A stretch of DNA of 50,458 nt from Fistulifera solaris (lineage: Eukaryota > Bacillariophyta > Bacillariophyceae > Naviculales > Stauroneidaceae), in assembly GCA_030295235.1 (NCBI GenBank), contig AP026175.1:1-50458 (forward strand), in the 5' to 3' direction. Shown here one piece after another: positions 1-50,458 of this stretch. The notes beneath the pieces were generated by a model that searched no databases, was not told the DNA's origin, and saw nothing but the letters and a program-made list of their open reading frames with translations. The stretch's first letter is position 1; every line of letters begins with the position of its first letter. The translations under genes were made by a program, and so were the position numbers.

Positions 1-116
1 CCTAACCCTAACCCTAACCCTAACCCTAACCCTAACCCTAACCCTAACCCTCCTAACCCTAACCCTAGCCCTAGCCCTAGCCCTAGCCCTAGCCCTAACC
101 CTAACCCTAACCCTAT
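1..116. repeat. Telomere, CCCTAA repeats with CCCTAG variant block
   Basis: Uninterrupted CCCTAA hexamers start at base 1, the C-rich strand orientation expected at the left end of a chromosome. One irregular unit (CCCTCCTAA) lies near 47-55. Five consecutive CCCTAG units fill 63-92, followed by three more CCCTAA units. A homogeneous variant block inside a canonical tract is typical of the inner part of a telomere. Confidence 0.97.
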
Positions 117-1365
117 TCTTGATTACTCGATGCCTGCCTTTACAATGTGCCTTCGGATAGTCTGCATTTGATTATCCTCGCAATATTGAGCTACTTGTTA
201 CTTTGAAATCCTCCTTTCGACCGCGTTCAGCATGCGAGCGATACACGGCTTCGAGTATGCGCTCTTTGTAGTGTTCTGATACTTTGACGTTGGCCGATGA
301 TTTGATGTTGATGACGCGTTCGTCATCCAAACGGTCGTTATTTGCCCCACATCCACTTTCGTTCCGTTTTGTAGCTCAAATTGTGTTCTTGCGGCTGAAT
401 TTGAGTCGACGGACAGAGAAGGAACATGAATTTTGTGATAGTAACGATGGAACATTCGCCATTCAACAGTACTTCCGCTGTCATCGGCAAGTCATTCTGG
501 TGAAGCGTGATGACCCGATTCATGTAATGATTGCTTTGTAAGTAAAATTGTCATTAGATCGGATGTGGAGCTATGAGCAACATTATTGCGAGTAACGAAC
601 GATCGGAGCAAAAGAGCAGGCGAGGATCCTTTCGTCGGCAGGTGATGAAAATAAAGCAGTGCACAAAAGTCAATTGTACTATCCCCAGCAAGTAAAGCCT
701 TCGTTTTAGCCGGCAGAAGCAAAGCTCAAATATTCTTCGTTCTTTTCGTAGCATCGCTGCTTGGTTTCTCTGCCCTGACATGAATTATATGGATCATTGA
801 TTGCATGATGACTTCGAGCTCGTTTGCTCTCCTTTTCGTGTGGCGGCGGGCGGCGGAGGCGGTGGTGAGTGACGGTGACGAGGGTTAAGCAGTCGTTAAG
901 AAGTACTACGTATGCGTTCTTAGGAAGTAGTTAACAAAGTACCGGTACTCTGTTGTGCAGTGTATCTGGTAATGGTACGACACACTTCTTGAGTTTGCAT
1001 CCGTGGTCACGTTTTAGCGATAGGGTTGCATACCTGGTAATGGGTAATGGTAAGGCTCCAACGTTTTTCTCTTGTCGCGCGCTTCGGATAATTACACTAA
1101 GTCAGATACGTAAAATAATTAGCCCCTATCTATAGATTAATGTGTGCGACATGTAAGAATGATAAACTAGCATTGAGAACCGGTCTGATTACACTAGAAT
1201 AAAGAGTAGCCATTCCAATCGGCCCCTCTTTGCCGGCAACGAGCAAAACCGAAGCACTTTCTTCGCCAAAACAAAGTCGAGGCAGAAAAGAAATCAATTG
1301 TACCTTAAATCTTTCGTTGTTGTGTCGAAACTGATGAACATAAGCGAAAGAACGAAAGAGAGACC
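117..1365. other. Gene-free subtelomeric spacer
   Basis: I recognise no gene here. Short open frames on both strands of about 190-780 overlap each other and show no domain, signal peptide or repeat. Near 938-1050 there is GGTA/TACC-rich sequence, including TACCGGTA. Bases 843-870 hold a short GGCGG-rich patch. Confidence 0.6.
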
Positions 1366-2909
1366 ATGATTTATCTGTTGTTGCTGCTTCCGGCGGTTGT
1401 TGGCCTTTGCGAACTTCTGCGTCGCTATTTGAATTACCTTTTCACTCCGCTCAATCGCATTCCGGGTGAAAAGACTTCTTTCTTATGGGGATCGTTCTGG
1501 GAACTGCGTAATGAGCGTGGTCTAGCGGCCCATTTTCGAAGATGGAAGAAGGTGGAGTCGACACCCACTTGTTCATTACACGTATTTGTTCGGCACTCAA
1601 TCTGTGCTTGTAACAGATCCGGATATTATCAAAACAATCCTTTTAGCTCCGAGTGAGAAAGTCGGAAAGAAAAGTCGCTTTCACAAAGAGTCTTACTTTT
1701 GGAGCAAGCTCTGGAGCAGGTCTTGTGGCTCTAGATGGTGTTGACTACATGCGACATCGCCGCATTTGTCAGCCTTCCTTCAACACTGGCGTCATACGAG
1801 ATCAGGTGAACGAAGTCATCCCCATCTCACAAAGAAGTTCGTTGAATATTGGGAGATTGCGGCAGACACTGGAGTTGAAATCGATATAATGATTCATCTT
1901 TCAGCGCTCTCTCGACTCGGTAGGCTTTGTTTTGTTTGGGCACGATTTCCGTGGAATGGATTCGGTCAAGGGATGGGCTGAAAAGACGAAGGATGCTCTT
2001 ATGTCTGGTCAGAAAATCTCGGACGAAATAGGCAAAGAGGCATTTCGCTTCGATGATCCATTCATTGCAGGAGTTATGGAGGCTCATCATACCAACTTAA
2101 TCACCATTGCCTTGATTGTCCTTGGTCTAGCATCTCTCGATCCCTACATTAATCCGAAACGAATTAGGACAGACCGGGTCGTGAATGAAGCGACAGACAA
2201 CATGATTGAAAACGCGAGAACCAGCGACAAGTATTCTCTTTGAAATTGCTTTTGCAGGCGGGAGATCCTGAGGACGAAAAAGTCAAGTTGACTCAGGAAG
2301 AGCTTCGCCACGAATGCAAGACTTTTCTCTTGGCTGGACACGAAACTACGGCAACGCTTGTACAGTGGACACTACTCGCATGCTGTAAGCACCCTGATGT
2401 TCAAGAAAAGCTTGTCGAAGATATTCGTAAGCACTGGATTCCACTAGTGACTTGACCCTCGACATTGCGGAGAAAATGGAGTACATGCAGGCGGTGATTA
2501 ACGAGGTTTTGCGCATGTATCCTCCAGTTGCGATGATCATTCGTGTCAACAAAGAAAAGGAGATACTCGGGGGCTACGAGATACCTGCTGGAACACGCTT
2601 GGGTCTTCCGATGTTGTTAGTCCACAGGCATCCCAAATTTTGGGATAAGCCTGATGAGTTCCGTCCCGAGCGCTGGCTTGAAAACCCGGAGCCTTCACAT
2701 CGATTTGCGTTTTTCCATTCTCTGCAGGATCTCGTACATGTATTGGAAATCGCTTTGCGGTTTGGGAGGCGAAGATTATGCTGGCCGGGATTCTGAATGC
2801 TTTTAAGGTTCAACTAGCACCTTCTCAACGTGAAATCGTTCACGAGTTTGCTATTGATATCAGCATGAAGGCAGAGCCATCTATCCTTGTCTTGATAAAG
2901 AAGCGTTAA
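1366..2909 (+). CDS. Cytochrome P450 monooxygenase (frame-broken)
   Basis: Haem-thiolate monooxygenase, probably anchored in the ER by the N-terminal hydrophobic helix that follows Met 1366 (LLLLLPAVVG). The family landmarks appear in order across several frames: the proline hinge (PLNRIPG), a B/C-helix segment (DYMRHRRICQPSF), the helix I oxygen-binding motif AGHETT (near 2334-2350), the helix K motif NEVLRMYPP (ExxR, near 2500), the FRPERW motif (near 2660), and the haem loop AGSRTCIGNRFA (near 2725-2760) with the cysteine ligand. About 510 residues in total is normal length. The frame changes at least five times. At the haem loop one missing T in a TTTTT run (2710-2714) explains the shift and would give FPFSAGSRTC, so sequencing error is more likely than decay. 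Helix I and K suggest a CYP3/4/72-like clan; the substrate cannot be inferred. It is the first gene from the telomere, about 1.25 kb inside. Confidence 0.88.
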
Positions 2910-3281
2910 AGTTTTAAGGCGCGGAAACGATACATTCTAAGTCGACATTCTAACAGAAATGGTTGGCTCTCGTTTAGTTGGTGTTTAGTCGTCCTATCGC
3001 GTATTAGTGATTGGTTATTTGTTAGCTTTGCCAAGTGCACATCGTGAGTTTGCCATTTAACTCTGTTCGATGGGCTTTATATGTTACTTCGTAACCTTAG
3101 CTCAGTCCAAGCCGAACATCGCTGGATATCGAACCCGGATGTGCTCTTGAGGTGCGCGAAGGCGGAAGCAATACTTATTGGATGCGCGCACGAGCGAGCG
3201 CCAAGGTGACGACGATGAAGCGCAACATGCAAGCAACAAACAAAATATAATAGAAACCCCGCAACGGGAAGAGCTTTCTTT
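2910..3281. other. Intergenic spacer
   Basis: Spacer between the P450 stop and the first ATG of the PLC-like gene. A 110-codon open frame on the minus strand overlaps the start of the next gene and has no recognisable features. I see nothing else. Confidence 0.5.
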
Positions 3282-6200
3282 ATGCATCGGAAAACACATA
3301 AAAGACTCGGATATGATACAATCATCCCTCAAGTCGGGGCAAAAGCGCTGCAGCCACTTCCCAGCAAATCCGTCTCCGACAAGAGAAATCTCCAAAGCTA
3401 TCCTGTTGCCGAGGCCTTGTTGCAGGATCGACAATCTTTAAAATCGGATGAAGAAGCTGGTATCGAGGTATTAAAAGTTACAAAGGTAAGTAAGTCATAT
3501 TTGTAAAGGACAGCGCCCAGTTATGAATTGTTTCTGACGAATTATTTTAATCAGCTATTCAAGTTACAACCTCGGCGAATCGCCATATCCCTGAATCGGA
3601 AGAACTTACTGGTGACTTCAGGACGTATTAAATCACTGAAAGGCATTTTACGAACAGCTATCTCTGCCAGGAGTATTTCTCTGGATCAGATTGATCGTAT
3701 TCAGCGAGGATGTGTCACTAAACGCTTCCTGTCGGCCGCTCTTGAGCCAACTGCAATGCAACAAGCACTTTCGATAATATATTATGACTCAGGAAGCTTG
3801 GAATCTCTGGATCTAATCATACCTTCGCGGCGAGAATTTAAAATTGTTGTGCAGACTTTGAAGACTTGGCTGCATTGGCTGCAGTAGAGCGTCGGCGCTT
3901 ATCGATTTTCGATCAAATCGCGCACTTTCATTTATCGCAATGCAGTATAAAACTCTCCGAATCCAGCATCTCTTACTCGCAATGGATGACAATAACTGAT
4001 ACGCTACACACTTCTCTTCCAAAGACGCGCTTAACAGACATTTTTCGGCGGCATTCCGATAAAGTTGCTCTGTCGGACGTTGGCTTGTTGTTATGTTACG
4101 TCTATGAAGAGTTGAACGCTGACAAGACAGTGACACGGATATGGGACGAAATGTTGGAGGATGACCCAGTTAAAGACAAGGACAGCATTAGCGCAGTCGA
4201 GTTCCTTTCTTTCCTTCGAAAATATCAGAAATGCTCACATTATCAATTGGAGGAAGCTTGCGATCTCATACGCCGCTTACAATCAGGTCAGGAAGATCGC
4301 CTTACCAAAGCACAATTCTTGAAGTACTTGACAGGTGATGCGAACGACTTGGTAGATCCCGAGCGGGCAAAGGAAGGAGTGCAAAACATGCACCAACCTT
4401 TATCTCGGTATTGGATACACAGTGCACACAGCACGTTTCGAACTACAGCGAAGCCAGTTAGTTTCGGCCGAACGTCGAGTAAAACCCAGCAGACATCGCG
4501 GATGAGCAAATGTATATGGCGGCATTAATGCGCGGTGTGCGATGTTTGGAACTGATAGTTTGGGATGGAATCGATCCCGACTCCGTGGTAGTGTCATCAC
4601 AAAATCCAGCGAATTCGTCTTCCAGTTCGGTTCCTCTCGGACGTGGTGTGTAAGCATGATAGCCAATTTCGTGGAACAGTTTCCTTTATTCTTTCCAATC
4701 ATCCTACATTTGCAAATTTGCTGTCAGCAACGTCTGCAAGCTCTGGCCGATCAGTTGGAATCCATCCTCGGCGCCTTCTTGCTTCGTCCGTCCAGCGGAG
4801 TGGATGATCACCTCAGTCTGCCGTCACCAGACCAAGCACGAGGAAAAGTCATTATATTCAGCAAACGCCCCGTTGCTGGTTCTTCATCTGTCGTCATGGA
4901 TGATTTTGATTGGGACATTGACAGCGAAAAGCAAATACCTGTTACTCATGAAGACGCGACGGTTGGAGATCGAACGAACAAAAGCGGCCGGCTTGTCGGG
5001 TTCGATGCGCATGGTCCTTCTTTATCTGGTCGACCCGGGAATTCATCCGCAGGGACACCCGATCTAGTTATGGAAGCAGGCTATTATCGATGCTAAAGAA
5101 GCCACAGATTCTTTGGAGAAAGCCTCGCTAATATGAACGTGAACTGAACGACAAAGCGTTGCAACAAGCGAATTTGGCCGCAGAGCTCATGTCGCGTTTG
5201 GGAATTTCGCCGCATCAAATCAAAGAGAAAACATGTTTAGACCGCCGGAAAACCCTACCAACGACCAAGTCATCTTTCAAGAAAGTCCTTCTATGGATGA
5301 AGGTGTCGAGATTCACGACATTTTGCCCCATCTTGTAAGCGGAGATCAGACCCGTTACGAAAATGCTCTTTTAGAGGCTCAAGAAGCACAAAACGCGTAG
5401 AACATTGCAAAGAACGGTTAGAATTTGCTGAAAGAGAATTGGAAAGAGCGATTCAAGTTGCGCAATCCGATAAGGGAACCGACGTAGACGTTAGAGAACA
5501 AGCACGCAAAGCTGCAAACGAAGCTCGGATACACAACGAAGATGCGATAGCGGCCGCCCAAAGGGTAGAACGCCTCAAAGAATTAGTTGCACAAATCGAA
5601 GACAAAGCTGGAAGTGCCGGAACCGTTGTACAAACTGCGCTCACAGAGGCAAAATATCCGAAAACGTGCGTTCGATGCCGAGGCCCGAGCCGAACGAGCC
5701 CGCGTCGCCGCTGAACATGAGCGCAAGCGTGCTGAGGAAGAGACAAGGAAGGAAGAAATTTTAGAGAGGATTGTAAGTGATATTCACCAAGAGTGTCAGT
5801 TGGCGCAAAGTACATATGATCAGGTTCGTGAGCGGATTGAAAAGCAACTCTGCGTTTAGAACGGGCAAAAGAACAAATCCGATCGTTAGAAAACTCTAGC
5901 AAGTACCGAGAACAGTTGCTTTTGCAAGAAACGGAGTCCCGACCACTTGTAGTGCAGCACGCAGAAAAGATAGAGGAGCGAGACAATTGTTTAGCATTGA
6001 TTGATAAGGCTACGCAAGAAAGTATTTTAGTCGACAAAAATCGAAAACAGTTGCAGCTGAAACTGGAGGAAAAGGCACAAGAGTGGCGGATCCAAGCCGA
6101 GCTCGCATCTCAGACACGTCGGAATGCAGATCGCTCGGTCCACGCCGCTGAAGAATTACTTGAGCATGCTATCGAAGAAAGAGAAGCGGCTGAACTTCGA

Positions 6201-7493
6201 CACGTTGCGTACAAGAGAGCGGAATCAACTGTCAGTGACCGCGGATCTCAGAAAGAATCGTTGTTCGCGCAACTAAAAGAAGCCGAACGTGCTTCTGTCG
6301 AAGCTAAGCTTGCGGCGCAATCGAAACATCGCGCCTCCTTTCTGTTGGACGAACTTGATAAGGAAGCACTCAGTCTTACACAACAATTGGTCGATGAAAA
6401 GAAGTTGCACGTAGTACGATTGCAAGGCGAGCTCGACTCGGCACAACTATTGAAACAGCACAAAGAGTTGGAAGTTGAGAAAGAGGTACAACGATTGAAA
6501 ACAGATTCGGAACTCATGAAAGGGACAATGATAAGTGACGTCGTAACAGATAACAGTCAAGTGGACACCCCACGGGAAGCGGATAGTTATCAGTGCTTTT
6601 TACTCAGAGCGTTGTTGTTGAAAGCATGACGCCAACAAGGCTTCGCTTTACACACAAGTTTTAATGAGTGAAGCCAACATGAAGCGTGAGGTGGCGAACC
6701 GGGCAAGTGAATACAAAATTCTGATGGAGATGACACTTGAGCTTCCAGACAAACTCAGTGCAATGATCTTCCTTTACTCCTGCCGATTGAGAAATTGGGC
6801 AAGCAGTATGTGTCTTTCGAATGTCCATGCTCACAGTTTGTCACAGAGAGTGCTTGTCAAACGACTTGAAGAGAACGCCGGTGAAGAAGTCGACTTGAGA
6901 AAATTCACAAAAGATCATCTCTGCCGCATTTTCCTTATGGCAAAAGAACAAATCATTTCCTATGAAAGCGTGGTCTCTGGGATGTCAGTTCGCTGGCGTC
7001 AATCTTGCATTTCTGATGAACAAGTATTACTCGCAGAAGGCCGATTCCGTGAGAATGGTTCGTGTGGTTATGTGTTGAAGCCACGATATCTGACGCACGA
7101 TTACGTTCGCGGAGCAGAACAGCCTCAACGCTGGGCTCTTCAAGTCATCAGCGGGTTTAACATTCCTTCATGCAGTAACAATGTCAATCTACGAGTCCAG
7201 GTCAAAGTGTGGACGGCGGACGGAGAGCCCATCATTCACGAGACAGGCGAAGTCAGTCGGAATTGTTTTAATCCATCGTGGGGAACGTGTTTGATCTGAA
7301 GATATCCGATCCGAGTATGGCCATGGTCAATTTCATCGTCTACAATGGCTCGGAATATCTCGCTGGTGCCTCTTTACCAGTTAGTTGCTGGAGGGAAGGA
7401 TTTCGAAGCGTTGCACTTTTCAACGCAAATCATTCTCGTTCGGGGCCTTATGAGTTCGCTTGTCTGCTGGTTCAAGCAACACGGCACAGATGA
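3282..7493 (+). CDS. PI-PLC-like protein, PH-EF-X-[coiled coil]-Y-C2, catalytic residues lost
   Basis: Phosphoinositide phospholipase C architecture in family order. An intron (3486-3554, GTAAG..CAG) precedes a PH-like domain (about 3555-3860, ending in a PLC-type DLIIPSRREF segment). EF-hand-like repeats follow (3870-4360), then the X half from HQPLSRYWIHSAHSTF (about 4390) through RGVRCLEL..WDG (about 4535) to LPSPDQARGKVIIF (about 4860). An approximately 600-residue linker (4880-6690), largely charged coiled coil, comes next. The Y half ends in NGSCGYVLKP (about 7050-7080), and a C2 domain runs to the stop (LQVISGFNIPSC..FNPSWG..). Against PLC-delta1, the first catalytic His is kept. The Ca-ligand Asn is Ser, the ELD Asp is Ile, the LENHC Glu is Gln, the second catalytic His motif (HGHT) is missing, and the SSNY substrate region of Y is degraded. 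It is therefore probably a non-hydrolysing scaffold. The frame breaks several times; a GGGG run at 7280-7283 explains the last break. Confidence 0.85.
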
Positions 7494-7883
7494 AGTTTGT
7501 TAATTAGCTAGAGGATTTTGAAAGATTTTTAGCGTGACTATTCGATATTAAAGTCTAGAGACTACCAGAAATGGCGTTAAAATTCTGCCTCGTCGTAGAC
7601 GCTACGTAGAATCGAGGCAGAATTTTAACGTCCTTTGCATGTATTCGATAGGTGTATCTTCTTGAGAAAAACACTGATACTTCCACGTGAAAGCAAACTG
7701 TGCCTTTCGTCGTCCGTCCTGTGCCAGAATTAGTGCCGGTAAGATATCTTCCCCATAATACCGCAGTAAGCTGCTTCAACAATAGCGCTTTCACCTGCTC
7801 CATCTCAGCAACAACAACAATGAAGGAGACGTCGACCATTCTTTGAGCACATCTCAACATCTCGTATTGATTATCACAAGATC
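7494..7883. other. Intergenic spacer with one hairpin element
   Basis: Space between the PLC-like stop and the ATG of the first S2P-like protease. It contains the inverted-repeat element at 7573-7633 and otherwise nothing I recognise. Confidence 0.6.
7573..7633. repeat. MITE-like hairpin element, copy 1
   Basis: The left arm GGCGTTAAAATTCTGCCTC (7573-7591) and right arm (7614-7633) form a near-perfect inverted repeat of the 20-base consensus GGACGTTAAAATTCTGCCTC, with a 22-base loop containing CTACGTAGA. The same arms occur at 31193-31265 and 44762-44830. All three copies are intergenic. The shared arms and variable loops suggest a short non-autonomous mobile element or a conserved structured site. 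Confidence 0.8.
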
Positions 7884-10486
7884 ATGTGCACAACAACTAC
7901 AGTGCTACTTGCTTATCTGCTTTTGCTCGTAGCGGAGCCTTCTGGCGCTTTAGTTCATTCGAGATCGAGATTCAAAGGGCCAACCTTCTCCACTAGATCT
8001 AATCTTTCCAGATTCACGACAGCACAAGCAGCAGTTGCAAATGATAGAGAGACTTACGCAGAAGAATTAAAGCGAAAAGCTGCTGAGATACGACTTGAGG
8101 CGGAAAGCATGGATATAAAATTGACTTTAGAAAAGATTGCGTCGTTAGAGCGAAAAATTGCGGCGAATAAACAACAACATGAAATTGAAGAAATGCAAAG
8201 GCAACTGGAAGCTTTAAGGAGGCGACTAAACGGCGAGTCAAGCGTTAAGACGATTGCGACTGAAAAGACGGTGAAAAGAGTGAAATTGATTCAACAGACA
8301 CTGCTCGACCATCAACTCTCGACACCCCCCCCCCTCAATAAACGATTATATAACTCGTTCTTCGGCCATGACGTACGAAGATATGCTGAAAGAATGTCCC
8401 ATTGCTGGTTTTGACGAGGAAGATCTTGCCCTTTACATTCCCGTGTGTCAGCGACTGGAGGAACAGATGCCAAATGCGACCGACGTTACTTTAATGACGG
8501 TCTTTCGACAGGAACAATCCTTACAAAAGCATTTTCAAGAAAAGGTTACCAAAATGATTGCGGAACCACTGGAGGACTTGCAGAAAATGGAGTCATTACG
8601 CAGTCAGTATCTGCAATCGACGAGCCGGCTTGAGAAAGATCAGCTAAAGCGAGAAATGAATGCACTGGAACGAAAACAGCAATCGATGATGGCGGGTAGT
8701 GATGGTGTCTTTGAACCTCCCTCCTCTCACTCCAGAACGACTGAAGGAACGTTTGATGCTATAGAAGCTCTGCCACGCACACTCAGAGCCGTTTACATGA
8801 GTAGGACTGGGTCTTTGAATACAACAATGGCGATTTACTTGGACTATTATGACGCTCAGCTACAGTTACTTGAACAAGTTCCTCAAGTTGAAGGGATTGA
8901 TCCTATGGAAGTCCGCCGTACCGTCGAGACATTACCATATGCACTACAAGAATATATAGCTGAAAAGGAGGAGTAGCGGATGGATGGAATATTGATCTGT
9001 TGGTTGAAAATTGATGGAGAAAGATGAGGACGAGCAACAGCCAGCGAATCAGTGGGCAAGGGTCCAAAATGGCGGTTTTTCCGTGACAGTCGAGCGTGGT
9101 GATACAACGGACATTGATTATCTTGATCGATCCCGTTACGTTTCCGAGTTGTACCCAGCTCTGGCACGGATGCCGAGCCCTTCTCAAACCGAAGTGGAAG
9201 GAATACTGCAACGATTGGCGCCACTTTTATGGTTCGGTCAAAGCCAGAGAGAGTTGTTGGCTATTATTTGCGCGGGGAAAACATGATTTCGGATGACGAC
9301 AATGGGCTGAAGCTCAGCGAAAATTGCAAGAGGTGTTTCGTGACACCAACATGCAATGTTTTACATCCAAGATCCGTCGCCTGTCAGTGACGAAAACTTC
9401 GAAATGGGTTATCAATATGAATCGGTAATATTTGTCACATCCGGGAATTCTTCCGATTTATACCGTAGCGCCGGAACCGTTGAAAAGGTTGCGCTTGCCA
9501 CTCTCTGTATTCATGGTATGGGTCTTTGCAGTCGCGGGCTGTGAAATGCAGCCAATTTTGAGCGAACGGATAGACCAGACACTCAGCGAAGTGAATGTTA
9601 ACACTGCTGATTTATCGTGGCTTCTCAATATTCTCAATCCGACCATCATGTCCATGTTTACCATTTATTTATCTCACGAGCTTGGTCATAAGCTCATCGG
9701 TTGGAAGGACAACGTAAGTACAGCAATAAGATTGATTGTGGTTGGAAATTACCGACAAAACTATTATCTTAGCCATCACTACAGTTTCAGGTTGGTCTGC
9801 CATCTCCAATCCCGTCTATCCAGCTGGGTATCTTGTCTTCGATTACACCTATCAAATCGCCTCCTCCCACGCTAAGATCAATGTTCGACTTCGCTATTGC
9901 GGGCCCTTTTGGGCTGCTGGCGTCGTTTGCGTTTTTCATAACTGGACTAACGATAACATCGTCGTCCGCCGATCTTTCTTTATTTCCAGCAGTGCCGGTT
10001 TACATGCTAAAGGCCAGTGCTGTATGCGGGGTCTGACAGAATTTTATTTGGGGAATGGAATTTCGAGGTAGGGCCAACCTTGCCTCTTCATCCATATGCC
10101 ATTAGCGGCGCCGTTGGGATTCTTGCCAATGCTTTGGCGTTGTTGCCATTAGGACGTAAGTACAACGTATTTTTATCAATACATAAATGAGAATGATCTC
10201 ACATCTCTGGCTTGCAGAAACGGATGGTGGACGCATCGCTCTAAGCATGTTTGGTAGACGAGGGCGTTCGTTATCAAGTCGTTCGCTGCGTTGCTCATCT
10301 GCTTATCCGGACTTGTAGGACTCGACAACTCACATATCCAATTGACGTATTTGTTGTTTGCAATTATTTGGCAAAGAGAACTGAAACTCCAGCGCGGAAC
10401 GAAGTTGCCGAAATAGATGTTGCTAGAGGGCATGCGGGATTGCGATGGCTTTGCTAGTGTCCATGATTCTGCTTCCAGCTCAGTAA
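7884..10486 (+). CDS. Plastid-type site-2 protease, EGY-like (paralogue 1)
   Basis: Intramembrane zinc metalloprotease of the S2P/M50 family, closest in layout to plant EGY proteins. Met 7884 opens a signal peptide (VLLAYLLLLVAEPSGA) with a transit-like basic stretch, consistent with a complex plastid. A coiled coil (about 8040-8240) follows, then the EGY-type soluble region (GYYLRGEN; FYIQDPSPV). The membrane core carries HELGH (zinc ligands, about 9676-9690), FDFAIAGPFG, LHPYAISG and LPLGQ|TDGGR, then helices to MILLPAQ at the stop. Introns are 9714-9790 (phase 0, after the HELGH helix) and 10156-10217 (phase 1, within LPLGQ-TDGGR). Frame breaks include a C10 run at 8325-8334, which joins the targeting/coiled-coil part to the globular part, and several others near 8970, 9250, 9470, 10030 and 10300. 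A paralogue with both introns in the same places lies at 14335-16895. Confidence 0.88.
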
Positions 10487-10655
10487 TTCAGTGATGAAAT
10501 GTACAGTCCGCTGTGGCATCAGCATTGCTGCACGCTGCACCAAACCTTAGAATAGCTATCTGCGAATTGTTATAGTTGATTCTTTTCAGTATCTAGCTTG
10601 TCGATACCAAAACCGGCTAACTGGTAGCAGCTAAAGCATGGTGGGCTCACAGGAA

Positions 10656-12505
10656 CTATAGAAAGATTTGGATCACTCTGTTCAGGACAGCCAGATCTAC
10701 CGAAGGCATCCACGAATTCGGAATTCCAATCCCAAAAGCACAAATTCGCACTAAAAATGTCGCACTATTGAACATTCGCGTGGCATTTCTTACCGGTGTG
10801 GTGTCCCATTCACTTATATCAACGTTAAAAGCAGTCGCTGCACGGAACATGGCGTGCATAGTCTCTGCATTCTCGACTTGCCACCGGCTAATGTCTCCAT
10901 TGAAAGACGATGCCGAACGAAAGGTGCTATCGAAATTGAACACTTGACTTAGGTCCCAGAAACGGAGAACACCATTGAATGCCGAACGAGTGAAGTGACT
11001 TGTGCTGTGTTCCATAAGCGGATGTCGCCTTGAAAACTAGAAGCACCACGTAACTCGTGCTGTACTCCAAGACGACAAACTTTGATTGAAAGATCGGGCG
11101 CGAGCAAAGCAGAAACTCAGATCCTGCAAATTCTCAGTGTTCCAGCCTCCGATTTCCTGGTTGATATTTGTAGTTAGTTGAAACATATTGCGAAACGACC
11201 AAACACGTTCTACATTCCATTCTCCAATACTTCCGTCAAAGGGTGTTGCAGCAAACATGTTGCTCATGTCCGTGACTTGTGATGTGTCCCAACTCGAAAC
11301 GTCTCCTTCGAAGGATGAGGCATTGTAAAACAAAGTCGACATATCGGCTACACGGGAAGTGTCCCACGCTTAATCATGATTGTATGATGTGGCTTACAGG
11401 AACTTCGCCTTGAGACTCGTCTCGCTACTTGTATTCCACGGCAATGGTTGATTGAACGATGCAGTGTTGGCAAACGCAAACTGCAAATTTAAGCGGCTAT
11501 CACCATTGAAAGCAGAGGAGAAATCTTGCACTTGCAATGCATTCCACCTCCAATCCTATCCCAGTAAAGGACGAAGCGCCCCGAAAGGCAGCCTGTTGCG
11601 ATTCTATATATCCCACGAGCTTGAATTACTGTTGAATGCCGTAGCACCGCTGAATGCGTCTTTCAAATCTGTTAGACTGGCTGCATTCCAAGGAAGAGCT
11701 CCGTGGAACGCGGCGGCACCGAAGAAAAGGGAATTCATTTTCATGCCACTCCATGTATCCCAGTTGCTTATATCTTGATCGAAAAATTCGGCTTTCGCGT
11801 TTCGTGTGACTGAAAAGAGTTGTGTCATGTTGGTGATGGCTACAACATTCCATTGATTGATTGAGAAGTTTGCTTCGGAATTCAGATACTGACCCACGGC
11901 CTCATACAGTTGCTCCGTCGTTGTAAAAGTAACACTTTAGGATAGATCCTGTAGCTGTTGAGATAGCTGTCGGGGTAACTGATAGAAAGTACTTGCTGAA
12001 TGAGGGGATTTTGTCGGCAGAAACGTCACATTCATAGGACGACTGAAAGCTTCCTATTCGTCCTCTGGCTTCAGTAACGTAATGATAGCAATCAAAAAGG
12101 CAATCAGTAGCAATAAGGCAAATGAAATCAGCCAAACTCGTTGACTGCGACGAAGTTGTCGATCCGACATGGACGTTTGATGATTCACTATTTGTAGTGT
12201 CGTTTGTGAATTGCTGTCGTGTGATGGCAAATGCTGCTGTGCATCCTCATAGTCTTCCTCTTGACTCGTCGATACTCTCAGTAAATCATTCTTTGCTCCG
12301 GGAGATGCCACTTCACTCGGATCATAATCATCCGTCTCATGAGAATACATAATTTCATCCGCATTTTGAAATTCATCCGAAGGAATATCCGTATCGACCG
12401 AAAAGATGGGAGACGAATCTCCATAGTTTGGCGCTGATCTTCCGTTCCGCTTTTCTTATCACTAGTCTCTTCAATCCGTCTGCGATCTACATTTTGATCG
12501 GACAT
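10656..12505 (-). CDS. BspA-like LRR (DUF285) membrane protein
   Basis: The start MSDQNVDRRR is at 12505 on the minus strand. A hydrophilic N-terminus of about 115 residues precedes one transmembrane helix (VWLISFALLLLIAFLIAIITLL, near 12070-12135). The rest, about 450 residues, carries DUF285/BspA-type repeats recognisable as FNxDISxWDTSxVTxMxxMF (for example VSSWDTSQVTDMSNMF, about 11250-11310, and ISEWDTTPVRNATRMF, about 10755-10800). This is a type II topology with the repeats outside the cytosol or in a lumen. BspA repeats occur in bacterial surface proteins and in large families of diatoms and other protists, where they are thought to mediate adhesion; the ligand here is unknown. The frame breaks about six times within intact repeats. 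Converges with protease paralogue 1, 170 bp away. An alternative start at 12568 would add 21 residues. Confidence 0.85.
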
Positions 12506-12563
12506 GCTCAAAGGCTTTGAAGCGGCAATAAGGAAAAAGGGACGATCCTTTTGCATGAGTAAT

Positions 12564-13445
12564 AACATTCGAAACGAAAATCATCCGTATCGTCGACTGC
12601 CATTTTTCACTATGACAGTAAAGTGTAAGTTGCACGCGATCGCGACTGAATTTCAGTCACTCGAAACGCCACACCACCGAAGCAATGAAAACACCAAAGT
12701 TGTCTTCAAACAAAAGCGCGAAGTGTAACATCAAATGCCATGGAAATACCAATAATAAATGAATTAACTATCATCTATCATCTTCATTCGAAGCGCAGCT
12801 ATTTGCGTCGGAAAGCATCCGTATCGTCGACTGGTTATTTTCATTATGATGGTAAAGTGTATGTTCTACGCGATCGCGACTCAACTTCAGTCACTCGAAA
12901 CGCCACCGAAGCAATGAAAACACCAAAGTTGTCTTCAAACAAAAGCGCGAAGTGTAGAATCAAATGCCATGGAAAACCAATAATAAATGAATTAACTATC
13001 ATCTATCATCTTCATTCGAAGCGCAGCTATTTGCGTCGGAAAGCATCCGTATCGTCGACTGGTTATTTTCATTATGATGGTAAAGTGTATGTTCTACGCG
13101 ATCGCGACTCAACTTCAGTCACTCGAAACGCCACCGAAGCAATGAGAGCACCGAAGTTGTTCAGTCTATAATTAATCAACATTTAAATACCAATATATAA
13201 ATATGAACTAACATTTTCTTCACTCGAAACGCAACTATTTGCGTCGAAAAGCATCCGTACCAGGTACAGTACAGTATCGTCGACTGCAATTTGCACTAGG
13301 ATGGTAAAGTGTTGGTTGTACGCGATCGAGAATAAATTTCAGTCACCATTAAAAGAAGAAAACAACATTGAAACGCCACCAAAGTTGTCCTCAAACAAAA
13401 CGCGAAGTGCATACCATGTAATCGAATGCCCTGAAAATACCAATA
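12564..13445. repeat. Tandem repeat array, 228-bp unit, about four copies
   Basis: The marker CATCCGTA recurs at 12582, 12816, 13044 and 13252. The two central copies are nearly identical with a 228-bp period (the AATAATAAAT marker lies at 12751 and 12979); the outer copies are diverged and carry indels. Because 228 is divisible by three, an open frame runs through the two central copies (12740-13171) and encodes a repeated HYDGKVYVLRDRD peptide. The outer copies do not keep that frame, so I treat it as non-coding satellite or promoter duplication. It lies immediately upstream of the LRR gene. Confidence 0.85.
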
Positions 13446-14334
13446 TATGAGATATGAACTACTGTATCATCTTCATTCGAAACAACTCATGCTTTATGGG
13501 TCGAAAACAAAAATGCTCAAAATACCAGCTGATTATAGGTTTACTTTGCGATTTGAATGATGACCAGACCTATGAGGTGCTATGGCGACACAATAAATTC
13601 TCAAGCCACTTAAGCGATAACAACCAATACTAATATTGTTTCAAGCAACATGATACCTCTAGCAGGACCTCAAACCAGGCTTGCATTCGGCTCGGATTGT
13701 TGAAGCTCTGATATTCATCAAGTTTGGCATTGCTTTTCAAACCAACTACGATGATTTTGTGAAAGGAAATAAGGAACTTGGTTTTAAGAAAAACATTGAA
13801 TTGATAAGGTCTGGAGAAAATATAAAAAATTACGTCGAAAAAGAGCTTATCACTCGTGACTAAATTCAGTCATGTATAATTTGAGACCACAGTTTTCGCG
13901 GTGTCAACATGGTTATGGATTTTCGAGCAAAACGAACCGAAAACGCGCTGCAGAAAAGCGCATAAGAAGCAACGCTTATATGGAACGCAGCAGAGCTGTT
14001 AACAAGTAGAAGATTCACCATAGTGGCGGACGCGTGAAGTCAAAATGATGAAACGATTGTTCTAACTCATGATTACAGTTTAGTCACGTTCATGGTCCCT
14101 ACAAAAAGTAGTCTACACTTCGGGCTATACATTGAAGATTATTTTTCTTCGTCCAACCTCCAACCGTCGTACCCTGTTATACGTTCTTGCGTTAACGTGG
14201 AGAGTGCGGCGGAGACGTCATTTCGGCGTTTGCTTTTGGCTCTCTTACAACAAAGGCGAACGGAATCCATTTTGGCTGCTTTCATTAACTGGTTACTAAT
14301 CCTTCATATTCATCGAAGTCGATTCAAACAAGCA
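13446..14334. other. Intergenic spacer
   Basis: AT-rich sequence upstream of the second protease paralogue. A 60-codon open frame at 13681-13863 has no recognisable feature. The frame open from 14092 is probably 5' leader, because the signal peptide starts at the internal ATG 14335. Confidence 0.5.
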
Positions 14335-16895
14335 ATGAGGAGAGTTATTTCAGTCGCTTATTTGTTTCTATTGTTTCTGCGGTTGCGGGTCAATCACGCC
14401 TTTGTCGTGCCCGCTCAAAGATCGACTATTGCATTGACGAGTTCAACCAGTCGCTTGACACGAAGCAATCCTACGACCGAACTCTTCTTTCGACGAATAA
14501 CAATGATGAGAATATTACAATTGATGATGAAAGTGACAAAAGCGACGGAAATTTAATCGATTTAAGAGTCTATTGGGTCGATTGCTTGTCAAAGAGACGC
14601 CGTCATCATCCACGTCGTCGCTGTCGGAGGAAGATACATCACGAGATACTTCGCTACTGGTCGTAGAAAAAGGCGAAATAGATAACAATACAAGCAAGAA
14701 AGATGAGCAAAAGATGAACCGCTAGAGCCGATGGAACAGGCGAAGGGACTGCGCAGTGCGGGGCCGAAAAAGCTAGACTCGAAGCGGAACGAATGGATGT
14801 TGCGTTGACGCTTGAAAAATTGCCCGTCTGGAGAAAGAATTGACCAAACCCAATGCTGAAGTGGAAACGCTACAGCAACAGCTCACGGCGTTGCAACGCA
14901 AGCTCGCACAGTCCTCTTCTTTGAGTAGCACAAACGGAAGCCACGCGACTATTACGGATAGTGCCACGAGCACGGAAACACCGAAATCCGATGAAAAGTC
15001 ACCCCGGTAAAGGAGGTCCGCGATTTTAGCAGCACTGAGCTATCAAAAATCGTTGAGCCGGTCGACGAAGATGATATTCAAGCGAACATTGTAATACTGG
15101 AAAAGACACCAAAGTTCATGCTTGAAACTTTAGCAGCAGGGTCAGGAGAAGTGCCCGATGAAAACGGCGCATATAATCTCACAAATGTGGCAATCAAACT
15201 CGATCAAGTCAGACGATATGATTTTTCGAACAGCCCCAAGCCTGCGCCGAGTTTTACTGCAGCGCAAATCAAGGAAAAGGAAGAAGAATTAAAGAAAGAA
15301 GCTATATGGTGGATGATGAGTCCTCTCAAAGCAAAGGCAGGTGGCAATTCTACCAGGTTCGCGCTTCTTCTGCTTGAATTTGAATACTATACAAATGATG
15401 TCATTATCGGTGAGGAGGATGCGGGGAGCTCTACGCCAAGCCGGAAGAAAACAAACCGAATGGTTGCAATTGTTCAATAAGTCACAAGTAGACTCTGGTA
15501 TAGACATGCTTTACCCCGCATGTACACGGCGAAGTGAGATCCCTACCGAAGCGGTGATGGAACGGTTCATGCAGCAGGTTTTGCCTCAGACAGATTTCGT
15601 TCCGTTGGGGACGTATCAAAAGTGGAGAGTGGGTATATCATACGCGGCAATGCTAAACGTGACAATTCGAAAGTAGTGGAGTCGATCGACCGCACGTTAG
15701 GTCCAATGGCTGAAAAATGACTGTTCTTTATACAACAGATTTCACCATTTATACTGATGATGAGATTTCAAGAGACCCGTTTTTGATCCGATTTCCGTGC
15801 CTCCTATGCTGTACATTATTGGTCCAGAAGCAACTCGCGAATCGAAACCCATTCAGCTAGGTACGTCCGCCTCTCATTCAGAGGGACGTCGTGGTATTTG
15901 AGTATTTATCCTTTCCTCTTTAATGCTGGAATCGCCAAACGTGTCGACGATGATTTGGCACTGGTCGATGCAGGTTTGCAGCCCGATTTGCTTTGGTTGA
16001 CGGACTTGAGCGTTCCATTGTTTGCATCTTTCATGAGCATTTTATTGGCACACGAAATGGGCCATATCATTGCTGCTGGTATTCACAAAGTAAGTCGCCA
16101 GACTGTTTAAGCGTTCGTTAACGTACTCGATGTCTAATTCGAAAATCGCAGTTCAAATCTTCCGTTCCGACTTTTGTCCCATCACTGATAACGGGGTGAC
16201 AAGTACCGTAACTACTTTCAAGACACTGCCTCCTACAAAGAATGCCATGTTCGACTTCGGTCTAGCTGGTCCTGCTCTGGGACTTTTCGCCAGCGTTGCA
16301 GCCCTTGCTGTAGGTAGTCAGCTGACCGTGGCCGGAGATCCAACCAATTTCCTGCTCTCCCTCTAGATATATTGCGGCAAAGTACGTTAGGAGGGGTATT
16401 ATCGATTATTTTTAGGGGTGGAGCACTATATATTCCCGAAGGCGCCTTGGGTACAACTGCTGCTGCACAAATGACCACACCTCTCCGGACCCAATCTGCA
16501 CTGCAGTGATACATAGGACTCATTGTGAATGCCCTGAGTCTTCTCCCGATTGGCAGTGAGTCACTCTTTATTCTTGTTGTTTGAGTTGACAAAACGATGA
16601 CTAACTAAATCCTCTTTCTTCTCATGTAGCAACGGATGGTGGCCGTATCGCCTTGGCTCTGTTTGGTCGAGCGTCAAAATTAGCTGTCGGGAACATGACC
16701 ATGCTCGCCTTGCTCATCGCTGGAGTCCTGGGATCTGATCTTTTCCTTTTCTATTTTGCCTTTTGTTTGGCTTTTCAAAGCGGCAACGAGGTTCCTGCTC
16801 GCAATGAAGTGGAAAACGTAGACATGACACGTGTATTCGCGGCGACCGGAGCATACGTGATCGTCCTGCTAGCATTGATACCCTTTCAAATATAG
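14335..16895 (+). CDS. Plastid-type site-2 protease, EGY-like (paralogue 2)
   Basis: Paralogue of the gene at 7884-10486. Met 14335 begins a signal peptide (VISVAYLFLLFLRLRV) ending in NHAF|VVPAQRS, a good diatom plastid import motif. A coiled coil matching the paralogue (RLEAERMDVALTLEK, about 14775-14820) is followed by an acidic linker, GYIIRGNAKR and a YTTDFTIYTDDE strand. The membrane core has AHEMGH (zinc ligands, about 16050), FDFGLAGPALG, a degraded HP motif, YIGLIVNALSLLPIG|TTDGGR and a final helix pair ending VLLALIPFQI. Introns 16090-16151 (phase 0) and 16556-16629 (GTGAG, phase 1) match the paralogue in place and phase. Frame breaks at 15618 (AAAA), 15714 (AAAAA) and 15780 (TTTTT) are each repaired by one base. 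EGY proteases are needed for plastid development in plants; the substrate here is unknown. Confidence 0.88.
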
Positions 16896-17873
16896 AGATA
16901 AAAAGAAAGTCTCTTTATTAAGCGTTTTCTTACCTGTCTGTGCGTAATACCTCCTGTGTATCCATGACGTTTGCTTTCGCATGTCAGACGTCTACGGTTC
17001 GGTTTGCGGACAACAGCTTCTCTGTCTGGAATAGAGTCTATTCCTTTTCCTGAAGTTTAGCATTCAGCTCTGATGCCGAGCGGTCTTCATCCATAAACCG
17101 AACAAGTAAATCAGCTTGGATGTTAGGTGGCTAAGATGATTGATGACTTGATTAATTGGTTCGCAATTTGCGATCTTCAAGGTGTTCGAATTTTAACTAT
17201 CATCTACGGTGTACTGTTTATTGTTAAAAGTGAAGCTGTGATAACTTGATACGACTAATTTCTATGCAGTCATAGCAAAGAACATAAACGAAGACCGTTC
17301 CACGGAAATGGTCTTTACTAAATACTAAGTTTTCTGTTTTCTTTAGGACTTTAGAATGAGTTTCTGAAAGAAAGAAAAATATTTGTGCCAAAAGAGAAAA
17401 CCAGTGGAAAATTCAGTCAAATGTCGAAAAAGCATCCGCATTTCAGGAAAATTAGGAATAAATATGAGTTTAGCAAAAAAATCAACTCCACCTAAAATAA
17501 TAATCACAAAGTTTCTATGACTGGTGAACAATGAGCAATTATCACAAGTTGAACCTATCGGTATCCAGCTTCCAGATTTGATAGTCGAGCGTCGAGCGTG
17601 ACGTGTCTGTGTTTCGTATTGTGTACGCAAGTATCCTGTGAAAATACCTGTGTAGTAGCTGTTCTTGACACCTAAGTGCTGACAATCACACACACTGTAC
17701 TTTGTAGAATAAAACTACCACACGTCACACGTATTATAGACGTCCACCACCCACCGGCGTTCGCCCAAACGCGAACAGCCAACTTTTCCTTCGTAAATTG
17801 TAACAAACCCGAAGACCTTCATTGCTCTTCATTTGTCATGCATTCCATAAAACGAGTACCTTTCCAAATAATA
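16896..17873. other. Intergenic spacer
   Basis: Nearly 1 kb without a supported gene. A 116-codon minus-strand open frame (17343-17693) has no start context, domain or targeting signal that I recognise. The right part is presumably the HSF gene promoter. Confidence 0.5.
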
Positions 17874-18980
17874 ATGAGCGGAAAAGAGAATTCGACAATC
17901 GAGACGGCGATGGTAAGAAACAGCTTGTTATTCGCGTTCGGATCGCAATGAAATAAACTCACATTGATCCTCTCTTGATCTTTCATCGTCTGCAGCAGAA
18001 AATGCTCAAGATCATTTGAAAAGGCGTAAGAAGTCGTCCAGAAGCCTCTCATCCTTCCAATAAAAGGGCAAAAGTGAGGCGCTACCGTCAAGCACTGGAA
18101 AAGATGGCAAGGTAAAAGGCAAGAAGGCGAAGAATGAATCGAACGGTTTGTCCTTCCCAGAGAAACTCATGCAAATAATGGAGCACAGCGAGTATTGGGA
18201 TGCCATAAAGTGGTCCAGTGATGGATGCGCGTTCGGTATCAATCCAGAACCGTTCACTGAGAAGATAATCGATACACACTTCCAAGGCGGTCTCTTCGAA
18301 AGCATGCAGAAGCGACTCTCTAGGTGGGGTTTCAGAGAGTTCCGATGCATCTTGAGTTCACGGAAACTGGATTGCTTATCATCATGTGCTCTTTAAGCGA
18401 GGAAAACCAGAGCTATTTCAAAATTTGTTATCTACCGAGATGCTGAACATAATGGCAAAGAATAAAGAAGAATCAGCCTTGGTTACAGCAAGAAGGACGT
18501 CGCATCCGCAACTACCTAGAGATGCAAGCCGACCGACTGCATTGAACAGCGATGATAATGAAGCGACTCTGTAATATTCGCAAGCAGCTTCGGTTAACAA
18601 TTCCTGGTCGTTGCAGCATCCCCTTTCAATGAACTTTGTTCATGCGCAAAACCTTTCACGGTTGAATGTTGGTGATATATCGTCCAACTCGACGGGTTGC
18701 TGCCGGTCAATAGCCATCAGGCAAACCTTCTTCCTTTGCAACAAGCGCAGTTGCTGAGATATTTGCAGCAAGTCAGAGATTTATCAATTACCAGGAATGC
18801 TTCGTCGAATCCGCTTCTGAATTTGTCACGAGTAGGACCCTGACGCAACCATGGGTCGACAACGAAAGAATGCTGCCTTTGTTGTCTATCATTCGTTCTA
18901 ATGCTTTGGATGAGCTTCGCGTGGCTAGCCTAACGGATGAACAGCTGCTTGAGCTCTATCTTCGCTCCAGACAGCTTTAG
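17874..18980 (+). CDS. HSF-type DNA-binding transcription factor
   Basis: Contains an HSF DNA-binding domain of the diatom type: FPEKLMQIMEH..YWDAIKW (about 18150), ITP-like NPEPFTEKII, FESMQKRLSRWGFRE (recognition helix region, about 18295-18345) and HVLFKRGKPELF (18380-18420). Such proteins bind nuclear DNA; they are the largest transcription factor family in diatoms and only some respond to heat. The N-terminus is basic and low in complexity (KKSSRS, KGKKAKNES). A short first exon from Met 17874 with an intron near 17913-18000 (GTAAG..CTGCAG) is likely, but frame shifts prevent a firm junction. The C-terminus ends in a short acidic helix (TDEQLLELYLRSRQL) at 18980. Converges with the PLAA gene only 41 bp away. 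Confidence 0.8.
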
Positions 18981-19021
18981 TTAGTAATCATAAATGTAAA
19001 AGACAACCAGACACTTTTTGC

Positions 19022-21356
19022 TTATTGTAATACGGCGTAAACTTCTTTCGCGCAAGCCTTTGCGATATCTCCATGCGGCGAAGCGGCTGGTTCGACCATT
19101 GATGCCATGTAGAGACTGCTGGCTATTGATTTGGCATTCGCATGGGACAATACTAGCGTACCAAGCGTTTGAAGTGTTCGTAATAGAGCTTCTGTTTCGT
19201 ATTGGCGATTGGTCAAAATGTCCTTGATGCTGGAAATAATGGTATCACAATTCACGGCCGTCGCTTCCTCTGTTTGTCTATCATGAGTGGGCTGCATGGA
19301 GTAGACTAGATTGTGCAACACGGTGGCCACCGACAATCGGACATTCTTATTATCGGACTGCACGTGTCGTGCAGCGCACGCGCAAAAAGTTCTCGGTCGG
19401 ATGTCGATAAGCAGTTTGGGTTTGAAGCTAACACGTTAGCCACCAGTCGTAAGGTCAACATCGGAATCGCTACAGCCGCCGGTCCCGATAACGTTCCGAA
19501 CGATGATTGATCCATCTCACACAGCTTTCACTAGAGAGGACGCATTGTATTGTATACCATCCGGGTGCCGTACTGCCATGCGCGCCAGGTCCAAGGCGGG
19601 AAAGGCCAAGGACGGCGACAGAGATTGTATGCAATGCTGAAGAAAATGCCAATGCTGCGGGGTGACATGACTTACGTGATAGCGCTGTGGCGCCCAACAC
19701 CTCGACAAGTGATGCTAGCGTCGATCGATCCGAGTCATCGGACAAACTTTCTTCCAATTTAAATTGAATTTTCGACAGCGTCGTCGTAGCTGTGGCGGCT
19801 GTCAAATCAAACGCTTTGGCGTGAGCAATAGGAAGATGTTGATAAGATACCAAAGGTGTTCCGGTGGTCGCCCGAGGCATTGTGTTGAAGGCCGGGCCCG
19901 CTGAGCCAGCAGAGCCAATTGTCGGTGGCGCGGTACCCACACGTTGTTGAATGTAATCCGCAATTTGCGCCAGGTGATATTGTGGCAATTGATGGGCATC
20001 CAAAAACGTTGTGCCGCCACGAACGTATTCTCCAATATTGTATCCGACACGCAACTGCGCTACACCGCCGCCGGTCTGATCGACTTCGATGGGTAAAACG
20101 TGATCGTAATGGACACCATCGATCATGCCACTACCATTGCTATCAGTGCCTTGACTACCAACGACCTGTCCGACTTCAATCCAAGTGGAAGAAACCATAC
20201 TCCATTGTGCCGCAATGGCGATACCATTTTTCTGAAAAACTTGCACTTGTCCTTCCGATGTACCCCGATGTTGTGCTTGATGCTTCCATTTCGGTAATTT
20301 GGCAATTTCTTCCGAGGAAGGACCCGTTTTGGTATGTGCCTGCTCCACGAGTTGTCGAAACGCTTCCTGTTCCGCGATATCAGCGATCCGTTCTGTAGCC
20401 CGGGTGAAAATTCGCAGTTGACCATCATCACAGCACGTGGCGACATCACCATTGGGCAAGGGAACTACATTCCATACCGTTGTAGGATGCAAAATCGTTT
20501 GAGGAGGATTTTCGTCTTGCAATGACCAAAATACGACGTGCCCATCTTCGGCACTTGCAATACACGTCGTCGCGTCACCGGATGTCGTTACCGAAAGCAA
20601 CATGGGCGGTTGCTGCTGTTGTCCTAGCTGTGGTACAAACACCAACGTTCCCGTCGCTTTTCCTGTTTCCACATCTCTCATAACGACCGTTCCGTCATTT
20701 GAGCATGTCATGAGTGCCGAATCATTACAACAATGAATACTCCGAATCGGACCTTGATGATCGTTTACGACGGAATGCAACAATTGCACGAGCCCCGTCT
20801 CGACATGGACACTCCATATGCGGACTTGGTAGTCTTTATGACATTATTGACAGCTACTCCGGCCGACCCTGTCGCAATTTTCAATACATTTGGCTGTGAC
20901 GAAGGCAAGGCAACGACACACGTTGAATTTTCGTGTCCTTCGAGTGTCGCTAAAAGCACTTTGCGTTGCCAGTCCCACACTTTGACGGTTCCATCCCATG
21001 ATCCTGATAAGAGGTAATAATTTTGTTGCGTTTGTGCCCAAGATAAAGAGGTGACAGGTTTCGTATGCCCCTCAAAGGTTCCGAGACATTCGTAGGAACT
21101 CCGTGTATCGAAATATCGAATGACACTGTCTTTGCAGGCTGTAACGAGTTGTGTGTGCAAAGACGTCACTGCCGTCACAGTATGATTGTGTTGAAAGGTA
21201 ATCGGTTGTAAAGTACCTGAAGGTACGTGAAATTCACAAGGAACCTCCTTGTGTTCCCACGATCATGCGAATGTCATCAGTGTCTTCGTTCTCAATGACA
21301 CAAGCCGTACGAATCCCTTGATCGTCTAACGAAGAAAAGTTTGCGATAATTCCCAT
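19022..21356 (-). CDS. PLAA/Doa1 (Ufd3)-like ubiquitin-binding WD40 protein
   Basis: Cofactor of the Cdc48/p97 segregase in ubiquitin handling. From Met 21356, WD40 blades follow (FEGHTKPVTSLSW..SGSWDGTVKVWDW; SNDGTVVMRDVETGKATG; AEDGHVVFWSL). A PFU domain (about 20000-20200: DHVLPIEVD, LRVGYNIGEYVRGGTTFL, LAQIADYI) binds ubiquitin in the known family. A C-terminal PUL domain of ARM-like helices (about 19030-19850: IQFKLEESL, MLTLRLVANVLA, NVRLSVATVLHNLVYS) binds Cdc48. The order WD40-PFU-PUL is diagnostic. The frame breaks at about 21240, 20790, 19600 and 19440 without loss of domain sequence. It shares an 80-bp intergenic region with the divergent gene at 21436. Confidence 0.92.
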
Positions 21357-21435
21357 TCGATTTGCATAATCTTACGTAATTAGTCGCAGGAAGTAAAATA
21401 GAATCGGGTGATGTTTGAAAGGATAAAGAAAACCA
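21357..21435. promoter_or_regulatory. Likely shared bidirectional promoter
   Basis: Only 79 bp separate the start codon of the PLAA-like gene (minus) from the first ATG of the LRR-like gene (plus), so both 5' regions must overlap here. I see no clear TATA box. The inference rests on spacing, and the start of the right-hand gene is not certain. Confidence 0.4.
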
Positions 21436-22596
21436 ATGGCTTTAGCAACAACAAAAGTGTTATGTGAATGTAGGGATGCGACGGGACACGCGAGAGCGAC
21501 GAGCGAGCGCCAGCGAGAGATGGTTGACGAAGCATTTCGAATTAATTCGATGTCACAGCATGTTTTAACCGGTAAAGAAATCGTCTTTTGGACTAGTCGG
21601 TTGGCGGTAGTAAGACTACACTCTAGAAAGTATAGTCCATTTAGCGATGATTATGAAGCCAAAAGAATGTCTTCACAAGTCCTGAAACTTTGCATTTTGC
21701 GACGATCGCTACGAGGAGGAGTCGATTTCGAAAATATAAAGTTTCCACACTTATAATGGTGATGAATAGAAGATGGGATCTAGAGGAGCTCATTGTGTGT
21801 GACCCCAAGGACCTCCGACCTCCGAGTTCTTACCGAGGTGGATCAGATGTATTTAAATTGTTGCCTCCGAATACTGCATTTTCTTCTGTAAGCAGAGCAA
21901 TTTTGTTTGGGCTTTTGGAGAGGCTGAAATATACTTGACATCGCAAGGAGGACGTAGTGTTGTTTCAAATGATTCCGATAATGTCGCTTCTTGAAAAGCT
22001 TACGATTGCTTGTTGGAAATTCACCAGCCTTGTCATTCTTTCCAGTTTATTTCGCGAAACTCAAACATCAAAATATTTTCTTCTTGCGATTATCATTTTG
22101 GTGGGTAAATACAACCCTGCTACTTGCCCTTTACACATGCCACCTTCGGATAAGTGGGAAGCTTTGTTGGTTCATGCTCTCCGGAAAAACAAGACCTTAA
22201 CCTATTTTGTTCATCAAGATTTGAATCTATCGGGTAAAACCTTGTGTAGAAGTCCGAGTGATGCTTTGTCGCTACATCCGACCATACAACCTTTGACAAT
22301 TTTTTCAGGGAAACATTTCGAGGGCCTATCGCTTCTGTATTGAGAATAGTTGGCTTCGGCTAGCACGACAAAACAGAGACATAACAGAAAGTCTCTTTGA
22401 TCTTGGTCGGAAAAGGAAGAGCGAGGAGGTAGGATTCGTTGAGTGCGACCTCCGAATGAATCGGATTCATAAGAACTTGCACGATCAGAAGCACGATCGT
22501 TACCAAGAAATGGGAGTCGAAGATCTGATTACAGCAAACAAGGATCTTGGATGTTTGCATCTGTTGTTATTAGCCGATCCTGCTCTTGGCAAATAA
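21436..22596 (+). CDS. LRR-like (RNI-type) hypothetical protein
   Basis: Weakly recognisable. Frame segments give LEELIVCDPKDLRPPSS, LEKLTIACWKF, WEALLVHALRKNKTLTYF and LSLHPTIQPLTI, then a C-terminal NSWLRLARQNRDI and a leucine-rich end (CLHLLLLADPALGK) stopping at 22596. The LxxLxL spacing, the ALRKNKTLT phrase and the LHPTIQ phrase resemble ribonuclease-inhibitor-type LRR proteins that are abundant in diatoms; these usually serve as protein-binding scaffolds. About 380 residues. At least three frame changes. The first ATG at 21436 is the ORF start; 21550 is an alternative. The function cannot be inferred, and a decayed family member is possible. Confidence 0.5.
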
Positions 22597-23033
22597 TCAA
22601 TTGAGTCACTAATGTGCTGCAATCGCCATCTTAAGACCATCCGTCGTGATCGCAAGCGGCTTCTATGGAATTACTTATTGAAGATGGAGCTCTTCTACAT
22701 GGTAGTTGAAACGAGTAAATGAAACGCTATGATTTTAGTGTATCTCCGTAGCTCAGCTATTTGTAAAGCTTGTGATCAGAACACTTGCAGTGGTGTATTG
22801 ACATCCCTCCTCTATTTGGAGTTCTTCCACAATTTCATCAAACGTAAATTCTCGTTAAACGCAACATAACACAGCAATGTTGGCTCGGAGAAAGTCAATT
22901 TCGTTTTCTGCCTTCCTCTTTTCGACCCAAAAGGAGGCGTCTTCTGTGTTCTTATACTGATGCAAGAGAAAGAATCCCTGGCTTTTCTTGCTTCAACTTT
23001 ATGTTCCAAATCCAATAATCGAAAGGCCGGTTG
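22597..23033. other. Intergenic spacer
   Basis: No gene seen. It separates the 3' ends of the convergent LRR-like and SET genes. Confidence 0.5.
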
Positions 23034-23734
23034 TTATCGATATGCCGATCGATCGTACTGCGGACCATAATCCATGAACAGTTCTTCTCCTGCCACGACA
23101 TTTCGCTCGAGGCGTAGCACAACTTTCCGTTCGCTCAAAACTTCTTCCGTCACGACATTAACATCTTTTCCTTTGGGCGGTTCATTGATGCGACACAATG
23201 TCGTAGCCACACCAAAGAGAAAGGGCGCGGTGGGGCTGCTGCAAAGTTGTCTAGCGTTCCGACGCTATTCGTCGGATCAATTAATGCCGAATTATCGGAA
23301 AATCTCCATATATACGTTTGACATTCGGGATATTGGATCGCCTTTTGTTGCACTCGACGATCATTCATCGCAACGACAATCCCCGGGTATGTCCCTAGAA
23401 CCGTGCCAGCGCCCAAATCTTGTGTCACAAACAACCCCGCCACAGCGCTCGGACGAACTTCCAGCAAAGTCTCAGGGGCTAGGAGGGTTCCTCTTGGTCG
23501 ATCGAGAATAGCAACTAAACTAGCGTACGTGAACAAACCCGTTCCCAAGCGCAACGACCAAGCCACAATGGGGTCATTAAACCAATTTGTTGAAGACGGC
23601 GTCAAAGAAACAACAACTCCCGCTCGTTTCGAATAAAACGTCGATTGATGAGAAGCGGAGAAGGAATGTACAATCGTAGGCCAGAAAAGGAGAAGGAAAC
23701 AAAGAGGATGACGAGTGAAACTAAGCGTCGTCAT
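23034..23734 (-). CDS. SET-domain protein with plastid-type leader
   Basis: From Met 23734 a signal peptide (PLCFLLLFWPTIVHSF) is followed by SASHQ, resembling a diatom plastid import site. The rest is a compact SET domain: SAVAGLFVTQDLGAGTVLGTYPG (the N-terminal SET strand pair, about 23385-23450), WRFSDNSALIDPTNSVG (about 23260-23310), LCRINEPP (the position of the usual NHxC knot) and GEELFMDYGPQYDRSAYR at the C-terminus. SET enzymes methylate lysines. A small plastid-type SET protein would resemble Rubisco or ribosomal lysine methyltransferases more than histone enzymes, but that is inference. The canonical NH pair is NE here, a variant that may affect cofactor binding. One frame break near 23215. 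About 235 residues. Confidence 0.72.
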
Positions 23735-24722
23735 TTTCGCGATATGTTGCTAATTCGGACTGGCTAGACGAAGGCGAGAATTGGTAGCTTCCTCTTCTTA
23801 TTTTTGTCAGTGTAGTAGCAACGGTAATAAGTGCTGGGTGATGAGGAAGACCAAGTAAGCCTTTTATAATGATAACAACAACACGAATGGTTGCGCTGCT
23901 TTTTCAAATATCGACGGAAGGCCCAGATTTTCTGGGGATGTGAAAACACCGCACGCAAAAAGGTAACTTCAGGTTTTCCGTCTGCTTCGAAATAAACTTA
24001 ACAAAGCCTACTATAGGCGAAAATGTGCTATCTACTTATCCACGACTGGATTCAGTCATGAATCAACAATCGTTCGTTCAATAAACGTTGTGGAGATCCA
24101 TTTCTCTTATTTGCAACGCATTAGTCCTTAGCAGCGTTTTCATTAGTCGCTACTAGAGTTTACGTTGAGGAGCTTGCGAAATGGTGTCTTCGCTACAAAT
24201 TCCTCACGCTGAGAGAGTGAGAGACTGTGCGATGGAGTCATGAAAACCCTAATCGAAAAGGTCTTTCCCGACAAGCAGCGACAGCAAGGCGGGGAATTTT
24301 TAACGCCGCGTGCCCAGCCTTATAAAGTGTTGTCTTGAGTTCTACGTCGCAGAGCAGCAGGTGCGCTCCATCACAAAATTATTCGCCGTTCAATTTCTTT
24401 TCGTCTAATAATGAATCATTCATTTCTTTTCATTCTTTCTCTAAATACCAGCAATAAACACTGCATCTCTCAATGGTATTCTATTTCGGAGGAGGAGCGT
24501 TGTCATCATTATTTGATAACAACAAAACGCCCTTTCTTTGGCGGCCACGCCCGCCCTCACAACTAAAAATAGTATCAGCAGCAGTTCAGGAAATGAGACA
24601 TTCCACCGACGCGATGATAAGCACAACTACAAGTGATTTCGGAAGTTGACGGTTCGTTAACTACTTTTCTGAAAATTTTCCCTCGACGACGATGCAATGA
24701 GAATGGATCTGCGTCATTCAAT
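23735..24722. other. Intergenic spacer
   Basis: About 990 bp without a supportable gene. Short minus-strand frames (for example 24441-24757) are overlapping and featureless. Confidence 0.5.
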
Positions 24723-25783
24723 CTAAGCCTGAGCGATTTCCTGCTTGCTGCCAGCATTGTGGATTAACCGAAAGTTGCAGTCGTGGACGTGGGCAAAGTT
24801 GGCCGATCCACTGCTCTTCAACTTCTGGCAGAGTGCCTGTTCGAAAACACCATGCAGGAACACCAATTTCTCGTTTGAAACGGCCACCGCGAGCCCATCA
24901 TCATCGTTAGGACAGAGAAGGCAGTCGGGCTGCGTAATGGGAGTGACACTATCAATGACTTGGCTTCGCCGACGGCCATGACATCGTCATCGTTGGGGCA
25001 CAAGCGGCAATCCGGCTGTGCCAAATGGGACGGCATATCCATATCAGCGACGGTGTGTAGCTTCCGAGGCCGTATCCAACCGACAAGAAAGCTTCGTTGT
25101 AAGCCGAAATTATACTTTTGGTCGACCCAACGTCAGGTGCTCACTTTCCGAAAAGCTCAGAAGAAGTTCCGCGGAAGGCAACTTGTGCATCGGTGTTTTC
25201 GGTCAACTTATTTTGGATCGGCCAACTGACACGGGGCTGCCCGGGCATATCCAGGAACGAGAACGAACAGACGTGCGCATGAGCAAAGTTGGTAGAGCCC
25301 GACTCGCGTAAGAAGCCGCAGAGCGTTTTCGAAGCTGCTGTGGAATGCCGTGAGCTTCTGGGTACTTTTGAAGGCAGCAACAATATCATCATCGTTAGGG
25401 CACAAGCGGCAATCCGGTTGCGTCCATCCGACCGGAACATAACCGAGAGAATCACCTGGCCGTTGGTGTCCTTGAGAGCCATTTTATCGTCATCGTTGGG
25501 ACAGAGACGGCAGTCCGGTTGATTCAAACCGACAAAGTCGGGCACAGCAGCAGCCGATACGGCCTTGAAGCTATCCATGGTGTATCCGGTCGTGTCGTAC
25601 ACTTGTTGTAAGCGGACTTGATAGCCTTGCCGATGAGGATCATGTCGTTAGACGTCGCTTCGTACTTTATACCATGAACAACAACGCGGACATCGGCACT
25701 GTCGGTCTTTTGACACCGAGAACTTGGTTGGGCAGCGCGGAGGTTGAAAGAAAAGAGGTCAAGGCGAGGAAACCGAATTTCAT
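24723..25783 (-). CDS. Secreted Cys/Asp-motif repeat protein (QPDCxLCPNDDD)
   Basis: Met 25783 begins a signal peptide (KFGFLALTSFLSTSA). A globular part follows (VRVVVHGIKYEATSNDMILIGKAIKSAYN, about 25610-25700), then four copies of QPDCRLCPNDDD or QPDCLLCPNDDD (near 25510, 25400, 24995 and 24910). The copies come in pairs, and each pair is followed by the same module: FExALCxxLxxSGSxNFAHxHxCxF (about 25290-25360 and 24780-24860). The protein is therefore an internal duplication of about 150 residues. The CxxCPxDDD motif looks like a candidate metal or calcium site, though this is inference. I know of no function for the family. Secretion is likely because the signal peptide lacks a convincing plastid motif. 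At least five frame breaks. The stop is at 24723-24725. Confidence 0.7.
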
Positions 25784-26700
25784 CGTTGAATGAATGAAGG
25801 AGCTGGAGATATTTCTGCTGGTATTTTGGGAAGCAACTGCAAATTGTGAGCTCAGTTCGACGAGAGTGAAACGACTTCAAGTTTGCAACGATGTCTATTT
25901 TAGACTTTTGCACACAAATGAAAAAAGATCCCATATGCTGATGATTTGTATTGAAGTGGACAACTGTTTTGGAAGAAAGAAATAGGAGCATTGATGCTGA
26001 TAAATCATTTTCATTGGACAGGAAATTTGCGCTGCTTGCGAACGAAATCAACGTCATTTACGACCGATACATTGTAGTTTAGTGGCCAAGGGTACCATTT
26101 ACTCATGGTACCTGGTACCAGATGAATCGCTGTATTTGATTGAACAAATTCTCGCAACTTTTTTAAAACCGGTCTTGATTATTTACTGAGGTTAAAAATT
26201 CACGAGGGGATGATGATGATCCACTTCCGCCGTTTTTAGGCTGGTTCTGTTAATGTTCCTTTCTTTGCACTGCATAAAGCAATGTTCTCAGCAAGCAACC
26301 ACCGACGCTCGTTGTTATTTTAACCTTCAAAAGGTTTCTCGATGCATTGCTTCGAATGTCTACGAAGAGTTTACGTAGCCGCACTAGGGAATTTATCTAT
26401 GTAGGGATACCCGGATATTGATGGTTTTGACGACGACTACAACGTCAAATTTCACGCAATGAACAATGGAATGATGATGGACTAATGGTAGTCTAGTTAA
26501 AAGCTAAACTCTGGGTATTGTGAACAACATTCACCATTCCCTTACATGGAAAAGGAGGAATAGAGCATGGGTTCTTTACTGCGAAAAACACGACGATTTC
26601 ACTTTCGCTTTCTTGCGCTAAACAAATTGAGTCTACAAATTGTGAGGGAGAAATAACGGGCATTTTGATGGTGAATTTGCTATTTGTTTTAACGTTGGCT
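25784..26700. other. Intergenic spacer with GGTACC motifs
   Basis: Upstream region of the secreted protein and downstream of the cyclase. Near 26090-26120 GGTACC occurs three times within 30 bases. No gene recognised. Confidence 0.5.
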
Positions 26701-29700
26701 CTAATCGGATTTCGTTCCGTATTTCGTGTGCGCAGCTTCTATCATGCCGGCGACGACTTCCATACCTCTCGATTCCCACTCTTGTCGGTTCTTCTCGGCG
26801 TAATTCAAGTACTCGTCGCTGGAAACACCAAAGACGCCGCAGTCTTTCAATTTCTTTGCGAGAGGGATGATGTAAAAGTCGAAGAAACCGATCTCTCCCT
26901 TGTACCAGTTCTCAGAAGGATCAGTCGCAGACCTGCCTTGGATGTAGGCTCTGTACATTTCTTCGAACAACCTCTGGTTCCACTTTCTGTAAATGTGCCA
27001 GTGTTGCATCGTGTGAGCGACGTCAGAGGCCTGGATCAAGTGCTCAATGACAATGGTTGCCTTGCGGTCAACAGCGTCTTTCTCCGATTCTTCGACGTTG
27101 TTGCCACTAAACGCCCTTTCCCAGCGTTTGTTTCGGAGACACTTCAAATCCTTGTCCATGATATCAGTCGCCATGACGGAGTTGACGACGAGTTGACGGA
27201 ACCTGATGCGATCACTCTCATTGGGGCATATGGCAAGCCACAGGTCACTAAAGTTTTATCCTGGAGCAACTCCCACGACAAATCGACCGAGTTTTGTTCG
27301 GCAACACTCTTGTCCTTGTAAAACCTGGCAAGTTGGGGATTTTCCTCGATGAGTTGTGTGTTCGGAACACCAGGATGGTCTACGTCATGAATCAAAGCCG
27401 AAAGGACACATGCAAACTGCGTGAGAGGGTCGGATGTGATCCCGTACGTGTAATCATGCAAAGTAGATTCAAGATCGCTGTTCACGGCTTCCACATCGGG
27501 GCCACAATGCGAGACAGGAGTTTGACCACGGACATTGTCACATGTGAAGCGTGCTCAAAATTGTGGAATGGATTGTTGTGATACATTGAGGCGATCGCGG
27601 CAACATATTCCTTCAATTGCGCTAAAACGACATCGCTGAGTTCCTCCTCTTTCACTTCCGTCCCTGCGCCTCGCTTGAACACTGGCATGCGGATAATTTC
27701 TTGGACTTCTTCCAATGGAGTCGTTGTCAATTTGGTGAAGCTCAGCTGTCGGACCGATTCTTGAGTAGTCAACAGATCTTTGCGTCGGGCGATCACTTTC
27801 TTTAACATAGATGCGAGGACTTCCACAATCCACTTGACGAGGCGCTCTGTTTTTCTCCCATTACCTGAGTCATCAATTCAGAGGATGCTTCAGGGGCGTG
27901 GCCTCACCTAAGCCGCCGGAAGTTTCAGTTTCGCTCGATGCCGTATCACTTCGAGTCCTGTTGGAGGCTTTGGTTGTGACAAGCCAGTAGGTTTGCAGCT
28001 CACCCTTCCCTTTAGCCACAACTTTTTCTTCACGCGGAGTCACCCAGTGTTCTTTACCCGCCGCGATCAAAAGCCGTGCAGTTTCCTGTGAAATGTGAAT
28101 TTTGCCAGGGAGCCCATTTGATTCCATTCTGCTAGCCGTGTTCATCGTATCGCCAAACAATTGGAACCGCGAACGCTCACCGCGCAGCACACCGGCTGTC
28201 ACCGGGCCGCTGTGCCAACGCGCATTTGAAGATCTGTTGTATCTGGACCGAGAATCACCTCCAGCTTTTTCGTCAACGCATTCATCTTCTGCACGCAATC
28301 CACAGCAAAGCGGCACATTGCGACAGCGTGGTCCTTTCGAGGATCGGGTAGACCAGTAACAGCAACATAACAATCACCCACCGTCTCGACCTTGAAAACT
28401 CGACGAGCCTTGGCAATGTCATCCATGGCCTTGTAAATGGTTTCGAGCAAGATAAACACTTGAGTCGGCTCTCGCATGGAGCTCCAAGCGGTGAACCCTG
28501 CCAGATCTGCATTATTTGGGAAATTAAGAAACGGCGTGTTAGTGTCTACGGTCAGACTGCTGCTTATCTCGGTTCGTCGCCTCTCTTGACCTTGAGTGCT
28601 TACCTGCAAATAGCACTGTGGTTTCTGGAAATAAATCGGCGATGGGTTTTGTCTTGTACATGTACTCGTCGTTTTCGTCGTCCATTTCGTTATCGTCAGT
28701 TCCGCTTGACAAAAGGTCTTCAGGCGACTCTTACCATTGAGTGTTTTCTTCTCCTCACTCCCCATTTTCGGCCCGGGCGAAAATGCGGTCGCGGACATTT
28801 GATGGGAACATTGAGGAAACGATTGCGTTGGTTCGGGTCATCGCAATTAACAACTTGCGGTTTCGTCGAACGACGAAAGTGTCGAACATGAGAAATGCAG
28901 TTATCATGAATATGAAGGCAAACACAAGCATGGTAGTGGTCTGGACTGCATTTTTCGAGCTGTACCGTTCTTCAAACTCTTTACTTGGGTAAACATGAAG
29001 ATAATACAGACAGTGTCCTTCAACGGATGTCAATTCTTCCTCGGTGAATTCATCTGTGACCTGATAAAAGGAATTACGGTTTCCATGTGATCGTAATGGG
29101 CATCGTGCATGTCACCGATGCCTACGTATTTTACCTAAGACAGCATAATAGACAAAGCTTACAATGTGAGAAAATCAAGCCGTTGGGGGCAGCTGCTGTT
29201 ACCCAATGAACATTGCACGTACCGATCGTCCTTCCACATTGTAGGTGAAAGACTGATTACAGCTGTTCTTCAGAATCCCCGTGATTCCGGTAATGCCCTC
29301 GGGGAGCAAATTTACTAGGTTCGCATCCCAATAGAACAAAGAAAAACCTTGCCAACAATTTTGGCGGTTTTCGGGTCAAACAAGTTATCGTATACTGGGT
29401 GAGCAAGGGCGCCGTATGGAGGAGCGTTTGCTAGATCAGGAGGTGGATCAAGCACTCTCGACATTAAGGGCCTTCGGAACTTTTCAATTGCCTCGTTAGT
29501 TGCATTTGCTCCGAAAACGTAGGCGTCGACGTTGATGAAGTATGAGTCGAAAGAAGGAGGAGAGCCTTGCCAACGTGGGAATATGGGCCCGGACCAGTTG
29601 GCATTCCTGGGAACGGGTTAACAATGGAGTAGTCGGTATCTGACAGGTTGAACATATCGATTGTGAAGTTGTGTCCCGGCTCATCGAGATAAAGAGCAAT

Positions 29701-30329
29701 CGAATCGTTGTACCACCCAATATTTTCGTTAGCGTAGGTCGCAAATGCATCATACTCACCACTAACAATGGGACACCAAGTGATATCAAATATACCTGAC
29801 ATTTCCCTAGCTTGGCGACCCACGACTTCAAACAAGTCAACCGTCACGAACGGGTATGTTTCGTTCTTTTCGGTCGCAGATTTCATTACTTGCCCGGCAA
29901 GCATTTCACCTGCACTGAAGATGTCGCGAACCTGAGATTCGACGGCATTCTGAATGGCTGCTGCGTAAAATACATACTGCGGGACAATAGGGAGAGTTGT
30001 TGTGAGTAAGGAGGCGCTTATTATGATGAGGTAGTAGACCATTGCCCTCTTGAGTGAAGCAACACTTACGCTATCTTCGAATTCATCGACATCTTGAGCT
30101 TCTAAGAGACGGTAAGTGATAGTCGACACCACCACTGAAACTGCAATCAAAATAAGCAAGGTAAAATCCTCCATACTTGGACTTGTCTTGTCTCACGTTC
30201 AGTGATTTTCGCAACAGCTTCTTCTTCAGCCTTCTCCTGTTCAATGGCGTCCGCACTCTGCCGAGTTCCTCCGTCCGACGTCGACTCGCGATCATCAACG
30301 CTCCAAGAGTGGTCGTCCTCTTTGCTCAT
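26701..30329 (-). CDS. Receptor-type nucleotide cyclase fused to cyclic-nucleotide phosphodiesterase
   Basis: One protein probably makes and destroys a cyclic nucleotide. From Met 30329: an acidic cytosolic tail, a transmembrane helix (LLILIAVSVVVSTITY, about 30115-30165), an extracellular sensor of about 300 residues (TYPFVTVDLFEVVGRQ; NSCNQSFTYN), a second helix (TTTMLVFAFIFMITAFLMF, about 28890-28945), a class III cyclase domain and a PDEase I domain. Cyclase: FADLAGFTAW and VETVGDCYVAV carry both metal aspartates, and FGDTMNTASRME the catalytic Asn and Arg. The KVET glutamate matches guanylate cyclases, but the second base-selecting Cys is Gln, so specificity is uncertain. PDE: HNFEH, HDVDHPG, ASDVAH. 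Introns are 29135-29222 and 28507-28603. Several frame breaks. This layout is known in diatoms and some other protists. Confidence 0.92.
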
Positions 30330-31192
30330 ATTGTTGCTGGTGTTTTGTTGTTGTTCTTGACGCTGCTCGGTCTATTTTATGGTATCTTCTGAAATTGTGG
30401 TGACTGCTTCGGCTGATTTGGCTCCGCCTTCAAGGTACCTTTTATGATTTTCTCTCCAATTCTCCGCAACATTGGGCCTTGTTGGGTAGACTAAGTCCCC
30501 TGTCAACACCAGTCAAAAATAAGCGGAAAGTGTGGCAGTTTTGTCGTCGGGCGTCGGGCAACCTGTTGGGAGTTGGGATCCTTTTGCTGGAGTCCGATCC
30601 AGGAGAGTAGAGAACTGATGGAACGTATCTATAAGTAAAAGTAGACCAGTAGAAATGGTGGAAGGCCATAGGTTAGTCATGAAAAGTAGTAAGTAGCTAA
30701 AAGGTACCGGTACGTGGTACAAATGGAAAGAGTAAACAGTTAATGATATGGAGGCAAATGACTGTTGATTACTAGTCCCTAGTCAATGACGAAAATTTTC
30801 ATGTTCCATGACCCATGACAATCTTTACCGCGGATCGATGATCCTCCATCCTTCATGCCTTTTGACTAGTACTTGTACAACATTTCCTAATATTTATTCC
30901 TTTCCTAATGTCAGAATGTAATCTTGACATTCGACAGAATTTTCCATTTTCGTTTCATTTTTCACATATATTTCAATCTGGCACTTCGCTTTTGTTGTTT
31001 GCCGTTTGCCGCTTTTGCTCTTAGCCGCTTGTTTCTCGTGTCATCGGTTTAACGGATTGTAGGGAAGCTAGAGCGACAAACGACAAACGACAAAGCTGAA
31101 ACGACATTACAGTACCAGGTATTACAGATTAGGCCCTAATGCGAGCGGCGGCGAGACATAAAAGACAAGACGATAGCCCTGGGACTGGAAAC

Positions 31193-31265
31193 GGCGTTAA
31201 AATTCTGCGTCTTCGTAGATACGTAGAATTTGGTACTGGAGGCAGAATTTTGAATTTTAACGTCC
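31193..31265. repeat. MITE-like hairpin element, copy 2
   Basis: Arms match the consensus GGACGTTAAAATTCTGCCTC. The left arm is at 31193-31211; the right arm at 31240-31265 carries a short internal duplication (TTTTGAATTTTAA). The loop contains GATACGTAGAA. The flanks (TGGAAAC / CTTTCC) extend the inverted repeat a few bases. Confidence 0.8.
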
Positions 31266-31449
31266 TTTCCTGGGATCCATTGTACAGAGTACAGAGACTT
31301 CTATCGATCTAAAACGCTCGCGGGCGCGGGCGCAACACCTAAATCCTAAATCTCACATCTCACTCAAATCTTGGTCCTGTGTCCTGTTTCGCGGCGAAGT
31401 GCGGATGATTAATGACCCAAATTTTCAGGATTTCGGATTTCAGATTTCA

Positions 31450-31535
31450 GTGGTCGAGTGTCGAGTGTCGAGTTCCGAGTTCTGGTGTTCCGAGTTCCGA
31501 GCCTACTACCTGGGTACTCTCTACTCTCTACTCTC
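31450..31535. repeat. CGAGT/CCGAGT low-complexity tract
   Basis: CGAGT or CCGAGT recurs about six times in 50 bases, followed by a CTACTCT run. It looks like slippage-derived microsatellite-like DNA. Confidence 0.6.
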
Positions 31536-31659
31536 CTGGGACTGGGACCGTATGACGTACGAGTATGACCCAAGAGAGGCTCCGTGCTCCGTGCTCTATT
31601 CTCTAGAGATGGGTCTCGGTATAGTTCGACACTCTCTAAAATAACAAATACGGAGTAAC

Positions 31660-31833
31660 GAATATCGATATTCACGTAATAATAGCGTGTTAAAGTCATT
31701 TTTCCTAATATCGATATTTATCAATATTTGTACGCCTGACAGACGGATTTGAGGCGTTTTACGCGAAAATGTCTGTATTTTGCGGGCGAAGACGATAATA
31801 TTGATATTCGTAAAATCCAAATATCGATATTTG
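31660..31833. repeat. Repeated AATATCGATATT palindromes
   Basis: Near-identical palindromes lie at 31661-31673, 31706-31718, 31795-31810 (ATTGATATT variant) and 31819-31833. The surrounding sequence is not conserved, so these look like repeated binding-site-sized motifs or degenerate repeats. Confidence 0.55.
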
Positions 31834-32423
31834 TCGGGTCTCGGTCTCGGTTCTCGCCCTCGTTTCTCGGTTCGCAGTTCGCAGCTGAAATCAGAAATGC
31901 TGCACAAAATTTATGTCCGCTTTTAAATTACTTCGGAAAATACTTGTAGCTAGGGACTATAGACTATAGAAGCAACGGGCAACAAGCAACAAGCAACAAG
32001 CACCAAGCAACGAGCGATGAAGCAATAGGCAAAAATAGGCGATGCAATGAGTCAGTCTTAAGTCCTAACGATCGTTGCTTATGACTGACACAGTCACGAC
32101 GAAATGAATGAATCATCGGGACGTTCAGCTTCCAGACAATCAAAACATGAAGACTAACAGGTCGCGACGGGCCGCTTTAACAAAATGCGGATTTTTATAC
32201 ATGCAAAGCTACTGTTGGACTTGTTTATGTTCTATTTTTTATTTTTCAAGAAAAGCTGATTACCTGGAAGATGTGGGAATTAAGCCCTATTTGTTGCATC
32301 ATACTTATGTGTACACCCTTTCTACACTAAAATAATTTGTCGATCCACTATATACGATAATGTGACACCAAGCTTTAAGCCCTATCCTATATAGCGCGCA
32401 AGCCGAAAATTACATAGACACTA

Positions 32424-32545
32424 ACTTTCATCAAAATCTGATGAAAGTGTACAACTTTCATCATGCAACGGAAACTTTCATCAAAATTTGATGAAAGTGT
32501 ACAACTTTCATCAAAATATGATGAAAGTGTATAACTTTCATCACG
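32424..32545. repeat. Tandem hairpin array, ACTTTCATCA / TGATGAAAGT
   Basis: Three perfect 10-base inverted repeats separated by AAAT(C/T/A) lie at 32424-32448, 32474-32498 and 32504-32528. Two extra half-sites, AACTTTCATCA, lie near 32453 and 32533. Each unit can fold as a stem with a 5-base loop, or act as a dyad binding site. Confidence 0.8.
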
Positions 32546-33437
32546 AATGACTATTGATCAGTCACGAAAGAAAAATTCATCACAAAATCATTAGAGTTAA
32601 AATCGTTCGTCGCTCTAGTCATCGCACGGATGCTGCGTTTTGACTTTACGTGGCGTCAACCTTTCTTGCTAGCTGTTTTGATGTATCCCATCTATCCTGA
32701 TTGATTTTGTCGTCTTCTTGATGAATGTGCTTTTGAACGCTTCTTGTGAAAAGCCATCAGGGTCTTAAGTCAGCTGCAAGTCTCGAATAAGGTGGGAGTA
32801 TTCAATCGCGACGATCCGTAACAAGCCTTGAATCGTCGAATTTTGGTTGGGAGTTTCGTGTTTCAAACCGGCGAAGGCCAGCCCTCGAGATTTCTTCGGG
32901 GTAAGAACCCACCGTACCGGTACTCGGTACCTAGTAATAGTAATAGTGCATGAAATCACTCAAACAAGTGTCGTGTGGAGCGACAGAAGGACTAACGGGC
33001 ACGCGGTTGCGGACGTTAGACGGACCGGACGAGAAAGTACACCGCGCCACGCCACAGAAATCAAAGTACATTGATGATAAGAGTAGTGGATTCTATATAT
33101 GCCAAATAGTTGTCTTGTTTCGACGGACTGACACACAAAAACATCGCCTTCGCCATCGCATGAGCGAGGAGCGAGGAAACAGCCCCTTTGGCGATGGATC
33201 CTCTCGTGTGATGTTTCCATTCTTTCTCTCTTCATTCGTTTCCTTTGACAATCCTATTGTTGTGATTTAAGCAGATCAACAAATTCTCTGGCAACGCAAA
33301 CGAATATACGCATTTAATATTATCGATTTCAGCTGAATTATTGACATCTGTGGCTATCGAGTGACTCCTCCCAGACAAACGCACACCTTCACACGCATCA
33401 TCTCATTCTCTTAGCGTATTGTTGACATCACAAGAGA

Positions 33438-36400
33438 ATGAAATTCACATTCTACGTCGTTGAAGCACTCTCCGTCGTTAGTGCTGTGAGTGCATTTCAT
33501 TCGTCGCTTTCAGTCAATCCCCACCATGCAAGACGACAGGCTTCTATTGTTACTCAACGTCAAATGATAGGAGGAAACTCGTATCTCGATTCTTTGCAAT
33601 CTCCAAAAGATAACGATGACCAACAGGAAAGCAGCAACAGCAGGAAAGAATACAGCAATTATCAGGATCCTCTAGAGATCCGACGATTTTGAAAATTCGT
33701 CCTGAAGAGACTTCGCCCATGTCAGCCGATCATACTCATTCACAAGATGAGCTTGCGTCGACAAACGTTCTAGCCGAGCTGGAGCAGGAAACGGAAATGA
33801 ATCTTTTCATGAAACATCGATCGAGAAATTGCGACAACAATTTAAACCAATTATGGTCGGTGCTGAGAAAGAAGGAAGGGGATGACCACGACCATGATGA
33901 GTACCCCGCCGCCGTCATTCAACAACAACAACAATAATACCAATGGACCTCGCAATCCTCGATCGTTTGGTGGGGCAACAATGGACCTAGTCGAAATAAT
34001 AATGGACCGCCGCCGAATTGGGAACCGAGAGGAAACGCCAGTCCTTCTACGAATAACAATAGCAACAACAATGGACCGCCGCCGGGTTGGGAACCACGAG
34101 GCGGACCATCGCGAATTTGAACAATGGTCCTCCGCCCGATGCACGACGACCCGATAACGTTGGTAATAATGGTATGCAGGGTGGCTGGAATCCAGAAGCA
34201 GGGCCCAAAGAGGAAGAGGTGGATCCTATGGCAGCCTATTTAGCAGCCGTAGGGCAAATGAAGCCTCCTCAGCACCGGATACTCGTCGCAATGAAGGACC
34301 ATTAACGAATAATAATGCAAATTCACCGCGTGCTATGCAACCGCAAGGTATGCAAACTCCTCCTCCGCCTTCAATTCGAAACAATAACAATGATGGCCCT
34401 CCTCGTTCCTTCACTTCGTCGCCGCCGAATAATATGTCGGAATCTGGTCGACGACCCATGGAAATGCCACCGGCTCGAAATGACGCGCCTCCTCGTTCCT
34501 TCTCTGCTCCACAATCCAACAATGTACAAGCACGGCCCATGGAAATGCCACCAGCTCGTAACGATGGTCCACCACGTTCCTTCTCTTCGCCTCCGCCACC
34601 CGATACGAGTCGTAGGCCGATGGAAAGGCCCCCGGCACGAAATGACGGCCCGCCTCGTTCTTTCTCCGCTCCACCAACAAATAATATGCCTGAATCAGCT
34701 CGAAGACCCATGGAATAAGCGCTCTCCAGCTCGCAACGTTTCTCCGCCTCCAACAAACAACAATATGCCACCGCCCGACGCGACTCTACGGTCGATGGAA
34801 ATGCCTCAATCACGCAATATGCCGCCAGCATCGACTGGAAGGCCCACGGAGGCACGAAATGATGTTCAACCTCGCTCGTTCCCCAGACACCTTCGGATAC
34901 AGCGACTCGACGACCCATGGAGATGCCACCGGCTCGAAGAGAAAGCTCAGCGAATCCCCATCTACTCCAGCAAGCTTCACACCACGACCTCCGACATCGG
35001 ACAAGCCTTCTTATTTTTGCGACGGACAAGCTCGATATGCAAATTGACAATGCGGTTTCCAATGCAATGAATGCCGCTATGGGGCCGATGGACGAAACAA
35101 TTTGGATAAAAGCAACAACTTGATTGAGAAAAGGCATTTTCTCAGGAGAGTTTGCTACAAGAAATAAAGGAGTCGAAGGAAAAGCTGTCTGGAGAATGGA
35201 ATGATTTGATGAAATCCTTCGCAGAACCGTTTACATCTATTCTGCCAGCTCCAAAGCAATTTGAGCGGCCTCCCCACCAAAGTATCAGGTCAAGGGCATG
35301 ACGGAACGTATTATGAAACGCATACCGGCTGAGCGACAAGCCTCGGGTGCTGGAGGTTCTTCTTCGTGGGAGGCTTTTCAACGAGCGGAAAAATTATGGA
35401 CGCAGCTGAAGGAATTTCAGCCATTCACGTATGACGCGAAGTACATGGGAAGACCGGACCGTAATGGTAATCCTCCACCGCAAATGTTTGTTTACCAAGA
35501 TATTGCCATGGGAAATCCAGCTTGTTGGTTGAAATTGCGGGAGCAGTATGGAAAAGAGCTTGATTTTGATGTTGTCGTATGTGGTGGGACGCTAGGTATT
35601 TTTCGCTACTGCATTACAACTTCAAGGCCACAATGTATGTGTCGTAGAAGCAGGTGAATTGCGGGAGAGAACAGGAGTGGAACTTGAGCTTCGACGAGCT
35701 TTATGAACTTGTAGAAATGGGTGTTTTGACGGAACAAGATATTGATGACGCTATTCAGACTGACTTCCCTGGATGCCGATCTGGATTCAAGAACAAAGAA
35801 GTTACACCTTTGGAAGGAGGCTACATGGACAATCGGGTGGGGTTTGAGTGTTTTACGGAAGATGTGCTGAACCTCGGGTTGCTCCGACCATATTGCTGCA
35901 ACGCGCAGCCAAGACATTTGTTAATAATGGCGGTGTCATTAAGGAGCGTACCCGTATGTCTGGAGTTGCCATCTCAGAACTGATTGGTGCGGCCGTAGAT
36001 ATTGGGGATAAGGAGCCCATTACCGCTCGGTTGATTATCGATTGTATGGGAAACGGAAGCCCCATATCCAGACAACAACGTCACGGGCAGAAGCCGGATG
36101 GCGTGTGTGTCGTTGTTGGGTCCTGCGCGTCAGGATATGATGCGAAGACGAACGTGATCGGCGATTTAATCTACACGAATCAGGTTATTGCTGATAAGGG
36201 TCAAAATGGTAGACAGCAGTACTTTTGGGAAGCCTTCCCAGTCGGTATCGGTCGTAATGGCAAACAACCTGGAACAAGCGATGTAAAGACGACGTATATG
36301 TTCACTTACTTGGATGCTGATTCAACTAGACCCTCGTTGGAGTCTATCATGGAAGATTATTGGTCGTTGCTCCCTATTTATCAACCTTCGATTCAAAATC

Positions 36401-37090
36401 CCGACGAAGACCTCGACTTTAAGAGAGTATTATTCGCTTACTTCCCGACATATCGCGACTCGCCCCTCAAACCTCAATGGAACCGCATTCTCGCCGTTGG
36501 GGACGCGTCAGGAATACAAAGTCCACTCAGTTTCGGTGGGTTCGGTGCGCTGACAAGACATCTTTCTCGAATCACCGGGGCTGTTAGTGAAGCTCTCGAG
36601 CTGGATTTGCTTCACAAAGATGACCTAGGTGCCATTAATCCGTACACACCAAATCTAAGTGCAACGTGGATGTTTCAAAAGCGATGTCGGTCAAGCCTGG
36701 CCAGAAGACCGACGCCGATTTTGTCAATCGCCTTTGGCAGTCAACTTCGAAGTTATGAATCAAATGGGAAAGCGGACCATTAAACCATTCCTACAGGATG
36801 TCGTGCGATTTGATGGTTTGGTGAGCTCTCTTGGAAGATGTTTTATTGCTGATCCGACATTTATGCCCAAAATTGTTGCACACGTAGGTCTACCACAGCT
36901 CGTTGATTGGGTCGGCCATGTTTCGATGATGGGATTGTATACTGCTCTCCACAACGTTGGAACTCCCATTGTTAAACCTGTTGTACGAAAGTACGTCAAG
37001 GATGAACGGCAGCAATATTTGTGGAGACGCCGGATGGAAGCATGGGAATATGGCAGCGGAAGTGACTACGAGTTGCCCAAGGAGAATTAG
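33438..37090 (+). CDS. Plastid lycopene-cyclase-like flavoprotein with Asn/Pro-rich N-terminus
   Basis: Met 33438 begins a signal peptide ending SVVSAVSAF|HSSLSV, a clear diatom plastid import site. About 550 residues of low-complexity sequence follow (33660-35130), rich in Asn, Pro and Gly, with repeats such as RPMEMPPARNDGPPRSFS (at least four, about 34450-34720) and GPPPxWEPRG. A helical stretch (LLQEIKESKEKLSGEW) leads to an FAD domain (from about 35560: DVVVCGGTLGI, then LQLQGHNVCVVEAG and LIIDCMGNGSPI) and a C-terminal region with AVGDASGIQSPLSFGGFGAL, as in plant and algal lycopene-cyclase-like proteins (Arabidopsis At2g32640 type). The end is helical, with stop at 37090. The substrate is unknown; the family is not proven to cyclise lycopene. 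Many frame breaks (for example TTTTT at 35599) leave the family sequence intact. A separate upstream gene cannot be excluded, but no stop-start gap is needed. Confidence 0.82.
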
Positions 37091-37244
37091 GATCTTTTCA
37101 GCTTTATGTTTCTTGATAATGTGCGTTAAGTGTGTCTGCGTAGAACTATCTTTTAATAATAATGCTATGTATATCATGGAATTCGGCCGTCATTACCGAT
37201 TGCTTAGTTGCTGTATGTTTTATTGGTAGTTGATGGTGATGTTG

Positions 37245-39192
37245 TCAAACCCGAGCTAAAGTCATTTTCCACATTCGGTCGACTTGCTCTTGGTCAATGT
37301 CGCCAACTTCGTGTGTCTCTCGTCCTTCAACCGTATTTAACAAGCAACCAAAATGACATGGGACAATATGGTTTTCATCCGTGCTCATGCATACGTCGTA
37401 GGGTCCTTTTAAAAGGGGTTGTTTGGTCCGGTCTTGAGCAACCCAATGCGAATGTGTTGCACGTTCTCCGGTCGCTGATTTATAGCGGCGACTGGCATAG
37501 CGGGGACCGTGTAGTCTAGCACGTAACGCGTGCGAATCGATTTCTTGCCTTTCAGGGCTTTCGAATACATTGAATTGGATAGAATCTTTCCGACCAGCAC
37601 AACCTTGTAGTCTGCCATTTCACTCAAGTCGGTGGAATACGAAATGTTGGGATGCTCCAGCACCACATTGCGAGAGAAAATTCGAATCTTCAGTTTAGGA
37701 TTGTCTTTCACTAACTTCTCACACGGCCGTTCCAATCTTTCCACCCGCGCCAATGTAGTAAAACTCTTGTAGGTTAGGAATATCCATCATCTGATTGTAA
37801 ACCGAAGCCACTGTCATGGTATCGCCCGTCCAGATCTTAATGTTCTTGTCTTTGAGGTACTCATCGTTCTCTACTAATTTCACCATCTCCAACCCTCCAT
37901 CATTGAGTTGCTTCATTTTATTCAGATTACCGAGACCAAAATACCTCGTTCCGTGTTTTGGTGTTCCTTGCGCATCAGCTTGATCATGTCTTGGTTGATT
38001 GCATCATAGCTCTCCGGAGTCATGTAATCGACCGAGTACGAAGCAGACAAATGATTCGACCTACGTATTCATTGGCGATGCAGAATCGTGAGCAGTAGTA
38101 GAACTGACTGAACAAGCCGGTGATGTGTCGAATGGCGTGCATAATGAGGAACTCAAGTCGTAGCGGGAGATAGATTTTGTATTGGCTGTAGGCATTGTAG
38201 ATATTGAGTTCGGGAATGGTAAGGAAGTGCCCGAGTCCACCATTGTGCCCAATAAAGACGAAATCTTGCTGATTGGCGGGCAACATGGCCGGAAGCGGCT
38301 TTTCGTAATGACGAGCGGTCCCAAAGATATAGTCCCAAATCGGCATAAAGAGCGCATAATTAGCATTGAAATAGGCATGATGCCCCAAATGAAATTCGGG
38401 CGTGTAGAAGAGATACTTCAAAGGCGAGTACTTGTGTGTGAAGATAGGATTTCTCACTCGCACATTCGTGTGTCCCCACATATTAATGACATCAAAGGAC
38501 ACGAGATACACTCCAATGGCCACCCAGTGCTGTCGTCCTTGCAACAAGAAGGGTGCAAAGAACGCCGGACCGAACGTCGCGACATACACAAAGTGCTCGT
38601 GAAAGTTTTGCACCAACGACGTGGTGGGCAAGGTCCGAATCGAAAGATGATGAAAACCGTGCATCTTCTTCATGATTTCGGGGACATGCAACCACCGATG
38701 CACAAAGTAGTACGCCGGTTCGATGAACACAACGTGCGCTAGCATCGTTTTTGATACAAGAAGTAATGACGGAAGCATCGGAAAAGAACATGGAAGGAAA
38801 GATGACTTGCAAAGCGACTTGCGTGTACATGTGCAAGATAAAGGCCGTCAAATACTCATCTTTCTCACGTTGTAACTGCTTTTGTGTCAACTTGTTCATG
38901 TAGTTGTCTTTATCGACGAGTTGGTAATGCAGCGACAAGACAATATGCGTCACCAAGATGCGTGTAATTGCAATCGCATAAATCGACCAAATCGGAGTGA
39001 CTTTGTAGAAGAGCAAAGGTCCCAAGAAAATCAGCCAATCCCATTCTGTGTTGCGTTTGTGATCTGAGTGCGTCGGAGCTAATGATTTTGCGGTTTCGAC
39101 GCTGACTTCTACGGAAGAAGAAGACGCCGTAGAAGACGTTGAGGCAGTCGAAGAAGTCGAACTTTTCTTTTCACTTCAGGTCGTTGACACAT
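37245..39192 (-). CDS. CER1-like fatty acid hydroxylase/desaturase-superfamily protein
   Basis: Membrane di-iron protein like plant CER1/CER3, which convert very-long-chain acyl derivatives to alkanes. Met 39192, a Ser/Thr-rich tail, then helices (WLIFLGPLLFYKVTPIW, about 39000-39040). The histidine clusters are HRWLH (HxxxH, about 38685), HGFHH (about 38650) and HLGHH (about 38385), followed by FNANYALFMPIWDYIFGT. The C-terminal WAX2-type domain has GLGNLNKMKQLNDGG (about 37900), YYIGAGGKIG, KIRIFSRNVV and ends HEVGDIDQEQVDRMW near the stop, the same signature as CER1. About 640 residues. In algae the role may be in lipid or sterol metabolism and not in wax. Breaks include about 37900-38050 and 37430. 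Convergent with the flavoprotein gene, 154 bp apart. Confidence 0.88.
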
Positions 39193-39567
39193 TTTTGCGG
39201 GGTTTTCAAAGAATTTCAAAGAAACAAACGCTCACGGCAAGTAACAAAGGCACACAAGAGACTATTGGAAGCTATAGAGACTGCAACAAAACCTCCGAAA
39301 GCCTCTTTAATTCTTTGGATGGAGTATTTGTACTGCTATAAACGGTTGTTGGTTGTAGGACCTTCCAATAGATTGAAGAGTCGATCCAGCTTCGAACTCA
39401 TTCCAACGTCATTCCATCATTGCGCGCCTCTCATCGTTTGCGTCAGTCCTTTTACTGTCAAGTATCATGTACTCTGTAGTGACTCAACTGGCTTACATGA
39501 CTCGAGTCAGCTGCGTCCAACAGTGCGAGGACTGACTCACAGCGAATGAGCTCCGTTGCGTCATCAT
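39193..39567. other. Intergenic spacer
   Basis: Upstream of the CER1-like gene. An open frame at 39139-39549 shows no domain and overlaps the gene's 5' end. No other feature seen. Confidence 0.5.
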
Positions 39568-39929
39568 GGAATCTAGTGCCTCACAGCAGAGCGTATCCCC
39601 AGGGATACATTGGATACAACAACAGTAAACGTGTATCCAAGCATACCAGTACGACACAAAATGTATCCACCTGGATACAGCATTTCTAGTAGTAATTTGA
39701 ATGTGGTCGCCATGTAGACCAGCTTTCGCCGATGCAAAAGAGCACGATGAAAACGATGAAAAGTCACGATAATTTTATCCTTAACGGAGCTATTTTACGC
39801 TCCTACAGAATAACTTTATAGTAATGGTGTATCCATTGTATCCGCACCGGTACTCAGTTTCTACAAAAACATTATACAGTTGGATACACGTGTTTTGGAT
39901 ACGCTCTGCTGTGAGGCACTCTAGAATCC
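39568..39929. mobile_element. 362-bp inverted-repeat element (MITE-like)
   Basis: Terminal inverted repeats of about 31-33 bp: left 39568-39598 and right 39897-39929, sharing the core TGCCTCACAGCAGAGCGTAT and an outer GGA(A/T)TCTAG. Inside, GTATCC/GGATAC occurs about nine times in both orientations, including symmetric CGTGTATCC sites near each end. It has no coding capacity. Size, long termini and internal subterminal repeats fit a non-autonomous DNA transposon. No target duplication is obvious because the termini merge into the flanks. Confidence 0.8.
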
Positions 39930-40412
39930 GAAGTGGAAAAACTGGAAAACATATCAAGCACCCGTGACTGTACTGCTTTAAAGTCTTGGAAAAAGTAGCC
40001 CCGTAGTTGTAGTTTGTCAATGCGTGAGAAGAAATCATCGTAAGAATCGCAAATCCACTTTAACACAAGTATTTCTGTTTCATTAATCAACATTTGAACG
40101 AATAAGCGAGAGCTTTGAATTAGTAAATTCTTGATGATGCCAACTTTATCCAGTTAAGTTGGATTGGCAATTTGCCTTATGACCAGTGAAATCCACAAGC
40201 GGTGTGATACATGCGTTCGAGAAACGGACTGGGAGGCATCCTTTGAATTCATTAAAACAACACGATAGTGCTGCCGTGAAGTACGAGGAATGACTGTTCA
40301 ACTAGACTGGTGACCCGATACGTATCGGTAGCAGTTTTGCAACACTTGACCACCCGAATATACGAATGATATGCAAGGGCTGAACCTTGAACAGGATCCG
40401 TATCCGTTTTGA
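39930..40412. other. Intergenic spacer
   Basis: Between the inverted-repeat element and the 3' end of the first TauE-like gene. No supportable gene. Confidence 0.5.
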
Positions 40413-42156
40413 TCATTGCAAGAATAATCGAGAAGACAAATTTTCTGGAATCCGGTTGCTGAAACGTACACAGATATCGTCGTTATCATCGGTAGTGCTC
40501 ACATCGCAAAACTCGTTGAATCCGTCAAAGCACCAGTCTTGGTCGGCCAAACGGATCAATAAGATCACAAAACACCCAATAGTGGCGAACGCAATGATCG
40601 CTGCCAGAATCAGAATCAGTAAGCTAGTGCGGCCTGTTCTCTTGACATAGGCGTCAATTTTACTTTTGCCGAATAGTGCACCAGCGAGGCACACGAAAAG
40701 TAAAATACTGCATAACTTGTCGGCACGATCCCCGAGATAATGTACATGACGGCTACACTACTGCTCGTCATCATAACCATGGTAGCGTTTGTGGCAGTCG
40801 AGACGCTAGGATGAACACCCTTGACCAACATGAGAGGGCCCAATATGCTGGCACCGCCAATACCAATCAAACCACCCACCGCGCCGGACATGAACGACGA
40901 AATACCGTAAAACCAAAGTAATGATTGGTCCCATGCCGTATCGCCGTTCAGGAAAGGATACTGCACGGATTTTCGCGCTATTTGCGGGGATCAGCTTCGA
41001 ACCGTAGTACGCCGCGAAGCTGAAAAGCCACACAAATTGTGCTGCAATCAAGACAGAATACCACGTAGATTGACAATCGATACCTATCACAGACTCGAAT
41101 TCTCTGCCACCAATCATTAAGTTCAATACGAACAGACCGCACCAGAAGGTGCATACCGCAGCAATCTTTTCGAGAGGATATTGTCTCATATCGTGTTCGA
41201 GAAAAGCAATTCGATTTTCCAAGTGGGAGTCTTTTAGAACTTTTGTGTTGGTTTCAACACTTTCTGTTATAATTGTAAGCGAGCAATGAAGTGCGTCATT
41301 CTTTCCTTCGCATTCGACATTTTGCGTTTGTGTTTGTGGTGTATCATCGTCGCTTTTCTCTTGCTGTCGTCCGTTCACTGTTGCCAGTTCATTTTCTCGT
41401 GCTTTTACTTCCTTGGCTGCACTGGATTTGTATTTACCATATGTCATGTATGCCATCATGGCCAATAATACTCCTGCTGTCATCAAATAGAGCCAGTTCG
41501 GCAACAGCTTTTGTATGAGAACACCGAGAACGGCTCCAGCGACTTGCAGCGGTGACGTAAATAGGAACATGTCGTAATCAATCACAGGGCGTGTGTAAAG
41601 ACACCACCACGTTCTAAATATTCCTTTTCTTCTCGTTCACTCTTCAACTCGACTTGCATGGGTCGTACTTCTCCTACGCCTGGATCATGACGGATCTTCT
41701 CTTGAGGATGACGACTGCGTGTGTTCAAAATGAGTCCACCGATGCAGGCGCCAAAGATACTCGCTTGCGAAAGCCCAGCCGCTGGTTTGGGTGCAAATTG
41801 CAAGATGATGATACCTAGGGGAACATAGACTCCTCCACCTCCGACACCACACGATACAGCGATCCCCGCCGTAATGAACCAAATGATGGCACCGACAATA
41901 TCGTTCCACCAAAATGATAGTGACTGTGCTCATCATCATTTCCCAAGTTGAATAGCCGTCGATCGAAACAGGTATGATGTTTCATATCCGTTTGTAAGAA
42001 ACCGTTGCATTTTAAACAGTCCTTCACTTGTATCGTTGTGGTGCCATCGCAAACAGGGCACGCGTAGGAACCGCTACTACATTGACTTGACAGGCCCAGA
42101 ACGGCTGTTATTGAGATGACAAAGCAGAGAAGCCGCGTAAATTCAAGTTGTCGCAT
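40413..42156 (-). CDS. TauE/SafE-family membrane transporter (tandem copy 1)
   Basis: Probable anion or organosulfur exporter of the TauE/SafE (DUF81) family. Met 42156 opens a signal peptide (LLCFVISITAVLGLS). A small Cys-rich lumenal module (CPVCDG...DCLKCNGF, about 42000-42070) precedes the transporter: IIILQFAPKPAAGLSQASIFG (about 41745-41815), LQVAGAVLGVLIQKLLPNWL (about 41505-41560), a variable charged loop, PLEKIAAVCTFWCGLFVLNLMIGG (about 41110-41190), FMSGAVGGLIGIGGASILGPLML (about 40830-40890) and HPSVSTATNATMV. Duplicated GxGGxxx(G/V)P-type blocks are the family hallmark. The C-terminus has a Cys/acidic tail (DQDWCFDGFNEFCDVS). About 580 residues, several frame breaks. Paralogue of 42863-44512. 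The substrate is unknown. Confidence 0.87.
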
Positions 42157-42862
42157 AATGATAATTAAACTTGCAAGCGAAATGAAAATATATGAGCTCG
42201 TTTCGCAAAAGCGGTGTCAATAAGTCAAATCGAAAATGGGATTGATTTTCTCGTTCGAGAAACTTTTAAAAGATAATGCTTCTTTTCGTTCAAGCAATCT
42301 GCTGCGCGCCGTCTTCGTCAACTTCATACCAAGTTACTCCAATAATGATCGCTTCAAGTTATTTATTATTATTCATTAACGGTCTTAGAAGAAATAGATT
42401 AAGACGTGAAAGAAGAATGGCAAAAGGCTTTTATTTTAGACAGTAAATGCTGGTGTCATCATGGTCGTTCAAAATATTTCCGAACACTCGTCTCCGCGCG
42501 TGATGATGAGAAGAAACTCCGACGACCTCGTTTTGTTGATGACGTGTCAATGTCGCAGAGGATGACGTCCGCCACTTATGACTGTGGCTTTAATTGTGGG
42601 CACCACGTGGTTCAGTAACGGTTTCTCGTGATTGATTGAAACCACCGTTTTCATAACTTTGCGTGTCATCACGGAATGATAAAACGGTTTCGCAACAACG
42701 CTAAGGTGCGCCGATGTTGCAACCACTACGTACAGAGCTCGTCTCTAGAAACGGCTTAGTAAGGTTTATACTAGTTGATAAAGCAATTTCCGGCCGCTTT
42801 CCTATTTGATCGTTCCAGAAAACAGATACGATTGCGACAGCACGACAAACATAGTATTTAAT
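42157..42862. other. Intergenic spacer between TauE-like paralogues
   Basis: Promoter side of copy 1 and 3' side of copy 2. A 70-codon frame at 42406-42618 has no recognisable feature. Confidence 0.5.
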
Positions 42863-44512
42863 TTACATGAATCGAAGTTGATCCTCAGCAGTCGAACAAT
42901 AGTCCACTTCGGCTTCTGCACTGACCGTGCAGAATGGTTTGAAACCATCGAAGCACCATTCTTGATTTGCCAAGCTGGATAAAGCAATCGACAAGCACCC
43001 GACCGTAGAGCAAGTAATAATACCACATAAAATCAATATGAGCAAGCTCGCCCGACCTGTGCGCTTGACGTAGGCATCAATCTTGCTCTTTCCAAACAAG
43101 GCACCCACTACGCACACGCAAAAGTAAAAGATCGCGTAACTCTTGGGGACCATTCCGAGATCACATACATTAGTGCAATGTTACTGCTCGTGAATACGAC
43201 CATCGAAGCAGTGGTTGCCGTAGACACGCTCGGATGAATACCGGTAATCATGAGCACAGGACCCAGAACAAGCGCACCACCAACCCTATGAGACCACCAA
43301 TGGCTCCACCAAAGAAGGCGAAGCCTCCATAAAAGTACATCCAGGAGTAACTCACACAACATCGTCGTGTAAGAAGGGATAATTGACAGCCTTGCGCGCA
43401 TTGTACGATCTCATCAACTTGAAACCATAAAATATTGCAAAGCTAAACAGCCACACAAATTGACAGGCTACGAGAATGTTGTAGGCGGAAGACTCGCAGT
43501 CAAGTCCTATGACCGACTCCATTCCTCTTCCACCAATCATCAAATTCAAGACAATCAAGCCGGACCATAACGCAAACGCCGCAGCGATACTTTCGAGTGG
43601 ATATTGTCGCATGTCTTCTTTCAGAAACTCAATGCGGGCTTCCAAATGAGGATCGTCCTGCTGAGTAGCACTTTTCTGAACGGATTGAATGATTTCGTTG
43701 GGATCTGAATCCGGGTAGCATCATCCTCCACCTGCTCGGCCTGTTCCATGCGTTTCGCCTTTTCTTTCGCTGCAGTACTTCTGTATTTGCCAAACGTCAA
43801 ATAACAGACCATAATCAGTAATCCTGCAGCCGTCAACAAATAAAGCCAGTTGGGCAAAAGCTTCTGAATCATCACACCCAACACCGCTCCAGCAATTTGC
43901 AGAGGCAACATGAAAAGTCCCATGCTGTAATTGATTACTGGACGCGTATAAAAGATACCACCGCGATCTAAATATTCCTGTTCTTCTCGTTTGCTCTTTA
44001 ATTCGACTTGAGAGGCTGAATTTCTCCGACACCAGGATCATGACGAATTTTCGTTTCCGGATGAAAATTCTTGCAATTCAAAATATATCCACCGACACAT
44101 GCACCAAAATACTAGCCTGTGAAAGTCCGGAGGCCGGTTTGGGAGCAAATTGCAGTACAATCATCCCCATGGGAACGTAAACACTTCCACCTCCGACACC
44201 ACAGGAAATCGCAATACCGGCTGTAATAAACCAAATTACCGCGCCTACAATATCATTCCACCAATAATGATAATGACTATCATCTTTGCGTTTCGCTCCG
44301 ATATTGAATAGACGACGATTGAAGCATTTATCGTGCATCAAATCGGATTGTAGAAAGCCATCGCACTCTAGACAATCCTCGACTTGAATGGTGACGGTTC
44401 CGTCACACACTGGACACGCAAAAGAGTCCCCACTAGGGCATTGCCCGGTAAAGGCGTGCACCACAGATGCCAAGCCGACTAATGAAAGTGATACGAGTGA
44501 TATAAAACGCAT
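42863..44512 (-). CDS. TauE/SafE-family membrane transporter (tandem copy 2)
   Basis: Tandem paralogue of the preceding gene in the same orientation. Met 44512, signal peptide (FISLVSLSLVGLASVVHA|FTGQ, an import-like site), the Cys module SFACPVCDGTVTIQVEDC plus LECDGF (about 44365-44430), WWNDIVGAVIWFITAGIAISCGVGGGSVYVP (about 44180-44270), LQIAGAVLGVMIQKLLPNW (about 43850-43905), a shorter charged loop than copy 1, PLESIAAAFALWSGLIVLNLMIGG and HPSVSTATTASMVV. The end is DYCSTAEDQLRFM. I chose Met 44512 because the open frame upstream has no hydrophobic start and the signal peptide begins here. Copy 2 has the stronger Ala-Phe leader, so the two may differ in location. Frame breaks near 44085, 43700, 43370 and 43290. 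Confidence 0.87.
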
Positions 44513-44761
44513 AATAATGGTTGCAAAGGATCCACAATGACAATAATCACCCTGGTTCGAACTGCAACAATCACAATGGCAAACACGGGACAACGCGCGT
44601 TGCGAGGTCGTTTTGATCACTCTCTTTCGTATTGTACGAGGTACGCGTCCTAAACGGAAACTCCGAAAGGCGGACGAGCTTGGCGCTGTGACGTTTTCCG
44701 TTTCTGACTTCTCTCCCAACAAAAGTGATGTCGGAACACGTCAGGCTTTGTGGAGGGAAAC

Positions 44762-44830
44762 GACGTTAAAATTCTGCCTCGCCGTAGACAATACGTAAAA
44801 CTCGTACTGCAAGGCAGAATTTTAATGTCC
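44762..44830. repeat. MITE-like hairpin element, copy 3
   Basis: The arms GACGTTAAAATTCTGCCTC and its complement match the other two copies; the loop contains AATACGTAAAAC. It lies about 250 bp upstream of the TauE-like copy 2 start. Confidence 0.8.
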
Positions 44831-44869
44831 TTTCCAGTCGTGAATGAACAGTTGTCTTCTTGACCCTTT

Positions 44870-45660
44870 TCAATATCCAGAATTTCTGGAAGATCAGAAA
44901 CGGTTTGTCAGGAAATTCCGGACCCTCAACAGAATTTCTGTATGATTAAACTTACCTGGTCCAGAACTTCTGGACCACACAGAGAACTTCTTTATGCTTA
45001 ATGCCAGATACGCGTATTTATTTCAAAATTTCTGGAAAACCCACAAAATGGTTGTACTAGGTATGATGATGTATGATCAAACAGACCGATATCAGAAATA
45101 CAGATTTCAGTATGATCGAACATACCCGGTCCAGAATTTCTGGAGCATGAACAGACTTTCTGTGTGATTAATTTTACCTGGTCCAGAATTTCTGGACCAC
45201 ACAGAGAACTTCTTTATGCTTAATGCCAGATACGCGTATTTATTTCAAAATTTCTGGAAAACCCACAAAATGGTTGTACTAGGTATGATGATGTATGATC
45301 AAACAGACCGATATCAGAAATACAGATTTCAGTATGATCGAACATACCCGGTCCAGAATTTTCTGGAGCATGAACAGACTTTCTGTGTGATTAACTTTAA
45401 CTGGTCCAGAATTTCTGGACCTCACACAGAACTTCTTTATGAGCAAAAAGGGTTCCATCTTTGTCAGAATCGACATCCGAAAATCCACAGCCGCAAACCC
45501 TGGGACGTTGGAAACCCACAAAACGTTTGTACCTTACTAGTCCTTGGTTGCACCAGGTATGATGGATGATCAAACAGAACAGACCGGGGTTAGAAGTTTT
45601 AGACCTTATACAGAATTTCAGTATGATGAAACATATCTGGTCCAGAATGTCTGGACCATT
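44870..45660. repeat. Palindrome array GGTCCAGAATTTCTGGACC with 222-bp tandem duplication
   Basis: GGTCCAGAA/TTCTGGACC-type palindromes, exact or degenerate, occur at about 44878, 44959, 45130, 45181, 45352, 45403 and 45640, with weaker CAGAATTTCTG sites between. From 44955 to about 45400 the sequence is a near-perfect direct duplication with a 222-bp period. The open frame through it is not conserved. This is satellite-like or regulatory DNA. Confidence 0.8.
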
Positions 45661-46622
45661 GTTTTCGAAGTAAGGTTATTTGCAATGCCCCAATTTATTC
45701 TGATAAAGGCTGTAAATATGTAAAATCTTTCGACTGATAGGAATGAAGTGCTTTGCGGACAAGCAGTTTAGCTAGGTTTAAAAAGTAAAAATGTCTCTAC
45801 TAGTTCTACTGCAGAACGGATCAAAAGTCGAAATGCCTTCATGCGTCAGGCTTCCCAACGGCCAATAAGAGTTGTGCTTCAGTGGTTTGTCAGAAAGCTT
45901 TTTCGGCGTAAAAGTGCGGAGCGGGAAGCAAGGAGCAAGGGAGGTGGGGAGCGGGGAAGCAGAAAGTGTGCGATGGGAAGGAGGACATTATTATTGGATT
46001 ATTTAGAGAGGCAACACAGTAAAGGTGGCGTCTGCGCTCTGCGCTGGCGCAAGGGCTGGCGAAAAGTTCCCAGTGCTTCTGCCTTTGCTTCTGGCACCAG
46101 GAAACAGGAAACAGGAAGCAGGGACACGAAGGACGAAGGACGAGAAGCAGGAAGCAGAACGCAGAACTCGTCCGACTCCAAATTCAGAACCGCAAATACC
46201 ATAAGTAATAATCGAGACAGGTACTATCGATTTCAGTGTAGGACTAAGGTGCGAAGGTGTCCCCTGCGAGGATTCGGGAACAAAATGAGTTAGCGAATTC
46301 GTGTGTACTCTCGACACGTGGATAATTGCTGACTTGTTACACCGTATCCGGCCATTTCAAGCCTTCCATAAAGTTTTCCCGAAACGGTATTGCGGTGATA
46401 GTCCACTGTAAGAATAGATGCAGTAATGACAGACCACGTCACAAGCACAGAACAACACTTGGTCAGAAAGATCCTCGTAGTCCTTATCGTAGTCTTCCTC
46501 CACTTCGCCGTCCATCCAAGATCAAAGGGCCCGAAGCAAAAGACTTTATGAAAAGGGGCAATTTCACACCATCCATAAAATCACACCTCGTCCGCCATCA
46601 ATAAGGAACATTATATTCCAAC
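45661..46622. other. Intergenic region with purine-rich low-complexity tract
   Basis: The 150-codon frame at 45841-46293 is driven by GGAAGCAGGAAACAGG-type repeats (46095-46160) and is probably not a gene. A frame at 46326-46604 could be a 5' part of the next gene, but I cannot show it. Confidence 0.5.
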
Positions 46623-47046
46623 ATGAACAACATCAACGCAGCCATCAAACTGAATAACATGGGGTTGCTCTCATGGAGCGCCATAACTACAATGAGGCGT
46701 TGGAGACGTTCAATCAAGGTCTCAGCGTTTTACAGCGCAAACTCACCTTGTCAAAGCCGAGATCGAGCACATGCTTTACCGAGCGTCGTTGCATGTCGGG
46801 GATGATTCCTCCGAAGACGATGAAGACCTGTCGTTCTATGGAGGTGACGAGGAATGCGCACGAGCGACCTCGATTGCGATCTACAACCAATATGGACAAG
46901 ATATGAACATGAGTCCCTCACAACCCGGAAAACGCCCAGATGTCTGTTTGTTTTATTACAAGCAAAGTGAAATCATGAAAAGAGAGATATCCAGTTGCTT
47001 TCAATTTCCTTACTTCACAACCAGTCACAGGCTTGTCACTGTGTAG
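46623..47046 (+). CDS. Short TPR-type protein, probably truncated
   Basis: Reads as INAAIKLNNMG, then VALMERHNYNEALETFNQ and GLSVLQRKL, matching the start of a tetratricopeptide-like array as seen in diatom TPR families. An acidic stretch (DDSSEDDEDL) and a tail ending HRLVTV follow. The shift after NNMG is repaired by one G in the GGGG run at 46661-46664, and a second shift lies near 46755. At about 140 residues it is shorter than its relatives usually are, so it may be a fragment or may continue in another exon. Function unknown. Confidence 0.5.
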
Positions 47047-47424
47047 CAAAGACGGAAGAAGAGATTGTTAAAGCAAGCCAGTCTCAGATATGTCCGCGAC
47101 CATTGATGCCGTCGTTCGCTGGAAAGCACCATGTCCCTGCTCCTTCATTTCTATGTTATAATCCGGCGGCTTGAATATAGGGAACAACCTCAAAACTTTT
47201 GATAACACGAAACCACTTTCGCTATGCATGACTTGATTACAACTAATAAACACTCACCCCTAAACAACATATAAATCACTAAAGAAACGCAAAATAGTTA
47301 ACATCTAATGATTCTTGCTATTGTATCATAAATGCTCATTATAGACTTTAATCAGGCACTCGCTGTCTGCAAAGATGCTTTATGCTGAGTTCCGTTCTTC
47401 ACACGGAAGTGTCAATGGTCGACA
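47047..47424. other. Intergenic spacer
   Basis: Separates the convergent TPR-type and basic-protein genes. Nothing recognised. Confidence 0.5.
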
Positions 47425-47958
47425 TTAAAGCCGAAAGCGGGCGACAATCGCCGGTGTTTGCCGAAGTCGCTCCCACATTCCTCGCTTCAAGCTATCCATT
47501 TCGGCTTCTTCTCGTGATTGTTGAATCTCTTTGACGTGAACACCAGCACATTGAATGGCTCTTCGAAGAGCCATTGAGTTTGGCAATTGCTTCGCGTTGT
47601 TGAGGAGTATACGCACTGGGAAGTGAATTCCGTCGCTTTTTCGGTTGCCGGCGTCTTTCGTAATCATCGACGGAATACACTTTCGAATGACACGACTCCC
47701 AAGCCAGCGTCAATGGCACACCTCGACTGACCGCCGGGTTGTCACCAAGAACGAGAAGATGTTCATGAATGTGCACAGTCGAAAACCGGATCTTTTGCTG
47801 CGTTTCGTTGGTTCGTAGCGGGGTGATTCAGCCGCGGTCGTGATGGTAACGTTATCTTCGGACCCCGTACGCTTTTCTTTTTGTTTTCTTTTGTCGCGGT
47901 CTTTCTCTCTGTCTCGCTTGCGCTTGCGTGAGAACAAAACAACCGCAAGTTTGGCCAT
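47425..47958 (-). CDS. Small basic diatom-type hypothetical protein
   Basis: Met 47958, then MAKLAVVLFS and an extremely basic RKRKRDREKDRDKRKQKEK tract, probably nuclear targeting. The conserved core reads FMNIFS or, in the next frame, VHIHEHLLVLGDNPAVSRGVPLTLAWES (about 47690-47770) followed by a KVYSVDDYERRR segment (about 47650-47690), then PQQREAIAKL and a C-terminal helix ending RFRL. The phrase LGDNPAVSxGxPLTLxWE with a following YE is a pattern I associate with a widespread diatom protein family of unknown function. About 175 residues with two frame breaks (near 47770 and 47580). Confidence 0.6.
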
Positions 47959-48552
47959 GATATAAAGTTGAACTACTTGAGTTGTCGTCGTCAGTTTAGT
48001 GGATGTATTTCTGGAAAAGTAAGCTTCGCAATCGAATGAGATGATTTTTATTCTTTATGAGATGATGAAAGGAACGTTGTTTGCCGATCACGACACAAAA
48101 TGCCGATGACAAAGAAAACGGATCTTGGGTTCCGTTTTTAGCGATGGCGCGAAGCTGCGCGAAAGCGTCCAAACAAAAGAAGACTGTTGGGAAAGTTGCA
48201 TCGGTCCATTTAGTACACAAAAGTATCGACGGACAAATTTATCAGTGTAATTACTGCTATATAAAAATATCATTTGCGACATTTCAACGGAAATAACACA
48301 ACATTAGACGCCATACTCAAAAGTTTGTTTAGATACGAGTCCTGGTAAAGGTCATGCGGACTACGGACGGAGTGGGCGCACCTCTCACGCGTCACGCGTT
48401 GGTGGCATTTTTGCAAAGCGCAAATGGCTTTCGCGCGAAGGAATGTGAATGTTGCTTATTGATAACCAAAACAACTTGCTATCATATCGTTACAAATCAC
48501 AACAACCAACGACGAGCGAGAAAGTAACTACGATTTGTGCTTACAGCAGAAA
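47959..48552. other. Intergenic, between divergent genes
   Basis: Holds the promoters of the basic-protein gene (minus) and the metalloprotease (plus). No other feature seen. Confidence 0.5.
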
Positions 48553-50056
48553 ATGAGCCACCATCGACCGTCTTTGCCGCTATTCAATTTGCTTTTCTGA
48601 CCGCAATCTCGACAATCTCGGGCATTGAGTGTCATTCCGAGCATCATCATCATGAGCATCTTCGTCATTTGCAGTCAACAACTCGGTGTGACACGACCGA
48701 TCCCGGTAAAGCCGGTGAAGATGCGATCATCACAGCTGTTGCCGCTTTCGTGAGACACCGAGAGCCCAACGAACGTCGTTGCCGATTGTCGTTCCGGTGT
48801 GTTTTCACACTCTGTACGCGGCCGGAGGTGCTCCATTGACAGATGAAAAGCTGCAAAGCACGCTCAATCATCTCAATCAAGCCTTTACATCGTCTTCGTG
48901 TTGTGATAGAGCGCTGGAATGGTGTACCAGCGAAATAGTCGACAAATTATGCTCTACGGAAACGCAAATTACATTTGAATTCGCGGAACTCGTGGGCGGT
49001 GTCGTGACGGGCGATACGACCGTGGGTACATCTGTGACAGCTCTGAACGCTTGCGTCGTTCGCACGGAAAATGGCGACTGGTTCACGCATTCTAAATCCA
49101 TCGATGAAGCTCCGATGAAAGATGCTTTGCATTTGGGGGATCGCCGTGTACTCAACGCGTACTTTGTGGATTTTCCGAATGGATCTTTGGGGTACGCTAC
49201 CTTTCCTTTCAATGACAATGGAAAACTAGATGGTGTCGTTGTCGGATTTGATACACTTCCGGGAGATGGTGGGCGATTTGAGAAGGTGATACGCTCGTGC
49301 ATGAGGTACGTTCGGCTATATAGGGCGATTTCTATTCATCGAAACGACTCTTTTCTCAACCTCAAAACATTCATTACGCACAAACGCTCAGGTGGGACAT
49401 TGGCTGGGTCTACCGCATACATTTTCGGGAGGCTGTTTTGCATCCGACGGTGTTTTGGATACAGCGAAAACCAGAGATCCGTATAACGGGTGTACTCCGC
49501 AGTTGTCTCGACCCGATTCGTGTCCCACGAGCACGGGGGTGCAGGATCCAATTTTCAATTTCATGGATTATTCGGATGATGTATGCATGTACGAATTTAC
49601 AACAGGTCAAAAAGAAACCATGTTGGCCATGTGGGAATTTTACCGACTGGGAGATGGGGCATTGCGGCCGATGAAATCATCCAACTTCAATTGGGTGTTC
49701 CGTCGAATCCCATTGACTTGTTTCCCAGGGAAAAACAGCTGTACAAGCTACCAACGAGTACTTGCGAAGTGACCTGCACCTTGTCGGGTGATAAAGAAGG
49801 AGATGTTGATTTGTTTGTGGAATACGATCAAGTTCCGCAATACAATGACGGCGATTCTTGCGTGAGTGAATCGGGAGGCAATACGGAATCCTGTCGATTG
49901 CAATCCAGTGGAAGGTCTTTGGTTCCTCTTGGTTGTCGGAACCGCAGTCGTAGGCAATGCAACGACCTAACCGTCGATGCCATCTATGTGGGAATTCAAG
50001 GGTACGGAATTTCCACCGCCAAGAGCCTTGTTGTCACTTGCTCCAGAAACGCGTGA
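48553..50056 (+). CDS. Secreted M43 (pappalysin-like) metalloprotease with PPC-like C-terminus
   Basis: From Met 48553 a short hydrophobic leader (LPLFNLLF) precedes a His-rich segment (SEHHHHEHLRH). The catalytic domain has IVVPVCFHTLYA, LNQAFTSS, YATFPF and VGFDTLPG. An intron at 49306-49391 (GTACG..TCAG) splits the zinc motif: HE|VGHWLGLPHTF, that is HExxHxxGxxH with the third His ligand. The Met-turn follows as FNFMDYSDDVCMYEFT (about 49550-49600), typical of M43 fungal/bacterial-type proteases. The remaining roughly 110 residues (LFPREKQLYKL; GDVDLFVEYDQ; SESGGNTESC) resemble a PPC-type beta domain. Disulfide-forming cysteines support secretion. Frame breaks at about 48600, 48780, 49680 and 49930. 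About 470 residues. Confidence 0.88.
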
Positions 50057-50458
50057 GAAGAGCCCCAAGGTAATAACATGTCAATGGATTATGGTGCTAC
50101 ACAAATTATTGCAACGTTCGATCAAACCTGCACTTTTGAACTGAAGCGCTCTGTTCTTTTCCCCAACTAAGTTCGAGACTCGCTCGCATAGAACTAGAAC
50201 ATAGTTCTTTAACTCCTAGCAGGAAAAGGAAGATAGGCAATGAATTGTGAACTAGCGTCGTTAGCTGTAAGATTGATTTATTATCCTTAGTTTGATGTTG
50301 CTCGAATTCCGTGGCCTGTTTCTGTATACTATGTATACGCCCTGACGTCGAACGACAACAAAGTCTCCCTTTCTGTTTTAAATGTCAGTCCCTGGCGTCT
50401 TGTTTTGTGACTGACATACAAAGTACTACGTAGAGACAAGATTTCTAAATATTTGTTC
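50057..50458. other. Intergenic spacer at the window edge
   Basis: No gene recognised between the metalloprotease stop and the end of the window. Confidence 0.5.

Follow-up and report, generated by a model that had tools for sequence, protein, structure and literature searches.

We describe a gene of the diatom Fistulifera solaris whose product retains the core of a phosphoinositide phospholipase C (PLC) but has lost catalysis, a conclusion strongly supported by comparison of its sequence with those of active PLCs, and whose two barrel halves are separated by a linker of about 620 codons. On balance, we think that this protein is a phosphoinositide-binding pseudoenzyme whose barrel carries a long antiparallel coiled-coil arm that tethers partners. 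The window (the whole stretch of 50,458 nucleotides analyzed here) is the entire contig C49 of the F. solaris genome G000 (51.7 Mb, 61 contigs). The features of the gene and its setting are listed below in window coordinates; P0001 is the F. solaris protein FisN_33Lh064, and residue numbers are those of rat PLCδ1.

1 to 115, no strand: telomeric repeat (CCTAAC), some 3.2 kb upstream of the gene and given for its setting only
3313 to 3485, plus strand: exon 1, which contains one or more frame breaks; its probable start Met lines up with the P0001 start
3486 to 3554, plus strand: intron of 69 bp, GTAAGT...CAG; P0001 joins KVTK to LFKLQ here
3555 to 3885, plus strand: PH-like domain, end approximate (hhalign to the PLC-delta N terminus)
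4103 to 4345, plus strand: EF-hand-like region (PF09279, 22.5 bits, cut-off 21)
4388 to 4871, plus strand: X barrel half, frame-broken in the window; N312S, D343I, H356S, and E390Q, with H311, E341, and K440 kept
4872 to 6729, plus strand: X-Y linker of about 620 codons, predicted to be largely helix
5604 to 5700, plus strand: arm 1, with conserved block TVVQTALTEAKISEKRA; only the second model also shows a break here (conservation, predicted models)
5916 to 5957, plus strand: predicted turn of the coiled-coil hairpin (predicted models, mirror conservation)
6126 to 6245, plus strand: arm 2, with conserved block HAAEELLEHAIEEREAAELR; here too, only the second model shows a break (conservation, predicted models)
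6730 to 7083, plus strand: Y barrel half; S522 and R549 kept, Y551F, SSNY loop deleted
7084 to 7493, plus strand: C2 domain (below the Pfam cut-off), up to 7490, and stop codon (7491 to 7493)

When the gene was read from its copy on contig C41, Pfam gave clear matches to the X (75.6 bits) and Y (67.0 bits) halves and weak ones to C2 and the EF-hand-like region. The initial annotation had proposed the full order PH-EF-X-Y-C2. Of this order, X and Y stand, whereas C2 falls below its cut-off, the EF-hand-like match passes its threshold when read in the frame of the window (22.5 versus 21 bits) but not in P0001, and no Pfam PH match was found in any of the 11 family members scanned. By hhalign, the protein aligned to PLC-delta with a probability of 88.5%, although only from the second half of the PH domain onward. 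The protein thus has the arrangement of the eukaryotic PI-PLC superfamily fold, X and Y as one barrel followed by C2; the closed barrel was seen only in the model of a relative, P0072.

According to the review PMC11174929, the residues of rat PLCδ1 that are key for catalysis are His311, Glu341, Asp343, His356, Glu390, Lys440, Ser522, Arg549, and Tyr551, the Ca ligands are Asn312, Glu341, Asp343, and Glu390, and mutation of His311 and His356 sharply lowers PIP2 binding. The window has codons for S312 at 4430, I343 at 4555, S356 at 4597, and Q390 at 4713, while the C41 copy, P0001, and a second protein, P0002, all read H311, S312, E341, I343, S356, and Q390, which is not the residue set of an active PI-PLC. 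It had been proposed from the window that the Ca-ligand Asn had become Ser, the Asp of ELD Ile, and the Glu of LENHC Gln, that the second catalytic His was missing, and that none of this was due to indel errors. We found N312S, D343I, E390Q, and H356S in identical states in the window, C41, P0001, and P0002, so they are not read errors, and in none of these other copies were the catalytic Asn, Asp, and Glu restored. The further statement that the SSNY region is gone holds for the loop, which is deleted, but not for Ser522 and Arg549, which sit outside it and are kept. These two residues, together with Lys438, Lys440, and Tyr551, were located by residue counting, and all five presumably contact the headgroup. 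Because Asn312 and His356 are lost throughout the family described below, and Asp343 and Glu390 are lost in Fistulifera as well, the protein should be unable to hydrolyze PIP2 by the known mechanism. Headgroup binding may have been lost too, given the mutant result cited in PMC11174929 and given that His356 is gone, that Tyr551 is Phe in 66 of 71 relatives, and that Lys438 is kept in only 15.

The locus at 3282 to 7493 of C49 recurs on C40 at 99% and on C41 at 87% DNA identity. A start at 3282 had been assumed, but 3313 appears likelier, with MIQSSLKSGQK of the window aligned to MIESSLKSGQK of P0001. P0001 agrees with the C41 reading at 99% identity, and P0002, a protein from a 12.9-kb NCBI contig, reads through the whole gene without a break and is 97.6 to 100% identical to the window's copy in clean frames. 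By tblastn, P0002 falls into 8 pieces on C49 and also into 6 on C40, so C40 has several breaks in common with C49. When the three copies were compared, lone differences in the coding stretch numbered 39 columns for C49, 7 for C40, and 464 for C41; this excess of C49 over C40 in both differences and pieces indicates that C49 has extra errors on top of the shared breaks. C41 is nearly open, with two long ORFs and two frame slips between them, in the linker. F. solaris is described as an allopolyploid diatom (PMC5935921), and C41 versus C40/C49 most likely represents a homoeolog pair. Between the homoeologs, dN/dS was 0.20 overall (1216 codon pairs, a count restricted to codons whose translation equals the reference residue and so exclusive of frame-broken stretches), with values of 0.19 in PH-EF, 0.11 in X, 0.21 in the first linker part, 0.23 in the coiled coil, 0.31 in Y, and 0.22 in C2. 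The overall value and that of X point to purifying selection between the homoeologs.

C40 and C41 begin, as C49 does (positions 1 to 115), with a telomeric CCTAAC repeat, and the gene is therefore subtelomeric on both. Over the stretch compared, window positions 1782 to 8993 nearly duplicate the beginning of C40 (99%) but contain more indels, so that C49 resembles a redundant contig. A probable cytochrome P450 gene in several frames lies at 1309 to 2910 on the plus strand (PF00067 match in 2431 to 2793), and directly downstream of the PLC-like gene, at 7824 to 8976 on the plus strand, are frame-broken ORFs that contain a coiled-coil-like stretch, have no Pfam match, and are also present on C40 and C41. 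Farther along, the minus strand carries DUF285 (PF03382) repeats at 10659 to 11036 (adjoining minus-strand ORFs to 12246 look alike), WD40 and PFU domains as in PLAA-type ubiquitin-binding proteins at 19470 to 20843, a guanylate/adenylate cyclase-like ORF (PF00211) at 28199 to 28837, and a fatty acid hydroxylase-like ORF (PF04116) at 38020 to 38847. Tandem repeats occur at 12578 to 13160 (unit 228 bp, 2.5 copies, 93% matches) and at 44928 to 45441 (unit 222 bp, 2.3 copies, 96% matches).

The gene is not an oddity of Fistulifera. Protein searches returned at least 71 relatives that span X to Y in full, their linkers being 608 to 741 residues long (median, 640), plus 4 fragments; the 71 were chosen by their long linker from the matches listed (in the last search, the best 120 of 175), and the candidates with the most shared words were scored. 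The Fistulifera protein belongs with them, having a linker of 620 to 621 residues (i.e., above 600) and both N312 and H356 replaced. The coiled coil had been assigned to the same gene as the PLC parts, and these relatives, all with the same order in one protein, agree; the same insertion recurs in other diatoms, and most of these relatives carry Asp at 312, not Ser. Asn312 is kept in 0 of 75 sequences (Asp in 69, Ser in 3, Ala in 2, and Val in 1) and His356 in 1 (P0033), with Arg the commonest replacement (49) and one alignment gap (P0075). With Asn312 lost in 75 of 75 and His356 in 74 of 75 (including the gap), the same states repeated in copies from other sources, and a dN/dS of 0.20, the earlier designation as a pseudoenzyme is supported. 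In 29 comparison rows, by contrast, Asn312 was kept in all and His356 in 28, the exception being a fish PRIP-type row, P0100. Other positions are well retained among the 71: Glu341 in 67, Asp343 in 63, Glu390 in 68, Lys440 and Arg549 in all, and Ser522 in 67.

In an X+Y tree of 98 rows, the long-linker family formed one clade (UFBoot 98), and a joint clade with C12 and P0079 (UFBoot 100). The acids at 312 and 343 are lost both in the Fistulifera clade (P0001 to P0003) and in an Epithemia-type clade (P0018, P0020, and P0023), each with UFBoot 100, and the metal site is lost in part in P0063 and P0074. Organism names accompany 8 of the 71: F. solaris, Epithemia clementina, Nitzschia sp., N. inconspicua, Mayamaea pseudoterrestris, Bacillariaceae sp., Pseudo-nitzschia multistriata, and Skeletonema menzelii. 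The taxonomy of four of these names places all in Bacillariophyta (Skeletonema in Thalassiosirophyceae, the other three in Bacillariophyceae), and the remaining four are diatoms as well. No member from Phaeodactylum or Thalassiosira was named among the matches listed (in the last search, the best 120 of 175). P0066 and P0076 are MMETSP transcripts, and hence some long-linker members are transcribed.

The X-Y linker had been described as about 600 residues long and largely coiled coil, which fits the 620 to 621 residues, mostly helical by prediction, found here. Across 24 members, the C-terminal 433 linker residues have a mean identity of 44.5%, compared with 47% in X, 50% in Y, 36% in PH-EF, and 31% in the N-terminal linker part. 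When hydrophobicity was averaged over the family, the two arms had their strongest periodicity at 3.50 and 3.52; no named Pfam coiled-coil family matched in the 11 members scanned. An AlphaFold2 model of the P0002 tail (24 sequences; pLDDT 77, pTM 0.49) has helices at 316 to 504 and at 521 to 659/664 to 715 and aligns with PLC along no more than about 280 columns. A second model, of P0072 (71 sequences; pLDDT 82, pTM 0.62), has helices at 453 to 550 and 558 to 660 (with one short gap), a turn at 661 to 673, and then helices at 674 to 770, 774 to 814, 818 to 870, and 874 to 925. An arm of 189 to 208 residues would measure 28 to 31 nm at 0.15 nm per residue. A hairpin is to be expected, since both linker ends return to the barrel, and conservation is mirrored about the turn. 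In this regard, we slid a centre along the linker and correlated conservation on its two sides, using the model to set the arm limits and the range of centres; the best centre, residue 511 (r = 0.86), lies within the predicted turn (505 to 520 in the same numbering). With 15-residue smoothing, 0 of 500 block shuffles reached the observed 0.858 (the highest was 0.857), with 7-residue smoothing 1 of 500 did, and the best r without smoothing was 0.39, the shuffles covering the two smoothed settings. Measured from the turn, the most conserved blocks of arms 1 and 2 are roughly equally far away. By these models, the hairpin is well supported; antiparallel pairing of the arms, which rests on the topology read from secondary structure and on mirror conservation, is probable. 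Both arms of the P0072 model break 104 to 116 residues from the turn, a candidate elbow, whereas in the P0002 model the helix runs through this region unbroken.

Several known systems share one or another of these properties. Like PRIP (PLC-L) of animals, the diatom proteins have a PLC core without catalytic residues, and the fish "inactive phospholipase C-like protein 2" (P0100) has Val at D343, H356, and E390. However, P0100 keeps N312, which the diatom family never does, and its linker is 38 residues as opposed to 608 to 741. In the tree, this single PRIP row groups with the animal PLC rows and the diatom family lies beside diatom PLCs, so that the two losses look convergent and not inherited in common. 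The canonical diatom PI-PLCs (C12 and C34 of F. solaris and P0027 of Nitzschia inconspicua) have the same core, C12 and P0079 being the sister of the family; unlike it, they keep all six X-domain catalytic residues and have linkers of 33 to 35 residues (C12) or 39 residues (P0027), the C34 frame having ended before Y. A search restricted to the X domain gave three further PI-PLC X matches in this genome (L006, L007, and L008 on C7 and C8; 47 to 52 bits). PLC-gamma also has a large X-Y insert (458 residues in P0099 and 503 in P0097), but that insert consists of SH2/SH3 domains and all six residues are kept. Among plant PLCs, AtPLC8 and AtPLC9 have altered catalytic residues (PMC11174929), although their inactivity is said there to be unproven, and a PLC of Mikami et al. 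2004 is reported to lack PIP2 hydrolysis (PMC4122161); the residues lost there are different ones, and the passages cited mention no long X-Y arm. Foldseek or VIA-align matched the models to the long coiled coils of SMC-type arms (the MukB elbow, 6h2x; condensin, 6yvu; Smc5/6, 8i4x) and of the PrgA stalk, but in geometry alone (identities of 8 to 18%, rmsd of 15 to 97). We rejected kinship with SMC proteins, since the head is a PLC core and no ATPase family appeared in the Pfam scan of 11 members. The gene had no match in a phage collection.

In the reading that we favor, the X and Y halves still close into one barrel by prediction, and the linker would leave and re-enter that barrel as an antiparallel coiled-coil arm of about 28 to 31 nm. 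The PH-like, barrel, and C2 modules would keep the protein at a phosphoinositide-bearing membrane with the lipid uncut, and the arm, extending outward, could bind or tether partners. A function as tether or scaffold is what we infer from sequence, and the initial suggestion of a membrane-binding scaffold or assembly protein is plausible on that basis. That the locus is instead an artefact, produced by sequencing errors or by fusion of two genes, or a decaying gene (pseudogene) is very improbable. C49 and, to a lesser degree, C40 and C41 are indeed frame-broken, but P0001 and P0002 read through, and at least 71 relatives have the same order in one protein. We dismissed error or fusion on the evidence of C41, P0001, and P0002, even if neither C40 nor C41 is free of frame breaks, and a pseudogene on the dN/dS of 0.20.

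An alternative that we consider possible but rather unlikely is a PRIP-like lipid buffer, which would cover PI(4,5)P2 or IP3 and so restrain canonical PLC signaling, with the arm serving mainly dimerization or avidity. An inactive PLC that protects PI(4,5)P2 is already known in PRIP, the same genome contains PLC paralogs with intact X residues, and the loss of catalytic residues while K440, S522, and R549 are kept would suit such a role; the arm may dimerize. Buffering leaves unexplained, however, why much of the arm is conserved to nearly the level of the barrel and why this conservation is mirrored. Less likely still is an altered enzyme, in which D312, E341, D343, and E390 with Arg or Lys at 356 perform a modified or slower reaction in most diatoms and Fistulifera is secondarily dead. 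Acids occupy all four positions in 63 of the 71 relatives, with Asp in place of Asn312 (60 with E341 and 3 with D341), Arg or Lys is present at 356 in 53, and members with the acidic site may have residual or altered activity (P0033 even has His356). Against this, His356 belongs to the rat PLCδ1 catalytic set (PMC11174929), and an altered reaction cannot hold for the window's gene. The acidic site also looks dispensable, because the acids are lost in the Fistulifera and Epithemia-type clades and in part in P0063 and P0074. As an elaboration of the tethering arm, one speculative idea, to which we give no great weight, is a membrane-gated mechanical tether. Here the dead barrel would sense phosphoinositide (and, in most species, Ca), and binding there could be relayed to an articulated arm of ~30 nm, set between the half-barrels, and to a mid-arm elbow, for which the basis is the break in the P0072 model only. 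To judge from the residues present, the metal site could still take Ca in most diatoms, where Asp replaces Asn, but should not in Fistulifera; the Ca input would have been dropped in Fistulifera and the Epithemia-type species, giving a Ca-independent version.

Inactive PLCs are already known from animals, and the proteins described here constitute a second, independent pseudo-PLC family, in raphid diatoms and Skeletonema, which in addition has a long, strongly constrained coiled-coil arm. Beyond the initial annotation go the family itself, the Asp at 312 in most of its members, the later decay in Fistulifera, and the probable hairpin. In the literature searched (mostly at abstract level, with few subscription papers), we found no description of an inactive or coiled-coil diatom PLC. 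The database entries for P0001 and P0068 read "phosphoinositide phospholipase C," and since pseudo-PLCs bear this name, the number of PLC enzymes in diatoms may be overestimated. The family hints that diatom phosphoinositide biology has a structural or tethering branch, and its graded decay of the metal site, from Asn to Asp and then to loss in at least two lineages, offers a natural series on the change from enzyme to scaffold.
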